This document shows positions 1 through 64,000 of a DNA stretch of 64,000 nucleotides, piece after piece. The notes under the pieces are model-generated. The model made no database searches. It was not told the DNA's origin and saw nothing but the letters and a program-made list of their open reading frames with translations. Position 1 is the first letter of the stretch; every line of letters starts with the position of its first letter. Source of the DNA: Flavobacterium branchiophilum NBRC 15030 = ATCC 35035 (lineage in GTDB: Bacteria; Bacteroidota; Bacteroidia; Flavobacteriales; Flavobacteriaceae); assembly GCF_002217205.1 (NCBI RefSeq), contig NZ_MUGT01000027.1:11516-75515 (forward strand), given 5' to 3'. Position numbers and translations under genes: made by a program.

Positions 1-72
1 TATATTTGGTATTAAAAATGATAGTATTTTATTTTTTAAAAATATAAAAAATTACTGCTTTTTTTAGTTGAA

Positions 73-636
73 CTAAACTTTCATGATTTCGGCATCTTTT
101 ATAGCCAATACATCATCAATTTTTTTAATATAAGCATTAGTAAGTTGTTGCACCTGATCTTCGGCAACTTTACAAACATCTTCAGAAGTACCTTCTTTTT
201 CCAGTTTTTTAATATCGGTATTAGCATCTTTTCGAGCATTTCTTATACCAATTTTAGCATCCTCGGCCTCTGATTTGGCTTGTTTGGCCAAGTCTCTTCT
301 ACGCTCTTCAGTAAGTGGTGGCACACTAATAATCACAACATCGCCATTATTCATGGGATTGAAACCTAAATTGGCAATCAAAATGGCCTTTTCTATGGTT
401 TGCAACATCTTTTTTTCATAAGGCTGAATGGTAAGCGTTCGTGCATCGGGCACATTAATGTTGGCTACTTGAGACAAAGGTGTTTGAGCACCATAATAAT
501 CAACAAAAACACCGCCCAACATGGCTGGCGAAGCCTTGCCTGCTCTAATGTTTAGAAACTCTTTTTCTAAATGAGCCAAAGTGCCTTCCATGGATTCTTT
601 TGTACTATCTAAAATAAAATCTATTTCTTCTGTCAT
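73..636 (-). CDS. frr: Ribosome recycling factor
   Basis: Ribosome recycling factor splits the post-termination ribosome together with EF-G in the cytoplasm. The 187-residue length is normal for the family. The conserved NIRAGKASP block is at residues 29-37, followed by the central beta domain (VNVPDARTL-like segment near 61-68). The long helical arm carries ERRRDLAKQAK at 111-121. The ATG lies 36 bp after the pyrH stop, so the two genes probably form a pyrH-frr operon, a common arrangement. No clear terminator is visible between this stop and the window edge. Confidence 0.97.
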   Translation of the reverse strand: MTEEIDFILDSTKESMEGTLAHLEKEFLNIRAGKASPAMLGGVFVDYYGAQTPLSQVANINVPDARTLTIQPYEKKMLQTIEKAILIANLGFNPMNNGDVVIISVPPLTEERRRDLAKQAKSEAEDAKIGIRNARKDANTDIKKLEKEGTSEDVCKVAEDQVQQLTNAYIKKIDDVLAIKDAEIMKV

Positions 637-672
637 TTTATATGCTATTTTATATTTTTCTGCAGTTTGTTT

Positions 673-1380
673 TTATATATTCACAATAGTTCCAATATTT
701 TCGCCTTCGCAAATTTTCAATAAATTTCCTTGCTTGTTCATATCAAAAACTACAATAGGCAATTTATTTTCTTGACTTAAAGTAAAAGCGGTGGTATCCA
801 TAACATTTAAACCTTTTTTCAAAACGTCTTCAAACGAAATATAATCAAATTTTATGGCCGACTTGTCTTTTTCAGGATCTGCAGTATATACGCCATCTAC
901 TCGTGTACCTTTTAAAATGACATCGGCATTTACTTCAACCCCTCGCAATACAGCAGCCGTATCTGTTGTAAAATAAGGGTTGCCCGTGCCCGCACCAAAA
1001 ATTACAATCCGACCTTTTTCTAAATGTCTAACGGCTCTTCGTTTGATGTATGGTTCGGCAATGGCTTCAATTTTTAGGGCTGTTTGTAGTCTGGTAAGCA
1101 TGCCTCTATCTTCTAACGCTCCCTGAAGTGCCATTCCATTTATTATGGTGGCCAACATTCCCATATAATCGCCCTGAACCCTGTCCATACCTGAACTAAC
1201 TCCCGAAACCCCTCTAAAAATATTGCCTCCACCAATAACAATGGCTATTTCTACTCCTTTATCATGTATTTGTTTGATTTCTTCGGCATATTCGGCTAAT
1301 TTTGATGGGTCTATACCATATTGCAAATCACCCATTAAGGCTTCGCCGCTCAATTTTAAGAGTATTCTTTTGTATTTCAT
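673..1380 (-). CDS. pyrH: UMP kinase
   Basis: UMP kinase phosphorylates UMP to UDP in pyrimidine nucleotide synthesis. It belongs to the amino acid kinase fold and is hexameric in bacteria. The 235 residues match the family. Visible motifs are KLSGEAL (9-15), IGGGNIFRG (49-57), [13 protein letters not shown] (131-143) and VDGVYTADP (161-169), which form the nucleotide and UMP sites. It is first in the pyrH-frr unit. A -7 element reading TATATTTG on the minus strand lies about 20 bp before the ATG. Confidence 0.97.
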
Positions 1381-1399
1381 GGTGTGTATCTTGATGGTG

Positions 1400-1407
1400 C
1401 AAATATA
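1400..1407 (-). promoter_or_regulatory. -7 promoter element for pyrH-frr
   Basis: On the minus strand this reads TATATTTG, a full match to the Bacteroidota -7 consensus TAnnTTTG, about 20 bp upstream of the pyrH ATG. I could not find a well-placed -33 TTG. Confidence 0.5.
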
Positions 1408-1500
1408 ATAATATTCTTTTTTTATTATAAAAAAAATGTATCTAAAAATTTGACAACAACAAATAGTCTAATTCCAATATATTTGGTATAAATTTTTACC

Positions 1501-1533
1501 AAAAAAAAACTGCTCTGTTTTAGAGCAGTTTGC
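1501..1533 (-). terminator. Rho-independent terminator of the OmpA-like gene
   Basis: A 10-bp stem (AAACTGCTCT / AGAGCAGTTT) with a 5-nt loop is flanked by an A run on the plus strand, which is a U run in the minus-strand transcript. It lies about 40 bp past the stop at 1574. Confidence 0.8.
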
Positions 1534-1573
1534 ATTTTTTTTGAATAATATTTTGGAAAAGCTTTTGCAAATA

Positions 1574-2425
1574 CTATTGTTGTTTTTTCATTTCTTTTTC
1601 AATCATATCATAAAACTCGTCAATTTTTGGCAATACCACAATACGAGTTCTACGGTTTATGGAGCGGTTTTCGGCAGTATCATTGGCTTTTAGTGGGATA
1701 AACTCACTACGTCCTGCGGCAATCAATTGAGCTGGATTTACTTTCAAATCTTTGGTCAAAACCCTGATGATAGCAGTAGATCGTTTAACACTCAAGTCCC
1801 AATTGTCCAATAATAGAGCATTGCCAGAAAAAGGTACGTTGTCTGTATGACCTTCTACCATACATTCAAAAGTAGGTTTGTCATTAATTACTTTGGCTAC
1901 TTTGCCCAGAATTTCTTTGGCCCTGTCGCTCACATTATAGCTGCCACTTTTAAACATCAACTTGTCTGAAATGGATATAAAAACCACTCCTTTTTCTACG
2001 TTTACTTCGATATCTGGATCAGAAATTCCCACAGAACTTTTCAAGCTCGTTACCAAAGCCAGCGTAACACTGTCTTTTTTAGTAAGAGCGTCTTGCATCC
2101 TGCTGATTTTCAAATCTTTCTCTTTGATAGTTTCCAAGGCTTTTTCAATATTCTGAGCCCCTTTTGTAGATAAGGTGGTCATATTGCCCATGTTGTTTAT
2201 CAAATCGGTATTGTTTTTTTTCAGGTTATCGTTTTGCTCTCTCAAGCTGGTAAGCGTAGCATTCAAACCTGATTTGTCCTCCAAACACGAATTTAATTTT
2301 ACGGTTGCGGTGTTCAACAAGTCCTGAATTTCTTTGTTTTTGGTTTCAAGTTCCGCATATTTCTTTTTAGATACACACGAAGTCATCATTGCAAGGGCCG
2401 AAAGGCAAATAAAAATTTTTTTCAT
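1574..2425 (-). CDS. OmpA-family peptidoglycan-binding lipoprotein
   Basis: Outer-membrane lipoprotein that probably tethers the envelope to peptidoglycan. It has a lipoprotein signal with lipobox ending at C17 (MMTSC) and a coiled-coil region at about 24-120. A C-terminal OmpA-like domain spans about 140-265, with FKSGSY (158-163), EGHTDN (191-196) and NRSINRRTRIV (253-263), the usual peptidoglycan-contact signatures. The 283-residue size fits Bacteroidota OmpA/MotB-like lipoproteins. It is transcribed alone, with its own terminator and a possible -7 element at 2504-2511. Confidence 0.9.
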   Translation of the reverse strand: MKKIFICLSALAMMTSCVSKKKYAELETKNKEIQDLLNTATVKLNSCLEDKSGLNATLTSLREQNDNLKKNNTDLINNMGNMTTLSTKGAQNIEKALETIKEKDLKISRMQDALTKKDSVTLALVTSLKSSVGISDPDIEVNVEKGVVFISISDKLMFKSGSYNVSDRAKEILGKVAKVINDKPTFECMVEGHTDNVPFSGNALLLDNWDLSVKRSTAIIRVLTKDLKVNPAQLIAAGRSEFIPLKANDTAENRSINRRTRIVVLPKIDEFYDMIEKEMKKQQ

Positions 2426-2503
2426 TTCAGTAAATTTAGTTTATAGCTATGTGAAGCAACAAATTATTAAAAATGTTGCCAAAATATCATATAAGGCATC
2501 ATG

Positions 2504-2511
2504 CAAAAATA
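2504..2511 (-). promoter_or_regulatory. Possible -7 element for the OmpA-like gene
   Basis: The minus strand reads TATTTTTG (TAnnTTTG), about 79 bp before the ATG at 2425. There is no clear -33 element, so this is only a candidate. Confidence 0.3.
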
Positions 2512-2638
2512 CATTTTTTTATAAACTGAAATGCTTTTTGAAGCGTTAATTTTTTGTGAAAAATATAAACGGGGGGGTTATTAGTTAAATACTACATTCA
2601 ATTAGTAAGTTATTTATTTACGAAATTTATGAAAAAAC

Positions 2639-3019
2639 TTAATTTATTATATTGGCTTTTATATACAATACAATAAAAGTTGGCTCAGTATTTGCTTCAA
2701 TAATTACTGATTTTTCAACAATCCCAATATCTCCTTTTTTTGCAACAAAAATAGTTTTTATTTGAGAATTTGTATTTGGTTTGATAATTGTATCACTAAT
2801 GTTTGCTAAAGTGCAACCACAACTTGTTTTTACATTTTTTATTTTTATAATGTCATTAGATAAATTTCTTAAATAAAAAGTGTTTCTAGCGGTATCACCG
2901 ACTTTTATATTTCCCAAATATTTTATTTTCTCTACATCAAATTGTACAATCTTTTCTGTCTTATTTTTGCAAGACAATAAAACAAGTAAAATAATAATAA
3001 ATATGTAATTATTTTTCAT
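2639..3019 (-). CDS. DUF1573 lipoprotein
   Basis: Predicted 126-residue lipoprotein with a hydrophobic leader and lipobox LLSC ending at C17. Residues 30-125 look like the DUF1573 immunoglobulin-like fold: an N-terminal GDTA..TFYLRN segment and the hallmark TSCGCT at 66-70. The role of DUF1573 is not established; in Bacteroidota it often sits beside thioredoxin-like and peptide genes. Its start overlaps the end of the upstream thioredoxin gene by 11 nt, so the two are translationally coupled. It is the last gene of the fulvocin-like locus. Function in the locus (immunity, maturation or surface display) is open. Confidence 0.8.
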   Translation of the reverse strand: MKNNYIFIIILLVLLSCKNKTEKIVQFDVEKIKYLGNIKVGDTARNTFYLRNLSNDIIKIKNVKTSCGCTLANISDTIIKPNTNSQIKTIFVAKKGDIGIVEKSVIIEANTEPTFIVLYIKANIIN

Positions 3020-3848
3020 TTTTAATTAAGTTGTAAATATTATTATAATTTTCATTGTTTTTTATATTTAAACTGCCAAAATATTTTATTTTTCTATCTT
3101 TCCCAACAATTATATAGTTTGGTACACTATTAAAACCTAATTTTGAGAAAATTGATTGGTCGCAATAATAATTTGTGAATGTGAATCCTTTTAAATATTT
3201 TTCGCTAACTAGAACATCGTTCCAAGAGTTATAAATATTAATTGAAATAAATTCAATTTGATTATCATTTTCAAAATCATTTTTAACTTTTTCAAATTTA
3301 GGAAAAGCATCAATACAATTACCACAAGTTATACTCCATAAATCTATAATTAATATTTTATGACCGTTTTGAATATTTACTTTTTTACCAAACTTATTTT
3401 TGATATTCAACTCTGGAAATTCTTTGTTAATATTATCATTTTTATTATAAATAGAGTAGTATAGATTTAACATGTCGCTATAGCAATATATAGATAAAGT
3501 AAAAAAAAACACATAAATTAACAATATGATTTTTTTCAAATGGTTGTATTTATGAAGAAATAACCCTGTTGAAGTAGCAATAACATAAATATAATAACCC
3601 AAAACGCCAGGCATGGCTATGTTAAGATATATACCACAAATTACAGTGAATGATAATATAACGAAGGGAATAAAAATTAAAAACAAACCCAATTTTTTAA
3701 AAGGGTTTGTTTTAATTAAATAATATGTGAAAAATACATTTATAACACCCGTAGTAATAAAATTAGCATATAAACCATGTATTCGACCAATAAAATTAAA
3801 GTAATATAAGACAAGTAATACAATAATAAAAGATAACTTGGGTTTCAT
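3009..3848 (-). CDS. Membrane-anchored TlpA-like thioredoxin
   Basis: I prefer the ATG at 3848 (MKPKLSFIIVLL) over an in-frame ATG 21 nt upstream; this gives 279 residues. The N-terminal half has about five hydrophobic segments. The C-terminal part (from about residue 145) is a thioredoxin fold facing the periplasm. The active site CGNC is at 175-178, preceded by ILIIDLWSIT, and a cis-proline loop SVPNYIIV is near 241-248. It probably handles disulfides of exported proteins. The gene before it encodes a lipoprotein with eight C-terminal cysteines and the gene after it overlaps it, so a dedicated substrate is a reasonable inference. The fused membrane domain resembles no family I can name. Confidence 0.82.
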   Translation of the reverse strand: MKPKLSFIIVLLVLYYFNFIGRIHGLYANFITTGVINVFFTYYLIKTNPFKKLGLFLIFIPFVILSFTVICGIYLNIAMPGVLGYYIYVIATSTGLFLHKYNHLKKIILLIYVFFFTLSIYCYSDMLNLYYSIYNKNDNINKEFPELNIKNKFGKKVNIQNGHKILIIDLWSITCGNCIDAFPKFEKVKNDFENDNQIEFISINIYNSWNDVLVSEKYLKGFTFTNYYCDQSIFSKLGFNSVPNYIIVGKDRKIKYFGSLNIKNNENYNNIYNLIKNEK

Positions 3849-3899
3849 AAATTTTAATTTTAAAAACATTTTGGGTTTTTTAATTTTTTTAACATGTAA

Positions 3900-4532
3900 T
3901 TAGTAGTAAATAAAACATTTACCGTTACAATCAAAAAACATTAGGAATCCACATCCGCCCCAATTCTGTGTAGGTTCACAGTCTGAACGTCTACAAGTTC
4001 CAAGACCAGAACAAGACCAGATAGAACCAATATTACATGTACATTTAGATTTTGGGCCAACAATATTATTTTCTAACACAATTTCTCTAGAAATTATTTG
4101 ATCATTACTTTTATTTGAGAGTGTATAAAAATTATTGTAAATAAATTCTTCAGAAAATACTGCTATTGATTTTTTAAGGAATGTTTTTATATAAACATTT
4201 TTAAAAATCTCTCGATTGTCATTCATAGAATCATTATTAAATAAACTAACACTCAATTGACTTTTTAAATCGTTTAATAAATTCAGTTGCTGTTCTGTTA
4301 GTTTATCATTATGAATAATTTTTGTCAATCTATCATTCCAAATTTTAAATTTATCTTCTTTGCTTAATAAGTTATACATTATTTTTTGTGAAATAATGTT
4401 TTTTTCTTTCAACACTTCGTTTATTTTTGTATTTACTATTTGAGCACTATTTTGAGAATTCGCATTTTCATTATCAGAACACGAAAGAAATGTAAACATG
4501 ATAAAAGCAAATAAAAACATTAATTTTTTCAT
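3900..4532 (-). CDS. Fulvocin C-like bacteriocin precursor lipoprotein
   Basis: 210-residue lipoprotein (lipobox FLSC, C18). Residues 25-160 are a charged helical region. The last 47 residues hold eight cysteines in the order CxC, C, C, C, GCG, C, C. From memory, fulvocin C of Myxococcus fulvus is a 45-residue, four-disulfide bacteriocin with a very similar order (CxC near the start, then GCG and CNG near the end), and Bacteroidota proteins of about 200 residues carry the name 'bacteriocin fulvocin C-related'. That makes a precursor with a C-terminal toxin-like domain the best reading. The thioredoxin gene starts 51 bp downstream. Whether the domain is released, and whether it kills, is unknown. 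Confidence 0.7.
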   Translation of the reverse strand: MKKLMFLFAFIMFTFLSCSDNENANSQNSAQIVNTKINEVLKEKNIISQKIMYNLLSKEDKFKIWNDRLTKIIHNDKLTEQQLNLLNDLKSQLSVSLFNNDSMNDNREIFKNVYIKTFLKKSIAVFSEEFIYNNFYTLSNKSNDQIISREIVLENNIVGPKSKCTCNIGSIWSCSGLGTCRRSDCEPTQNWGGCGFLMFFDCNGKCFIYY

Positions 4533-4661
4533 GATTGTAAAGTTTTACGCCCAGTTATAAAACTTGGGCAAGTTAATAAAAAGATTTTAGTTTAACAAAG
4601 TTTTTTCTCGAGATAATTTGTTGAGGCAAATATCAAATTAACTTTTGGGTAAAAAAACAAC

Positions 4662-4707
4662 TTATACGAAATAAATTATACTTTTAGGAAAAATATTTAT
4701 ACTTTTG
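4662..4707 (+). promoter_or_regulatory. Promoter with a 21-bp-spaced direct repeat before the XRE gene
   Basis: TACTTTTG at 4700-4707 matches the -7 consensus TAnnTTTG, about 25 bp before the XRE start. It is part of a direct repeat TTATACTTTT found at 4676-4685 and 4697-4706, exactly 21 bp apart, with a third partial copy TTATAC at 4662. Two helical turns between copies suits a dimeric repressor, but the repeat could also be a second -7 box. Confidence 0.45.
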
Positions 4708-4731
4708 CGACAATAACAAATTCATTAAACC

Positions 4732-5109
4732 ATGGAAAGTAATATTATAGCTAAAAAAATTAAAGAAATAAGGTTAGAAAAGAAAATATCTGTTGAAGAT
4801 ATTGCAGTAGCTTTGAATATTTCAGCTAATGCCTATCGTAAAATTGAAATGAATTACACTAAACTCACAATTGACAGGTTATATGATATCAGTAAAATAT
4901 TAGAAGTTAGTACTGCACAACTATTGGATATTGCTACCAAAGAGGTTTATAAACAGGAAAACAAAGATAATGCCACGGGGTATTTGCAAAAGATTGAACA
5001 TTTTTATCATGAAAATAAAGAACAACATGAAAAAATGATAGCTTTATATGAAGCACGACTTAAGGATAAAGATTTGGTTATAGAACAGTTGCTCCAAAAG
5101 CAATCTTAA
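4732..5109 (+). CDS. XRE-family transcriptional regulator
   Basis: 125-residue protein with an N-terminal HTH_3/XRE domain at about 6-64 (IKEIRLEKKISVEDIAVAL, then SANAYRKIE as the recognition region). The C-terminal tail, about 85-125, is predicted to be coiled coil and probably dimerises. It is divergent from the fulvocin-like gene with a 199-bp shared intergenic region, so it likely controls that locus and itself. It resembles the XRE protein at 48393-48746 in architecture: same HTH position and same coiled-coil tail. Confidence 0.85.
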   Translation: MESNIIAKKIKEIRLEKKISVEDIAVALNISANAYRKIEMNYTKLTIDRLYDISKILEVSTAQLLDIATKEVYKQENKDNATGYLQKIEHFYHENKEQHEKMIALYEARLKDKDLVIEQLLQKQS

Positions 5110-5194
5110 TGATTATTTTTTATGGTATTTTAAATTTATTAAGCTGAAAATTGTATTTGCTAGCTGAATCTAGCTAACTTTGACACTTATTTAT

Positions 5195-5225
5195 TTGTAT
5201 AAGTCTGGATTAAACAGTATCTTTG
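5195..5225 (+). promoter_or_regulatory. rplS promoter
   Basis: TATCTTTG at 5218-5225 matches TAnnTTTG, and TTG at 5195-5197 sits 20 nt upstream, which is the usual Bacteroidota -33/-7 spacing. The leader to the rplS ATG is about 65-70 nt and could hold an autogenous L19 leader; I could not verify a structure. Confidence 0.6.
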
Positions 5226-5298
5226 CAGCCAAATATTGGACCAACCTCTGGCGAAACCCGTGAATGTTGAGCTGATAAAACATTAAAATACTAAAAAA

Positions 5299-5649
5299 AT
5301 GGCAGATTTATTGAAATTCGTACAAGACGAATTTGTTACTAAAAAAGATTTTCCAGTGTTTGGAGCTGGAGACACAATCACCGTGTATTATGAAATTAAA
5401 GAGGGTGAAAAAACAAGAACACAGTTTTTTAAAGGTGTTGTAATTCAAAGAAGAGGTTCTGGACACACAGAAACTTTTACGATTCGCAAAATGTCTGGAG
5501 CAATAGGAGTGGAGCGTATTTTTCCAATCAATTTGCCAGCGTTGCAAAAAATTGAAATCAACAAAAAAGGTGCTGTTCGTAGAGCAAGAATTTTCTATTT
5601 TAGAAACCTTACGGGTAAAAAAGCTAAAATTAAAGATAAAAGAAGATAA
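5299..5649 (+). CDS. rplS: 50S ribosomal protein L19
   Basis: L19 lies at the 30S-50S interface of the ribosome. The 116 residues match the family. Typical segments are FPVFGAGDTITV (18-29), FFKGVVIQRRGSG (43-55), GVERIFPINLPAL (69-81) and the basic tail with VRRARIFYFRNLTGKKAKIK. It is monocistronic, with a strong promoter and a terminator at 5730-5758. The usual bacterial neighbours rpsP, rimM and trmD are absent. Confidence 0.97.
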   Translation: MADLLKFVQDEFVTKKDFPVFGAGDTITVYYEIKEGEKTRTQFFKGVVIQRRGSGHTETFTIRKMSGAIGVERIFPINLPALQKIEINKKGAVRRARIFYFRNLTGKKAKIKDKRR

Positions 5650-5729
5650 ACACTATTTGCTATCGAAAATAGGAAGCGTTATGCCACAAACAAACACAAC
5701 ACTTCCAAAAGCGATATCGATAACAAATA

Positions 5730-5758
5730 AAGCCTCAACATTGTTGAGGCTTTTTTTT
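5730..5758 (+). terminator. rplS terminator
   Basis: Stem AGCCTCAA / TTGAGGCT with a short CATTG loop, followed by eight T, about 80 bp after the rplS stop. Confidence 0.85.
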
Positions 5759-5872
5759 GATATTTTTTAAAAACAATTTTTATAGAATTGATAATTAAGG
5801 GATTGTATTTTAAGAAATTCACAATTCAAACGATATAGTGAGCCAAATCATTATTTTTTCAATAAAATTATT

Positions 5873-5880
5873 TATCTTTG
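5873..5880 (+). promoter_or_regulatory. -7 element of icd
   Basis: TATCTTTG matches TAnnTTTG, 44 bp before the icd ATG. No convincing -33 TTG. Confidence 0.5.
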
Positions 5881-5924
5881 TCCACTAAAAAAATTAAAAA
5901 ATAAACCAAAAAAGAAACAAAAAT

Positions 5925-7148
5925 ATGGCAAAAATTAAAGTAGCCCATCCTGTGGTAGAATTGGATGGCGATGAAATGACAAGAATTATTTGGGCTTTTA
6001 TCAAAGAAAAATTAATCTTACCTTATTTAGATTTAGATATTAAATATTATGACTTGGGTATAGAAAGCCGTGAAGCTACTAAAGACCAAGTAACTATTGA
6101 CTCTGCCGAGGCCATAAAAAAATACAATGTAGGAATTAAATGTGCCACTATTACCCCAGACGAAGAGCGAGTAAAAGAATTTGGACTTTCAAAAATGTGG
6201 AAATCGCCAAATGGTACAATTCGTAACATTGTGGGAGGTACAGTATTTCGTGAGCCTATTATTATGAGCAACGTTCCAAGATACGTTCAAGGTTGGACAA
6301 AACCTATCGTTATTGGTCGTCATGCTTTTGGCGATCAGTACAAAGCTACAGATGTTGTTGTAAAAGGAAAAGGCAAACTAACAATGACTTTTGTTCCAGA
6401 AAATGGCGAAACCCAATCATGGGAAGTATATGATTTTGAGGGCGATGGTGTGGCCATGTCTATGTACAACACAGACGAAAGCATTTATGGATTTGCACAC
6501 TCTTCGTTTCAAATGGCTTTGACCAAAAAATGGCCTTTGTATTTATCCACAAAAAATACAATATTGAAAGCTTATGATGGAAGATTCAAAGATATTTTTG
6601 AAGAAGTATATCAAACAACATACAAAGCTGATTTTGAGGCCAATGGCATGATATACGAGCACCGTTTGATAGACGATATGGTGGCTTCTTGTATGAAATG
6701 GAACGGAGGATTTGTATGGGCTTGTAAAAATTATGATGGCGATGTGCAGTCGGATACGGTTGCTCAAGGTTTTGGATCGTTGGGTCTTATGACATCTGTT
6801 TTGGTAACACCAGATGGTAAAACCGTAGAGGCCGAAGCAGCTCATGGAACAGTAACCCGTCATTATAGAATGCACCAACAAGGCAAAGCTACTTCTACAA
6901 ATCCAATTGCTTCTATTTTTGCATGGACAAGAGGTTTGGAGCACAGAGGCAAATTAGATGACAATCAGGCACTTATAGATTTTTGTACCACACTAGAACA
7001 AGTTTGTATAGACACTGTTGAAAGTGGTAAAATGACAAAAGATCTTGCAATGCTTGTAAAACCAGAAGGACTTACAGAGGCTGACTACCTAACAACTGAA
7101 GGATTTTTGGAAGCCATCAAAACAAATTTGGATGCTAAACTAGCATAA
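5925..7148 (+). CDS. icd: NADP-dependent isocitrate dehydrogenase
   Basis: Oxidatively decarboxylates isocitrate to 2-oxoglutarate in the TCA cycle, making NADPH. The 407-residue length and motifs place it in the eukaryote-like homodimeric NADP-IDH subfamily rather than the E. coli type. Visible are [14 protein letters not shown] (11-24), SPNGTIRN (substrate loop), [23 protein letters not shown]-type metal/substrate block and [13 protein letters not shown] with [15 protein letters not shown] near the cofactor site. It is monocistronic, convergent with superoxide dismutase and ends at a strong terminator. Confidence 0.96.
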
Positions 7149-7170
7149 ATATTTTTTATAAAAGGTTAAA

Positions 7171-7206
7171 AAAAACCGTTTTCTTTATTGAAAACGGTTT
7201 TTTATT
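7171..7206 (+). terminator. icd terminator
   Basis: 12-bp stem AAAACCGTTTTC / GAAAACGGTTTT with a TTTATT loop and a T run, about 23 bp after the icd stop. The A run upstream could also let it work on the other strand. Confidence 0.85.
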
Positions 7207-7278
7207 TATATCAAACACTCCTATAAAAGAGGCTAATCTATGGGTTCTTTTTTGCTAAAACGAGTCAAAAAAATAGAT

Positions 7279-7311
7279 CCGTAGCCCTTGCTAAGCTACG
7301 ATTTTTTTGAC
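7279..7311 (-). terminator. Possible terminator of the superoxide dismutase gene
   Basis: Inverted repeat CGTAGC / GCTACG with a 9-nt spacer, with A-rich sequence on one side and ATTTTTTT on the other. It lies just past the sod stop in the convergent region. The stem is short, so confidence is moderate. Confidence 0.45.
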
Positions 7312-7333
7312 AATTTTATAAAAGAGTTTGGTA

Positions 7334-7942
7334 TTATTTTTCTAAAGCAAAACGTCGAGCAACTTCGACCCAATTGATTACATTAAAAAAAGCTTCGATA
7401 TAATCAGGGCGACGGTTTTGATAGTTCAAGTAATAAGCATGTTCCCATACATCCATACCCAAAATAGGAGTACCGCCACAACCTACTCCAGGCATAAGGG
7501 TATTGTCTTGATTAGGTGTACCACATACGTCTAATTTGCCCCCTTTGTGTACACAAAGCCAAGCCCATCCAGACCCAAATTGTGTAGCACCCGCCTTTGC
7601 AAACTTGGCTTTAAACTCTTCAAAAGTTCCAAAATCTCTTTCAATAGCGGCTAACAAATCACCTGTTGGCAATCCCCCACCGTTTGGCGACATTACTGTC
7701 CAAAACAAGTTGTGGTTATAAAAACCACCTCCATTGTTGCGAACCGCAGCATTGTTTTTGTCTAAATTGATTAAAATATTTTCTATCGTTTTGCCTTCCA
7801 AATCCGTTCCCGCAATGGCTGCATTTAAGTTGGTGGTATAAGCATTATGATGTTTAGAATGGTGAATTTCCATTGTGCGTGCATCAATGTGTGGCTCAAG
7901 CGCATCATACGCATAAGGTAATTGAGGTAATTCAAATGCCAT
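7334..7942 (-). CDS. Superoxide dismutase (Fe/Mn family)
   Basis: Converts superoxide to peroxide and oxygen. 202 residues with no signal peptide, so cytosolic. The four metal ligands can be read as H27 (HHSKHH), H77 (FYNHNLFW), D164 and H168 ([11 protein letters not shown]). The [11 protein letters not shown] and GSGWAWL segments are typical. I do not assign Fe or Mn from sequence alone, so no sodA/sodB symbol is given. A -7 element TAATTTTG lies on the minus strand at 7976-7983, 33 bp before the ATG. Confidence 0.95.
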
Positions 7943-7975
7943 AATTAATTGTTTTTAGGTTTATTAAATTTTATT

Positions 7976-7983
7976 CAAAATTA
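7976..7983 (-). promoter_or_regulatory. -7 element of the superoxide dismutase gene
   Basis: The minus strand reads TAATTTTG (TAnnTTTG), 33 bp before the ATG. Confidence 0.45.
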
Positions 7984-8328
7984 AGCAATATTATTTGGAT
8001 TCAAAATACAGTTGAGATAAAATTATGATAAAATTAGCAATTGTGTTGTAGTACAATATAATACACAGCTTTTTTGTTAAAAAAATAGTTTTTTGATATA
8101 GTAAGAAACAGCATTACATAAAACATTTAACACAACAAAATCAAGAGGAACAGATACTGCATCGTGAAACAAATCCAAACAAACAACCTATTTTGTATGC
8201 CTTTGTGATAATTGTTACACATCATAAGGAGGCACTGTGCTAACTTTACCAATTTTCAGACAACATTTTTTAATGATTGCTTCACACCCTGAACAACATC
8301 ATTAACTAAGAAATAATTTTTTATCAAA
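7984..8328. other. Intergenic region, no gene seen
   Basis: About 345 bp between the divergent superoxide dismutase and small membrane protein genes. It is AT-rich and must hold the promoter of the 8329 gene, but I found no full TAnnTTTG match there and no convincing ORF or hairpin. Confidence 0.5.
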
Positions 8329-8520
8329 ATGAAAAAACTAATTTTCAGCAATTGGCATTTTATGCGTTGGGTACGTTTGGTAGCTGGTTTGGCTATGGCA
8401 TACCATGCTATTAGTACGGAGTCGTATTTTTTCTTATTTTTTGCAGGTTTTTTTTTAATACAAGCACTATTTGATATAGGCTGTGGTGCTAACGGCTGTA
8501 GTGTACCAAAATCGAATTAA
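8329..8520 (+). CDS. Small membrane protein with C-terminal GCGxxGC
   Basis: 63-residue protein. Two hydrophobic segments (about 14-28 and 30-50) make it a likely hairpin inner-membrane protein. It ends in DIGCGANGCSVP, a paired-cysteine motif. It resembles the small YgaP/DUF2892-like membrane segments that sit beside sulfur or redox proteins, but I cannot fix the family. The thioredoxin gene starts 9 bp after its stop, so the two likely form an operon with a shared thiol-related role. Confidence 0.7.
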   Translation: MKKLIFSNWHFMRWVRLVAGLAMAYHAISTESYFFLFFAGFFLIQALFDIGCGANGCSVPKSN

Positions 8521-8529
8521 TACAAGTTT

Positions 8530-8832
8530 ATGGAACAACAAATCAAACAACTCATCGAAAATAGGGATGCTATATTGATCAATTTCAAGGCGGCAACCTG
8601 CGATCCATGCGAAATGATTACACCAACGCTTCAGCAAGTAAAAAAGGCTATTGGACAACGTGTAGCGGTATATACCGTGGATATTGATGAGGTACCTCAT
8701 TTGGCTAATCAATACCATATCCATTCTTTGCCTATGTTGGTTTTGTTTTTTGAAGGGGAAAAAGTGTGGCAATCTACGGCTGTATTGTCTAAAGAAGCCA
8801 TAATCAAAAAAGTGTTAGATTATACACATTAA
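8530..8832 (+). CDS. Thioredoxin family protein
   Basis: 100-residue single-domain thioredoxin without a signal peptide. The active site is CDPC (C24-C27) in place of the classic CGPC, and the cis-proline P68 is in SLPMLVLF. DIDEVPHLANQYHI matches the usual thioredoxin helix 3 region. It reduces or isomerises disulfides in the cytoplasm; the preceding membrane protein with a GCGxxGC tail is a possible partner, by position only. CDPC would shift the redox potential from that of a housekeeping thioredoxin. Confidence 0.88.
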   Translation: MEQQIKQLIENRDAILINFKAATCDPCEMITPTLQQVKKAIGQRVAVYTVDIDEVPHLANQYHIHSLPMLVLFFEGEKVWQSTAVLSKEAIIKKVLDYTH

Positions 8833-8862
8833 GCGAAGGTTCATTAAAAGACCGTGTTTGCT

Positions 8863-9035
8863 TTAGGGATAGTATTGGAAATCTTTTAGAAGCCAGCCCC
8901 CAAAGGAGGAGTTGTAATGCACGAATATAGTATCTGAATGTGGTAATCAAAAAAGATTATTTAACAATATAATATTTCTTTTGGAGTTCAATGAACGTTG
9001 TTTGCAACGGATAGCCCGACCCTTGGGGAACGCCC
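8863..9035 (+). repeat. Dispersed intergenic element, copy 1 (possible structured RNA)
   Basis: It begins TTAGGGATAGTATTGGAAAT and ends at GGATAGCCCGACCC..GGGGAACGCCC. The 5' part recurs at 30805-30893 and 47091-47137 on the other strand. I recall similar intergenic sequence recurring across flavobacterial genomes, and Rfam's Flavo-1 RNA is one possible identity, but I cannot confirm that. The 3' end can fold as CCC..GGGG. Confidence 0.45.
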
Positions 9036-9104
9036 AAAAAGTTATTTGTTGATGACATGCTGTTTTTTTTGTGTGTGGTGTACCATTAAACGGATATTTG
9101 ATTT

Positions 9105-9419
9105 ATGAAAATTAGAATTTTCTTGTTACTATTTTACGTAATGACTTTGACAACTTTGCCGTCTGTTCGAGCTATCAAGTTATGGATGGGCCATTCGTGC
9201 GAAAAAATGGAGCTAGACAAACCAGATTGTGAAAAAAGTAAATTTATTATGAGTTTACAATTTAATCCGATGCAAATTATAAATGAATTCTTTTTTCATT
9301 CTATTTCTTTTTATGATTTACACAATACACCTACGAAAAAATCGTATTACGAAACCCTTTTTATTCAAAAATACCAACATAATATTTGGCATCCACCTAA
9401 ATTTTTCATTCCATCATGA
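9105..9419 (+). CDS. Small secreted protein of unknown function
   Basis: 104 residues with a signal peptide ending near residue 23 (PSVRA). The mature part has two cysteines (SCEKMELDKPDCEK) and ends with IWHPPKFFIPS. Short Bacteroidota proteins with a similar ending occur next to metal or TonB transport genes, but this is only a recollection. The Kelch-like type IX cargo gene starts 60 bp downstream in the same direction, so co-expression is likely. No function is claimed. Confidence 0.6.
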   Translation: MKIRIFLLLFYVMTLTTLPSVRAIKLWMGHSCEKMELDKPDCEKSKFIMSLQFNPMQIINEFFFHSISFYDLHNTPTKKSYYETLFIQKYQHNIWHPPKFFIPS

Positions 9420-9478
9420 CGTTTAATTTATTTAAATTCGTATAATAAAATACGATTTAACTTATTATTTATTTTAAA

Positions 9479-11083
9479 ATGAAAAAAATTTCTCAATTGC
9501 TTTTGGTGCTATTTTGTTTGAGTACAAAGGCACAAACTACTTTTAATTATGATGTAGTTTTAACTCCAATTTCTGTTCCAAATTTACCAGGATTGCATTC
9601 GTATGCCTTTGGTCAACACAATGGAAAATGGTTGATTATCGGTGGAAGGAAAGACGGGATTCATGCTCGTCAACCCTTTAATGCCTTTCCAAATGCACAA
9701 AATAATTCGACTATTTATGTGGTTGATGTGGCAACCCAACAAGTTTGGACGGCTTCTGTAACTGCTTTATCCACAGGACTTAAAGAACAATTACAAGCTA
9801 CAAATTTTAATTTTTATCAAGACGAAGACACGTTGTATATTTCGGATGGCTATGCTTTTTCGGCAACGGCAAATGATCATAAAACGTTTGCTAATTTAAC
9901 AGCGGTTGATGTTCCCAATTTGATAGCTGCCATTGTTGCAGGCACTTCAATTACGCCTTATTTTAAACAAATTACCCATTCAAATTTTGCGATAACAGGA
10001 GGGCAACTGGGTAAAATTGGGTCCACATTTTATTTGATAGGAGGGCATCAATTTGACGGCAGATACAACCCAATGAATCATCCTACTTTTACACAAACCT
10101 ATTCCAATCAAATACGAAAATTTTCTATCAATAATTCGGGAAACAGTTTGAGTTTTTCCAATTATGAAACGGTAACCGATGGGGTTCATTTGCACCGAAG
10201 AGATTATAATTTGGTACCACAAGTGTTTCCAGATGGAACATTGGGCTATACGATTTCATCAGGCGTTTTTCAAGTGTCATTTGATTTGCCATTTTTGTAT
10301 CCAGTTGATATTAAAGCAGATGGGCATTATCCACAGACCAATTTCAATCAATATTTGAGTCATTATCATTCGGGGAAAGTGGGATTATATGATGCGACTT
10401 CCAATGAAATGCACAATTTATTTTTTGGAGGTATGAGTCAATATTATTATAATGGAAGCACCTTGATTCAAGATGACAATGTGCCTTTTGTGAAAACAAT
10501 AAGTCGTGTGAGTAGAAATGGTTCTGGAGCCTTATTTGAGTATAAATTACCGATAGAAATGCCTAATTTAAAAGGCTCAGGTGCTGAATTTATACCAAAT
10601 AAAAACGTACCTCATTATAGCAATGAAGTGATTCAATTGGCAGCAATTTCAGAAGATGAATTTGTAATTGGTCATATCTATGGAGGCATATTAAGTAGTT
10701 CCATTTCTGCCTTTACCGACAATCAAACCTCGAACACCTCCGCAGACCCAACGGTTTATGAAGTGAAATTAGTAAAAAATGAAACTTTGAGCACTGCAGC
10801 TATTGATGGGAAAAATCCGTTTAAAGTTCGGTTTTCACCAAATCCAACCACAAAAGATACGATTCAATTGGGATTTGATATGCCCTACGCTGCCACAGTT
10901 AATTATATGATCACTACATTAGACGGGAAAGTAGTTGAGGAAGGGGAAATAGAATCGATTCAGGCAGGAAAAACGACTATGAATTTTAGCCTTGCAAAAG
11001 CGAAAAATGCCAATATGGTTGTGGTTACTTTTATATTTGATGGAAAATTTTATGTTTCGGAGAAGATAATCAAAGTAAATTAA
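9479..11083 (+). CDS. Kelch-like secreted protein with type IX sorting domain
   Basis: 534 residues with a signal peptide (MKKISQLLLVLFCLSTKAQ). The body has repeated segments such as NGKWLIIGGRKDG, STFYLIGGHQFDG and MHNLFFGGMSQYYYNG, the GG-containing beta strands of a Kelch-type propeller. The last 80 residues start FSPNPTTKDTIQLGF and run to SEKIIKVN, the usual layout of a type A type IX secretion sorting domain, so the protein is probably exported across the outer membrane and anchored or released. The ligand is unknown. It ends at a terminator. Confidence 0.78.
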   Translation: MKKISQLLLVLFCLSTKAQTTFNYDVVLTPISVPNLPGLHSYAFGQHNGKWLIIGGRKDGIHARQPFNAFPNAQNNSTIYVVDVATQQVWTASVTALSTGLKEQLQATNFNFYQDEDTLYISDGYAFSATANDHKTFANLTAVDVPNLIAAIVAGTSITPYFKQITHSNFAITGGQLGKIGSTFYLIGGHQFDGRYNPMNHPTFTQTYSNQIRKFSINNSGNSLSFSNYETVTDGVHLHRRDYNLVPQVFPDGTLGYTISSGVFQVSFDLPFLYPVDIKADGHYPQTNFNQYLSHYHSGKVGLYDATSNEMHNLFFGGMSQYYYNGSTLIQDDNVPFVKTISRVSRNGSGALFEYKLPIEMPNLKGSGAEFIPNKNVPHYSNEVIQLAAISEDEFVIGHIYGGILSSSISAFTDNQTSNTSADPTVYEVKLVKNETLSTAAIDGKNPFKVRFSPNPTTKDTIQLGFDMPYAATVNYMITTLDGKVVEEGEIESIQAGKTTMNFSLAKAKNANMVVVTFIFDGKFYVSEKIIKVN

Positions 11084-11089
11084 CCATAA

Positions 11090-11123
11090 AAAAGGCTGAT
11101 ATTTATTTATCAGCCTTTTTTTA
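11090..11123 (+). terminator. Terminator of the Kelch-like gene
   Basis: 12-bp stem AAAAAGGCTGAT / ATCAGCCTTTTT with an 8-nt loop and T run, a few bases past the stop. Confidence 0.85.
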
Positions 11124-13966
<2,843 letters not shown>

Positions 13967-13987
13967 AAAAATCACATTAAATACCAA

Positions 13988-14017
13988 AAGCCGCCTCCGT
14001 TATGAGGCGGCTTTTTT
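13988..14017 (+). terminator. katG terminator
   Basis: 11-bp GC-rich stem AAAGCCGCCTC / GAGGCGGCTTT with a 6-nt loop and T run. Confidence 0.9.
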
Positions 14018-14131
14018 ATGAATTGCAAATTTAAAATCTATCTCAAATCAAAATTAACAATAGGTTTGTAACATAAGTCACAGGTTGCAGTTGTGTATCT
14101 TCCTACTTTTGTACTATTAAATACAAACAAC

Positions 14132-15103
14132 ATGAAGTATATAATAATTTTGATAAGTTCAATATTTATGTTTGGATGTCAAGAAAAAAAAGCACAATCA
14201 AACCAAAACCTTTCTGAAAAAAGAGTTGTCCTAACCCATCACGAAGGCAAACAATTAATGGAAACCCACTGTTACACTTGCCACAGTCCGAAGGCAGCAG
14301 CGACAGCAGGCAGAATTGCACCTCCGATGATTGCAGTAAAAGAGCATTATTTAAAAGTGTCAAACAATAAAAAAGATTTTATAGCTTTAATACAAAATTT
14401 TGTGCAAAATCCAACAACAGATAAAGTTCATTTGAAAGGAGCTTTTGATCGATTTGGTCTAATGCCAAAGCAAGCATATCCTGAAGCAAGCATAGAAAAA
14501 ATAGCTGATTTTATGTATGATTACCAAATAGAAGCACCAGAATGGTTCAAAGCCCACTGGGAAGCCCATGGCAATAAAAATTGGACACAATCAGAAAATA
14601 TATATCAGGAAGCGTCTGCCCATAAAACTTTAGATCATATTGGGTTAGACTATGCGCTTGAAACCCAAAAAATATTAGGTAAAAACCTTATGGGAACTAT
14701 TCAAAAAAAAGGAACATTGCAAGCACTAGCTTTTTGTAACCATCATGCAATACCATTAACAGATAGTATGGCAACAAAATACAATGCCGTAATCAAAAGA
14801 GTATCAGATAAAAATAGAAATCCAAACAACAAGGCTAATGCAGAGGAACAAAAGTACATCGAAAAATTTAAAGCTGATATGATTGCCAAAAAAGAAATGA
14901 AACCCGTAATTATTGAAAGAGGAAAGCAAGTACAATTTTATTATCCAATAGAAACCAATATGATGTGCTTGCAATGTCATGGAAAACAAATAAAGCCTGA
15001 AGTGGGCAATCAAATTAAAAAATTATACCCAAAGGACTTGGCCGTGGGCTATGTAGAAAACAATATAAGGGGGCTATGGAGTATAACATTTAAAAAACAA
15101 TAA
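14132..15103 (+). CDS. DUF3365/cytochrome c lipoprotein
   Basis: 323 residues from the ATG at 14132; a GTG 39 nt upstream would only add residues before the signal. Lipobox MFGC, C16. The N-terminal part has a haem c site CYTCH (47-51) with a possible axial methionine near M111. The C-terminal part resembles DUF3365 (Tll0287-like, PAS-related haem sensor) with a second site CLQCH (279-283). It is probably a periplasm-facing redox or sensing protein. The carbonic anhydrase gene begins at the next base after its stop, so the two are co-translated. Confidence 0.82.
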   Translation: MKYIIILISSIFMFGCQEKKAQSNQNLSEKRVVLTHHEGKQLMETHCYTCHSPKAAATAGRIAPPMIAVKEHYLKVSNNKKDFIALIQNFVQNPTTDKVHLKGAFDRFGLMPKQAYPEASIEKIADFMYDYQIEAPEWFKAHWEAHGNKNWTQSENIYQEASAHKTLDHIGLDYALETQKILGKNLMGTIQKKGTLQALAFCNHHAIPLTDSMATKYNAVIKRVSDKNRNPNNKANAEEQKYIEKFKADMIAKKEMKPVIIERGKQVQFYYPIETNMMCLQCHGKQIKPEVGNQIKKLYPKDLAVGYVENNIRGLWSITFKKQ

Positions 15104-15754
15104 ATGAAAAAAGTAGTAATATTATTTGTAAGTTTGATACTATTGAATAGTTGTCAAAACGAAGCTGCGGACAAAACCAGAAAAGAAACAGGTTTAGAAA
15201 AATTGATAAATGGAAACAAAAGATTTATCGAAGGACAATCGCTCAACATCCACCATGATTTAAAAGCCGTTACCAATAGTAGTAAAAAACAACATCCCTT
15301 TGCAGTGGTGCTTACTTGTTCAGACAGTAGGGTTGATCCAGACATTATTTTTGATCAAGGAATAGGGGATTTATTTGTTGTCAAAAATGCAGGAAATGTA
15401 ATTTCTGATATAGATTTTGGCACAATAGAATATGCCGTCGAACATTTGAATGTAAAACTCATTGTGGTTATGGGACACACCGATTGTGGTGCTGTAAAAG
15501 CTTTTGTGAGCGATAAAAACAAATGTTTCAAAAAACACCACACCCATATTGACGACATTTTGAGTTCCATAGACCATGAAAAGGAAATAAAAGCAATTCC
15601 AAAAATAAGCGATAATTATTTGAATAGTTGTATCAAAGCCAATACCTTGCATGCAGCTACCTCGTTAAGCAAAGACGAGTTGATCAAAGAACACCACGTT
15701 CAGGTAGTTCAGTTGTTGTATGATGTCAAAAACGGAAAAGTTACCCCATTATAG
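15104..15754 (+). CDS. Beta-class carbonic anhydrase lipoprotein
   Basis: Hydrates CO2 to bicarbonate. 216 residues with lipobox LNSC (C17), so it should sit in the periplasm or outer membrane. The zinc ligands are C72, H125 and C128, with D74 and R76 in CSDSRVDP and HTDCGAVKAF. Family members are usually cytosolic and unlipidated, so the lipobox is notable. It directly follows the DUF3365/cytochrome c gene and overlaps the next gene by 35 nt if the earliest ATG is used there. A periplasmic role linking pH or CO2 to a redox lipoprotein is speculation. Confidence 0.9.
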   Translation: MKKVVILFVSLILLNSCQNEAADKTRKETGLEKLINGNKRFIEGQSLNIHHDLKAVTNSSKKQHPFAVVLTCSDSRVDPDIIFDQGIGDLFVVKNAGNVISDIDFGTIEYAVEHLNVKLIVVMGHTDCGAVKAFVSDKNKCFKKHHTHIDDILSSIDHEKEIKAIPKISDNYLNSCIKANTLHAATSLSKDELIKEHHVQVVQLLYDVKNGKVTPL

Positions 15755-16205
15755 ACACCTTCTTTTGAAAAAAACAACCAAAGATTATCTAATGGTAAGC
15801 ATACAGTTCCTCTTGTTTGGATTGTATGCTTTTGATGTTTTGCCCCATTTTGAAGCCCATAAAACACTGATTGATATGGGGTTGATACTAACTGTTTTCG
15901 GAGTTTTAGTTGTATTGATGGCCGTTTTGCAATTGAACACGAGTTTAACCATATTTCCTACCCCAAAAAGCCATTCGACCTTGTTGTCCAAGGGAGTTTT
16001 CAAGTATTCCCGACACCCTATTTATAGCGGTATTTTGATGTTGGCAGTTGGAAATGCCATCTCGCAAACATCATATTATAAATTGATTATCAGCGGATTA
16101 CTTGTTGTGTTGTTTTATTTCAAATCACAATATGAAGAGCAACAACTAGCTAAAAAATTCCCAGAATACCAAGACTATCAAAAAAAAGTGAGAAGGTTTT
16201 TTTGA
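15720..16205 (+). CDS. Isoprenylcysteine carboxyl methyltransferase-like membrane protein
   Basis: 161 residues from the ATG at 15720, overlapping the carbonic anhydrase gene by 35 nt. A later ATG at 15792 would give 137 residues and start inside the first membrane segment, so the longer form is favoured. Three to four membrane segments are visible. The C-terminal block SRHPIYSGILML and QYEEQQLAKKFPEYQDY is the SAM-binding signature shared by ICMT and phospholipid methyltransferases. The substrate is unknown. It is the last gene of this small operon. Confidence 0.85.
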   Translation: MMSKTEKLPHYRHLLLKKTTKDYLMVSIQFLLFGLYAFDVLPHFEAHKTLIDMGLILTVFGVLVVLMAVLQLNTSLTIFPTPKSHSTLLSKGVFKYSRHPIYSGILMLAVGNAISQTSYYKLIISGLLVVLFYFKSQYEEQQLAKKFPEYQDYQKKVRRFF

Positions 16206-16272
16206 GAAATTCCGCAATAAAAATATGACTTATTTTATTAAAAATAGTTTTGGTAATTTACATTCTTTAATC

Positions 16273-16280
16273 TAAATTTG
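16273..16280 (+). promoter_or_regulatory. -7 element of the MTase gene
   Basis: TAAATTTG matches TAnnTTTG, 32 bp before the ATG at 16312. The MTase has its own HTH domain and could bind here, but I see no clear palindromic operator. Confidence 0.45.
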
Positions 16281-16311
16281 TAACCCTTGAATAAGGTTAA
16301 ACAATTTGGTT

Positions 16312-17547
16312 ATGAATGAATATATGACGCTTTCAGAAACATCTGACTATATAGGTAAAAGTAAAGAAACATTAAGACGTTGGGATAAAGAAGGAAAGCT
16401 AACAGCAGTTCGGGAACCCATGAGCAATTACAGGATGTATAGAAAATCAGACGTGGATACATTGTTTGCCGATTTTCTGGATGAAAACAATCAAGAAACA
16501 GTTTCTAATTTTGTAGAACCACATCATGAATATACTGTGCTCGAACTTTTTGCAGGCGCGGGAGGTTTAGCCGTTGGAATGGAAAAGGCTGGCTTAAAAT
16601 GTGTAGCCTTAAATGAAATGGATAAATGGGCTTGTCAAACTTTAAGAAAAAACAGACCGAATTGGAACGTTTTAGAAGGCGATATCAAATCCTTTAGTTT
16701 CACCGAATATGAAAATAAAGTGGATATTGTAACAGGTGGTTTTCCTTGTCAAGCCTTTAGTTATGCTGGAAAAAAATTAGGACTAGCAGATGCAAGAGGC
16801 ACTTTGTTTTATGAATTTGCTAGAGCGGTAAAAGAAGTAAATCCTCCCATTTGTATAGGCGAAAATGTTCGTGGATTATTAAGCCATGAAAACGGAAAAA
16901 CCTTGCAAGGCATGATTTCTATTCTGGACGAAATTGGATACAACGTAGTTCCTGTTCAAGTTTTGAAAGCGATAAATTTTAATGTTCCACAAAAAAGAGA
17001 ACGATTGATTTTAGTTGGAATTAGAAAAGATATTGACATAAAATACGAATATCCAAAGCCTTATAAGAAAATTTACAATTTAAAAGATGCCTTGAAAAAA
17101 GGAGAATTATTTGATTGTGATGTACCAAAATCAGAAGGTTCAAAATATCCAAAAAGTAAGATTGATGTTTTAGATTTGGTTCCACAGAAAGGCTATTGGC
17201 GGGATTTACCATTAGAGATTCAAAAAGAATTTATGGGCGGAAGTTTTCATCTTGGAGGTGGAAAAACGGGTATTGCCAGACGTATTGGTTGGGACGAACC
17301 TTGTTTGACTTTAACTTGTAGTCCAGCACAAAAGCAAACCGAAAGATGCCACCCAGAAGAAACAAGACCGTTTACCGTTAGAGAATATGCCAGAATACAA
17401 ACTTTTCCCGATGATTGGGAATTTGAAGGCTCTGTGGCACAGCAGTATAAGCAGATTGGAAATGCCGTTCCAGTGAATCTAGGAAAAGAAGTAGGTTATT
17501 CAATTGTTAAATTTTTGAATAGTTATTATAATTTAATGAAAAAATAA
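16312..17547 (+). CDS. DNA cytosine-5 methyltransferase with N-terminal HTH (GGNCC type, predicted)
   Basis: 411 residues from the ATG at 16312; a TTG two codons upstream is less likely. Residues 4-50 are a MerR/excisionase-like HTH (SETSDYIGKSKETLRRWDKEGKL). Residues 75-405 are a C5 methyltransferase: motif I LELFAGAGGLAVGM (77-90), motif IV GFPCQ with catalytic C146, motif VI ENV (184-186), motif VIII QKRER (227-231) and motif X GNAVPVN. The neighbouring Eco47II-like nuclease suggests GGNCC. The HTH probably makes it its own regulator. A 98-codon ORF follows after 3 bp. Confidence 0.9.
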   Translation: MNEYMTLSETSDYIGKSKETLRRWDKEGKLTAVREPMSNYRMYRKSDVDTLFADFLDENNQETVSNFVEPHHEYTVLELFAGAGGLAVGMEKAGLKCVALNEMDKWACQTLRKNRPNWNVLEGDIKSFSFTEYENKVDIVTGGFPCQAFSYAGKKLGLADARGTLFYEFARAVKEVNPPICIGENVRGLLSHENGKTLQGMISILDEIGYNVVPVQVLKAINFNVPQKRERLILVGIRKDIDIKYEYPKPYKKIYNLKDALKKGELFDCDVPKSEGSKYPKSKIDVLDLVPQKGYWRDLPLEIQKEFMGGSFHLGGGKTGIARRIGWDEPCLTLTCSPAQKQTERCHPEETRPFTVREYARIQTFPDDWEFEGSVAQQYKQIGNAVPVNLGKEVGYSIVKFLNSYYNLMKK

Positions 17548-17550
17548 AGT

Positions 17551-17847
17551 ATGAAAAATGAAATCTCAGGCGTAATCAAAATAGGTCAATTGAAAAGAAT
17601 TCAACAAGTTTTACATGAAAATTGGAAAGATGACAATCGATTTGAAAACATTAATTGGCAAGAAAAAATAGATTTTGTTAAAAAAGGAAGGGGAAATTTA
17701 ATCCCTGTCTATATTACTGTTGATTTTATAATTCAAAATCCTATCCATCAATTGCAACATTTCGGTTTGAATTCTAATATTATTCAGGTTAAGAAAAACA
17801 TTGAACTTATTTTAAAATATTTGCTTTTACAAGAAAATTATAACTGA
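17551..17847 (+). CDS. Small protein in the restriction-modification locus, unknown
   Basis: 98 residues, starting 3 bp after the MTase stop, so co-transcribed with it. The protein is charged, without signal or membrane segments; I recognise no domain. It could help the MTase or nuclease, or control them. Its 3' end overlaps the end of the convergent nuclease gene by 10 bp. The tight packing argues that it is real. Its central sequence resembles no C (controller) protein that I know. Confidence 0.6.
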   Translation: MKNEISGVIKIGQLKRIQQVLHENWKDDNRFENINWQEKIDFVKKGRGNLIPVYITVDFIIQNPIHQLQHFGLNSNIIQVKKNIELILKYLLLQENYN

Positions 17848-18602
17848 TCAAACCCTAAATAATAACTATAATTTTCAAAGGTAATTTGATCTAAAATGGT
17901 TCTTTTTGAAATTTCTGTTTCTATTTTAATTTCCTCTAAAGCCGAGTTTTCTTTTTCTGTTGCTATTTTTTCAATGGATTCTAAATAATCATTTATTGCA
18001 ATTGGTAAGCTTTTATACAATTGAAAAAGAGCATCATTTTGACCTGAAAGTAATGCGTAAAATTGGTCGCCTGAAATTTTATAAACCCTACTATGTCCGT
18101 ATTCTTTTCCGTTTATATCTCCTTTCCAAAGTTCACAAAAACTCGTTTTTGCTAAAACTTGTACCCAATAACATTTAGATTTTTTATAATCATCCGCATA
18201 TCTAGATAGCTTTTGAAATAGTGCTTCGGCAGAACTACTATTCATAGTATTGTGTTTGTTTTTAATATCTGCAAACAAACTATTATCCGTTGCCTTAATG
18301 TCAAACCCACTCAAATTGCCCACTTCAAAACCTGCAATTCCGCCCAAAATTTGTTCGTGAAAAGTGCCTATTGAATTGTTGATGGATTTGTCAATTTGTC
18401 TCAATATTTCTGCCCGAATCAAGCTTTCTTCGTCAATAGCATTGAATTTGGCATCAAAAGTTAATTTAATGGTATCTACTTTATTGGAATAAAAATGCTT
18501 TTTTGAAACATTATTTTTGGCTTTCAAATAAGCGGTATGTAAATTGGCTACACACTTTAAAAAATGATCATCAGAAACAAAATCGACATATTTGTTTTTC
18601 AT
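17838..18602 (-). CDS. Eco47II-like type II restriction endonuclease (predicted GGNCC)
   Basis: 254-residue protein that fits the Eco47II/Sau96I restriction endonuclease family (PF09553 in Pfam as I recall), whose members cut GGNCC. The probable nuclease core is around residues 90-145: a conserved GIAGFEVGNLSGFDIKA segment, then SLFADIKNKHNTMNSSS, which supplies acidic and lysine residues of the PD-(D/E)xK type. It is convergent with the MTase unit, and a -7 element lies 16 bp upstream. Specificity is inferred from the family. Confidence 0.85.
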   Translation of the reverse strand: MKNKYVDFVSDDHFLKCVANLHTAYLKAKNNVSKKHFYSNKVDTIKLTFDAKFNAIDEESLIRAEILRQIDKSINNSIGTFHEQILGGIAGFEVGNLSGFDIKATDNSLFADIKNKHNTMNSSSAEALFQKLSRYADDYKKSKCYWVQVLAKTSFCELWKGDINGKEYGHSRVYKISGDQFYALLSGQNDALFQLYKSLPIAINDYLESIEKIATEKENSALEEIKIETEISKRTILDQITFENYSYYLGFDQL

Positions 18603-18618
18603 GTGGCTGTTTTTTAGG

Positions 18619-18626
18619 CAAAATTA
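18619..18626 (-). promoter_or_regulatory. -7 element of the nuclease gene
   Basis: Minus strand TAATTTTG (TAnnTTTG), 16 bp before the ATG at 18602; transcription would start very close to the start codon. Confidence 0.4.
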
Positions 18627-18718
18627 CATTTTTTTTCTGGTGTTGCAAGTGTAATCCATCTAAATGGGCATTGCAAAATAAATAATTGCTTTTCAATACA
18701 ATCTAAAAAGATGTTTAG

Positions 18719-18726
18719 TATTTTTG
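18719..18726 (+). promoter_or_regulatory. -7 element of the flavin reductase gene
   Basis: TATTTTTG matches TAnnTTTG, about 19 bp before the ATG at 18745. Confidence 0.4.
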
Positions 18727-18744
18727 CTAAAAAAATGATTTCAA

Positions 18745-19623
18745 ATGATTAGTATTATACCTTCCGAACTCTCGGTTTCCGAGCTCCAAGGCTACCTTCA
18801 GGGGGCAGTTGCTCCTAGACCCATTGCATTGGCTAGCACCGTTGATGTGTTGGGATGTCCCAACTTGTCGCCTTTCAGTTTTTTCAATATTTTTAGTGCC
18901 AATCCGCCAATATTGGTGTTTTCGCCTGCCCGCCGTGTTCGAGACCACTCGCTCAAACATACCCTTATCAATTGCGAGGCCACAAACGAAGTGGTTATTA
19001 ATGTTGTGTCTTTTGATATGGTACAACAAATGTCGCTCTCTAGCACAGAATATCCATCGGGGGTAAACGAATTTTTAAAATCTGGATTTACTCCAATAGC
19101 ATCGCATGAGGTTAAACCTTTTAGAGTTTTGGAAAGTCCCATTCAATTGGAGTGCAAGGTAAACGAAATCAAACCTTTAGGCACACTAGGAGGAGCAGGG
19201 CATTTGATCATTTGCGAAGTAGTCAAAATACACATCAACCCCTCGATTTTGGATGCAGAAGGGAGCATCGACCCCGAAAAAATAGATTTAGTCTCTCGAT
19301 TAGGCAAAAACTGGTATTCTCGTGCCAAAGAAGGACTTTTTGAAGTAGCAAAACCCTTGGTCAATTTGGGTATAGGCGTAGATGCCATTCCGATGGCTAT
19401 TCAAAAAAGTACCGTATTTTGTGGCAACGATTTGGGAAAATTAGGAAATATAGAAATTTTGCCAAATTCAGAAGAAATTAATACATTTGTACAAGAAAAT
19501 TTAGAGATGCAAAATTTTTTGAAAACATCTAGCGAAAATGCAGTTTTTGAAAAAGCCAAAGCTTATTTGGACCAGAATCAAGTCCTTATGGCTTGGAAAG
19601 TTCTTTTAGCATATCAACAATAG
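18745..19623 (+). CDS. Flavin reductase family protein (FMN-binding split barrel)
   Basis: 292-residue protein with an N-terminal flavin reductase-like domain. ALASTVDVLGCPNLSPFSFFNIFSANPP is the typical FMN-binding strand-loop region at residues 28-55, preceded by GAVAPRPI. It belongs to the DIM6/NtaB type that often supplies reduced flavin or binds FMN for other oxidoreductases. The C-terminal 90 residues are an extra helical part. There is no signal peptide. The DUF3127 gene begins 27 bp later, so the two may be co-transcribed, though no functional link is obvious. The substrate is unknown. Confidence 0.86.
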   Translation: MISIIPSELSVSELQGYLQGAVAPRPIALASTVDVLGCPNLSPFSFFNIFSANPPILVFSPARRVRDHSLKHTLINCEATNEVVINVVSFDMVQQMSLSSTEYPSGVNEFLKSGFTPIASHEVKPFRVLESPIQLECKVNEIKPLGTLGGAGHLIICEVVKIHINPSILDAEGSIDPEKIDLVSRLGKNWYSRAKEGLFEVAKPLVNLGIGVDAIPMAIQKSTVFCGNDLGKLGNIEILPNSEEINTFVQENLEMQNFLKTSSENAVFEKAKAYLDQNQVLMAWKVLLAYQQ

Positions 19624-19650
19624 AATCAGAATTATTTAATATATATCAAA

Positions 19651-20109
19651 ATGGAAGTTATCGGAAAAATCAAAGTCATTAATCCAGAGCAACAGGTTAG
19701 TGCGTCGTTTAGAAAAAGAGAAATCGTGGTTGCTACAGAAGAGCAGTATCCGCAGTATATTTCAATCAATTTTGTTCAAGATAAATGCGATACTTTGAAC
19801 AATTTTCAAATTGGTGAAGACGTTAAAGTTTCAATCAATTTGAGAGGAAGAGAATGGGTAAATCCTCAAGGCGAAGTCAAATATTTTAACGACATACAAG
19901 GATGGCGAATCGAAAGATTGGCAGCACCAGGAGCTCCAGCACCTCCACAGTATCAGCAACAAGCACCTCCACAGTATCAGCAACAAGCACCCCCACAATA
20001 CCAGCAGCAAGCTCCTGCGCAGCAATTTCAGCAGGCACCCCCTCAAGCTCAAACATTTCCTCCAGTAACCAACTTTACAGAGGAAGAGCACGATGATTTG
20101 CCTTTTTAA
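19651..20109 (+). CDS. DUF3127 protein with SSB-like acidic C-terminus
   Basis: 152 residues. Residues 1-88 match the Bacteroidota DUF3127 family, probably an OB-fold (EVIGKIKVINPEQQVSASFRKREIVVATEEQYPQ). A Gln/Pro linker follows, with about four 8-residue APPQYQQQ-type units. The protein ends EEEHDDLPF, very like the acidic tip (DDxPF) by which single-stranded DNA-binding proteins recruit replication and repair partners. OB-fold, PQ linker and tip together make an SSB paralogue or SSB-mimic plausible. The function of DUF3127 is not established. Confidence 0.8.
   Translation: MEVIGKIKVINPEQQVSASFRKREIVVATEEQYPQYISINFVQDKCDTLNNFQIGEDVKVSINLRGREWVNPQGEVKYFNDIQGWRIERLAAPGAPAPPQYQQQAPPQYQQQAPPQYQQQAPAQQFQQAPPQAQTFPPVTNFTEEEHDDLPF
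19941..20036 (+). repeat. 24-bp in-frame tandem repeat
   Basis: Two identical 24-bp units (19941-19964, 19965-19988), a third with a few changes (19989-20012) and a degenerate fourth. They encode APPQYQQQ-like units in the linker of the DUF3127 protein. Such repeats can change in copy number. Confidence 0.85.
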
Positions 20110-20120
20110 TACCAACTCAT

Positions 20121-20858
20121 TTAAGGCATCCTAATCAGTAAACCCAAACCATATTGTGTTCCAACTTGAGGATACAAAAGGGCTTGGGTTTTTTTATTTT
20201 TATGAAATTGTAACGATTTGAAAGGATTCCAATAGGATACTGCGAGTCCTATTCCCATTCCAATTCCAGCACCTGTCAATACGTCCGAAGTATAATGTTT
20301 GTTGTTTGCAATTCGAAGCAATCCTGTTGCAGTTGCAAACAAATAGCCACTACTAGCATACCACAAATTACTATCTTTATATTCATAAAACAATATAGAG
20401 GCATTAGTAAAAGCCGTTGCAGTATGTCCCGAAGGAAAACTCAAGTTATTGGAGGCATCTGGGCGTTGTGCCGAAAAACTGTGCTTCATCGTTCCAACGA
20501 CCGTTCCCATAATCAGGTTAGCAACAGCAAGATTTATACTTTGATGCAAAACATTGTTTTGGGGCTTAAAACCCAAATAGCGTCCACCATAAACTTGTAC
20601 TAGAGGCACAAATTGGGTATAGTTGTCTATTTTTGTTTGAAAATCCTGTCCAAAAATAGTCCTTATTTCTGTTTGTAAGTGTTGATTTTCATTTGTATGC
20701 AACAATAAAAACCCGCTAGAAATCAAAGCTGTTGGTACAATAAAAAATTTGAAATGACAGGTTTTTGACGGCTTAAAATTTTGGATACTGTCTGTTTGTT
20801 GGGCAAAAAAAGTTGCTACGTTCAAAATAAAAAAAAGAATTAGCCATTTTGTTTTCAT
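20121..20858 (-). CDS. PAP2 superfamily phosphatase (first copy)
   Basis: From the ATG at 20858 (MKTKWLILFFILN) the protein has 245 residues and a signal peptide ending near FFAQ. The PAP2 signature is complete: KHSFSAQRP, then PSGHTATAF, then RIANNKHYTSD with the catalytic histidines. It hydrolyses phosphate from lipid-type substrates such as phosphatidic acid or undecaprenyl diphosphate in the periplasm. An upstream paralogue ends 55 bp before, so the pair is probably an operon. A further in-frame ATG at 20936 lies inside the upstream gene and is less likely. Confidence 0.85.
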   Translation of the reverse strand: MKTKWLILFFILNVATFFAQQTDSIQNFKPSKTCHFKFFIVPTALISSGFLLLHTNENQHLQTEIRTIFGQDFQTKIDNYTQFVPLVQVYGGRYLGFKPQNNVLHQSINLAVANLIMGTVVGTMKHSFSAQRPDASNNLSFPSGHTATAFTNASILFYEYKDSNLWYASSGYLFATATGLLRIANNKHYTSDVLTGAGIGMGIGLAVSYWNPFKSLQFHKNKKTQALLYPQVGTQYGLGLLIRMP

Positions 20859-20913
20859 TTGTTGATGTGATTTAGAATGGATTTTGTCGAAAATCAGTAG
20901 GACTACCAATAGA

Positions 20914-21888
20914 TTAAAAAATGATTTTGGCTCCAACTAGATTATACCCAAAATTCCTTGAAGCATTGAATTTTAGACTGTATTTTTTAACTTCTTGCGG
21001 TTTTGCCAAAGTTTTTTTGATTTTAGAATTGGCAATATTTTTGCCAATTACATAACCCATAACCAATGCAATAGGATAATCAGAAACCCAATGTACTTCG
21101 CTTTGAACCATTTGAAAACCCAATACACCTATCATCGAAAAACCAAGGGGACGAATCCACTTTTTTTCAGGATAGTTTTCCATAATTACATACAAAGCCG
21201 AGGTGGCTGTCATTAAATGTCCAGAGGGCATGGCATCATAGTTTGGAGTGTTTTGAGTATATGCAATAAAACTTGGAAACGGATTCCAATCGCCTCCTGG
21301 ATTGCCACTAGCAAGGGCTGGTGATGGACTTTGTCTGCCGGTTATCCTCTTGATGGTTTGGCTATACACTCCAGAGGTAGCAAGACTTTCAAACAAACCT
21401 GCTGCTGTATTCAAAGCTCTTAAATCGTGGGCAATCCAGCCATAAGTAGCAAAACCCATACTTAATAAAATAGGCGTTGTGCCATTGCCAATGAGATAAA
21501 TTCCCGATGTTACATTTGGTGGAATATTAGACAATGGGCCAAAATTTTGATAATGAGCCGTTTTTTCCATATTTAATTTCTCGCCAAATAGCCTAGATTG
21601 ATCGGTTAGCCTTTGATCCATCGGCAAAATGGCCACTGTAGCAAGAGTAGCACTTCCAAGGGCTATCAAATGATTTTTTTGCCCAAAATCTACAAATGTA
21701 CCCGCCACGTCTTTTGGAATATGTGTAATAAAATCAAATAGTTTAGGCTTTTGGTATTCATAAACATCGCCGTTTTCAAACGTATAACGTTGTGTTTTTA
21801 CTACTTTTGATAAGCTATCAACTTGTTGTGCAGTAGTAGTTACTATTTGTGTTAATAATATAAATACAAGAAAATACTTAATTTTCAT
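20914..21888 (-). CDS. PAP2 superfamily phosphatase (second copy)
   Basis: Best start is one of a cluster of ATGs (21888, 21894, 21915); MKIKYFLVFILLTQIVTTTAQ gives a clean signal peptide and 324-326 residues. The PAP2 motifs are KRITGRQSPSP, AMPSGHLMTATSA and QSEVHWVSDYP with its catalytic His and Asp. The N-terminal part adds about 130 residues not in the smaller neighbour. Both genes run in the same direction, suggesting a duplication with divergence. The substrate is unknown; lipid phosphate turnover in the envelope is likely. Confidence 0.84.
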   Translation of the reverse strand: MKIKYFLVFILLTQIVTTTAQQVDSLSKVVKTQRYTFENGDVYEYQKPKLFDFITHIPKDVAGTFVDFGQKNHLIALGSATLATVAILPMDQRLTDQSRLFGEKLNMEKTAHYQNFGPLSNIPPNVTSGIYLIGNGTTPILLSMGFATYGWIAHDLRALNTAAGLFESLATSGVYSQTIKRITGRQSPSPALASGNPGGDWNPFPSFIAYTQNTPNYDAMPSGHLMTATSALYVIMENYPEKKWIRPLGFSMIGVLGFQMVQSEVHWVSDYPIALVMGYVIGKNIANSKIKKTLAKPQEVKKYSLKFNASRNFGYNLVGAKIIF

Positions 21889-22048
21889 TTTCATTTTTTT
21901 AACAAAAATATTCATTTTAAATGGATCTTTCGCTTAAAAACAACTTAAACCATACTTATTTATGTTTGTTTTAAATAAGAACAATCCTTTTTTATTCAAA
22001 AACAGGAATTATTAAAGTTCAAATAAATAATTTGTACCAAAAACATAC

Positions 22049-22056
22049 TACTTTTG
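22049..22056 (+). promoter_or_regulatory. -7 element of the 1134-residue gene
   Basis: TACTTTTG matches TAnnTTTG, about 23 bp before the ATG at 22079. The nearest TTG is too close to be a standard -33. Confidence 0.4.
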
Positions 22057-22078
22057 GCACTTATTCGTTGTATAAAGT

Positions 22079-25000
22079 ATGTTGAAATTTTATTTGAAAG
22101 TCATTTTATTTGTTTGTTGTAGCACAGCTTATGCTCAAGAAACTTTTATATTGCAAAAAAATAAAAAAATACTTGTTTTAAAAGATAGTATTTATTTAGA
22201 AAAAAACAGTATCAATCCCTCTTTTTTTGAACTGAAAAATGCTCAAAATCAAATTTTAGACACCTCTTATTATCATATTGATTTTCAAAAATCGTTATTA
22301 ATTCTTAAACCTAAATTTCAAAAAAGTACAGATTCAATACAAGTGAGTTATCAAAAATGGCCCGATTTTTTAACAAAAAAATATGCTTATTTTGACGACA
22401 ATAGAATTGTAAAAAACGAATATGGCGACCAATTGTATAAAAGTAAAGACGACCAATTAAAGCCATTTAAACCATTAGATGGACTAAATACTTCGGGTAG
22501 CATTAGCCGTGGACTCACTATTGGAAACAATCAAAACTCGGTTGTAAATTCAAACCTCGATTTGCAAATTACAGGAAAAATAGCCCAAAATATCAGTCTA
22601 AAAGCCTCAATTCAGGACAGTAATATTCCCCTAAAAAACGATGGATATTCGCAAAGGCTTAACGAGTTTGATCAAATATTTATTGAACTTCAGGCACCAC
22701 AATGGCAGGTTAGGGCTGGAGATTTGTTTTTGGAAAACAGACAATCCACTTTTTTAAATTTCAATAAAAAACTACAAGGCGTTTCAACCCAAATAACAAC
22801 CCATAGCCAAGATGCAAAAACCAATATCTATGCCTCGGCAGCAGTAGTTAGAGGGCAATATGCAAAAAGCAATTTTGTAGGACAAGAAGGCAATCAAGGG
22901 CCCTACAAACTTAGAGGCAGCAACGACGAATTGTATGTATTAGTCATTGCAGGCTCTGAACGTGTTTTTGTAAATGGAATTTTATTGGAACGAGGCGAAA
23001 ACAAACAATATGTTATCGATTATAATGCTGGCGAAATTAGATTTACAGCTTTGTATCCTATAAACTCCGAAATGAGAATTGCAGTCGAATACCAATATAC
23101 AAATCAAAATTTTACCCGATTTGTGGCTTATTCTGGCGTGCAACACGAAGCTAAAAAATGGCAGTTGAGTAGTTTTATATACTCTGAAAATGATGTAAAA
23201 AACCAACCCTTGATGCAAAACCTATCAGCAGATCAAGTATCATATTTGGTGGCCGCTGGCGACAATCCAAACCTGATGGTGGCTCCGTCGGCCTTTTTGG
23301 ATACGTATTCTAATAATAAAATTTTATACAAAAAAGTCATCCAAAACAACGAAACTTTTTTTGAATATTCTAATAATAGTACAGACGAGTTGTATCAAGT
23401 AAAATTTTTATTGGTAGGCAACAATCAAGGGCATTACAGGTTGGAAAGTGCCAATGCTATTGGCAAAATTTACCAATATGTTGCACCCATAGGCGGCATA
23501 CTTCAAGGAAATTATGAGCCAATAGTCAAATTAGTAGCTCCTATAAAACTTCAAATGGCTACTGTTTTTGGGAAATATAATCCAAACGACAAAACAAATA
23601 TTAGCTTTGAAGTAGCTGTGAGCCAACACGATCAAAATTTATTTTCAAATCTTGATGATGCAAATAATATTGGCTTGGCCAGCAAATGGCACCTCAAGCA
23701 ACGGTTGATCAGCAAAAAATGGCAATTGGATGCGTTGGCCAATTTTGATATTATACAACAACATTTTAAACCCATCGAAAGGGTTTTGTCTATAGAGTTT
23801 AACCGTGATTGGAGTTTGCCAGCAGTAGGAGGGGAGCAACAATATTGGGTTTTGGGGCTTCAGGCAACCCACCCACAAAAAGGATTGCTGCAATACCAAT
23901 ATGAAAATTTGGCTTTTGGCAGTTCATTTTCGGGGAACAAACACCTTTTTTTGGCTCAAATGCGACATCAAAAATGGCACATTTTTCAACAAACCAGTTA
24001 TTTGCAAAGCCATAGTACGGAGGCCAACACCCTTTTTTTTAAAAACGACAGCAAAATAACTTATACGATACAACAAAATCGTTTTGGATTGACTTCCAAG
24101 ACAGAAAACAACCAACAAAGGCTATGGAATACCAATACATTATCAGTACTAAGCCAACGATTTAATGCTTTTTCGGGTTTTGTTTCAAGGGGCGATTCTA
24201 CCAAAGTTTTTGTAGAGTTGGGGTTTCAAAAACGATTCAACGACAGCCTTCAACAAGGTATTTTGAAAAGAGTCAATCAATCCACAACTTATTATATCAA
24301 ATCAAAATTAATTCAAAACCAAAATCAACAGTTGTCTTTTTATCTGAACCATCGAACCCTTGCTTTTGAAAATATTTTACAAAAAAAAGAAACCGCAATT
24401 AACTCTAGGATATTATACAACGGCACTTTTTTGAATCAATTGATACAAAACACCTTTGGTTATGAAACCCAGTCGGGCAGCGTTCCTCAACAAGAATTTA
24501 CGTACATAGAAGTACCCCCAGGACAAGGAGTTTATGCTTGGAACGATTACAATCAAAATGGGATTCAGGAACTACAAGAATTTGAAACAGCTCCATTTCC
24601 AGATCAAGCCAAATATGTAAGGGTGTTTTTGCCAAACCAAATTTTTGTTAAAACACATCAAAATAAACTAACAGAAAATTTGATTATCAATCCAAGTGTT
24701 TGGCAAAATAAGTTTGGAAGCCAATCAATTTGGACACGATTTTACAACCACACCAACCTTTTGGCTGAACGAAAAATACTGCAATTATCAGATCATTTTG
24801 ATTTGAATCCTTTTGGAAATTCAAATCAAGCTTTGAGTATAAATACTCATTTGCGAAATGCCCTTTATTATAACAGAGGCAAACAGCAGCACACTATAAC
24901 CTACACTTTTTTGAAAAGCAATATCAAAAATTGGTTATCTGTTGGCTCGGTCGAAAACCAAAACCAGTTGCACCAATTGCAATACGAACATTTGATACAA

Positions 25001-25483
25001 AAAAGTTGGCTTGCCGCTTTTCAGGTCAAATCGAGTATTGTTGAGGTCAATTCAGAAAATTATACCAGTCGAAATTACAAAATCAAAAGTTTTGATTTGA
25101 TGCCTTCCCTACGGTATTTGTTTTCCAAAACAACCAATTTGGATTTTATTATGGCTTATCAGCAAAAAGAAAACGTCCTTTTGGGTTCAGAAACTTTAAA
25201 GCAAAGCCATCTGGGATTGGTTTTTTCGTATATGGGTCAAAGCAAAACATCGGTTAGTGCCGAAACTCATTTTTATGACAATCAGTTTCAGGGCAATCCC
25301 ATTTCGCCTGTTGCTTTTCAAATGCTCGAAGGGCTTCAGGCTGGACAAAACAGCACCTGGCGACTGATGGTTCAAAAAAATATTACCCAATATTTGAATC
25401 TTAGCATACAATACCAAGGCAGAAAATCGGCCACCTCGCAAACCATTCATACTGGAAATATTCAGTTAAAAGCCTTTTTTTAA
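22079..25483 (+). CDS. Large outer-membrane protein of unknown function
   Basis: 1134 residues with a signal peptide (MLKFYLKVILFVCCSTAYAQ). The body alternates short aromatic-rich strands and polar turns and ends in Phe, both typical of outer-membrane beta-barrels. It contains ISRGLTIGNNQNSVVNSNLDLQ near 140-162 and one calcium-loop-like stretch at about 821-837 (DYNQNGIQELQEFE). I see no plug or carboxypeptidase-regulatory domain, so it is not a classical TonB receptor. Many Bacteroidota carry similar uncharacterised proteins. It is alone on its strand, downstream of the divergent PAP2 pair. Confidence 0.7.
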   Translation: MLKFYLKVILFVCCSTAYAQETFILQKNKKILVLKDSIYLEKNSINPSFFELKNAQNQILDTSYYHIDFQKSLLILKPKFQKSTDSIQVSYQKWPDFLTKKYAYFDDNRIVKNEYGDQLYKSKDDQLKPFKPLDGLNTSGSISRGLTIGNNQNSVVNSNLDLQITGKIAQNISLKASIQDSNIPLKNDGYSQRLNEFDQIFIELQAPQWQVRAGDLFLENRQSTFLNFNKKLQGVSTQITTHSQDAKTNIYASAAVVRGQYAKSNFVGQEGNQGPYKLRGSNDELYVLVIAGSERVFVNGILLERGENKQYVIDYNAGEIRFTALYPINSEMRIAVEYQYTNQNFTRFVAYSGVQHEAKKWQLSSFIYSENDVKNQPLMQNLSADQVSYLVAAGDNPNLMVAPSAFLDTYSNNKILYKKVIQNNETFFEYSNNSTDELYQVKFLLVGNNQGHYRLESANAIGKIYQYVAPIGGILQGNYEPIVKLVAPIKLQMATVFGKYNPNDKTNISFEVAVSQHDQNLFSNLDDANNIGLASKWHLKQRLISKKWQLDALANFDIIQQHFKPIERVLSIEFNRDWSLPAVGGEQQYWVLGLQATHPQKGLLQYQYENLAFGSSFSGNKHLFLAQMRHQKWHIFQQTSYLQSHSTEANTLFFKNDSKITYTIQQNRFGLTSKTENNQQRLWNTNTLSVLSQRFNAFSGFVSRGDSTKVFVELGFQKRFNDSLQQGILKRVNQSTTYYIKSKLIQNQNQQLSFYLNHRTLAFENILQKKETAINSRILYNGTFLNQLIQNTFGYETQSGSVPQQEFTYIEVPPGQGVYAWNDYNQNGIQELQEFETAPFPDQAKYVRVFLPNQIFVKTHQNKLTENLIINPSVWQNKFGSQSIWTRFYNHTNLLAERKILQLSDHFDLNPFGNSNQALSINTHLRNALYYNRGKQQHTITYTFLKSNIKNWLSVGSVENQNQLHQLQYEHLIQKSWLAAFQVKSSIVEVNSENYTSRNYKIKSFDLMPSLRYLFSKTTNLDFIMAYQQKENVLLGSETLKQSHLGLVFSYMGQSKTSVSAETHFYDNQFQGNPISPVAFQMLEGLQAGQNSTWRLMVQKNITQYLNLSIQYQGRKSATSQTIHTGNIQLKAFF

Positions 25484-25511
25484 AAAAATGTGGCTCGATT
25501 TTTGAAAGATG

Positions 25512-25519
25512 TATTTTTG
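25512..25519 (+). promoter_or_regulatory. -7 element of the Ala/Lys repeat gene
   Basis: TATTTTTG matches TAnnTTTG, about 50 bp before the ATG at 25569. Confidence 0.4.
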
Positions 25520-25568
25520 AATCAAAAAAATGATTAATTTTATATTATAATTTAAAAAATCAAACACA

Positions 25569-26195
25569 ATGAAAAAGTTACTATTATTAGCCATTTTCGC
25601 TTTATTTTCAAACTCATTTTATGCACAGGATGTGGCAGGAATGGCTACCAAAGCTAAAAAAGCCAAAAAAGAAGCCTCGACAAAAGTAGTTGAAGCCAAA
25701 AAAGATGCTAAAGCTGCCGAAACTAAAGCTAAAAAAGACGCTGCAGATGCAGAGGACAAAGCTAAAAAAGATGCTAAAGCTGCCGAAGCTAAAGCTAAAA
25801 AAGACGCCAAAGCTGCCGAAGCCAAAGCCAAAAAAGAGGCAAAAACCGCCGAAACTAAGGCAAAAGAAATGCCAAAAGCTGCTGATACTAAAGCCAAAAA
25901 AGAGGCAAAAACCGCCGAAACTAAGGCAAAAGAAATGCCAAAAGCTGCTGAAACTAAAGCCAAAAAAGAGGCAAAAACTGCTGAAACCAAGGCAAAAGAA
26001 ATGCCAAAAGCTGCTGAAACTAAAGCCAAAAAAGAAGTAAAAGTTACTGAAACCAAAGCCAAAACCACTGTTACAAAAACGACAGACAAAGTAACAGGCG
26101 AATACAATGGAAAAAAAGTATATACAGGACCAAAAGGAGGCAGATACTACATTAACGACAACGGAAACAAAACGTATATTGCTAAAGATAAATAG
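25569..26195 (+). CDS. Ala/Lys-rich repeat protein with C-terminal basic adaptor-like domain
   Basis: 208 residues with a signal peptide (MKKLLLLAIFALFSNSFYAQ). Residues 28-160 are Ala/Lys/Glu-rich, helical and repetitive: units such as AKAAEAKAKKD (11 residues) and a 22-residue unit with KAKEMPKAA. The last 32 residues (GKKVYTGPKGGRYYIND..TYIAKDK) resemble the PBCV-specific basic adaptor domain. It could be a periplasmic or cell-surface nucleic-acid- or wall-binding spacer. The helical repeats give an odd antisense reading frame that I do not call. A hairpin follows. Confidence 0.75.
   Translation: MKKLLLLAIFALFSNSFYAQDVAGMATKAKKAKKEASTKVVEAKKDAKAAETKAKKDAADAEDKAKKDAKAAEAKAKKDAKAAEAKAKKEAKTAETKAKEMPKAADTKAKKEAKTAETKAKEMPKAAETKAKKEAKTAETKAKEMPKAAETKAKKEVKVTETKAKTTVTKTTDKVTGEYNGKKVYTGPKGGRYYINDNGNKTYIAKDK
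25848..26045 (+). repeat. 66-bp in-frame tandem repeat
   Basis: Three 66-bp units (25848-25913, 25914-25979, 25980-26045) encoding 22 residues each, with small differences; shorter 33-bp units precede them. They are coding, with an Ala/Glu/Lys composition. Confidence 0.75.
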
Positions 26196-26213
26196 TTTGT
26201 ATTCCTATAAAAG

Positions 26214-26252
26214 TAAAAAAAACCGCAATTCCAAAAGGATTGCGGTTTTTTT
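26214..26252. terminator. Bidirectional terminator between the repeat protein and tRNA-Ala
   Basis: Stem CCGCAAT / ATTGCGG with flanking A and T runs on both sides, so it can end both the plus-strand gene and the minus-strand tRNA transcript. Confidence 0.8.
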
Positions 26253-26256
26253 GATG

Positions 26257-26330
26257 TGGAGAATATCGGATTCGAACCGACCACCTCTTGCCTGCCAGGC
26301 AAGCGCTCTAGCCAAATGAGCTAATCCCCC
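26257..26330 (-). tRNA. tRNA-Ala (GGC)
   Basis: 74 nt on the minus strand. Acceptor GGGGGAT pairs with ATTCTCC, with discriminator A and no encoded CCA. G3 pairs with U70, the alanine identity pair. The anticodon stem CTTGC/GCAAG holds the loop CTGGCAG, anticodon GGC. The T arm is GTCGG-TTCGAAT-CCGAT. Cloverleaf arms fit throughout. Confidence 0.93.
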
Positions 26331-26385
26331 AATGCGGTGCAAATATAAACATATTTTGGATATGTACAAAAAATAATGGGTTTAT

Positions 26386-27390
26386 TTAATTAAAAATGCC
26401 AATCAACATTTCTTTAAGCAAATCGCCCATTGGTATAGAATTGCCGCCAACACCTTTGCTCTTCACGTCTATATCACGTAGGGTAGCCACAATGGCACTT
26501 ACTTTTCGCATCGGATAATTTTTTAGGGCTATATCGTAATCTTTCACGAAATATGGATTGATTTTTAATACGACCGCTACATTTTTGGAACTCTTGTCTT
26601 TCAATCCATGATATTGAAGCAATTGTACAAAATAACTAAAAATCAAACTTGTTGTAGCTACAATGGGATGTTCTTTAGGATTTTCGGCAAAATAATGGGC
26701 TATTTTATAGGCTTTTACTTGATTGCGTTCGCCAATGGCTTTTCTAAATTCATATACATTAAAATCTTTGCTAAAGCCAATATTGTCTTCAATAATTTTG
26801 GGTGTTATTGCAGCACCAGAAGGCAAAATGATTTGTAATTTTTCTATTTCGTTATTAATTTTGTTCAAATCAGTACCCAAAAATTCGACTAACATGGCAT
26901 TTGCCTTGGGTTCTATCGTAAGGTTTTTGCCTTTCAATACACGTGTGATCCACAGGCCAACTTGATTTTCATATAATTTTTTGCTTTCAAACACCAAGCC
27001 ATTTTTTTCGATGAGTTTGGTTACTTTTTTGCGTTTGTCTAGGGTTTTATATTTATAACAAATCACCAAAACCGTAGTAGCCATGGGCTGTGCAGCATAG
27101 GATTCGAGTTTGTCTATAGTTCGGCTCAGTTCTTGGGCTTCTTTTACAACAACTACTTGGCGGTCGGCCATCATGGGGTAGCGTTTGGCACTCCCAACAA
27201 TGTCTTCAATGGTAACATCTCGGCCATATAAAACCGATTGGTTGAAACCTTTTTCGTCTTCAGATAATACGTTTTTTTCTATATAATCAGATATTTTATC
27301 TATATAATACGGTTCCTCACCCATCAAAAAATAGATAGGTTTTATATTTCCTGCCTTAATATCGTTTACTATTTTTACTGCTTCGTCCAT
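26386..27390 (-). CDS. holA: DNA polymerase III subunit delta
   Basis: The clamp-loader delta subunit opens the beta sliding clamp. 334 residues. The N-terminal KPIYFLMGEEPYYIDKISDYIE (17-38) and the middle region YPMMADRQVVVVKEAQEL (about 71-88) are typical of HolA. A standard three-domain layout fits, with AAA-like but inactive Walker sites expected for delta. It is monocistronic on the minus strand, with a -7 element at 27437-27444, and divergent from the HsdR-N-like gene. Confidence 0.93.
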   Translation of the reverse strand: MDEAVKIVNDIKAGNIKPIYFLMGEEPYYIDKISDYIEKNVLSEDEKGFNQSVLYGRDVTIEDIVGSAKRYPMMADRQVVVVKEAQELSRTIDKLESYAAQPMATTVLVICYKYKTLDKRKKVTKLIEKNGLVFESKKLYENQVGLWITRVLKGKNLTIEPKANAMLVEFLGTDLNKINNEIEKLQIILPSGAAITPKIIEDNIGFSKDFNVYEFRKAIGERNQVKAYKIAHYFAENPKEHPIVATTSLIFSYFVQLLQYHGLKDKSSKNVAVVLKINPYFVKDYDIALKNYPMRKVSAIVATLRDIDVKSKGVGGNSIPMGDLLKEMLIGIFN

Positions 27391-27436
27391 AATGCTTTTT
27401 TGGGCTATCCCAATACTGATTTTTTTAATAAAAAAA

Positions 27437-27444
27437 CAAAATTA
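27437..27444 (-). promoter_or_regulatory. -7 element of holA
   Basis: Minus strand TAATTTTG (TAnnTTTG), 46 bp before the ATG. Confidence 0.4.
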
Positions 27445-27489
27445 CAACAAACCTTAATACAGGCACTTTATAATTCCTATATTTTTATT

Positions 27490-27497
27490 TATTTTTG
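27490..27497 (+). promoter_or_regulatory. -7 element of the HsdR-N-like gene
   Basis: TATTTTTG matches TAnnTTTG. It lies only 5 bp before the ATG at 27502, so the transcript would be nearly leaderless. Confidence 0.4.
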
Positions 27498-27501
27498 TGC
27501 C

Positions 27502-27954
27502 ATGCAAGAATTAAACTTTCCTGTTTTTGAATTTAGATTTAAAAAAATAGCTAATAAAACGGCTATTTTTGATGAAATCAGAAAAAAATTTATAATCCTT
27601 ACCCCCGAAGAGTGGGTGCGACAACACGTGGTTCAATATTTGATACAAGTTTTGCGGTATCCAAAATCGTTGATAAATGTTGAAAAAGTATTGAAAATCA
27701 ATAATTTAACCAAAAGATATGATGTTGTCGTTTTTCAAAAAGATGGATCTATTTTTTTGCTTGTGGAGTGTAAAGCCCCACAAATTAAAATTTCGCAAGA
27801 CACATTCGACCAAATTGCCCGCTACAATTTGACGCTCAAAGCCCAATATTTGATGGTAAGTAATGGATTGAATCATTATTTTTGTAGCTTGGATTTTGAT
27901 GCAGAAGCTTATACTTTTTTGTCTCAATTGCCTTTAATGAACCAACCTAATTGA
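27502..27954 (+). CDS. Orphan HsdR N-terminal nuclease-like protein
   Basis: 150 residues from the ATG at 27502; a TTG 102 nt upstream only adds unlikely sequence. It matches the N-terminal nuclease region of type I restriction R subunits (PF13588 as I recall). The PD-(D/E)xK residues are D74 (KRYDVVVF) and E89-C90-K91 (LLVECKAP), followed by QIARYN, a typical Q. There is no helicase part and no hsdM or hsdS nearby, so it is a stand-alone domain common in Bacteroidota. Its role is unknown. The glycosyltransferase gene starts 7 bp after its stop. Confidence 0.85.
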   Translation: MQELNFPVFEFRFKKIANKTAIFDEIRKKFIILTPEEWVRQHVVQYLIQVLRYPKSLINVEKVLKINNLTKRYDVVVFQKDGSIFLLVECKAPQIKISQDTFDQIARYNLTLKAQYLMVSNGLNHYFCSLDFDAEAYTFLSQLPLMNQPN

Positions 27955-27961
27955 TTTTTTT

Positions 27962-28975
27962 ATGATAGCATCACCATTAAAAATTGCCATTGTCATTTTA
28001 AATTGGAACGGCAAAACACTTTTAGAACAGTTTTTGCCCTCGGTACTTCAATTTTCGGATGGAGCAACGGTTTATGTAGCCGACAATGCCTCTACAGACG
28101 ATTCTGTTTTATGGTTGCAAAACCATTATCCAGAGGTTCAGATCATTCAAAATGCTTATAATTTTGGTTTTGCACAAGGCTATAACGAAGCTTTGCAGCA
28201 GGTAGATGCCGATGTGTATGCGCTAGTAAATTCTGATATTGAAGTTACCCATAATTGGCTGGTCCCTATTATACAAACCTTTGAAAATGAACCAAATACT
28301 GCAATAATTCAACCGAAAATTTTGGATTTCAAAAAACAGAAATATTTTGAATATGCAGGAGCAGCTGGTGGTTTTATAGACCGTTTTGGTTTTCCATTTT
28401 GTAGAGGTCGATTTTTTGACACAATAGAAGAAGATTGTGGACAATACAACGACAATACCACAATATTTTGGGCTTCGGGGGCTTGTTTTTTTATACGAAA
28501 ACCTGTTTTTGATTCCTTAAAAGGTTTTGATCCTGATTTTTTTGCACACCAAGAAGAAATTGATTTGTGTTGGAGGGCTATCAACCAACATTATCATATC
28601 AAATATGTGAGTCAATCCACGGTGTACCATGTGGGAGGAGCAACATTAGAACAAGGAAATCCACAAAAAACGTATTTGAATTTTAGAAATTCATTATTGA
28701 TGCTTACAAAAAACCTTCCTCAAAATCAGTTATATAGCACCTTGTTTTTTCGATTGATTTTAGATGGATTGGCTGGAATACAATTTCTTACAAAAGGCAA
28801 ATGGAGTCATATATGGGCAATTATCAAAGCTCATTTTAAATTTTATCAAATGTTTGTCCGGTTTTACAAAAAACGGAACAATCCTACAATACAAACATAT
28901 TTTAAGGTACAGAGTATTGTATATTTATATTTTATAAAAAGGCAAAAAAAATATTCGGATTTGAAAAAAAACTAG
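27962..28975 (+). CDS. Glycosyltransferase family 2 protein
   Basis: 337 residues. A GT-A fold is visible: IAIVILNWNGKTLLEQ (9-24), VADNASTDDS (39-48), LVNSDIEV with a DxD-like aspartate, and SGACFFIRKPVFDSLKGFDPDFFAHQEEIDLCWR-type acceptor region. It probably transfers a sugar from a nucleotide donor to a surface polysaccharide or glycolipid; the rhamnosyltransferase-like pattern is only suggestive. It follows the HsdR-N-like gene by 7 bp and may be co-transcribed. A bidirectional hairpin lies downstream. Confidence 0.92.
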   Translation: MIASPLKIAIVILNWNGKTLLEQFLPSVLQFSDGATVYVADNASTDDSVLWLQNHYPEVQIIQNAYNFGFAQGYNEALQQVDADVYALVNSDIEVTHNWLVPIIQTFENEPNTAIIQPKILDFKKQKYFEYAGAAGGFIDRFGFPFCRGRFFDTIEEDCGQYNDNTTIFWASGACFFIRKPVFDSLKGFDPDFFAHQEEIDLCWRAINQHYHIKYVSQSTVYHVGGATLEQGNPQKTYLNFRNSLLMLTKNLPQNQLYSTLFFRLILDGLAGIQFLTKGKWSHIWAIIKAHFKFYQMFVRFYKKRNNPTIQTYFKVQSIVYLYFIKRQKKYSDLKKN

Positions 28976-29012
28976 TTCAACTGATATGGAATTTTAGAAA
29001 AATAAAATAGGA

Positions 29013-29052
29013 TAAAAAAAAAGGCTGTACAATATTTTTTGTACAGCCTTCT
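29013..29052. terminator. Bidirectional terminator
   Basis: Stem AAGGCTGTACA / TGTACAGCCTT with an AT-rich loop, A run on one side and T-rich sequence at the other. It lies between the convergent glycosyltransferase and surface protein genes. Confidence 0.8.
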
Positions 29053-29064
29053 CATAATTCTATT

Positions 29065-30627
29065 CTACCAGAGTACTTGCGTTTTTATTGAAATAATTTC
29101 AGTATTTGTTAATGCCGTAGCAACCAAGTTACATTGTTGATCACCATAAACCATAGAAGATGTCAGTTTATAAATGCCATGTCCTGGTGTCAAACTAAAG
29201 CTATCTGTATTAGGTGGAGTAGTAGCTATTGATGTGGTACCGTTAGAATAAGCACTTGATAAATGAACAGCTGTAATTTTAACAAAAGTGTTGGCGTAGC
29301 AAATTAAATATTCATCTGCAAATGTTTTATAATTGCCATGTGATCCAGACACGGTTACTTTATAAGTACCAAAAGCCGCAACAGGTAAAGTAACCACTCC
29401 ATTAGTAGCCACGCTATCAACTCTTTTGGAGGTCCCCATTGTTACTACTTTACCAGAGGCATTTACTCCTAAAGCTGCAGTGGTGGCAGTAGATGTGTTT
29501 ACAGACGCAGAGGTAAGTTTGGTTAATTTAAGGCCACTATCATCTGCTGTACCAGAATCTATTTCTAATTTAGTAGAAGGTGAAGATGTACCAATTCCCG
29601 TATTTCCACTAACTAAATCTGAATAAAACACTGTAGCGTCAGTATTATAATTTCTAATAGCAAAAGCTCCAGAACCTGAGGCTAGTTTTGCCCAAGAACC
29701 TGAGGCATTACCGATAGCAACATGACTAAAATTATTCAAAGTTTGACTACTCGTAAATCTAGCTACTTCTTTTACGGATGATTGAACATCTAATTTTGCT
29801 AAAGGACTTGTTGTTCCAATACCTACTCTGTCATTCAAGGCATCTAAAGAAAATGTTCCACTATCAATATTGTAGGCATTGACTTTTGTATTATCTGTTG
29901 AAAATATTATAGTTTTATCTTCCATTACAACATTTCTATTTCCAGCAAGAACACCATCAACTGAATAAAAAGTAGGTAAGTTTGTAACAGAAGGCGATAT
30001 CCATTGTGGTGCTGCAGAAGTCCCTTGGCTAAATAACAATTGACCAGTTGTTCCAGCGTTGCCCCCAGGCATTAACTTTCCGGATAATTTAATATTACCA
30101 GTTACATCTAATTTTTCCGTGGGGCTTGTAGTTCCTATCCCTACATTTCCAGTAGCGCTAATTCGCATGGCTTCAGATGTAACATTTGTTTCAGATGCAA
30201 TACTGAACCCTAACCCTACACCTTTATCAGACGGGCCTCTTAGGATATCAATACCACCTGTTGCAACATACCAAGACAATTTTATTCCACCTACAGAGGT
30301 ATAGGTTCCAGTTCCTGCTTTGCCATACATTTCTATAGAAACGGGTTCTCCAGCACCATCGTTTGTTGTAGTTGGTGTAAATTTCCCGCTACCATTAACA
30401 AGTAACTTATTTGTTCCTGGTAGTACACCAATACCTACTCTTCCAGCAGCATTAATAAAAAAATCATTGGCTTGTTGTGCAACTGTAGGGGCTCCTGTTG
30501 CAGCATTATCTTTTGACGCATCCACATTAAAAACACCTTGAGGATTGGTTGTACCTACTCCTACTTGTGCGTAGGTACCAGCTGCAGATAGCAGCAAAAT
30601 TAACAATAGTAATTTTGTTTTTTTCAT
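29065..30627 (-). CDS. Secreted surface/tail-fibre-like protein B1
   Basis: 520 residues from the ATG at 30627 (MKKTKLLLLILLLSAAGTYA), with a signal peptide. The N-terminal mature part begins QVGVGTTNPQGVFNV, and NVGIGTTSP-type units recur through the protein. Such units resemble head-repeat or fibre-like trimeric proteins in Bacteroidota. It shares its N-terminus, middle (GNASGSWAKLASGSGAFAIRN) and C-terminus (ISIKTQVLW at the end) with the protein at 33619. There is no type IX sorting domain, so surface exposure is inferred. Confidence 0.72.
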   Translation of the reverse strand: MKKTKLLLLILLLSAAGTYAQVGVGTTNPQGVFNVDASKDNAATGAPTVAQQANDFFINAAGRVGIGVLPGTNKLLVNGSGKFTPTTTNDGAGEPVSIEMYGKAGTGTYTSVGGIKLSWYVATGGIDILRGPSDKGVGLGFSIASETNVTSEAMRISATGNVGIGTTSPTEKLDVTGNIKLSGKLMPGGNAGTTGQLLFSQGTSAAPQWISPSVTNLPTFYSVDGVLAGNRNVVMEDKTIIFSTDNTKVNAYNIDSGTFSLDALNDRVGIGTTSPLAKLDVQSSVKEVARFTSSQTLNNFSHVAIGNASGSWAKLASGSGAFAIRNYNTDATVFYSDLVSGNTGIGTSSPSTKLEIDSGTADDSGLKLTKLTSASVNTSTATTAALGVNASGKVVTMGTSKRVDSVATNGVVTLPVAAFGTYKVTVSGSHGNYKTFADEYLICYANTFVKITAVHLSSAYSNGTTSIATTPPNTDSFSLTPGHGIYKLTSSMVYGDQQCNLVATALTNTEIISIKTQVLW

Positions 30628-30804
30628 TATATATATTAAATAATTGATTTGTATTGACAAGATTTTTAAAAAAAAGCTGTCAAATTATATGTTTGACTAA
30701 TAATAATCGCTAAAATTTTCAATACCTCAGCTATAGTTGAAATTATTCACAGCTAAAGGGGGCTAAATTGTAGATAGAATAATAAATGAGTCTAGCATTT
30801 TTTA

Positions 30805-30893
30805 GGTGTCCTTACAAGGGCGAGTGTTAAATCCAATCTTTTTTTGGCACAATAAGCCTCAAAAAAAGGATTTCCACTACCATCCCTAACGCC
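30805..30893 (-). repeat. Dispersed intergenic element, copy 2
   Basis: On the minus strand it reads TTAGGGATGGTAGTGGAAAT then CCTTTTTTTGAGGC, and has a CGCCCTTGTAAGG-like 3' segment that vaguely recalls the 3' end of copy 1. It is less conserved than the 5' half and probably decayed. Confidence 0.4.
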
Positions 30894-30928
30894 AAAAATG
30901 CTGTAATTTATAAAATTTAGCCCTAATG

Positions 30929-31549
30929 TTATACTTTTGGAGGGTTTTCATCAAAAGGCAGAACCCAATTGTTGAATTTGTTTGTGGGGGTACAAATGTC
31001 TTTGCGTGTATCTAATTCAAAATAAATGACTATCATGTCCAATTTAGGGTTCAAATCCCAATCCAAAACGGATTGTTGGTTAATTAAACTGGTTTTGAAA
31101 GGTTTGAATTTAGCATTTTTAAAAAACAAATACTGTTTTTCTTTATTAATTGGTGCTGTTTCGCTAATTACATTTTTCAAAATAGGGTTTGATAAAATCT
31201 TTTTTTCATTAAAATCATTACATTTTCCCTGATTTGAAATACTAGCAATGGCTATTTCAACATGATTACCCGTTTCAATATGCACTGCATTTGGTGATGA
31301 AATTAAAATACGTTTGTCGTTTGTGGTACGACAAATTAAGTTTTGAGTTCGGTTTGATTGCATTTCAATAGTACCATCTCCTGAAATGACCGAATGGTCC
31401 AAAGTTAAGTCCATGTTTCGAATCACTACATTTTGTTGAGCTATATAAACAACTCCTTTGATATATACTCCAGCAGAATCTATCGCATGTTGTCCAAACG
31501 ACAAATGCGAAACGACAAATGCAATCAAAAGGAATAATTTAGATTTCAC
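30929..31549 (-). CDS. Secreted protein A1 of the duplicated module
   Basis: 206 residues starting with GTG, with a signal peptide (MKSKLFLLIAFVVSHLSFG). The next region (VYIKGVVYIAQQNVVIRNMDL, then DHSVISGDGTIEMQS) is beta-rich and repeated in the 35476 protein, about half identical by eye. I recognise no family. The gene sits on the minus strand between the membrane AraC regulator (upstream) and the B1 surface protein (downstream). The conserved A-B gene order in two copies suggests joint function at the cell surface. Confidence 0.6.
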   Translation of the reverse strand: MKSKLFLLIAFVVSHLSFGQHAIDSAGVYIKGVVYIAQQNVVIRNMDLTLDHSVISGDGTIEMQSNRTQNLICRTTNDKRILISSPNAVHIETGNHVEIAIASISNQGKCNDFNEKKILSNPILKNVISETAPINKEKQYLFFKNAKFKPFKTSLINQQSVLDWDLNPKLDMIVIYFELDTRKDICTPTNKFNNWVLPFDENPPKV

Positions 31550-31861
31550 GACAAAAGTAATGTTTATAATCCATTGATTTAAAGATACAAATATACATAA
31601 ACTGTATTTGATTTTCCAAATAGGCGTTTTTTGTATTTATTTTTAAATGGCATTTTTTTTGCATTTAATGATTTGATTTTCGGAAATATATTTCTTTAAT
31701 GATCAAAAATGGTGCTTTCAGCGTTAAAAAAAATAAATTTATCGATTTTGTGTACTCGGTTTATAATTTATTTGTTTTAATGTTTTTTTTAAATTACTTC
31801 AATTATATTGTTTTTTATTAATTTATTTATATAAATATTAAAACAAATAGGATATAAAAAA
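31550..31861. other. Intergenic region, no gene seen
   Basis: 312 very AT-rich bases between the A1 gene and the AraC-type regulator gene. No ORF, hairpin or promoter match is convincing. Confidence 0.4.
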
Positions 31862-32893
31862 TCATTTTTTTTGTGGAAAGCATGATTTAAGATAATCTGA
31901 TGGGGTGATATTTTCAATTTTTTTAAAAGCTTTATTAAAAGTCGATTGGTTTTTAAATCCCGAAATAGTTGATAAATAAGTTACTTTGAATGTGTCATTG
32001 TCTTTATTATTCAAAAGTGATTTAAAATAATCTATTCTGTATTGATTGATAAAGTCATTAAAATTCATATCGGCATATTGATTAATAGCTTTTGAAACAT
32101 AAGAGGAATTGGAATTCAAATATAAAGCAAGGCTAGATAATGTTAGTGTGCTATCTAAAAATTTTTGCTCTTTCTCTATACTGTATTTAATTTTATCAAA
32201 TAAATTTTTGATTTGTTCATTGTCAAATACAGTTTCAGGATTCAAATTAGAATATGTAAGCGTTGTATTTTTAATGGATGTTATAGATTTAGTTATTGGT
32301 AAATTCTCTTGTTCATGCTCTTCTCTGAAAATGAAATATTTGTAATTATTATTCTTAAATAACTCACTATAAGTAATGAATTTTAAGGTTAATATAAGAA
32401 TTAAGATTGTATATATGGAAGTATTCATATTAAAATAAAAATAATAATCATCGCTTACTATAGACAATTCATCAAGGTTATTGATATAATTAAAACAATT
32501 ATATTTCAAAATTATTAAATTTAAAATAGTCAATAAACTTACAATAAATAACCATTTATAAAAATAAGACCTACTTGTAATGTTGTAAGCTACTATTCCT
32601 ACTGAAAAGTGCCAAGTAATTAAATGCGGTGATAGTTTTAAATAGAAGAAAGTACCTAAAAAAACAAACATTATAGTAAAATTTGTATAAAATAATAAAC
32701 TAATATTTGTTAATTGATAATAATATAAATAGATTAAATATAAAATATTAAATAGTATAAAAATGGTATATCCTATAAAATAGAATTTAATATCCATCAA
32801 ATAATAAAAAGTAGCATTAATAGCTAAAAATACAAACAAAGACAGAAAGTATATCTTGAATAAATTTTTTAGTTTTGAGAGTTGAATTAGCAT
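31862..32893 (-). CDS. Membrane-bound AraC-family transcriptional regulator
   Basis: 343 residues. The N-terminal 190 residues hold about six hydrophobic segments; the C-terminal 110 are an AraC HTH domain with LTLSSLALYLNSNSSYVSKAI (first HTH) and VTYLSTISGFKNQSTFNKAF (second HTH, the classic GFxxxSxFxxxF). It is probably an inner-membrane sensor acting directly on DNA. It lies between the two A-B surface modules and is the obvious candidate for regulating them. The signal is unknown. The membrane domain resembles 7TM-type sensor regions but I cannot name it. Confidence 0.8.
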   Translation of the reverse strand: MLIQLSKLKNLFKIYFLSLFVFLAINATFYYLMDIKFYFIGYTIFILFNILYLIYLYYYQLTNISLLFYTNFTIMFVFLGTFFYLKLSPHLITWHFSVGIVAYNITSRSYFYKWLFIVSLLTILNLIILKYNCFNYINNLDELSIVSDDYYFYFNMNTSIYTILILILTLKFITYSELFKNNNYKYFIFREEHEQENLPITKSITSIKNTTLTYSNLNPETVFDNEQIKNLFDKIKYSIEKEQKFLDSTLTLSSLALYLNSNSSYVSKAINQYADMNFNDFINQYRIDYFKSLLNNKDNDTFKVTYLSTISGFKNQSTFNKAFKKIENITPSDYLKSCFPQKK

Positions 32894-33560
32894 AACTTGG
32901 TCAATATTGGCTGTAAAACAAGGATATTTTTGATTTTGTTTTAGTTCTCGAATAGTATTTTAACATAAAAAATGGTTCTTTATAATGAATACGTAAAAAT
33001 GAAATTATAAAAAATAAATTAAAAACAAAAAAGAATCTAAAAAACAACATTAAAAACCCTCATCATAATTATTTTATATCATAAAAAAATGCTCATTATA
33101 ATGATTTTATAAAAACACTTGCGTTATTTTTTTTTACTACAAATGTTTGTTTCATCTTTGCAATGACAAAAGTAATACAAAAAATTAATTTAAAATCAAT
33201 ATAAAATATGAAAAAATGATTCTTATGATTTTTCTTCTTATTGGATATGACAATTTTTGCTCATGTTGTGATTAGTTTAAGAGTACAAAAATGTATATTA
33301 TCCATAAAAGTGTTATAGACGGAAACAAAAAATATTAAATTTGCCCCCAGATTATTGACCAATGAATATAGTAACCCAAATCGAAAAATTACAAAAAAAT
33401 ATTTAAAATAATGAAATAAAAGCAACTACAATTTGCTACTCAAGTAACCTAAAAATCATACGATCATTTCGTATAAAAAAGCCACCAGATTTAACAAATT
33501 AAATGAAGCCTATTGATGAACCACCAAATCCTACCAAAGCATTAATGTAAATTAATGTAA
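32894..33560. other. Intergenic region with possible decayed coding remnant
   Basis: About 670 bp. At 33208 an ATG-AAA-AAA run into TGA is followed by a hydrophobic stretch in a shifted frame (MILMIFLLIGYD-like), which could be the start of a lost secreted-protein gene. No ORF over 50 codons is convincing. The rest is AT-rich. Confidence 0.3.
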
Positions 33561-33600
33561 AAAATCCCGATTTTGAATCAGCTCAAAATCGGGTTATTTT
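33561..33600 (-). terminator. Terminator of the B2 gene
   Basis: Stem CCCGATTTTGA / TCAAAATCGGG with a 6-nt loop; A-rich on the left, U-rich in the minus-strand transcript, just past the B2 stop at 33619. Confidence 0.8.
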
Positions 33601-33618
33601 AAAAAAAAGTATTTTAGT

Positions 33619-35094
33619 TTACCACAGCAACTGTGTTTTTACAGAAAGTACTTCAGTATTAACCAGTGCTTTTGCAGATATAACATTAGTATTACCTGAA
33701 ACATTAAAAGTTATGTTGTATAATCCATGTCCAGGAGCAAGGGTTGCACTAGAAATATTTAATGCGCTAGCTGCTAAAGCATCATCTGTAGTTCCGTTTG
33801 ATACTGAATAAACAGTATTGATATGTTTTACAGACATTTTAGTTACGTTGTTAGCATAAGATACTATATATTGGTCTGCAAAGGTTTTATAACCACCAAA
33901 TGAACCTGAAACGGTTACTTGATAACAGCCAAAGGTGCTTACGGCAACATCTACAGTTCCGTTTGTTGCAACACCATCTGTTTTTTTAGAAGACCCAAGA
34001 GGCACTACTTTTCCTGTTGCATCAACCCCAATAGCAGCCACAGAAGCATTTGAAGAGGTAGAGGCAAGTGAAGTAAGTTTGGTCATTTTGAAGCCACTGT
34101 CGTTGGCAGTTCCAGAATCTACTTCTAATTTAGTTGACGGAGAAGCGGTACCAATACCTGTACTTCCTGTTACTAAATCGGTATAAAAAACAGTCGCATC
34201 ATTAGAATAATTTCGAATAGCAAAAGCCCCTGAGCCAGCAGCAAGTTTTGCCCAAGCCCCCGTATTATTACCAATGGCAATATGACCAAAATTAGTCGTT
34301 GTTTGACTGCTTGTAAAACGAGCTACTTCTTTTGCAGACGATAATACATCTAGTTTTGCATTCGGATTAGTTGTTCCAATCCCTACATCTCCAGACACAG
34401 CTTTCACAGTTAGTCTAGCCACTTGAGTATTGTCTGAAGAGGCAGTACCTGTTGTTAATTGCAAGTCCAATAATCCTGTATTTGCAGATCCAGAAGGCAA
34501 TACACTTCGAATACCTGTAAACCAATCTTTTGAATGCCCTAATTTAATTTGAGCCGCCATAACATCTGAAGAAGGCGGAACCGTAACATTTGAAAACAAT
34601 CCTATTTCTGCAGCATTTGTTGAACTAATTACAGTCAAAGCCTCAGTTGGATCTGTTGTACCAATACCTACTTTTCCTGCCGAAGGATTCAATGCCAAAG
34701 GCAATCCAGTTGCTCCAGTTTTATTTTGAGACTGTATATAGGCTCCATAAGGCGAATTGGCTAAAACTCCAAAATCCAAAGCGTGGTTTGAACTGCCATC
34801 TACTCTTAGTATAGCATTAGTAGCATCCACATTTTGAGCAGAAGGTTGATTGTTGGTTCCTTTTACAACAAGTTTATTCAATGGAGATATTGTTCCAACA
34901 CCTACATTTCCTGTAGATAAAACAACAAGATCATTGGCTTGTTGTGCAGTTGTAGGTGTTCCCGAGCTTGCATTATCTTTGCCTCCATCGACATTAAAAA
35001 TGCCTTGCGGATTGGTTGTTCCAACTCCTACTTGTGCATAAGTGCCTGCTGCTGTAAGCAGCAAAAATGTTAATAGTAATTTTGGTTTTTTCAT
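33619..35094 (-). CDS. Secreted surface/tail-fibre-like protein B2
   Basis: 491 residues, a paralogue of B1. Signal peptide (MKKPKLLLTFLLLTAAGTYA), then QVGVGTTNPQGIFNV. It contains NVGVGTISP and DVGIGTTNP units and a shared block GAFAIRNYSNDATVFY (near 290-310). The end, VLSVKTQLLW, mirrors B1. B2 carries a unit absent from B1 (HALDFGVLANSPYGAYIQS). Together they look like duplicated cell-surface fibre proteins; phage tail fibres were considered but no phage genes are nearby. Confidence 0.72.
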   Translation of the reverse strand: MKKPKLLLTFLLLTAAGTYAQVGVGTTNPQGIFNVDGGKDNASSGTPTTAQQANDLVVLSTGNVGVGTISPLNKLVVKGTNNQPSAQNVDATNAILRVDGSSNHALDFGVLANSPYGAYIQSQNKTGATGLPLALNPSAGKVGIGTTDPTEALTVISSTNAAEIGLFSNVTVPPSSDVMAAQIKLGHSKDWFTGIRSVLPSGSANTGLLDLQLTTGTASSDNTQVARLTVKAVSGDVGIGTTNPNAKLDVLSSAKEVARFTSSQTTTNFGHIAIGNNTGAWAKLAAGSGAFAIRNYSNDATVFYTDLVTGSTGIGTASPSTKLEVDSGTANDSGFKMTKLTSLASTSSNASVAAIGVDATGKVVPLGSSKKTDGVATNGTVDVAVSTFGCYQVTVSGSFGGYKTFADQYIVSYANNVTKMSVKHINTVYSVSNGTTDDALAASALNISSATLAPGHGLYNITFNVSGNTNVISAKALVNTEVLSVKTQLLW

Positions 35095-35475
35095 TGTATA
35101 GTATATTAGATTAAATTTATGAAATCAAGTTGACTTACCTTTTTTAAAAAGCAGCCAAAAAAAATATTGTATTAAAAATTGTAATTTAAAGGGTGTACTG
35201 CCCAGGCAATTAGGTACGATGATATAGTAATCGTTTAAAGTTCTGGAGATGGTAATTTATGGTATATTAAAGCTTTGCAAATTGATATTTTTGAATTTTT
35301 GTTATAACATCCTCTATGTATAGTGAATGATACAAAAATTTCAATTATAGTACATTATCAAGTAGTTAAATCCAATAAAATCAATGAATTTTGGAAATAA
35401 TTTCATGACAAAATGAGAATATCATCCTCAAACTATGAAAAATATAGGCTTTACTAACTCCGACTTTAGTATTAG
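35095..35475. other. Intergenic region, no gene seen
   Basis: 381 bp between the A2 stop and the B2 start. It is AT-rich with no ORF; a promoter for B2 may lie here but no full TAnnTTTG match is convincing. Confidence 0.4.
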
Positions 35476-36105
35476 TTAAATTATAGGTGGATTATCTTTT
35501 AATGAAAGTGTCCAATCTTTGAAGTTATTTGTGATGCCACAAATGGATTTGCGAGTATCAAACATCAATACCGCTATCTGTATATCCAATAACGGATTTA
35601 TAGCCCAATCTAAAACCAATTGTTGGTTAATTAAACTGGGTTTGATGGGTTTGATTTTGGTATTTTTAAAAAATAAGTATTGCTTGTCTTTGTTGGTCGA
35701 TGCCGTTTCACAAACTACATTTTTTAGTATAGGATTTGTTCGTTTTGATAAAATTTTTGCTTCACTTGCTGGATTCATCTTATTGAAATCAGATAGATAC
35801 ACTATTTCAGTATCAAAACTATTATCATTCTCAATGTGCAGTACGTTTGGATTTGAAACCAAAATACGTTTGATGCTTGCCGATCGACAGGTTAAGGTTT
35901 GTATTTTGTTAGATTGTATTTCAAAAGTGCCTTCGCCAGATATAGTTGAATGATCTAAAGTGATATCCATGTTTTGAATCACTACATTTTGGTTAGCAAT
36001 ATAAAAAATGCCTTTGATATAAACATTCGAGGAATCGTTCGCTTGTTGTGCAAACGACAACTGCGAGATGACAATTGTTATCAAAAGGAATAATTTAGTT
36101 TTCAA
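35476..36105 (-). CDS. Secreted protein A2 of the duplicated module
   Basis: 209 residues, a paralogue of A1 with the same layout: signal peptide (MKTKLFLLITIVISQLSFA), then SNVYIKGIFYIANQNVVIQN and LDHSTISGEGTFEIQS. It starts with TTG where A1 has GTG, at the aligned position. A -7 element TAATTTTG is at 36152-36159 on the minus strand, 46 bp upstream. The B2 gene lies downstream in the same direction, repeating the A1-B1 order. Function unknown. Confidence 0.6.
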   Translation of the reverse strand: MKTKLFLLITIVISQLSFAQQANDSSNVYIKGIFYIANQNVVIQNMDITLDHSTISGEGTFEIQSNKIQTLTCRSASIKRILVSNPNVLHIENDNSFDTEIVYLSDFNKMNPASEAKILSKRTNPILKNVVCETASTNKDKQYLFFKNTKIKPIKPSLINQQLVLDWAINPLLDIQIAVLMFDTRKSICGITNNFKDWTLSLKDNPPII

Positions 36106-36151
36106 AGACTTATTTTTCTTTATTTTGCTAATTATAATTTTTATCTTGGTA

Positions 36152-36159
36152 CAAAATTA
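36152..36159 (-). promoter_or_regulatory. -7 element of A2
   Basis: Minus strand TAATTTTG (TAnnTTTG), 46 bp before the TTG start. Confidence 0.4.
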
Positions 36160-36892
36160 CATTTTTTTTTTGATTTACCAAATAAGAATATTTCATACTT
36201 ACATATAAATCAGGTGTTTTAGAATTATACCTTTTTGATTATCAAAAAAGAGGCAATCTAATTTAAACAACATGTATTTTTTGTCGATAAAAATATGCAC
36301 TTTATCGATTTTTTGATTTCAAATATAAAATGTAAAATTTTATTAAAATTTTACATGTATTTATAATTTTTATAAAAATAAAAGATTAAGTTTTAAAATA
36401 AATGATATTATGTGTCATAAATTTACAAAAAATTTATGTTAGATGCACTAAAAGAAAATGAAAGATTTAAAATCTGATTATATTTATCAAATATATTATA
36501 TACATTTTACTTGGTCTTTGGGCTAATTTTTTCAAAAAAACTAAGCTAAAAACAAATATAACATATTTTTGTATAAAAATATGTTGATACCTTTGGATTA
36601 TTTAGAGCCTGATTTTAAATTAATAAACAAGATTATATAAAAATTTACGAGTTGCTTCCACGTAGTTTTTCCGTTATTTCAAAAAACTTACTGCAATTGT
36701 ATGCTTCAAATATAGATTTTATCTCCTTGGTAATGAATAGTTTATGCTAAAAAACGCAATCTATTTTGATCAATTCTATCTAAACATTCTGTTTCTATTA
36801 TATAACATTATTTATGCTTGTTATTTTATATAAAATTAATTAAAATAGTTCTTTAGTATAATTTGCAAACAAGCAAAAAACTTAAAAACACC
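36160..36892. other. Intergenic region, no gene seen
   Basis: About 730 bp of very AT-rich sequence with no convincing ORF, repeat, hairpin or RNA signature. Confidence 0.4.
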
Positions 36893-37762
36893 CTATGGCA
36901 CATTTTTGCCTATGTTGTGTTCCCAAATATGAAACCAATCTTCTAATTCCAACTCTATTTGCAAAGCCAAAACGGCTGCTTGTATCCTACTTGGCGTAGT
37001 AGTACCCAACACGGGTATGATGGCGGCAGGGTGTTTGAGTATCCAGGCCAGCAGGATGACATCTGGCGTGGTGTGGTATTTTTTTGCCAATTGTGTAACA
37101 AATAGTCTCAATCGTATCGAGGTGTCGTCTGTGCCTTGCAATACACTGCCCAGCGGATTCCAAGCCATTGGCACAATATTTTGGGCTTGCATATAAGTCA
37201 AACTGCCATCGAGCATGGGGGCAATATGGCTGGCCGAAAATTGTATCTGGTTATATTCAACTGGTATTTTGGATGCAATGAGCTGCGTTTGCCAATCGGT
37301 AAAGTTCGACACCCCAAAACTTATGATTTTACCTTCTGTTTGGAGTTTTTGAATTGCATTGGCAATTTCGTCGGGCTGCATCAACGGACTAGGTCGATGG
37401 AGCAACAATACATCTAAATAATCAGTTTGCAAATTTTGGAGCGAATTTTCTACAGATTGTATGATGTGATGTGATGAATAATCATAGTGCTTGACTATTG
37501 TTTTGCGGTTTTCGGCAGCTAGTTGAATGCCACATTTACTAATAAATTGTAGCTTTTCTCTGTTTATTTTGCTTTCAGAAAAAGCCTTGCCAAAAGCCGC
37601 TTCGGTAGTATAACTGCCATAAATATCGGCATGATCAAAAGTCGAAATGTTGTGTTCTAAACAGGTATGTAACATGTCTATCATTTGATTGGTATTCCAA
37701 TTTTTGCCCCATGCACCCCATGTCATGGTGCCTGCAACTAGTTTTGAGATAGGTTTTTTCAT
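36893..37762 (-). CDS. Aldo/keto reductase
   Basis: 289 residues of the aldo/keto reductase superfamily, an NADPH-dependent TIM barrel that reduces carbonyls. The catalytic tetrad can be read as D43 (FDHADIYG), Y48, K76 (FISKCG) and H122 (LLLHRPSP). The C-terminal NADP-binding motif PVLGTTTPSRIQAA is present. It most resembles the YdhF-type oxidoreductases. It is monocistronic and divergent from the moxR gene, with no evident link to the Bat cluster. Substrate unknown. Confidence 0.92.
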   Translation of the reverse strand: MKKPISKLVAGTMTWGAWGKNWNTNQMIDMLHTCLEHNISTFDHADIYGSYTTEAAFGKAFSESKINREKLQFISKCGIQLAAENRKTIVKHYDYSSHHIIQSVENSLQNLQTDYLDVLLLHRPSPLMQPDEIANAIQKLQTEGKIISFGVSNFTDWQTQLIASKIPVEYNQIQFSASHIAPMLDGSLTYMQAQNIVPMAWNPLGSVLQGTDDTSIRLRLFVTQLAKKYHTTPDVILLAWILKHPAAIIPVLGTTTPSRIQAAVLALQIELELEDWFHIWEHNIGKNVP

Positions 37763-37934
37763 CGTTTTTTTGTTTGAGTTCTTAAAATTAAACCAAAAGA
37801 ATCATAAAACAAGCATAAATTTAGCATCGGTCTTAAAGTTTTAACCAATTTTTAACATTATACTTCTAAAAAAAATATCAATTTGCACTCGTAAACAGAC
37901 AGAAGTCGAAAATTCAAAAAATAAAGAGATTAAA

Positions 37935-38939
37935 ATGGAAGAGCATAGCACATCATTAGACATTAGAGCCATCAACGAAAAAATCGAAAGAGAAAGTGCT
38001 TTTATCGATTTGCTTACTATGGAAATGAACAAAGTAATTGTAGGACAAAAATACATGGTCGAACGGTTGTTGATTGGACTTTTAGGACAAGGTCATATCT
38101 TATTAGAAGGGGTGCCTGGATTGGCCAAAACATTGGCCATCAATACCCTGTCTCAAGCCGTGCACGGCAGTTTTAGTAGAATCCAATTTACGCCAGATTT
38201 GTTGCCTGCCGATGTAGTGGGAACAATGATTTACAACATCAAAGACAATGCTTTTTCTATCAAAAAAGGGCCTATTTTTGCAAATTTTGTACTTGCCGAC
38301 GAAATTAATCGTGCACCAGCCAAGGTACAATCGGCCTTGTTGGAAGCCATGCAAGAAAAACAAGTTACCATTGGCGATACTACCTTTAAGCTAGAAAAGC
38401 CATTTTTAGTTTTGGCCACACAAAACCCTGTCGAACAAGAAGGGACTTATCCGTTGCCCGAAGCACAAATGGATCGTTTTATGCTTAAAACGGTTATCGA
38501 TTATCCAAAAATGGAAGACGAACGATTAGTGGTGCGTCAAAACCTGAAAGGGGCATTTGAAAAAGTGAATGCCGTAGTATCTGTGGAACAAATTTTAAGA
38601 GCTCAAAGTGCTGTTAGAGAGGTATATATGGACGAAAAAATAGAAAAATACATCCTCGATATTATTTTTGCAACCCGCTACCCCGAAAAATACAAACTCG
38701 AAAGTTTGAAGCCCTTAATTAGTTTTGGAGCTTCGCCTCGTGGCAGCATCAATTTGGCAATAGCCGCAAAATGTTATGCGTTTATCAAGCGTAGAGGCTA
38801 CGTAATTCCAGAGGATGTGCGTGCAGTAGTTCATGATGTATTGCGTCATCGAATAGGAATTACTTATGAAGCCGAGGCCGAAAATGTAACCTCGGTAGAT
38901 ATCATCAACAAAATTGTAAACGAAATTGAAGTACCTTAA
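37935..38939 (+). CDS. MoxR-family AAA ATPase
   Basis: 334 residues. Walker A GVPGLAKT (59-66), Walker B and sensor motifs LADEINRAPAK (120-130) and LATQNPVEQEGTYPLPEAQ mark it as a MoxR AAA ATPase. These act as chaperones for von Willebrand factor A proteins. It opens the eight-gene cluster running to 46982, followed by a DUF58 protein and VWA proteins. In Bacteroidota this moxR-bat cluster is linked to aerotolerance or envelope stress. The DUF58 gene starts 80 bp later. Confidence 0.93.
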   Translation: MEEHSTSLDIRAINEKIERESAFIDLLTMEMNKVIVGQKYMVERLLIGLLGQGHILLEGVPGLAKTLAINTLSQAVHGSFSRIQFTPDLLPADVVGTMIYNIKDNAFSIKKGPIFANFVLADEINRAPAKVQSALLEAMQEKQVTIGDTTFKLEKPFLVLATQNPVEQEGTYPLPEAQMDRFMLKTVIDYPKMEDERLVVRQNLKGAFEKVNAVVSVEQILRAQSAVREVYMDEKIEKYILDIIFATRYPEKYKLESLKPLISFGASPRGSINLAIAAKCYAFIKRRGYVIPEDVRAVVHDVLRHRIGITYEAEAENVTSVDIINKIVNEIEVP

Positions 38940-39019
38940 TTTTTTGTTTCAAATATAAAGCTTCAAGTTTAAAAAAAAACTTGAAACAAGGAATACCTGA
39001 AACCTGAAACCAAGCAGCA

Positions 39020-39883
39020 ATGGAAACAAAAGAGTTACTGAAAAAAGTTCGCAAAATAGAAATAAAAACCCGACGATTGAGCAATCACATCTTTTCGGGC
39101 GAATACCATACGTCGTTTAAAGGCAAAGGAATGACTTTTGCCGAGGTACGTCCTTATCAATATGGCGACGATATTAGAGCTATCGATTGGAACGTAACGG
39201 CCCGCTACAACGAAACACACATCAAGGTTTTTGAAGAAGAACGGGAACTTACTATGCTATTGATGGTAGATATTTCTGGTTCTGAAAGTTTTGGTTCCAA
39301 AAACCAATTTAAAGAAGAAATTGTTACCGAAATAGCCGCAACAATGGCTTTTTCGGCTACACAAAACAACGATAAAATTGGACTTATTTTATTTTCTGAC
39401 CAAATAGAGCTGTATATTCCGCCCAAAAAAGGCAAATCACATGTGTTGAGAATCATCCGAGAGATGATTGAATTTGAGCCCAAAAGCAAAAAAACCAACT
39501 TGGCACAAGCACTTCAATTTTTGTCGGGAACTCAAAAAAAGAAGGCCATAGTGTTTTTAATCTCAGATTTTATGTCTCAAAATTATGAACACCCCCTTAA
39601 AATTGCCAGCAAAAAGCACGACATTACAGGGATTAGAGTATATGATGCCCGAGAAGAAAAAATGCCCAATTTGGGTGTAGTTGCCATGCAAGATGCCGAA
39701 ACGGGTGTTACCCAATGGATAGACACAAGTGCCCAGTCGGTGCGGTTGAATTATGAAAAACACTACCATGAAAATGTACATTTTTTTAAAGATACTTTTA
39801 GAAAATGCGGTGCAGGCACTGTTCAAACTAGAGTTGATGAAAACTATGTTACCAAATTATTAACGTATTTCAAATCAAGGTAA
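39020..39883 (+). CDS. DUF58 VWA-like protein of the Bat cluster
   Basis: 287 residues. The DUF58 hallmark RPYQYGDDIRAIDWNVTAR is at 44-62, followed by a VWA fold with a MIDAS motif D84-S86-S88 (VDISGSES). It lacks membrane segments, so cytosolic. MoxR-DUF58 pairs are widespread: the ATPase is thought to act on the VWA domain. It lies between moxR and the next membrane protein gene, with the 39923 gene starting 39 bp after its stop. No separate symbol is used. Confidence 0.92.
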   Translation: METKELLKKVRKIEIKTRRLSNHIFSGEYHTSFKGKGMTFAEVRPYQYGDDIRAIDWNVTARYNETHIKVFEEERELTMLLMVDISGSESFGSKNQFKEEIVTEIAATMAFSATQNNDKIGLILFSDQIELYIPPKKGKSHVLRIIREMIEFEPKSKKTNLAQALQFLSGTQKKKAIVFLISDFMSQNYEHPLKIASKKHDITGIRVYDAREEKMPNLGVVAMQDAETGVTQWIDTSAQSVRLNYEKHYHENVHFFKDTFRKCGAGTVQTRVDENYVTKLLTYFKSR

Positions 39884-39922
39884 AATTGATCCATTACAAA
39901 TTGGTTTTGCTATTTTTATAAA

Positions 39923-41539
39923 ATGAAACAAAAATTATCCTTATTAATGCTTTTTGTAAGTACTATTTTGTTGGCACAAGACAAAATGGCTACTTCCATA
40001 GATGCTACCCAAAAAAAAATTGGAGCACAATTCAATATTACGCTCAAAACTACGGTCGATACGGGAACGGTAGTTGTTTTTCCTAAAGACAAAAAATGGG
40101 GTTCGTTTGAAGTAATTCGGGTTTATGTAACCGATACCATTCAAAAAGATGCTCAATATGAATTGATAAAAAAATATGGACTAACCCAATTTGACTCAGG
40201 ACAATATGTTATTCCAAAAATGAAAGTATTGATCAACAACAAACCCTTTTGGACAGACAGCCTCAAAGTGAAAGTTGCCGATGTTGTTGTAGATACACTC
40301 AAACAAAAAATGTTTGACATCAAGCCCATTGCAAGTCCTGAATCAAACAACAAAAACTGGTGGAAGTGGCTCTTGGGCCTGCTGCTCATTGGGGGCATTG
40401 TAGCCGCAGTGTATTATTTTATCAAGAAAAAACAAGCACAAAAACTAGAAAATGTGGGGTATGCTTCGCCTATTGAAAAAGCTATTGGCGAACTCAAATT
40501 GCTAGAAAAGAAAGGACTTTGGCAGAAAGGCGAAATCAAAACCCATTATAGCGAGCTAACAGACATTGCCCGAGAATATATAGAAGAGGTCATGGAAATT
40601 CCAGCCAAAGAAAGTACTACGGCAGAATTGATTTTGGCACTGAAAAAGGAAACAAAAACTAAAAAATTAGCCCTTTCAAAAGAAACAATCCTTGGTTTAG
40701 AAAAAGTGTTGAAACAAGCCGATTTGGTCAAATTTGCAAAAGTGTTGCCCGATGACGATTTTATTACCGCCGATCAGCAACGCATAGAAAACGTGATTAT
40801 TGCAGTACATCAATCGATTCCAACCGAAACCCCTTCGGAAACAGATCATTTGGACAACAACATTCAAAAAGAAAAATTACAAAGAAAACAAAAAATCAAA
40901 CGCATTGTCATCTCTGTATTGGTAGCTATAATGTTGCTTTTTGCAACAACCATTTATTTTATTGCCACCCGAGGATTTGATTATGTAAAAGACAATGTGA
41001 TTGGACATCCAACCAAAGAATTATTGGACGGACAGTGGGTATATAGCGAATATGGCATTGGCAATGTAGGGCTAGAAACCCCAAAAGTGTTGCAACGCAT
41101 GGACATTAGCAAGCTTATTCCAAAAGAAGTTTTGGACATAACAAAAGACGGTTCCATGTTTGGATATGGTAGTTTACTCGATAGTTTTTATGTATTGGTA
41201 ACATCTACGGCCTACAAACAAGAAACGGAAATGGATTTGAAAAAAGCTATCGAAGGTACTTTGCAATCATGGCAAGCCGTTGGGGCACAAAATATTGTTC
41301 AAAACCAAGAAGACTTTCAAACCAAACAAGGAGTTCAGGGTGTAAAAGCCACTGGAACAATGGAAGTTATGGATCCTGTGTCTAAACAAAAGCAAAATAC
41401 GATTTTTGAAATTATCGTTTTTAAAGAAAATGGAGGCTTTCAGCAAGTGGTTATTGTACACAAAGGAGGCGATATGTATGGCAATCAAATTGCAAACAGA
41501 ATTATAGAATCTATCGAAATCAAAAACACAAAATCATAA
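39923..41539 (+). CDS. Bat-locus membrane protein, unknown
   Basis: 538 residues with a signal peptide (MKQKLSLLMLFVSTILLA). A periplasmic beta-rich part spans residues 20-145, a membrane segment lies at about 147-167 (WWKWLLGLLLIGGIVAAVYYF), a cytoplasmic helical region follows to about 320, and a second membrane segment is at about 322-345. A periplasmic C-terminal domain fills the rest. Bacteroidota Bat clusters carry a gene at this place that is rarely described. It overlaps the batA start by one base (TAATG), so it is translationally coupled. Confidence 0.8.
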   Translation: MKQKLSLLMLFVSTILLAQDKMATSIDATQKKIGAQFNITLKTTVDTGTVVVFPKDKKWGSFEVIRVYVTDTIQKDAQYELIKKYGLTQFDSGQYVIPKMKVLINNKPFWTDSLKVKVADVVVDTLKQKMFDIKPIASPESNNKNWWKWLLGLLLIGGIVAAVYYFIKKKQAQKLENVGYASPIEKAIGELKLLEKKGLWQKGEIKTHYSELTDIAREYIEEVMEIPAKESTTAELILALKKETKTKKLALSKETILGLEKVLKQADLVKFAKVLPDDDFITADQQRIENVIIAVHQSIPTETPSETDHLDNNIQKEKLQRKQKIKRIVISVLVAIMLLFATTIYFIATRGFDYVKDNVIGHPTKELLDGQWVYSEYGIGNVGLETPKVLQRMDISKLIPKEVLDITKDGSMFGYGSLLDSFYVLVTSTAYKQETEMDLKKAIEGTLQSWQAVGAQNIVQNQEDFQTKQGVQGVKATGTMEVMDPVSKQKQNTIFEIIVFKENGGFQQVVIVHKGGDMYGNQIANRIIESIEIKNTKS

Positions 41540-42540
41540 TGGAAAAAGTAACTTTTTTAAATCCAGGTTTCTTTTGGTTGTTTTTGCTTTTGCCATTTGC
41601 CATAGCTTGGCATTTTTGGAAAAAAAATCAAAATGCACCAACGCTAACGGTAAGTGCTATCAAAGGTTTTGAAGGGAGTACTACGCTAAAAATCAAGCTC
41701 AGACCAATATTAATAGTCTTGAGAATGTTGGCTTTGAGCGCCATTATCATTGCTATGGCCCGTCCACGAACGGTGGACATTAGCAATCAAACCAAAATTA
41801 CAAAAGGGATAGACATTGTAATGGCCATAGACGTGTCGGGTAGTATGCTGGCCAAAGACTTGAAACCCAATAGGATGGAAGCACTAAAGGACGTTGCCGA
41901 AGGATTTGTATCCAACAGACCCAACGACCGTATTGGGCTAGTAGTATATGCCTCTGAAGCTTATACCAAAACACCCGTAACAAGCGACAAAGCCATTATA
42001 CTAGAAGCCATCAAAGGCATAAAATACGACCGTGTGCTACAAGACGGAACAGGAATAGGTATGGGACTAACCACTGCCGTAAACCGACTTAAGGACAGCA
42101 AAGCCAAAAGCAAAGTGGTGATTTTATTGACGGATGGTGTAAATAACAATGGATTTATAGAACCCGAAACCGCATCAGACATTGCCCGAGAATTTGGCAT
42201 AAAAGTATATACTATTGGTATTGGCACCAATGGGAATGCCGAATTTCCGTATGCTATTGCTCCAAATGGCACTTTCTTGTTTAGAATGATGCCTGTAGAA
42301 ATAGACGAAAAACTATTGAAAAGTATTGCCAAAAACACAGGAGGCAAATACTTTAGAGCCACAAGCAACAGCAAGCTCGAGGCCATTTATAACGAAATAA
42401 ACAAACTAGAAACAACCGAAATTGAAGAGCTGAAATTTTATGATTATGATGAAAAATTCAGGCCATTTGCATTATTAGCCTTTATGGCATTAATTGTAGA
42501 ATTTGGTTTAAGAAAAACAATTTTCAAAAGTTTTATTTAA
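41539..42540 (+). CDS. batA: BatA-like VWA membrane protein
   Basis: 333 residues. Membrane segments lie at about 10-26 and 55-75 and another near the C-terminus (about 315-330), with a VWA domain between. The MIDAS motif is D98-S100-S102 (AIDVSGSM), with TDGVNNNG later in the domain. It is a typical BatA of the aerotolerance operon. Its ATG overlaps the preceding stop by one base. The batB start is 61 bp later. Position and the paired VWA genes support the assignment. Confidence 0.9.
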   Translation: MEKVTFLNPGFFWLFLLLPFAIAWHFWKKNQNAPTLTVSAIKGFEGSTTLKIKLRPILIVLRMLALSAIIIAMARPRTVDISNQTKITKGIDIVMAIDVSGSMLAKDLKPNRMEALKDVAEGFVSNRPNDRIGLVVYASEAYTKTPVTSDKAIILEAIKGIKYDRVLQDGTGIGMGLTTAVNRLKDSKAKSKVVILLTDGVNNNGFIEPETASDIAREFGIKVYTIGIGTNGNAEFPYAIAPNGTFLFRMMPVEIDEKLLKSIAKNTGGKYFRATSNSKLEAIYNEINKLETTEIEELKFYDYDEKFRPFALLAFMALIVEFGLRKTIFKSFI

Positions 42541-42601
42541 CAACGTAATGCCATCAAAGCGACTGTTTTTTTAACATAAAAAAACAATAAAAGATAAAGT
42601 A

Positions 42602-43633
42602 ATGTACGATTTAGACGAAAAAAAATATTTTTATTTGTTGCCCATCATCTTGATGTTAGGGGTCTTGTTTTTCTATAATCAAATATGGAAAAAGAAAAAG
42701 CAACAAGAATTTGGCGATTTAGATTTAGTTCAAAAATTAAGTCCAAACCATTCGCAGTTTAAACCCATCCTCAAATTTGTAGTTTTTAGCATAGCCCTAC
42801 TTTGTTTGGTTATTGCGCTTGTCAATCCAAGGATTGGTACAAAAATGGAAACCGTAAAACGAGAAGGTATCGACATAGTGTTTGCATTAGACGTTTCAAA
42901 AAGTATGCTTTGCGAAGATATTGCTCCAAACAGGCTCGACAAAAGCAAACAATTGGTATCCCAAATTATTGGGCAATTGGGCAACGACCGTATAGGAATA
43001 GTGGCTTATGCGGGCAGTGCTTTTCCTGTTTTGCCTATTACAACAGATTATAGCGTTGCCAAAATGTTTATGCAAAGTGCCAATACTGATATGGTATCGT
43101 CTCAAGGAACATCATTAGAAGAAGCCATAAAACTAGCATCAACATTTTATGACGATAAAAAAACCAGTAAATTATTGATTCTTATTTCTGATGGTGAAGA
43201 CCATTCTGAAGGGGCCGAAGCCGCTGCCGAAGCTGCCAACAAACTTGGAATGAAAATTATTACCATTGGCGTTGGTACAGAAAACGGAGGAAAAATTCCT
43301 TTGAAACAAAACGGTGTGTTACAAGGATTTAAGAAAGACAATCAAGGAGCCGAAGTAATAACCAAACGCAATGTAGCAGGATTAACCAAAATTGCCAAAG
43401 CCACAAAAGGAGGCTACGTGGACGGCAACAACACCAAAGAAGTTTTAGAATACATCAAAAATGCGTTGAACAACATACAGAAAACAACATTTGAAGCCAC
43501 ACAAATGGCAGAATTTCAGGCCCAATTCCAATGGTTTTTAGGTATTGCATTGGTATTGCTTTTTGTAGATGTTTTCTTTTTAGAAAGGAAAACAAAATGG
43601 ATAAAAAACCTGAATTTGTTTAATGAAAAATAA
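42602..43633 (+). CDS. batB: BatB-like VWA membrane protein
   Basis: 343 residues. Membrane segments at about 9-25 and 58-76, a VWA domain with MIDAS D97-S99-S101 (ALDVSKSM), and a C-terminal membrane segment near 305-325. The TPITTD..SDGEDHSEGAEAA segments match VWA of this family. It is the second VWA partner of BatA; MIDAS motifs in both suggest metal-dependent contact. The batC frame overlaps its 3' end by 11 bp if the first ATG is used. Confidence 0.9.
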   Translation: MYDLDEKKYFYLLPIILMLGVLFFYNQIWKKKKQQEFGDLDLVQKLSPNHSQFKPILKFVVFSIALLCLVIALVNPRIGTKMETVKREGIDIVFALDVSKSMLCEDIAPNRLDKSKQLVSQIIGQLGNDRIGIVAYAGSAFPVLPITTDYSVAKMFMQSANTDMVSSQGTSLEEAIKLASTFYDDKKTSKLLILISDGEDHSEGAEAAAEAANKLGMKIITIGVGTENGGKIPLKQNGVLQGFKKDNQGAEVITKRNVAGLTKIAKATKGGYVDGNNTKEVLEYIKNALNNIQKTTFEATQMAEFQAQFQWFLGIALVLLFVDVFFLERKTKWIKNLNLFNEK

Positions 43634-43643
43634 TTTGATACAC

Positions 43644-44402
43644 ATGAAAAAACAAGCAAAGATAATATTGTTGCTCACATTTACCCTGTTGCTAAATAGT
43701 ATAAGTGTGTGCGCACAAAACAAAGATATTACCACAGGCAATGACTTGTTTCAAGCCAAAAAATATACAGATGCCGAAGCCAATTATCGATTGGCAAACA
43801 GCAAAACAACACAAAAAAACATTCCTACATACAATTTAGGTAACGCAATTTATGTTCAAAAACAACATGGCGAAGCTAAACTAGCATTTAATAAAGCAGC
43901 CAAAACCGCCAAAGTATTTCCAGAAAAACACAATGCTTATCATAATTTGGGCAACGCTTGTATGCAAGAAAAAAATTATGAAGAAGCGGTAGAAGCTTAT
44001 AAAAATGCCCTTCGGAATAATCCAAATGACGAAGAAACCCGATATAATTTTGCATTGGCAAAAAAAATGAATAAAGAACATCCCAATCAAAATAAAGACA
44101 AAAACAAAGACAAAGATAAAAACAAAGACAAGAAAGACGATAAAAAGCAAGGCGACCAAGACAAAAAAGACAATCAAGGCGACCAAGATAAAGACAAAAA
44201 AGACGGTAAAGGCAACGACAAAAAAGACAACAAAGGACAAAACCCAGACCAAGGCGAGCCAAAAGAAAAACCAGGAGAAATATCTAAACAAAGGCTTCAA
44301 AACTTGATGGAGGCCGTAAACAACGAAGAGAAAAAAGTACAAGACAAAGTCAATGCACAAAAGGTAAAAGGCAAACCAAAACAAACAGAAAAAGATTGGT
44401 AG
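43644..44402 (+). CDS. batC: BatC-like TPR protein
   Basis: 252 residues from the ATG at 43644 (MKKQAKIILLLTFTLLLNS, signal peptide); an ATG at 43623 would start inside batB. Two to three TPRs cover residues 25-135 (TYNLGNAIYVQKQHGEAKLAF, YHNLGNACMQEKNYEEAVEAY). A very Lys/Asp-rich linker (about 145-205) follows, then a helical tail. TPRs fit a protein-protein scaffold in the Bat complex. The Lys/Asp tract gives a long antisense reading frame that I reject as a shadow. Confidence 0.88.
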   Translation: MKKQAKIILLLTFTLLLNSISVCAQNKDITTGNDLFQAKKYTDAEANYRLANSKTTQKNIPTYNLGNAIYVQKQHGEAKLAFNKAAKTAKVFPEKHNAYHNLGNACMQEKNYEEAVEAYKNALRNNPNDEETRYNFALAKKMNKEHPNQNKDKNKDKDKNKDKKDDKKQGDQDKKDNQGDQDKDKKDGKGNDKKDNKGQNPDQGEPKEKPGEISKQRLQNLMEAVNNEEKKVQDKVNAQKVKGKPKQTEKDW

Positions 44403-44438
44403 GAAGCTTTGTATTAGAACAAGAATGAACAAGTAAAA

Positions 44439-46211
44439 ATGAAAAAATATTTATTAATATTACTTATATGTAGTCAAAGTATTTTGGCTCAAATGCAATT
44501 TGAAGCTAAAGTATCGAAAACCACACTTGGAATCAACGAGAATTTGAGGGTTGATTTTTCGATGAATTTTGATGGAGACAATTTTGTACCCCCAAATTTT
44601 CAGGCAGATGGTTTTCGGGTGGTTGGCGGACCAAGCCAACAGGTTAGTCAAACTTGGGTAAATGGAAGAGGTACTTTTAATAAAGCCTATTCCTATTACT
44701 TGTTGCCCCTTCAAAAAGGGGTTTTAACATTAAAATCGGCCACGATCGAATACAACGGGCAAGTGTTCAAATCGAATCCCGTAAAAATTACAGTTACCAA
44801 CGCCGTGCAACGACCAAGAGACCCAAGCGAACAGCCGCAACTGTCGGCAGACACAGAGTTGCACTTGGTAGCCGATGTTTCTAAAACCAATCCTTATATC
44901 AACGAACCCATAACGGTGGTGTATAAATTGTATTTTAGTAACAATATTGGAATTACCAATTTTTTGGAAGCCAATAAACCAAAATACAATGATTTTTGGA
45001 GTCAGAATATCGAAATCAAAGAGCTACAATTAGAACAAGCCAAATTCAAAGGCGAAGACTACCGGTATGTAGTGTTGAAAAAAGTAGTTTTGTATCCACA
45101 AAAATCGGGCAAACTCGAAATAGAGCCACTTGCTATTGATGTAGATGTGCAATTACCAACCAATAGGCGTAATATTTTTGGTCAAATAATGATTGTCGAA
45201 GATCAAAAACGGGTGTCGGCAGGTAACAAAGTGATCAACGTTAAACCCCTTCCTGAGGCAGGCAAACCTATTGATTTTACGGGTGCTGTGGGGCAATTTG
45301 CCTTTAAAGTAACGCCATCTAAAACGAGTTTGAAAAGTGGCGAAAGTTTGAATTTGAATGTAAGTGTATCGGGCAAAGGCAATTTGAAATTGTTTTCGTT
45401 GCCCAAACCAGTTGTGCCAACCGCCCTCGAAATGTATGATCCAGAACACACCGAGAACATTACCACCCCTTTGAGTGGCATGACGGGCAGCATTACAGAC
45501 AAATATGTTATAGTACCCCAATTTAAAGGCAAATATCCTGTAAAACCAATGACTTTTTCCTATTTTGATCCTAGTTCGGGCACCTATAAAACCCTTACAT
45601 CGCCCGAAATTATGGTAGATGTACTCGAAGGACCAGAATATGTATCGACTACTCCTGTTGTAGGAATTGGTAAAGCCAATAAGGTAAAAAATCTAAAAAT
45701 GATAGACAATTTGACCAAAACCCAATGGATTTCTACAAAACGAAACGACTTTTTGGGTTCTGCAAAATGCTATTTATTTTTGCTATTGCCATTGCTAATG
45801 ATTCCAATTATTATTTTCTTGAAAAAGAAGAAAGAAGCTTTAGACAGCGACATTGTGGGCAATAGAATCCGAATGAATCAAAAATTGGCCAAAAAATATT
45901 TGTCGCAAGCCAAGAAACAATTGCAAAACAAAGCCGCTTTTTATATTGCATTGGAAAAAGCCATGCACAACTTTTTGAAAGCCAAGCTGCATCTTGAAAC
46001 AACCGAAATGAGCAAAGAAAACATCGAGGCTTTGTTGCTGGGCAAAAGTGCAAATCCCGAAACGGTAACTGCCTTTTTAGACCTTACAGAAAATTGTGAA
46101 ATAGCCCGATATGCTCCATCATCTGCTGCTAGTATCCAACAGGATTATGATAGAGCCGTAATGATTATCAGCGATTTAGAAAAACAATTGAGTCAATCAA
46201 CCAAACAATAA
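44439..46211 (+). CDS. batD: BatD-like protein
   Basis: 590 residues with a signal peptide (MKKYLLILLICSQSILA). The large periplasmic part, roughly residues 20-440, is beta-rich, as in the BatD family (oxygen tolerance domain), with repeats such as SADTELHLVADVSKTNPYINEP. A membrane segment lies at about 447-465 (CYLFLLLPLLMIPIIIFL). The cytoplasmic tail is helical. The genomic place after batC and before batE, along with the fold, supports the name. Confidence 0.9.
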   Translation: MKKYLLILLICSQSILAQMQFEAKVSKTTLGINENLRVDFSMNFDGDNFVPPNFQADGFRVVGGPSQQVSQTWVNGRGTFNKAYSYYLLPLQKGVLTLKSATIEYNGQVFKSNPVKITVTNAVQRPRDPSEQPQLSADTELHLVADVSKTNPYINEPITVVYKLYFSNNIGITNFLEANKPKYNDFWSQNIEIKELQLEQAKFKGEDYRYVVLKKVVLYPQKSGKLEIEPLAIDVDVQLPTNRRNIFGQIMIVEDQKRVSAGNKVINVKPLPEAGKPIDFTGAVGQFAFKVTPSKTSLKSGESLNLNVSVSGKGNLKLFSLPKPVVPTALEMYDPEHTENITTPLSGMTGSITDKYVIVPQFKGKYPVKPMTFSYFDPSSGTYKTLTSPEIMVDVLEGPEYVSTTPVVGIGKANKVKNLKMIDNLTKTQWISTKRNDFLGSAKCYLFLLLPLLMIPIIIFLKKKKEALDSDIVGNRIRMNQKLAKKYLSQAKKQLQNKAAFYIALEKAMHNFLKAKLHLETTEMSKENIEALLLGKSANPETVTAFLDLTENCEIARYAPSSAASIQQDYDRAVMIISDLEKQLSQSTKQ

Positions 46212-46238
46212 TTGTACAAAAAATTAGACATCATCAAC

Positions 46239-46982
46239 ATGAGATATTGTATCCTAATACTATTATTTTACTTACCATTTGCCACAGCACAAAATAACTT
46301 TGAGTCGGGCAATGTGCTGTATAAATCAGGGCAATACCAAGCCGCTTTAGAGGCTTATCAAAATATTTTATCGACACACAAACAGTCGTCTGAACTGTAT
46401 TTTAATATGGGTAATTGCTATTATAAACTCAACCAAGTGGCACCTGCTATTTATTATTATGAAAAAGCATTGGTGCTAAACCCCAAAAATGCCGCTGCCG
46501 AAAACAATTTGCAACTGGCCCACAAACTACAAATAGACGACATTAAGGACGTGCCAAAAGTGGGTTTTGCAAAATTGCTTCAAAACCTAACGGGAACATT
46601 TCATTACAATACTTGGGCTTGGATAGCTGTGGGCTTTAGTGTTGGGGTGTTGTTGTTTTTTTGTTTGTATTATTTTTCAGAAAATACCACATTCAAACGA
46701 TTTTTCTTTGTTACAATGGCCTTGTGTTTGTTGTCCATTTTAATAAGTTTAGGATCTGGAATATATGAAAAAAACGTATTTGATAATGACAGGCCAGCCA
46801 TTATATTTGCGGCATCTACTGGGCTCAAAAAGACCCCCACAGCCAACTCCAAAAATATAAAAGTGCTGCACGAAGGCACAAAAGTAATGGTGTTTGAAAC
46901 CCAAAATAATTTTCAAAAAGTACAACTAACCGATGGTACAAAGGGTTGGCTTTTAAAATCAGACATCAAAGAAGTAAAATAG
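46239..46982 (+). CDS. batE: BatE-like TPR/SH3 protein
   Basis: 247 residues from the ATG at 46239 (MRYCILILLFYLPFATAQ signal peptide); a TTG 27 nt upstream is less likely. TPRs cover about 20-95 (LYKSGQYQAALEAYQN, NMGNCYYKLNQVAPAIYYYEKAL). Two membrane segments lie near 130-150 and 160-180. The C-terminal SH3-like domain (HEGTKVMVFETQNNFQKVQL) ends at a lysine-rich tail. It closes the Bat cluster, and a strong terminator follows. Confidence 0.88.
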   Translation: MRYCILILLFYLPFATAQNNFESGNVLYKSGQYQAALEAYQNILSTHKQSSELYFNMGNCYYKLNQVAPAIYYYEKALVLNPKNAAAENNLQLAHKLQIDDIKDVPKVGFAKLLQNLTGTFHYNTWAWIAVGFSVGVLLFFCLYYFSENTTFKRFFFVTMALCLLSILISLGSGIYEKNVFDNDRPAIIFAASTGLKKTPTANSKNIKVLHEGTKVMVFETQNNFQKVQLTDGTKGWLLKSDIKEVK

Positions 46983-46991
46983 CAAACACAG

Positions 46992-47030
46992 AAAAACCCT
47001 TAAAATCAGTTACTGATTTTAAGGGTTTTT
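46992..47030 (+). terminator. Terminator of the moxR-bat operon
   Basis: 17-bp stem AAAACCCTTAAAATCAG / CTGATTTTAAGGGTTTT with a 3-nt loop and T-rich end, 10 bp after the batE stop. Confidence 0.9.
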
Positions 47031-47035
47031 ATCTA

Positions 47036-47068
47036 ATACCAAATATATTTTATATGTATATTTGGTAT
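47036..47068. repeat. Palindrome with TATATTTGGTAT arm
   Basis: 12-bp arms ATACCAAATATA / TATATTTGGTAT around a 9-nt spacer. The same right arm is found alone at 1-12 and 1478-1489. No U run, so it is not a plain terminator; a DNA-binding site or decayed element is possible. Confidence 0.4.
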
Positions 47069-47090
47069 AATATTGTGAAATAATTTTTTT

Positions 47091-47137
47091 TGAGGCAAAA
47101 AAAGCCTCAAAAAAGGATTTCTACTGCTATCCCTAAT
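47091..47137 (-). repeat. Dispersed intergenic element, copy 3
   Basis: On the minus strand it reads TTAGGGATAGCAGTAGAAAT then CCTTTTTTGAGGC, with a GAGGC/GCCTC hairpin at its end that may also act as a bioB terminator. The longer 3' half seen in copy 1 is missing. Confidence 0.45.
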
Positions 47138-47176
47138 GCACTAAATAATCATTCAGCCATACAAATATAAAATGGC

Positions 47177-48262
47177 TTAATCCAGTTTGCCAGCGGCTTC
47201 TAAATTGCGTTCAATTTTATGTTCGGGTCTGGTCCATTTTGGTTTTTCGCCCAAAGGTTGAAATTTAGAATCTTCTGCTTCCACTGTTTCAGGTTGCATG
47301 ACTTTGATAAACGGCTTTTGAGGCACAAGACCCAGAGTTTCAAACATTTTCATGTCTTCGTTCACATCAGGATTTGGTGTTGTCAAAAGTTTATCGCCTG
47401 CAAAAATAGAATTGGCTCCCGCAAAAAAGCACAAAGCCTGTCCTTCTCTGGACATATTGGTTCTACCAGCCGACAATCGTACTTGAGTATGAGGCATGAT
47501 GATGCGGGTTGTGGCTACCATACGAATCATTTCCCAAATTTCAACAGGTTGTTCTTCTTCCAAAGGTGTACCTTCTACGGCCACAAGAGCATTTATTGGC
47601 ACCGATTCTGGCTGAGGATTTAGAGTGGACAAAGCTACAAGCATGCCTGCACGGTCTTCGATGCTTTCGCCCATTCCAATAATACCACCGCTACAAACCG
47701 TTACATTAGTTTTACGAACGTTTTCAATCGTTTTAATTCTATCGTCAAAAGCCCTAGTCGAAATAACCTCTTTATAATAATCTTCGGATGTATCCAAGTT
47801 GTGATTGTAGGCATATAAACCCGCTTCGGCCAAACGTTGTGCCTGATTTTCGGTAAGCATACCCAAAGTGCAACACACTTCCATATCGAGTTTGTTAATG
47901 GTTCGTACCATTTCTAGCACTTGGTCAAACTCGGGGCCATCTTTCACATTTCGCCAAGCCGCACCCATACACACCCTAGACGAACCACTCGATTTGGCTC
48001 TCAAAGCTTGTGCCTTTACTTGCGAAACCGACATCAAATCGTTGCCAGCAACCCCCGTATTGTATCGGGCAGCTTGTGGGCAATAGCCACAATCTTCTGG
48101 GCACCCCCCTGTTTTTATAGACAAAAGTGTAGAAACCTGCACTACATTTGGGTCGTGGTGTTGCCTATGAATGCTGGCGGCTTCAAATAACAAATCCATC
48201 AAAGGTTTGTTGTATATAGCAATTATTTCTTCTTTGCTCCAGTTGTGTTTGGTAGTTGTCAT
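47177..48262 (-). CDS. bioB: Biotin synthase
   Basis: Radical SAM enzyme inserting sulfur into dethiobiotin to form biotin. 361 residues. The [4Fe-4S] cysteines C54, C58, C61 lie in GGCPEDCGYCPQAARYNTG. Further cluster ligands sit in SRVCMGAAW, VCCTLGML and the RLSAGR loop that carries the conserved arginine. No other biotin genes are adjacent. A -7 element lies 19 bp upstream. Confidence 0.96.
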   Translation of the reverse strand: MTTTKHNWSKEEIIAIYNKPLMDLLFEAASIHRQHHDPNVVQVSTLLSIKTGGCPEDCGYCPQAARYNTGVAGNDLMSVSQVKAQALRAKSSGSSRVCMGAAWRNVKDGPEFDQVLEMVRTINKLDMEVCCTLGMLTENQAQRLAEAGLYAYNHNLDTSEDYYKEVISTRAFDDRIKTIENVRKTNVTVCSGGIIGMGESIEDRAGMLVALSTLNPQPESVPINALVAVEGTPLEEEQPVEIWEMIRMVATTRIIMPHTQVRLSAGRTNMSREGQALCFFAGANSIFAGDKLLTTPNPDVNEDMKMFETLGLVPQKPFIKVMQPETVEAEDSKFQPLGEKPKWTRPEHKIERNLEAAGKLD

Positions 48263-48281
48263 AAATCATAATATAAGGCTT

Positions 48282-48289
48282 CAAAATTA
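48282..48289 (-). promoter_or_regulatory. -7 element of bioB
   Basis: Minus strand TAATTTTG (TAnnTTTG), 19 bp before the ATG. Confidence 0.45.
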
Positions 48290-48392
48290 AGGAATTACAA
48301 TTACTTTTGCTATAACTTCAATCATTTTTTTTAAAATGAGGTTTTTTGTTGCTTTATTTTGAAAAATGAGGAGCAAATAGGGCTAAAGAAAA

Positions 48393-48746
48393 TTAACGTT
48401 TAAGCTCTTGTACTAAAGCTCTTAAATCGTTTATTATGGCATCTTTTTCAGCAATACGTTGTTCAAATGATTCTATGAGTTTTTCAGATATTTGATTGAA
48501 AACAATGCCGTTATTAATTCCGGTTTTATTTTTTTGATTCAGAGTAAAATGTTCCTGCGATAAAAGTTCGTGCAGTTCAATATTATATATTTGAGCTATT
48601 TTTTCTAAAGTTTTCAAATCTAGGGTACTTTCATTTCGTTCATACCTTTCATAAGTAGATTTTGAAATCTCTAACATTTCTGCGATTTCATCAGTAGAAT
48701 AACCTTTTGCAGCCTTTAATGCTTTTAATTTTTTACCTATTTGCAT
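48393..48746 (-). CDS. XRE-family transcriptional regulator
   Basis: 117 residues with an HTH_3/XRE domain at about 3-60 (KLKALKAAKGYSTDEIAEMLEISKS as the HTH) and a coiled-coil tail at 85-115. It is divergent from the small secreted peptide gene at 49034. Two copies of TCAAATATGACA lie between them. The layout repeats that of the XRE gene at 4732. It likely represses its own and the divergent transcript; targets are inferred. Confidence 0.85.
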   Translation of the reverse strand: MQIGKKLKALKAAKGYSTDEIAEMLEISKSTYERYERNESTLDLKTLEKIAQIYNIELHELLSQEHFTLNQKNKTGINNGIVFNQISEKLIESFEQRIAEKDAIINDLRALVQELKR

Positions 48747-48789
48747 AAAAATATAATTAATTAACGATAAAAATATAAAACATTTTTAA

Positions 48790-48830
48790 TACATTTGTCA
48801 AATATGACAAAACAAATATCAAATATGACA
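48790..48830 (+). promoter_or_regulatory. Divergent promoter with XRE operator pair
   Basis: TACATTTG at 48790-48797 matches TAnnTTTG on the plus strand. Overlapping it, TGTCA-AATA-TGACA (48796-48809) is a perfect inverted repeat, and a near copy TATCAAATATGACA lies at 48817-48830, exactly 21 bp on. Two same-face sites suit a cooperatively bound XRE repressor. Confidence 0.5.
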
Positions 48831-49033
48831 TAAAAAACATCATTTTTGACACCTTTTTTCTTCTATTATTGTATATTTTTGAGATATAGTTTTAATAAAT
48901 AAACTATTCAATAGCTACGAATTGAAGGATTTGTCTCTTCAGCCCAAAGAAAATTTAAAGATGAATAGGAGCTCTTTTTTGCCAATAAAAGAAAAAAGAA
49001 ACAAACATTTATTAATTAAAATTTTAAACCAAA

Positions 49034-49186
49034 ATGAAAAAATTATTATTAGGCTTAATTGCCACGTTTATGTTATCAACATCTGCATTAGCGGATAATT
49101 GTTTATTAATGTGGAAGGATGCTTCTGGTCGTTGGCATACGGTTCAGGTACCTTGTGAAAATATTAAAGTGATAAAAGTAGCATAA
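49034..49186 (+). CDS. Small secreted peptide, 50 residues
   Basis: Starts ATG and ends TAA at 49184-49186; below the usual length cut-off. A clean signal peptide (MKKLLLGLIATFMLSTSALA) is followed by a mature part of 30 residues with two cysteines (DNCLLMWKDA and VPCENIKVIKVA). It is the first gene downstream of the XRE operator and precedes the GLPGLI gene by 103 bp. The pairing of one Cys-Cys peptide, GLPGLI and a TonB-type protein suggests an exported peptide system; it could be a signal, toxin or nutrient carrier. Confidence 0.6.
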   Translation: MKKLLLGLIATFMLSTSALADNCLLMWKDASGRWHTVQVPCENIKVIKVA

Positions 49187-49289
49187 TAAAAAAATGTTTG
49201 AGACTGTTAAAAAGAAAATTAATTTTATAAATAAATGTAACTTTTTAACAGTTTCTTTTGCTATAAATAATAATTATAAATAAAAACCA

Positions 49290-50006
49290 ATGAAACTTAG
49301 CTTAATACTTTTTTTTTCCTTAATTTATATTAATGGATATACTCAAAGAAACAATATTTGTGGGAAAGTTGAATATCAAGAGTATTATCAACAAGATGAA
49401 CCACTTTATTATATATTACAATTTTCTGAATTGGAATCAATTTATGAAAGTTTATTTAAAATAAAAGAAGAAGGAACAATAGAAACAATAGGAGGTATAA
49501 TACAGCCTGAAATTAAATCAATTTATTATAATAATTTAAAAGAAAAAGAGTTAATATTTCAGGAAGGAATTGCCTTTCGAGAAGTAATGACAATTGATAC
49601 TATTAAGGCATTAAATTGGAAAATAGAAACAGAAACAAAAGAAATTGGAAAGTATCTGTGTAATAAAGCCACAACAAAGTTTAGAGGAGTTGATTATGTT
49701 GTTTGGTACACTAAACAGATCCCTGTATCATTTGGTCCTTGGAAGTTTAGAGGATTGGAAGGTCTTATACTTGAATGTTATGACATTAAGAATATGTATC
49801 ATATACAGGCTAATAAAATAACAATAGAAAAAAATTGTACAAATGTTATAAAAAAAATTAATAAAAAAAATGCAATAAGTTGGTACGAATATATTGAACT
49901 TAAAAAAAATGAAGATAAAGATATTGCAAATTATTATAATTCATTATATGCTTATCCGTTTGTATTCCTAAAGTTCATTCCATCTATGATTAACCCCAGC
50001 AATTAG
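49290..50006 (+). CDS. GLPGLI family protein, 3' end replaced by an IS
   Basis: The present frame has 238 residues: 219 native and 19 from the left end of the inserted element. It has a signal peptide (MKLSLILFFSLIYINGYTQ) and the family motif GLEGLI at 155-160 (variant of GLPGLI). It ends abnormally in FVFLKFIPSMINPSN, encoded antisense to the transposase. The remaining 27 codons lie beyond the element at 50956-51039. GLPGLI proteins are common, function unknown, and often precede TonB-type genes, as here. Confidence 0.85.
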   Translation: MKLSLILFFSLIYINGYTQRNNICGKVEYQEYYQQDEPLYYILQFSELESIYESLFKIKEEGTIETIGGIIQPEIKSIYYNNLKEKELIFQEGIAFREVMTIDTIKALNWKIETETKEIGKYLCNKATTKFRGVDYVVWYTKQIPVSFGPWKFRGLEGLILECYDIKNMYHIQANKITIEKNCTNVIKKINKKNAISWYEYIELKKNEDKDIANYYNSLYAYPFVFLKFIPSMINPSN

Positions 50007-50947
50007 TAGTCTTTCCATAGGATTGTTAAAATGTCTTCTATTAAATTTATAGCAAAATTCATTTAGATAATTCTGAAGAAAGTCAGCATCTATTCTATGA
50101 TGAATATCCAATAATAACCTTTTTGAGTTACTTATTGCTTTGTGAACCCAAGGCAAAATTTTGTTTATTTCCTTTTTATTGACTTTCTCTCCAAAATGCT
50201 CTATTGTTGCTGATATTTTATTGTATGACGTAGAATCATCTGTTGTTACTTTTGTTTTTGGTTCAACAAATTTTTCAATTTTTTTGTTTATAGTTTCCGT
50301 TTTCAAATTTGTAATAACTTTCATTTTTAAGTATCCTGCTTTCTTACTGGGTCTATGCTTGTTCTCATTTTTAGAATTCTCCTCAGATTCAATCATTACT
50401 AAAACTTTAGTTTGTCGCTCACTTCCTCTACCTCTTTTTAGATTATCTTCTTTTGAAAAATTTATATTAACGGTTTCAAAAAATCCCTCATCTAACTCAA
50501 TAGCATTTGTTAATTTATGCTGATCATCACGCAATCCCATAACTGATCGTATCTTGTGCATCATTGCCCAAATAGGTTCATATCGTTTATGTCCTAATTG
50601 ACGTTGCATTTCTTTAGCTGAGAAACTTTTCTTAGTGCATGTCAGTAAATGCATTGCTATAAACCAATACTGATAAGACAATTTACTGTTTTCCATAACA
50701 GTTCCTGAGCGTAAAGTGATTCTATTTCTACACTTTTTACATTCATATTGATCACGGTCTTGTTTCCAATAATGTGTGCTATTATTACACTTTCTGCAAA
50801 CAACCCCTTCTTTATCTCGAATTTCTTTGAATTTATTCTTACAACTCTCTTCGTCTGGATATACTTTATAAAAATCTAAAATATTCATAGGGAAATTTTT
50901 CTATAAAATTAAGTTATTTTTATTAGGAAAACAAGCGGATAAGCATA
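49947..50947. mobile_element. IS1595-family insertion sequence (ISXO2-like), about 1.0 kb
   Basis: Terminal inverted repeats of 25 bp (49947-49971 and 50923-50947) match at 23 of 25 positions, beginning TATGCTTATCCG. They enclose one transposase gene on the minus strand, whose stop lies in the left repeat. Target duplication of 8 bp at both sides. Removing the element plus one duplication copy restores an uninterrupted GLPGLI reading frame of 246 codons, which proves insertion into that gene. Confidence 0.88.
49968..50888 (-). CDS. IS1595-family (ISXO2-like) transposase
   Basis: 306 residues. A zinc ribbon at 31-53 (C31, C34, C50, C53) is followed by the ISXO2-like catalytic domain: ELDEGFFETV (first Asp, D133), TDDSTSYNKIS (second Asp) and an HHRIDADFLQNYLNEFCYKFNRR-type end. 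Both termini lie within the element, so it looks intact and possibly active. Confidence 0.88.
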   Translation of the reverse strand: MNILDFYKVYPDEESCKNKFKEIRDKEGVVCRKCNNSTHYWKQDRDQYECKKCRNRITLRSGTVMENSKLSYQYWFIAMHLLTCTKKSFSAKEMQRQLGHKRYEPIWAMMHKIRSVMGLRDDQHKLTNAIELDEGFFETVNINFSKEDNLKRGRGSERQTKVLVMIESEENSKNENKHRPSKKAGYLKMKVITNLKTETINKKIEKFVEPKTKVTTDDSTSYNKISATIEHFGEKVNKKEINKILPWVHKAISNSKRLLLDIHHRIDADFLQNYLNEFCYKFNRRHFNNPMERLLIAGVNHRWNEL

Positions 50948-51039
50948 ATTCATTATTAGGTAGAGGTAGTAATGTTGAAGTAAGCTCGGGAGATAACGGT
51001 TTTAGCAGAGAAATATTATTTATTGATGAAAAAAAATAG
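50948..51039 (+). pseudogene. Displaced 3' end of the GLPGLI gene
   Basis: After the second target copy, the frame reads LGRGSNVEVSS and on to a tag stop at 51037-51039, overlapping the first 14 bp of the next gene (ATG 51026). That overlap shows the GLPGLI and TonB-type genes were translationally coupled before the insertion. Confidence 0.8.
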
Positions 51040-53695
51040 TTTAAGTTTATATATTGTAATATTTTTATTTAGTAATTTATTATATTCTCAAGTTACTATC
51101 TTTGGGGAGATTAAAAACAGCGAAGGGAAGGTGTTGGAAAATGCCAGTGTTTTTCTAAAATCTTATGACAATTCCGAAATTTATCAAAGCACATACTCTG
51201 ATAATTTAGGTAATTATAAACTAGAATTCAACAAAATTGGAAAATTTATAATTAATTTTACATTATTTAATTACGAATCAAAATCAATTACAATAGAAGT
51301 AAATTCAACTAAATTTTCTTTAGGGAAAAACATTATTTTGGTTTTTAGACCATTAAAATTAGAAGAGGTTATCATCAAATCCATTAGACCTATAACTACA
51401 AAAAAAGATACGATTATTTTTAATGCAAAATCTTTTTTGCAAGGAAACGAACAAGTGGTAGAAGATCTGCTAAAAAGAATACCTGGATTGAATATTGATA
51501 CAAATGGTACTATAAAAATAGGTAATCAAGAAGTTGAAAAAGTAATGATGGATGGCGATGATATGTTTGAAAAAGGATACAAAATACTTACAAAAAACAT
51601 GCCTATAAACCCCATTGACAAAGTAGAAGTGATACAAAATTATTCCAATAACAAACATTTAAAAGGTATTGAAAATAGCGAAAAAGTGGCTTTAAATCTT
51701 ACAATTAAGGAAGATGCCAAACGAGTTTGGTTTGGCAATATACTAGCTGGATATGGGTTAGTTTCTGAAAACAGATATGAAGTGAGAAGCAATTTGATGA
51801 ACTTTGGCAAAAAAAGTAAACATTATTTCTTAACCAATTTCAATGATATAGGTGTTGATGCTGTTGGAGATATCAATCACTTAATACGTCCTTATAGATA
51901 TGATGAACCAGCAAGTATTGGCGATGACCAGGTAGCCAATATATTATTAAGTTTAGGTTTTGATAGACCAAATCTTAAACAAAAAAGAGTCCATCTCAAC
52001 AATGCCGAAATGTTGTCTTTAAATAGTATTTTTACACTATCAGATAAGGTTAAACTCAAAACATTAGGCTTTTTAAACACCGATGAAATTGATTTTTTTA
52101 GAAATAGTTTTCAAACTTTTGCAGTTGGAACAACTTCATTTACAAACACCGAAGATTTTTACGGTAGAAAAATGCAATTAACGGGTTTTGGGAAAATAGA
52201 TTTAACTTACGACATGTCAAAAACTAAAACCTTTGAATACACGGTGAAATTTAACAAAACCAACGAAAAAAATAGAAGCGATTTGTTGTTTAATAATGAT
52301 ATACTAAATGAAAGATTAAATGCAAACAACCAACTGTTTGACCAAAAAGTAGTTTATACAAACAAGTTTAAAGATAAACAAGTATTGATGTTATCTGGAA
52401 GATACATCAACGAAAAAACACCACAAAATTATTCAGTAAATCAATTTATTTTTAATGATTTGTTTACAAATAATGCTAACAACACCAATCAATTTAGCGA
52501 AAATAAAATGCAATTTGCAGGACTTGAAGCTCATTTGTTAAACAAAAAGTCAAATGGTGATTTGTTTGAAATTAAAATGGGTTATCAACTACGAATTGAC
52601 GCTTTAAATACTCGTTTTGAATTGTTACAAAATGCAATTAATTTAGCTCTTCCAAATGAGTATCAAAATAATTTAACTTACACTACAAATGATATGTATT
52701 TGTCGGTTAAAAACCGTTTTAAATTTAAGAAAATATCTTTATTAATACAATCAGATGCCCATCAATTGTTCAATCAATTAGAAAATTTTAATGTAAGATT
52801 AAAACAAAATCCGTTTTTTGTAATGCCAAAAATTGGCTTAGATTGGACAATTAACAACAAAAATAAAATCCTCACTTCCTATTCTTATAACACAACAAAT
52901 GCTGGGGTTTTAGACGTATATTCGGGTTTTGTTCAAACAGATTTCCGTTCATTTTCAAAAGGTTTAGAAGCGTTCAATCAATTAAATTCCTCAAGTGCGG
53001 TTATAAATTATACCTTTGGAAGTTGGGGCGACAAATTTTTTGCCAATACTTTTATCTTATATTCCAAAAATAATGACTTTTTCAGTACGAGTTCTAGTAT
53101 TGGTCAAAATTATTCACAATCTGAAAAAATAATCATCAAAAACCGTGAATTTTTATCTATTTCAGCAAGCATCGACCGCTATTTTAAGCCCGTAAAAGCC
53201 AACTTAAAAATCAATTTAGGAGCTACCAAAACCAACTTCAAAAACATTGTAAACAATTCTAGTTCAAGAGAAGTTAAAAACTTCAATGCCGATTATGGTT
53301 TTGAATTACGTTCGGGTTTTCGAGGATTTTTTAACTATCATGTTGGATCAAAATGGAACTATAATGAAGTTCAAACCACATTAAAAAACAACTTTACAAA
53401 CAATATGAGTTTTTTAGATTTGTCTTTTATATTTAGTAATGCTTTTAATATTCAAGTGCAATCAGAACGATACTTTTTTGGAAATTTAGATAACAATAAT
53501 AATAAATATTATTTTTTAGATTTAGAAGCTCGATATGTGTTTAAAGAAAACAAACTAACTTTTTTCTTATCTGGAAATAATCTTTTTAATACAAAAACAT
53601 TTAAAAATTATAGTATTTCAGATGTCAATATCACACAAACTACATACAGGTTATTGCCAAGATATATACTTTTGAAAATGGAATACAGATTTTAA
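51026..53695 (+). CDS. TonB-type outer-membrane protein with carboxypeptidase-regulatory-like domain
   Basis: 889 residues from the ATG at 51026 (a TTG lies one codon earlier). Signal peptide (MKKNSLSLYIVIFLFSNLLYS), then a carboxypeptidase-regulatory-like domain (about 22-110, VFLKSYDNSEIYQSTYSDNLGNY), then a plug-like region (about 115-225, LLKRIPGLNIDTNG and EKVMMDGDDMFEKG). The rest is a beta-barrel ending in YRF. It has no TonB box that I can point to. It follows the GLPGLI gene, whose disruption may polarly reduce its expression. Confidence 0.8.
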   Translation: MKKNSLSLYIVIFLFSNLLYSQVTIFGEIKNSEGKVLENASVFLKSYDNSEIYQSTYSDNLGNYKLEFNKIGKFIINFTLFNYESKSITIEVNSTKFSLGKNIILVFRPLKLEEVIIKSIRPITTKKDTIIFNAKSFLQGNEQVVEDLLKRIPGLNIDTNGTIKIGNQEVEKVMMDGDDMFEKGYKILTKNMPINPIDKVEVIQNYSNNKHLKGIENSEKVALNLTIKEDAKRVWFGNILAGYGLVSENRYEVRSNLMNFGKKSKHYFLTNFNDIGVDAVGDINHLIRPYRYDEPASIGDDQVANILLSLGFDRPNLKQKRVHLNNAEMLSLNSIFTLSDKVKLKTLGFLNTDEIDFFRNSFQTFAVGTTSFTNTEDFYGRKMQLTGFGKIDLTYDMSKTKTFEYTVKFNKTNEKNRSDLLFNNDILNERLNANNQLFDQKVVYTNKFKDKQVLMLSGRYINEKTPQNYSVNQFIFNDLFTNNANNTNQFSENKMQFAGLEAHLLNKKSNGDLFEIKMGYQLRIDALNTRFELLQNAINLALPNEYQNNLTYTTNDMYLSVKNRFKFKKISLLIQSDAHQLFNQLENFNVRLKQNPFFVMPKIGLDWTINNKNKILTSYSYNTTNAGVLDVYSGFVQTDFRSFSKGLEAFNQLNSSSAVINYTFGSWGDKFFANTFILYSKNNDFFSTSSSIGQNYSQSEKIIIKNREFLSISASIDRYFKPVKANLKINLGATKTNFKNIVNNSSSREVKNFNADYGFELRSGFRGFFNYHVGSKWNYNEVQTTLKNNFTNNMSFLDLSFIFSNAFNIQVQSERYFFGNLDNNNNKYYFLDLEARYVFKENKLTFFLSGNNLFNTKTFKNYSISDVNITQTTYRLLPRYILLKMEYRF

Positions 53696-53725
53696 TAATA
53701 TCAACATCAATAAAATAAAAATAAA

Positions 53726-53913
53726 ATGACAAACAACAACCGAAAATTTTTTGTAGAATTGGTATTACTAACAGTAATTATTTTTTTGTTTTTATTTCAA
53801 CATGGTACAAAGACTCGTTTTTTGACAGCGATGGTATTCGGATTTTTTCGATGGTTGCCTTTGGGATAGCAGTAGATTTGTGTATATATGCTTATAAAAA
53901 TAATTTAAAATAA
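53726..53913 (+). pseudogene. Small membrane protein gene with one-base frameshift
   Basis: Reading from ATG 53726 gives only 47 codons to a TAG at 53869. Adding one T to the run of seven T at about 53781-53787 gives a single 62-residue frame to TAA at 53911-53913, with two membrane segments (VELVLLTVIIFFVFIS and IFSMVAFGIAVDLCIYAY). It may be a true frameshift or a homopolymer sequencing error. Confidence 0.55.
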
Positions 53914-53925
53914 ACCCTATATCAA

Positions 53926-54588
53926 ATGAAAAAATCCATTATCATTTTGTTAAGTATTTCGAGTGGTATTATTCAGGCTCAAAAAGCCCGTTTTTTTACG
54001 GGGGTTTCGACTTATTTGGATACCAAATTGGACCGTTCTAGCTATGTCAAACTGGGGCTTGGCACAGATTATCGGATAAACCACTGGCTGGTGCCCGAAC
54101 TGGAAGCCAATGTGTATTTTGGAAGCTTACAAACCCAAGAAAAAACCAATGCTCAGGACCTTTTAATCCAATCTTTGGACAGAGATTTTAGGGCTTTTGG
54201 CTTGGCTTTTGTTCCCAAAATTTGTTTTGGAGGCTCGGAACTAAAAACCCTCAACAAAGGTTATTTCCAAATTTTGCCTCGTTATAGTTTGGCAAAAATT
54301 GTTGCAAAAGGCAATCTTTTTTCTCAAAACCCCTCCAATCCTGCGGCAGGGACTACAAACGAAACTTTTTCATATCAAGAGGTACAACACAGTTTTGGGC
54401 TAGGAATAGGCTATTATACCCAACTCTCTAGCCGAAACTCCGATGGCTTGGCTTTCAATTTATATTATGACCGGATCAACTTTGGAAACGCAGTGTCTAA
54501 TCTAAAGTATAGCAACACGCCTGTTACCATCAAAAATGCTTTTGGCATTGGTATTCAATATTATATAGGGTTTTCTAAAAAAAAATAG
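53926..54588 (+). CDS. Outer-membrane beta-barrel-like protein, unknown
   Basis: 220 residues with a signal peptide (MKKSIIILLSISSGIIQAQ). The rest is rich in alternating beta strands (RFFTGVSTYLDTKLDRSSYVKLGLGTDYR, VYFGSLQTQ), like small outer-membrane barrels. No named domain. It follows the small membrane protein gene by 12 bp and may be in one transcript with it. The shared terminator with the convergent gene overlaps its stop. Confidence 0.6.
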   Translation: MKKSIIILLSISSGIIQAQKARFFTGVSTYLDTKLDRSSYVKLGLGTDYRINHWLVPELEANVYFGSLQTQEKTNAQDLLIQSLDRDFRAFGLAFVPKICFGGSELKTLNKGYFQILPRYSLAKIVAKGNLFSQNPSNPAAGTTNETFSYQEVQHSFGLGIGYYTQLSSRNSDGLAFNLYYDRINFGNAVSNLKYSNTPVTIKNAFGIGIQYYIGFSKKK

Positions 54589-54611
54589 CGGCACAAAACC
54601 GCTATTTTTTT
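54583..54611. terminator. Bidirectional terminator
   Basis: Stem AAATAGCGG / CCGCTATTT with a 7-nt loop, A run at left and T run at right; it covers the stops of the two convergent genes. Confidence 0.85.
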
Positions 54612-56868
54612 AAAGTTTGAGATACGTTACAAAGTATCCACATTCGGCAATTACCTCTTTGTAATAGGCTGTATGGGCATAATTGGTTTTCAAATTTTGA
54701 AACCCTTTCCATGCCAAAAAGTGGATGTTGTCCTCTTTAACTTCCCACCATTTATCAATGTAGTAATATTTTTGATTGTAATAATCATTTCGTTCACATT
54801 TGGCCAAAAGGTATTGGCACTTGGCTTTTTGTTCATCGGTTTTGGCATTAATAAAGGCCAATTCATAATATTTTTGGGCCAGATTTGTATTAATAATTCT
54901 TTTCTTGATGTTGTCTCTAAAATCATAAGGAGCAGCCCCCGTTCCATTGATGTTGCCTTCATAAAAAATGCGACCATTGCCATAGTATGAAATATTATAA
55001 AAAGCATTGCCTAGCAACAATGCATTAGTATATACATCTTGTTTTTTGGTCAAATTTGTTTGCATCGTTTTGATCAGGTTTAAAAACGCAAGTTGGCTGT
55101 ATTTCTTTTTTTGATAGGCATTAAAATCACAATCATGGCAGTCTTTGATATTGCCATTAAATGGATTAGCCAAAAATGCGATGTCTTTTTTGTTTATTGC
55201 ATGTTGCATCAAATCAATAGCTTCTTGAATGCGGTTGTCCCATGTAGCTTGTATGGCTTGATATTCGTTGATGTCGGAAAAATTAACAGTATATATTTGC
55301 TCCCCAATTTTTTCCAAATCGGTTTTTTGCAATTTTTCCATAAAAATTTTCATGTTTTGTAGTTGTTGGGCATCGTCATAAAAAGGAGCTTGTCTGTTAA
55401 ACAATTCTGCCATTACAAGATTGTTTTGCTGTTTGAACAAAGCCGATACATAATTTTTACTCCATTGACTTGCCTGTTGGTAACGAAAATTTTCGATGTT
55501 CTGTTTGGGCAATTCAAAATACAACCAGTTCAAATCAGCTATAATTGATGCTTCCTTTTCGGGGTTCAATTCATTTATACTACTCAATTGGTTTACAAAT
55601 CTGAGCAATCTCAATTGGTTCTTGACCAAAGTAGTTTGCGGAATATTTTGACTTGCTTTGTCCAATAGCCCATTGGCAAGTGAATAGTTTTCGTTTAAAG
55701 TAGCCAAATAACCCGCAGCCATTTGCCACATATAGGGTTTTGAAATATTATTTTCGTCGGCTATTTTCAAAACCAATTGATAAGCCTTGGCATTAATGTT
55801 TTGATGAATGGCTTGTTTGTTTTCGGAGAGGTTTTTGGAAGTGAAATCGACTTTCAAATGCTGCTCCTGAATATTGATCAGTCGGCTCAACAAATAATCC
55901 AAATGGGCATTGTGAGGGTCTAGTTTGTAAATATTTTCAACAGCATTTATTTCGTCACCATAATAGCCAGCCACCGCCCAAAGCGCTGCTTTTTCTTTAG
56001 CGTTTTTAGCCATTTTTAATGATCCAAAAAAATCTTCTTGGTTTTGAGGATGAAAACAATAAGCCGCAACTACCCGCAATTTTGGACATTTATCAAAGAC
56101 AATGCTGTATAAATAATTAGATTTCACATAATTTTTTTGGCGGTATTCTATGCCTGCCACATAAGACAAGGCTCTGTAATACAAGGTGTTTTTGGGTACT
56201 GTAAATGCAGTTTTTTCAAAAAAAGCAATGGCTCTTGAGGGGTCTGTACTATAAAAATGAGCTTTGATGATTTGAAACCAATACCTATTTCTTACAAAAT
56301 CAGAGTTGGCAGTTTGGAATTTGTTTTCCAACAATTTTACCAAATCAGCATCATTTAAGGTTTTTACGGGTGTTTTTTCATAATACCACGAACTTGAATC
56401 TGTTGAAAAAGCTTCTATTTTTTTTGCAAAATACAGAAAAGTAATAAATTCTTTGGTTTTTTTTCCTACGATGTCTATTTTTGAACGCCATTTGTTTGCA
56501 ACAGGATTGGTTCTATTCACATTGAAAAAGTTATTCAATATTTCTACATCTACCAAGCTCGAATCTTTCAAAAAATGTTGTACCATTTGGGCCTTCATTT
56601 CATGGCCCAAATACTGTTTCCAATCTGTTAAAATTTCGTCGTCAAATCGGGTATTGTGTTGATTATCATATCCTATTTTATAAAATACATCCAAAGACAA
56701 GTTTAAAGGAGTGTAGGATTCGTCCACAAATGTTTCTGGAGTAAAATTGGAATCAAAACCCCAACCCCAATCGTCGCCATAATCTGAACAAGCATAAATA
56801 TAGCCATAAATCATTAATAAGCTACTAGTACATACGATGAGCCAGTTTTTGGTATATGTTTTTTTCAT
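54610..56868 (-). CDS. Large exported protein of unknown function
   Basis: 752 residues from the ATG at 56868 (MKKTYTKNWLIVCTSSLLMIYGYIYACSDYGDDWGWGFDS); an earlier ATG at 56922 is less likely because it lies deeper in the neighbouring gene. It has an N-terminal membrane or signal segment and then a long helical protein rich in Tyr, Asn and Lys, with TPR-like spacing in places. No domain is recognised. It overlaps the upstream lipoprotein gene by 44 bp and is the third gene of the mtgA unit. Confidence 0.65.
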   Translation of the reverse strand: MKKTYTKNWLIVCTSSLLMIYGYIYACSDYGDDWGWGFDSNFTPETFVDESYTPLNLSLDVFYKIGYDNQHNTRFDDEILTDWKQYLGHEMKAQMVQHFLKDSSLVDVEILNNFFNVNRTNPVANKWRSKIDIVGKKTKEFITFLYFAKKIEAFSTDSSSWYYEKTPVKTLNDADLVKLLENKFQTANSDFVRNRYWFQIIKAHFYSTDPSRAIAFFEKTAFTVPKNTLYYRALSYVAGIEYRQKNYVKSNYLYSIVFDKCPKLRVVAAYCFHPQNQEDFFGSLKMAKNAKEKAALWAVAGYYGDEINAVENIYKLDPHNAHLDYLLSRLINIQEQHLKVDFTSKNLSENKQAIHQNINAKAYQLVLKIADENNISKPYMWQMAAGYLATLNENYSLANGLLDKASQNIPQTTLVKNQLRLLRFVNQLSSINELNPEKEASIIADLNWLYFELPKQNIENFRYQQASQWSKNYVSALFKQQNNLVMAELFNRQAPFYDDAQQLQNMKIFMEKLQKTDLEKIGEQIYTVNFSDINEYQAIQATWDNRIQEAIDLMQHAINKKDIAFLANPFNGNIKDCHDCDFNAYQKKKYSQLAFLNLIKTMQTNLTKKQDVYTNALLLGNAFYNISYYGNGRIFYEGNINGTGAAPYDFRDNIKKRIINTNLAQKYYELAFINAKTDEQKAKCQYLLAKCERNDYYNQKYYYIDKWWEVKEDNIHFLAWKGFQNLKTNYAHTAYYKEVIAECGYFVTYLKL

Positions 56869-57826
56869 AATTAATTGTATTTTTTTCATCCAAATCATAA
56901 AAAATAATCTCTTTTGGTTCAAAATGTTGGTTTTTTAAATCCGCAATCATGTTTTCCAAATCGTTTTCTGTAATTTTTTCTATTTTCAAAACATCACCCG
57001 AACGATAAAAACGACCATTTTGATATACAGATTGTTTAATGGTATAAAAATGCGGTTTTATTTTTACAAAATTACTATCTTTTTCTATATCCTCATCATT
57101 TATTTTGTTTATTAATCCAATTATTTTACCGTCTCTGATTTGAATGCCCCACGAAAAGATAGGCAGAGCCAATCGAAGTTGCAACGGATAGGTATCGAGA
57201 TGTTGTATGTATTTTTGTGCTACTTTTTGGTTATAAATAGAGTTTTGCTCGTCGGGAGCTATTTTGCCCATATTATAATACATCAAAACACCTGAATTTA
57301 CACCTGGTATTTTGGTTTTTTTGTAATATTTTACTTGGTGTAATCGAATAGTGGCCGATAGGGATTGATGGGATATTTTTTTGAAAGCTTCTATAAACGC
57401 CAAATAATTTTCTTTTGTTTGTAAAGTCCAATCACAATCCAATTGAATTTCATGACTTGTGATGGCATTTTTTTGATTGATTTGATCGATAAAATCAAAG
57501 GTTTTACGGGCCAATGCCACTACATCTGGTTGGTTGATAAACACCTTGTTTTGAATATACACTACGGGTACAATGTCATAATTGTTTGTAGCCGTTTGAA
57601 AATGTATGGGGCTTTCTGGGTAGCAAACTTGTTTGTCTGATTTTACCAAATCAAAATATCGAACATACAGTTTTTTTACATTATTTTCGTGCAAGGTCTG
57701 CTGTTCTGATTCCGATAGTCTGAACTGTGTTTTCCAATAATAAAATGCCACTTGAGGCGGCGTTGGGTTTGTGCAACTAATCCATAAATTTGCAAAACAT
57801 AATATAGCAAAGAGGTATTTTTTCAC
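56825..57826 (-). CDS. Lipoprotein of unknown function
   Basis: 333 residues beginning with GTG (MKKYLFAILCFANLWISC). Lipobox WISC with C18. The body has LSATIRLHQVKYYK and GVLMYYNMGKIAP segments that recall a TIM-barrel-like fold (possibly DUF3142), but that is tentative. It starts 4 bp after the mtgA stop and overlaps the next gene by 44 bp, so this is a three-gene unit of mtgA, lipoprotein and large exported protein. An outer-membrane envelope role is likely. Confidence 0.65.
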   Translation of the reverse strand: MKKYLFAILCFANLWISCTNPTPPQVAFYYWKTQFRLSESEQQTLHENNVKKLYVRYFDLVKSDKQVCYPESPIHFQTATNNYDIVPVVYIQNKVFINQPDVVALARKTFDFIDQINQKNAITSHEIQLDCDWTLQTKENYLAFIEAFKKISHQSLSATIRLHQVKYYKKTKIPGVNSGVLMYYNMGKIAPDEQNSIYNQKVAQKYIQHLDTYPLQLRLALPIFSWGIQIRDGKIIGLINKINDEDIEKDSNFVKIKPHFYTIKQSVYQNGRFYRSGDVLKIEKITENDLENMIADLKNQHFEPKEIIFYDLDEKNTINYEKNIYQKLAHRMY

Positions 57827-57830
57827 GTAA

Positions 57831-58514
57831 TTATTGGTATTTCACTTTTTTCATTAGTTTCATTGTTCGGACAATTCTGTTTTTTCTATTTTCTATATAG
57901 CGAGACGAGTTGGTGGCTTTGTATTTTCGGGGGTTGGGTAAAATGGCTGCAATACCCGCTGCTTGATTGACATTAAGGTCTAAAGCTTCTTTTTTGTACC
58001 AATATTGCGATGCGGCTTGAGCCCCATAAACGCCTTCGCCCATTTCGATAGAGTTCAAATAAACTTCCATAATGCGATCTTTGCCCCAAAAAACTTCAAT
58101 CAATACCGTAAAATAAGCTTCCAAAATTTTACGAATATAACTGCGACCTTGCCAAAGGAAAACATTTTTGGCAGTTTGTTGAGAAATGGTGCTGCCGCCT
58201 TTTATTTTTTTACCTTTATTGTTGTTTTTAAAAGCCAGCTTCATAGCCGTAAAATCAAATCCTTTGTGGGTCAAAAACGAGGCATCTTCGCTGGCTATAA
58301 CGGCTTTTTGCAAATTGGGCGAAATGTTTTCTAATGGTTCCCAATCGTGGTTGCATTTGAGGTCTTTGCCATCAAATTTTTGTTCAAACAGTCGGGTTAT
58401 CATCAAGGGTGTAAATGGAACAGGCAACCATCTGAATAGAATTACAGAAACTATCGAAAGAATAAAAAACCATTTTATTATTTTTTTTGATATTGAAAAA
58501 AACCTATCAATCAT
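57831..58514 (-). CDS. mtgA: Monofunctional peptidoglycan glycosyltransferase
   Basis: 227 residues. One membrane anchor (about 12-30), then a GT51 domain that polymerises lipid II. Motifs: AVIASEDASFLTHKGFD with catalytic E76, KGGSTISQQTAKN, IRKILEAYFTVLIE with the second glutamate E140, KDRIMEVYLNSIEMG and GVYGAQAASQYWY. This is shorter than class A penicillin-binding proteins because it lacks a transpeptidase domain. It heads the unit with the two following unknown genes. Confidence 0.93.
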   Translation of the reverse strand: MIDRFFSISKKIIKWFFILSIVSVILFRWLPVPFTPLMITRLFEQKFDGKDLKCNHDWEPLENISPNLQKAVIASEDASFLTHKGFDFTAMKLAFKNNNKGKKIKGGSTISQQTAKNVFLWQGRSYIRKILEAYFTVLIEVFWGKDRIMEVYLNSIEMGEGVYGAQAASQYWYKKEALDLNVNQAAGIAAILPNPRKYKATNSSRYIENRKNRIVRTMKLMKKVKYQ

Positions 58515-58756
58515 ATCTTATTTTTTAATTAAAAATATTTTTTTGTTTTACTAATTTAAATGTCATCATAAATGCCTTATTACATGAATAAGAATAAAAT
58601 ACTAAAAACTTGATTATCAACATTTTGATAGTTCCAGTCTTTGTTTCTGTATCATTTTTCCAAAATTAAACCCAATGCTTTTGGATGTTTTATACAATAG
58701 ATTGTCCACTTATTTTAATTTGCAAATTTATAAAATATATGCCATCCATTTTTTTT

Positions 58757-59869
58757 CTATATCAAATTTGCTAAATCTGTTCCAATTTGACTGCCAATAG
58801 CAACCCCCATGCCTCCAAGCCTTACACCACAATAAACGTTATTTGAAAGGGCCTCAACGATGGGTTTTTTTACAGAACCAACCCCCATAATGCCACTCCA
58901 ACGGTGCTCTATTTCATACGAATAATTGGGCAAAATAACGGTTTGAAGCAAATGTTCTAATTGGTTTTGAATCATGTCGGTTTGTCCAAACTCGGTGGTG
59001 GTTTCGCCCTGAATATCTAAATTTCGCCCACCGCCAAAAAGTAGTCTATCGCCAATGTTTCTAAAATAATAATAACCTCTATCCAAATGAAAAGTACCTT
59101 TGATATCCAGATTTGGAATTGGTTTGGTAATCAGTACTTGGGCTCGTGCGGGTTTTACGGCACCGTTTGTTAGTTTATTGGCAAAACCATTTGTAGCAAA
59201 AAGTAATTTTTTTGTACAAAAATCAAACCCTTCTAATTGTACAACTACTTGATTTCCATTGTCATGATAATCTAAAACCGTTTGTTGGTTGAGTATCAAA
59301 ATATCATTTGCAACAGCTTTTTTTAGCAAGGCCTGCATCATATTGCCCGTATCGATTTGCGATTCAAAAGGATTGAAAAAAAGAGATTCTTGAATATTTT
59401 GAAATCCAAAACGGTCTATTTGTTTAGAAAAAACTTCCGATTTGAAAACCGATTTAAGCATGTCGTTGATCAAAGGCAATTTTTGCACACATTCAGAATA
59501 ATGCTGCTCGTCCGATGCTAAAAATAGTTCATAGCCACCATAAGGTTTCAAATCCAATACCTTATCGCCCAGATTCTTGCGTAGTAATTGTAGTCCATGC
59601 CATCTTTTTTGAATCAAATCTAACACTTCTTCTTCCGAGTGGGTTTTTAAATCGTCAATAATTTCCGAAAGACTCCCAAAACATGCAAAACCAGCATTTT
59701 TGGTACTAGCACCCTGAGGCAAAGCCCCTTTTTCGAGTACCAATATGTGGCTTTCAGGAAAACGTTCCCTTAGTTGTAATGCAGCATGTAAACCCACTAT
59801 GCCACTGCCCACAATGGTAAAATCTAGGTTTGTAAACCAGTTTTTTAGTTCCCAATAACTCCAATTCAT
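58757..59869 (-). CDS. FAD-dependent oxidoreductase (DAO family)
   Basis: 370 residues. The FAD motif GxGxxG is at 21-26 (VGSGIVGLHAALQL), followed by LVLEKGALPQGASTKNAG, which is the substrate or flavin-linkage region in the D-amino acid oxidase family. A C-terminal GVRLGGMGVAIGSQIG closes the FAD site. The 370 residues fit glycine or sarcosine oxidase-type enzymes. Substrate unknown. It is monocistronic. Confidence 0.88.
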   Translation of the reverse strand: MNWSYWELKNWFTNLDFTIVGSGIVGLHAALQLRERFPESHILVLEKGALPQGASTKNAGFACFGSLSEIIDDLKTHSEEEVLDLIQKRWHGLQLLRKNLGDKVLDLKPYGGYELFLASDEQHYSECVQKLPLINDMLKSVFKSEVFSKQIDRFGFQNIQESLFFNPFESQIDTGNMMQALLKKAVANDILILNQQTVLDYHDNGNQVVVQLEGFDFCTKKLLFATNGFANKLTNGAVKPARAQVLITKPIPNLDIKGTFHLDRGYYYFRNIGDRLLFGGGRNLDIQGETTTEFGQTDMIQNQLEHLLQTVILPNYSYEIEHRWSGIMGVGSVKKPIVEALSNNVYCGVRLGGMGVAIGSQIGTDLANLI

Positions 59870-60031
59870 CGTTAAAAAAATTTGGATAAAAATACATGTT
59901 TTAAGCCTAAATTAAAAATTATTTTCAAATACTTCAAAAAAAAAATGTAGCTGCCATTGTCTTTTTCAAAAAAAAATATACATTTACCAATCGAGTTATC
60001 GATTAATCCATCGTATAAAAAATCCAAACAA

Positions 60032-61378
60032 ATGAAAAAAATATTAAAATATGTAGCTTATATCATAGCAATAGTTCTGGTTTATTTTGGTTATACAACC
60101 TATCCAAAACTCGATTTAATCTCGGGATTTTCGGCCAAGAGTATTGCATCTGCACATTTTATAGATCAAAGGCCACAACAACTTATTGAAACCACCGACA
60201 ATGATATTCCGTTGATTTCATTAGCCAAAAATCAAATAAACGACCTTCAAAAATGGGCTAGTGCCTCTGTTTTTGGGTTAAAAGAGCGAAAAGCCATTTA
60301 TAGAGAGGGGCTTGGGGCTACTTTGATAAACGATACCTACGATCCTGATGCAAAAGTGTATGTTCCAAAACGACAGCGGTTAGCCTCAAACATTCCGTTT
60401 CCTTATGGTAATGGCAAACCAAAAGATAGTATTTTTGAGACTATTGATTATCAAAAATTAGAACAAGCCGTAACAGAAGCTTTTGATTTAGAAGGTCAAA
60501 AATTCAAACGAACTCGCTCTGTATTAGTGCTTTATAAAGACCACTTGATTGCAGAAAAATACACACAGGGTTTCAATCAACAATCCAAAATATTAGGTTG
60601 GTCGATGACTAAAAGTTTGACTGCAACTTATTTTGGTATTTTGGAACATCAAGGCAAATTCGACATCAAAAAACCTGCACCCATTGTAGCATGGCAAACT
60701 GATGAACGAAAAAACATTACAACAAATGATTTGTTACACATGAACTCTGGATTAGAGTGGGACGAAAATTACAACGAAATATCAGATGCCACTAAAATGC
60801 TGTTTTTAGCCTCGGATATGGGACAAGTACAATTAGAAAAAAAAGCCATTTTCAAACCCAACACCCATTGGAATTATTCATCAGGAACCACTAATTTATT
60901 GTCAAAAATACTGAGAAATCAATTCCCTACTCAACAGGCCTATTTGGATTTTTGGTACCAAGAATTGATAGATAAAATTGGGATGCACTCTATGATTGTT
61001 GAAACAGATATGTCTGGACAATTCGTTGGTTCATCTTATGGCTGGGCCACCACCCGAGACTGGAGCAAGCTGGGTTTGTTGTATTTGCATCAAGGTAAAT
61101 GGAATGGCGAAACAATTTTTGACCCTAGTTGGGCAAAATATGTAGCTACCCCAACGGCCAATTCCAATCAAAATTATGGAGCTCATTTTTGGCTCAATGC
61201 CGGAAAACGTTTTCCAGATGTGCCTTCAGACATGTATTATTGTAGCGGTTTTCAGGGGCAAATGGTAGCTATAATTCCTTCTTATGACTTGGTCATTGTT
61301 AGGATGGGGCTTCAAGAAAATCCAAAATTCGATTTCAATCAATTGATTTCTAGAATTGTAAAAAGTATCCAAAAATAA
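60032..61378 (+). CDS. Beta-lactamase-family serine hydrolase
   Basis: 448 residues from the ATG at 60032 (MKKILKYVAYIIAIVLVYFG); a TTG 75 nt upstream is less likely. One membrane anchor, then a beta-lactamase class C/penicillin-binding-like fold with S191-M-T-K194 (LGWSMTKSL) and a tyrosine motif near HWNYSSGTTN. It resembles 6-aminohexanoate-dimer hydrolase-type enzymes. It probably cleaves amide or ester substrates in the periplasm; the substrate is unknown. A hairpin terminator follows. Confidence 0.88.
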   Translation: MKKILKYVAYIIAIVLVYFGYTTYPKLDLISGFSAKSIASAHFIDQRPQQLIETTDNDIPLISLAKNQINDLQKWASASVFGLKERKAIYREGLGATLINDTYDPDAKVYVPKRQRLASNIPFPYGNGKPKDSIFETIDYQKLEQAVTEAFDLEGQKFKRTRSVLVLYKDHLIAEKYTQGFNQQSKILGWSMTKSLTATYFGILEHQGKFDIKKPAPIVAWQTDERKNITTNDLLHMNSGLEWDENYNEISDATKMLFLASDMGQVQLEKKAIFKPNTHWNYSSGTTNLLSKILRNQFPTQQAYLDFWYQELIDKIGMHSMIVETDMSGQFVGSSYGWATTRDWSKLGLLYLHQGKWNGETIFDPSWAKYVATPTANSNQNYGAHFWLNAGKRFPDVPSDMYYCSGFQGQMVAIIPSYDLVIVRMGLQENPKFDFNQLISRIVKSIQK

Positions 61379-61386
61379 AGAAAACA

Positions 61387-61433
61387 AAAAACCGCCTCTT
61401 TTGAATCCAATCAAAATGGCGGTTTTTTTTTAA
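61387..61433. terminator. Terminator of the serine hydrolase gene
   Basis: Imperfect hairpin with outer stem AACCGCC / GGCGGTT and inner TTTTGA / TCAAAA, followed by eight T. The A-rich left side could also serve the convergent small gene. Confidence 0.8.
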
Positions 61434-61445
61434 CGTATCAAATAT

Positions 61446-61829
61446 TTACGACTTGTAAACGGCTTTTTTGTTTTTAGTCAATTCATATTTGCCTTTGATT
61501 ACTGTAAGTGAATATACAGCGTTTTTCCAAACTTTTCCAGCGTGTGTCAAAACCACCCCTTGTTTTTCCTCTTTCAAAAAGATTTCAGCTTTTGATTTAT
61601 CAGCATTAAAAACTACTGCGGCATTAAATTGTCCTTTTGAAGCAATTTCTTTTAATTGAATTTTTTGTTCAAAACTACGAATACACTCTTTTTTTAATGT
61701 AGAGTAGGTATATCCAGCCGAAGCTTTGCATCCGTGAGCGTCTTGGTCTGCTCCTGCAATTTTGTCTTGTGCCAATCCAATTGCACTAGTACTTAATGCA
61801 AATAGACCAAAAATAATTGATTTTTTCAT
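61446..61829 (-). CDS. Small secreted protein
   Basis: 127 residues from the ATG at 61829 with a signal peptide (MKKSIIFGLFALSTSAIGLAQ). The mature part contains DAHGCKASAGYTYSTLKKECIRSFEQ, two cysteines likely to form one disulfide, and an end rich in lysine (LTKNKKAVYKS). I recognise no family. A -7 element TAAATTTG lies 24 bp upstream on the minus strand (61854-61861). It is convergent with the serine hydrolase. Confidence 0.65.
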   Translation of the reverse strand: MKKSIIFGLFALSTSAIGLAQDKIAGADQDAHGCKASAGYTYSTLKKECIRSFEQKIQLKEIASKGQFNAAVVFNADKSKAEIFLKEEKQGVVLTHAGKVWKNAVYSLTVIKGKYELTKNKKAVYKS

Positions 61830-61853
61830 GATTTTATAATATTTATTATTTTG

Positions 61854-61861
61854 CAAATTTA
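61854..61861 (-). promoter_or_regulatory. -7 element of the small secreted protein gene
   Basis: Minus strand TAAATTTG (TAnnTTTG), 24 bp before the ATG at 61829. Confidence 0.45.
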
Positions 61862-61932
61862 TTTATTTTTATAAATTAAAAACTTAAATTATAGTTATTT
61901 TTTATCACTTAAAATGTTTTTTTAATTTTTTG

Positions 61933-62616
61933 TTAAGAATGGGCCATTGCCAAACAAATAATACTGATTTTAATATTTGGAATTTTCAAAAGGGCTTTGC
62001 AACAAGCTTCCAAAGTAGCCCCCGAAGTAATCACATCGTCTATAAGTAAAAAATGCTTTCCCGAGTCATGCTCCGAAAAATGGACGTTAAAAACTGTTTT
62101 ATGCTCGGAAATTCTTGAAATTAAATTTTTCTTAGTTTGAGTTTCAGTATAAATACTACGTTCCAGTATATGAGGGTTGTAGGGTTTGTTGATCAATTTA
62201 GAAAGCGATTGTCCAAAACGTGTGAGTTGGTTGTAGCCCCTAGATTTTAATCGTTTGGGATGAATAGGAACGGGTATAATTTCATCTACATCATTTATTT
62301 TTGGAAAATGAAGCAATGGCTCGGCAAAACAAGACACTAGAGCTTCCCCAATGTCTTGATGCCCTTCATATTTGAGGTGGTGCATCAACTGTTGCACAAG
62401 GCCTTTTTTGTGAAAATACATTAATGAAAAGGCAAATTCCAACTCTATTTGTCCATAAAAACGACGAAAAGTTTCGTTTTGTAATTCATAAATTTGATTG
62501 GTTCTAGGAATCAAATGCCTACAACTGGTACAAATAACAAATTCTGAGGACAATAAAGCCATCGAACAACCCGAGCAAACTTTAGGAAAAAACAAATTTA
62601 GGGGACTCAAACTCAT
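61933..62616 (-). CDS. comF: ComF-family phosphoribosyltransferase
   Basis: 227 residues from the ATG at 62616; an ATG 93 nt upstream would add an unlikely lysine/phenylalanine-rich stretch. A zinc-ribbon N-terminus (CSGCSMALLSSEFVICTSC) precedes a PRTase domain with the PRPP loop LLIDDVITSGATLEAC. ComF proteins take part in DNA uptake or ssDNA handling in competence, but the enzymatic role is unclear; the symbol is used for the family only. It is divergent from glyS. Confidence 0.88.
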   Translation of the reverse strand: MSLSPLNLFFPKVCSGCSMALLSSEFVICTSCRHLIPRTNQIYELQNETFRRFYGQIELEFAFSLMYFHKKGLVQQLMHHLKYEGHQDIGEALVSCFAEPLLHFPKINDVDEIIPVPIHPKRLKSRGYNQLTRFGQSLSKLINKPYNPHILERSIYTETQTKKNLISRISEHKTVFNVHFSEHDSGKHFLLIDDVITSGATLEACCKALLKIPNIKISIICLAMAHS

Positions 62617-62695
62617 AAAAAGCACTTTTTTTGTTATAAAATTAAAAAAAAAAATAATTCGTACAACATTTTTATAAATTTTAAAATGGATTTTA

Positions 62696-62703
62696 TATTT
62701 TTG
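62696..62703 (+). promoter_or_regulatory. -7 element of glyS
   Basis: TATTTTTG matches TAnnTTTG and ends 7 bp before the glyS ATG, so the mRNA would be almost leaderless. Confidence 0.5.
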
Positions 62704-62710
62704 CAACATT

Positions 62711-64000
62711 ATGGCAAAACAAGAAGATTTATTTAAAAATGTGGTTTCGCACGCAAAAGAATATGGGTTTATATTCCCATCTAGCGAAATATATGATGGT
62801 TTAAGTGCCGTTTATGACTATGCTCAAAACGGTGTAGAATTGAAAAAAAACATTCGAGACTATTGGTGGAAATCCATGGTTCAGATGCACGAAAACATAG
62901 TTGGGCTAGATGCAGCCATTTTAATGCACCCAACTACTTGGAAAGCATCGGGGCATGTGGACGCTTTTAACGACCCCTTGATAGACAACAAAGATTCAAA
63001 AAAACGGTATAGAGCCGATGTTTTGATAGAAGATTATGCCGAAAAATTGAACCAAAAAGCCGAAAAAGAAATAGAAAAGGCAGCAGTTCGTTTTGGCGAT
63101 GCTTTCGATAGAACGGAATTTATAACTACCAATACAAGAGTTAAAGACTATTTGACCCGAAAAAATGAAATTTTGGCAAGAATGGCCCGTTCCCTCGAAA
63201 CAGAAAACCTCGAAGACGTTAAAGCATTGATTGAAGAACTCGAAATTGCTTGTCCTGAATCGGGCTCTCGCAATTGGACTGAAGTCAAACAATTCAATTT
63301 GATGTTTGGTACCAAATTGGGTGCATCGGCAGACAATGCCATGGATTTATATTTGCGTCCAGAAACCGCTCAAGGTATTTTTGTCAATTTTTTGAATGTT
63401 CAAAAATCAGGGCGAATGAAAATTCCTTTTGGAATTGCTCAAACAGGTAAAGCCTTTAGAAATGAGATAGTGGCCAGACAATTTATCTTTAGGATGAGAG
63501 AATTTGAACAAATGGAAATGCAATTTTTTGTTAAACCTGGCGATGAAATGAAATGGTATGACTATTGGAAAAATACCCGATTGAACTGGCATTTGTCATT
63601 AGGATTGGGCAAAGAAAATTACCGTTTTCACGATCACGAAAAGTTAGCTCATTATGCCAATGCTGCTGCCGATATTGAGTTTAATTTTCCTTTTGGTTTC
63701 AAAGAACTAGAAGGTATCCATTCTCGAACAGATTTTGATTTGAAAGCACATGAACAGTTTTCTGGCAAAAAAATGCAATATTTTGATACCGATGAAAATA
63801 AAAATTATACTCCTTATGTTGTAGAAACATCTGTTGGGTTGGATAGAATGTTCTTGGCCGTATTTTCTAATTCTTTGAAAGAAGAAACCCTCGAAGATGG
63901 CTCTACAAGAACCGTGTTAAAACTTCCTGCAGTTTTAGCTCCTACAAAAGCAGCCGTTTTGCCTTTGGTAAAAAAAGATGGTTTGCCCGAGTTAGCCCGT
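62711..64000 (+). CDS. glyS: Glycine--tRNA ligase, truncated by the window end
   Basis: 430 codons are visible; the gene runs off the 3' end. It charges tRNA-Gly with glycine. Sequence such as YGFIFPSSEIYDGLSAVYDY (18-37) and FNLMFGTKLGA belong to the alpha2-type (single-chain, eukaryote/archaea-like) class II enzyme found in Bacteroidota. The catalytic motif 2 region shows FRNEIVARQFIFRMREFEQME. The ATG follows a -7 element by 7 bp, and comF is divergent. Confidence 0.95.
   Translation, partial: MAKQEDLFKNVVSHAKEYGFIFPSSEIYDGLSAVYDYAQNGVELKKNIRDYWWKSMVQMHENIVGLDAAILMHPTTWKASGHVDAFNDPLIDNKDSKKRYRADVLIEDYAEKLNQKAEKEIEKAAVRFGDAFDRTEFITTNTRVKDYLTRKNEILARMARSLETENLEDVKALIEELEIACPESGSRNWTEVKQFNLMFGTKLGASADNAMDLYLRPETAQGIFVNFLNVQKSGRMKIPFGIAQTGKAFRNEIVARQFIFRMREFEQMEMQFFVKPGDEMKWYDYWKNTRLNWHLSLGLGKENYRFHDHEKLAHYANAAADIEFNFPFGFKELEGIHSRTDFDLKAHEQFSGKKMQYFDTDENKNYTPYVVETSVGLDRMFLAVFSNSLKEETLEDGSTRTVLKLPAVLAPTKAAVLPLVKKDGLPELAR

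Follow-up and report, generated by a model that had tools for sequence, protein, structure and literature searches.

The locus at positions 2,639 to 5,109 of a 64,000-nucleotide stretch of the Flavobacterium branchiophilum genome (hereafter the window) raises the question of why a lipoprotein with a cysteine-rich C-terminus is encoded next to a membrane thioredoxin and a DUF1573 lipoprotein. A first-pass annotation had read the first gene as a fulvocin C-like bacteriocin precursor, the thioredoxin as the maker or proofreader of its disulfides, and DUF1573 as a display or self-protection factor. The four ORFs, the CGNC motif, the 11 bp shared by the DUF1573 and TlpA-like ORFs (3009-3019) and the divergent XRE gene, 199 bp from the precursor gene, were all confirmed, as were the eight cysteines in the last 47 residues of the lipoprotein. 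The features are as follows.

3900..4532, − strand: fulvocin C-related lipoprotein precursor, 210 aa (NF033852, 100.1 bits; lipobox FLSC18, then SDNEN)
4479..4532, − strand: lipoprotein signal peptide, lipobox Cys18 (from sequence; acidic residues among +2 to +6, LES-like)
3915..4043, − strand: eight-Cys C-terminal module, residues 164-206 (Cys conservation across over-cut-off loci)
3009..3869, − strand: TlpA-like membrane thioredoxin (Thioredoxin_8, 30.4 bits; three hydrophobic segments in a Kyte-Doolittle scan, then CGNC)
3315..3326, − strand: CGNC motif of the TlpA-like protein, residues 182-185 (from sequence)
2639..3019, − strand: DUF1573 lipoprotein, 126 aa (PF07610, 64.4 bits)
2813..2821, − strand: CGC motif of DUF1573, residues 67-69 (from sequence)
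4732..5109, + strand: XRE-family regulator, 125 aa, divergent (HTH_3, 43.8 bits)
4533..4731, no strand: divergent intergenic region between the precursor and XRE genes

The precursor and its kinship to fulvocin C

The window lipoprotein matches NCBIfam model NF033852 ('bacteriocin fulvocin C-related protein', fulvocin_rel; curated cut-off 35 bits) along the whole profile (1-150/150). The match covers both prodomain and Cys tail, and the tail holds the family signature KCTC...GGCG...CNGKC (CxC, GCG, CNG). The main sample consisted of 30 loci scoring over cut-off, drawn from 29 genomes of the phylum to which the window belongs; among these, L032 is interrupted by a stop codon, the ORF chosen for L035, L067 and L073 has no N-part, the starts of L030 and L069 are uncertain, and L076 is barely above cut-off (36.9 bits) with an atypical tail. 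Seven sub-cut-off copies (L008, L011, two in L036, L037, L038 and L054) were kept apart, with L054 joining only the profile of 27 tails and the Cys test of 31 rows described below. Linkers ahead of the tail are variable and at times Gly-rich, which would be compatible with proteolytic release of the tail.

Presence of the family is patchy, ranging from 0.8 to 3.7% of genomes across five broad samples, with 3 of 12 genomes carrying a fulvocin-related gene in one small family. Bacteroides and Streptomyces records also bear the fulvocin C-related name. No confirmed relatives were obtained from viral contigs (two queries), and none from phage sequences (one query) or from a plasmid set queried with the window protein; L048 retrieved four records from the plasmid set. 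Family profile A2 gave three matches among PDB sequences (E 0.29-0.77), judged to be chance, and PADLOC returned nothing for the precursor, TlpA or DUF1573.

Of the 30 tails, 26 contain eight cysteines and four contain six; no count is odd. If the eight losses fell at random over 31 × 8 sites, an all-even outcome would have a frequency of 8.5e-05, relatedness being ignored. By eye, C4 and C8 are missing from L072 relative to L075, and C6 and C7 from L076, a pattern that bonds C4-C8 and C6-C7 would produce. On sequence grounds, the even numbers and paired losses point to structural bonds in the tail. This bears on the proposal that the lipoprotein is an envelope thiol redox sensor or buffer, with TlpA and DUF1573 as its reductases and no part in antagonism. 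TlpA-like proteins are often reductases, and the neighbours do combine CxxC with CxC motifs; given tail cysteines that appear structural, and tails that are exchangeable (see below) in a way unexpected of a sensor, we regard this proposal as improbable. Single-sequence structure prediction gave a mean pLDDT of 35.9 for the precursor (193 residues) and 54.3 for a 53-residue tail.

Fulvocin C, a peptide isolated as a bacteriocin, was compared by means of a working version of its sequence. Against the profile of 27 eight-Cys tails it scores 29.4 bits, a value reached by none of 2000 shuffles that kept the Cys positions. The window tail taken singly aligns weakly (E 1.1), and the link to fulvocin C therefore runs through the family profile. 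The two share the CxC start, GCG, CNG and cysteines C1-C7 in register; they differ in the last one, since the family's CNGxC cysteine is missing from the fulvocin C sequence used, which has another two residues before CNG. The suggestion of an identical eight-Cys order thus holds for seven positions and fails at the eighth, while a disulfide-rich, bacteriocin-like C-terminal module is supported by the NF033852 match together with the conserved cysteines. Fulvocin C was described from Myxococcus fulvus by Hirsch (1977) and by Tsai and Hirsch (1981), both cited in PMC8708641. In the literature searched, no activity report was found for other NF033852 members. A scan of genome contigs with the fulvocin C pattern returned two records, from Ketobacter and Gemmobacter.

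Thiol-redox neighbours of the precursor

TlpA lies downstream on the same strand in 20/30 loci, and TlpA and/or DUF1573 accompany the precursor on that strand in 26/30, the exceptions being L010, L031, L033 and L052. Both are concentrated near the precursor: TlpA matches make up 23 of 134 ORFs within 1.5 kb vs 2 of 181 farther away (Fisher 1e-7), and DUF1573 matches 14 of 134 vs 0 of 181 (Fisher 4e-6). The window's own genome has three places over cut-off for DUF1573, one of them beside the lipoprotein, and four matching the cassette TlpA profile (E<=1e-3), one at full length; with so few places, and one of each beside the lipoprotein, the adjacency is more than chance. Conversely, cassette-type TlpA (profile A4, E<=1e-40; seeds drawn from the same loci, at most eight candidates scored per genome) occurs in 8 of 299 family genomes, in all eight with the lipoprotein adjoining TlpA. 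DUF1573, fulvocin and TlpA genes are also consecutive on a Bacteroides finegoldii plasmid. The proposed co-occurrence across Bacteroidota is thus borne out, and with the plasmid and the Streptomyces fusion described below, so is the idea of thiol-redox partners.

A DCC1-like thiol oxidoreductase gene adjoins a prodomain-less eight-Cys peptide. An SDP-like (HTTM) reading of L054 was dropped, the DCC1-like gene being the only part confirmed. An ABC ATPase lies within 4 kb in 3/30 loci. No neighbour is common to all loci, and hence no immunity gene can be named.

DUF1573 is found downstream of the precursor in 14 loci and is missing from 16, 12 of which have TlpA alone. All 14 cassette copies carry a CxC motif (13 by script, L027 by eye), in 11 as CGC. 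Disulfide-isomerase-like chemistry is described for CGC peptides in PMC4316792 (citing Woycechowsky and Raines 2003), and PMC13188914 includes PF07610 in a list of selenoprotein families, where its motif is UGC. These observations weaken the assignment of DUF1573 to display or self-protection, and a redox role fits better.

A specific form of self-protection would make DUF1573 the immunity protein and TlpA the sole folding partner, by analogy with BcpT, whose immunity protein BcpI is a small periplasmic lipoprotein encoded downstream (PMC9308784). Net acidity after the lipid Cys is lower in DUF1573 lipoproteins than in precursors (mean −0.50 in 12 against +0.83 in 24; P 0.0036), the window copy having KNKTE and no net acidic residues, so that DUF1573 probably faces the periplasm, as BcpI does. 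Against this reading stand the absence of DUF1573 from 16 loci, the CxC motif of every cassette copy, the CGC chemistry and the UGC form; we consider immunity a rather unlikely function, at perhaps one chance in a few.

Fusions, tail exchange and genomic site

In all six Streptomyces plasmids examined, the precursor carries a fused thioredoxin-like domain with a CxxC motif. In a profile search of the PDB, 22 of the 23 matches to this N-domain were thioredoxins (best E 0.0089). The domain is N-terminal, ahead of a Tat-like membrane signal, and from this arrangement may be cytoplasmic, unlike TlpA. Compared with the cassette TlpA profiles, it gave only a 10-column match around CxxC (probability 2.4), indicating that the two seem to be different thioredoxin-like families. 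In Rubrobacter and Thermomicrobium, the same fused domain comes with Cys-rich tails of quite another kind; a Halocin C8-like identity for these was considered and dropped, as neither NCBIfam nor Pfam gave a match over cut-off.

The two members of a Streptomyces tandem pair are almost identical in the N-part, with 2 differences in 813 nt, yet their Cys tails differ at 60 of 135 nt. That tails diversify as a general rule was rejected on the similar mean identities over all pairs (0.24 for non-Cys tail positions vs 0.26 for the prodomain); with no clear overall speed-up of the tail, the diversification signal comes from this one pair. As a tentative proposal, and one we hold with less than even confidence, these observations may reflect cross-phylum, payload-swapping disulfide-rich bacteriocins with thiol chemistry built in, supplied in trans in the window's phylum (TlpA, CxC-bearing DUF1573, DCC1-like) and in cis in Streptomyces, with the fused domain bearing other tails in Rubrobacter and Thermomicrobium.

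Several loci share neighbours: one flanking gene is common to L026, L027 and L034, and others to L068 with L074 and to L008 with L073. Such shared flanks mark the sites as partly stable, more like those of a resident gene than of a mobile toxin, and would suit a surface protein without toxicity, such as an adhesin, a protease inhibitor or a signalling peptide, whose disulfides are matured by the redox genes. The failure to find an immunity gene among the loci points the same way, as do the prodomain relatives below cut-off (L036-L038), which have other Cys tails and neither TlpA nor DUF1573. Against this stand the homology to a peptide isolated as a bacteriocin, the NF033852 match, the patchy presence (3/12 in one small family notwithstanding) and the tail replacement in the tandem pair, and we consider a non-toxic protein unlikely.

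A clean empty insertion site at rplS could not be demonstrated, the window's neighbourhood differing more widely. Across rplS sites of the genus (29 besides the window; 30 of 40 matches taken), no cassette gene lies within 1.5 kb; at several of these sites, the adjoining ORF is presumably trmD-like. The XRE gene had been taken for the cassette's own regulator. This is consistent with its divergent position in 4/30 loci, all in the window's genus, and beside one further sub-cut-off relative; it does not extend to the other 26. PADLOC gave generic HTH-type matches only. TACTTTTG at 4700 (+) fits the -7 element of Bacteroidota promoters and would serve the XRE gene; the − strand of region 4533..4731 gave no match to this element.

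Possible surface display and a proposed model for the cassette

SDNEN, which follows FLSC in the window precursor, is LES-like and close to the F. johnsoniae consensus SDDFE. L075, an over-cut-off member, has a signal peptide without lipobox, so that the family does not require lipid anchoring. Nor are lipidated toxins new to the phylum: BSAPs (PMC12853789) and BcpT (PMC9308784) are described as surface-lipoprotein toxins of Bacteroidales. BcpT undergoes cleavage, with activity attributed to its C-terminal part, and both serve as phylum precedents for lipoprotein and protease-activated toxins, which supports the bacteriocin reading. The likeness lies in the lipidated precursors; BSAPs are MACPF proteins, BcpT with its 499 aa and three labelled Cys is of a much greater size, and no sequence relation is claimed to either.

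Taken together, we find it fairly probable, on the strength of sequence comparisons, that the cassette encodes the precursor of a disulfide-rich bacteriocin together with thiol-redox partners dedicated to it, a reading in which toxicity, cleavage and display are presumed. The precursor would begin with a signal peptide and lipid anchor, continue with a prodomain and a variable linker, and end in the eight-Cys module (~45 residues), which is homologous to fulvocin C. Following Sec export, the TlpA-like protein in the inner membrane and the CGC-bearing DUF1573 lipoprotein, both facing the periplasm, would form or reshuffle its disulfides, a direction of redox chemistry that we infer. The acidic, LES-like stretch that follows the lipid Cys would direct the precursor to the cell surface; there, a protease may cut the linker, and the folded module, thereby freed or exposed, would act on competing bacteria. 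In this lineage, the XRE protein may control the divergent operon. Sublancin with BdbA/BdbB offers a parallel, being a disulfide-containing bacteriocin co-encoded with thiol oxidoreductases; it differs as a Gram-positive exported glycocin without lipoprotein or DUF1573.

No paper on the gene context of the fulvocin family was found in the literature searched (PMC8708641 and PMC12333140 included), and none pairing DUF1573 with a bacteriocin; the main text of a RiPP survey of Bacteroidales (PMC10352776) contains neither fulvocin nor DUF1573, TlpA or thioredoxin. The NF033852 model names the precursor alone, the redox partner genes, thioredoxin-like fusion and six-Cys forms being added here. Fulvocin C was described in 1977-1981, and the family has since received little beyond a database name. 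A recurrent precursor and redox set makes this long-neglected toxin family testable, in particular as to the gene responsible for the disulfides and the killing activity of the tail, if any. Catalysis by the DUF1573 CGC motif, if true, would give a function to a 'domain of unknown function'.

Gene content and family membership of the cassette

The window's source is a 3.58-Mb draft genome, in which the four genes of the first-pass annotation were all recovered in place:

from 4532, minus strand: fulvocin C-related lipoprotein, 210 aa; N-terminus MKKLMFLFAFIMFTFLSC, lipobox FLSC18
3869-3009, minus strand: TlpA-like protein, 286 aa; three hydrophobic segments (Kyte-Doolittle scan), then a thioredoxin-like domain with CGNC
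3019-2639, minus strand: DUF1573 lipoprotein, 126 aa; 11-bp overlap with the TlpA-like gene
4732-5109, plus strand: XRE-type regulator, 125 aa; divergent from the lipoprotein

The XRE gene precedes rplS (5299-5649); elsewhere in the genus, 29 further rplS loci have no cassette gene within 1.5 kb (30 of 40 matches examined).

All eight cysteines of the lipoprotein lie within its final 47 residues. The protein matches the whole NCBIfam profile NF033852 ('bacteriocin fulvocin C-related protein') at 100.1 bits (cut-off 35), and a Pfam scan returned zero families at cut-off. By the tests made, it is an NF033852 member; because the full profile is matched, the fulvocin C likeness proposed earlier corresponds to a curated family and extends to the prodomain, the part that follows the signal peptide and precedes a variable linker and the Cys tail.

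For direct alignment we used a sequence that we take to be that of fulvocin C. A profile of 27 tails (the eight-Cys tails of 26 over-cut-off loci and of L054, a locus just below cut-off) scored 29.4 bits against it, above the maxima of 2000 Cys-in-place shuffles (22.0) and 2000 full shuffles (11.6), but the window tail singly reached only E 1.1. The highest single-pair identity was 46% (loci L051 and L050). As to the eight cysteines in the same order, seven align and the eighth sits elsewhere.

Distribution and redox neighbours

Over-cut-off NF033852 matches were found in 1/60 close relatives (the window's own genome), 11/299 genomes of the genus sample, 12/397 of the family, 8/395 of the class and 3/395 of the phylum, each of these five samples containing the window's genome. 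The families of genomes G342 and G923 gave 1/92 and 3/12, respectively; all samples, which overlap, yielded 30 distinct loci in 29 genomes when pooled, and none of the 14 control genomes had a match.

The ORFs of the 30 loci were annotated with home-made profiles. At 20 loci the lipoprotein is followed in the same orientation, no more than about 400 bp on, by a TlpA-type gene, and 14 have a DUF1573 gene downstream in that orientation; both are present at eight and at least one at 26, in support of redox partners that recur with the precursor. The exceptions are L010, where TlpA is divergent at 121 bp, L031, L033 and L052. TlpA occurs without DUF1573 at 12 loci, and DUF1573 without adjacent TlpA at six (L009, L066, L067, L069, at a contig end, L070, with TlpA 2.4 kb on, and L076). 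Up to 1.5 kb from the lipoprotein, 134 ORFs include 23 TlpA and 14 DUF1573 hits, versus two and none among 181 ORFs farther away (Fisher, 1e-7 and 4e-6, respectively). A divergent XRE gene was found at 4/30 loci (window, L071, L072, L075) and also at the sub-cut-off locus L038. At a decayed locus in genome G022, the precursor is cut at the Cys region and followed by a DUF1573 remnant, with TlpA still adjoining.

In a reverse search with a cassette TlpA profile (E<=1e-40), hits were obtained in 8/299 family genomes, all eight with the lipoprotein alongside. Since this profile was seeded from the same loci and at most eight candidates were scored per genome, the search does not replicate the association independently but does show a TlpA subfamily distinct from others. 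Independent evidence from a named organism is a Bacteroides finegoldii plasmid with consecutive DUF1573, 'bacteriocin fulvocin C-related protein' and TlpA genes, as annotated by others and scanned here too.

Cysteine pattern and apparent exchange of the tail

The tail has eight cysteines at 26/30 loci and six at four (L071, L072, L073, L076), never an odd number; a rough random-loss calculation ignoring kinship between rows puts the chance of all-even losses at 8.5e-05. By eye, C4 and C8 are missing in L072 compared with L075, C6 and C7 in L076, and C8 plus one middle cysteine of ambiguous identity in L071 and L073. This loss in pairs suggests disulfides C4-C8 and C6-C7. Across all sequence pairs, the non-Cys tail is not clearly evolving faster than the prodomain; single-sequence structure prediction of precursor and tail gave no usable fold.

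Below the cut-off, L036 (twice), L037 and L038 keep the prodomain with different tails of four or six cysteines:

L036:1959-3276 and 8551-10019: relatives with CxxC-type tails, 4-6 Cys
L037:5602-7163: relative with CxxC-type tail, 4-6 Cys
L038:4906-6957: relative with CxxC-type tail, 4-6 Cys; XRE divergent

No TlpA or DUF1573 gene was found near any of the four; a conserved neighbour of about 280 aa, one copy of which gave zero NCBIfam/Pfam hits, takes their place. Separately, L054 (4696-9785) encodes a 105-aa eight-Cys peptide without prodomain (34.8 bits, cut-off 35). Its neighbours are TlpA and, with a PF04134 match of 64.2 bits, a DCC1-like thiol oxidoreductase, the only gene confirmed; multi-TM ORFs at the locus recall SDP-type cassettes.

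A tblastn search of plasmids with L048 returned four records, three from Streptomyces; a further search, with one of these as query, returned 15. Seven full-length proteins were read from six Streptomyces records, namely L117, L118 (two copies) and L120-L123; L119 (annotation only) and L126 (from the prodomain on, with a stop upstream in the stretch) were left out. Each of the seven carries CxxC and WxPTL in its N-terminal domain, followed by an R(R/K) hydrophobic segment, a fulvocin-type prodomain and a Cys-rich tail; the tail has eight cysteines, except in L121, where ten were counted by eye. We take the R(R/K) segment to be Tat-signal-like; L122, L124 and L125 matched the NCBIfam TAT model below its cut-off. 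As 22 of 23 PDB hits (E<=1) of the N-domain profile were thioredoxins (best E 0.0089), a thioredoxin-like fold is likely, at a modest score; profile comparison did not place the domain close to the cassette TlpA. Rubrobacter and Thermomicrobium plasmids carry the same N-domain:

L124:3989-5152 and L125:4013-5032: N-domain fusions with other Cys-rich tails; S8 peptidase at most three genes away in each

The joining of N-domain and precursor in one gene is good evidence for their working together. In the tandem copies of Streptomyces sp. NBC_00012 (L118:4434-6772), N-domain and prodomain differ at 2/813 bases and the tails at 60/135, with eight cysteines intact in both, which looks like a swap of the payload. 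Toxin payloads behave in this way, the exchange being confined to a sharply delimited tail.

Proposed maturation, location and self-protection

These comparisons show a conserved precursor with its cysteines, and recurrent redox partners. Once the precursor is exported, its disulfides would be made or corrected by the TlpA-like protein and DUF1573. A redox role would fit DUF1573, since CxC is present in 14/14 cassette copies (CGC in 11/14), a table in PMC13188914 lists a UGC selenoprotein form of PF07610, and CGC peptides have a PDI-like redox potential according to PMC4316792. The first-pass annotation had also considered DUF1573 for self-protection; TlpA and DUF1573 seem to replace one another across loci, which argues against either being the immunity protein.

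Mean net acidity after the lipid Cys is +0.83 in precursors (n=24) versus -0.50 in DUF1573 lipoproteins (n=12; P 0.0036), and acidic residues alone number 1.54 versus 1.00 (P 0.039), rows without lipobox being omitted (seven precursors and two DUF1573; some are truncated, and L075 has a signal peptide that lacks a lipobox). Following the lipoprotein export rule of PMC5080379, outward orientation would be the tendency of the precursor and inward orientation that of DUF1573. The tail might then be released proteolytically, by analogy with BcpT, a protease-cut Bacteroidales lipoprotein toxin (PMC9308784).

No immunity gene could be named among the neighbours of the 30 loci; the only clue, a hint, is an ABC ATPase within 4 kb at three (L010, L035, L075). 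The distant loci L035 (4339-5288) and L075 (3646-4574) both have the ATPase and a membrane protein of about 93 aa near the cassette, possibly a self-protection exporter. With activity, cleavage, bonds and surface site putative, and immunity as described, we therefore place the cassette as bacteriocin-like in its working rather than as a proven bacteriocin, and the window's system as one in which dedicated thiol-redox partners accompany a fulvocin C-related precursor.
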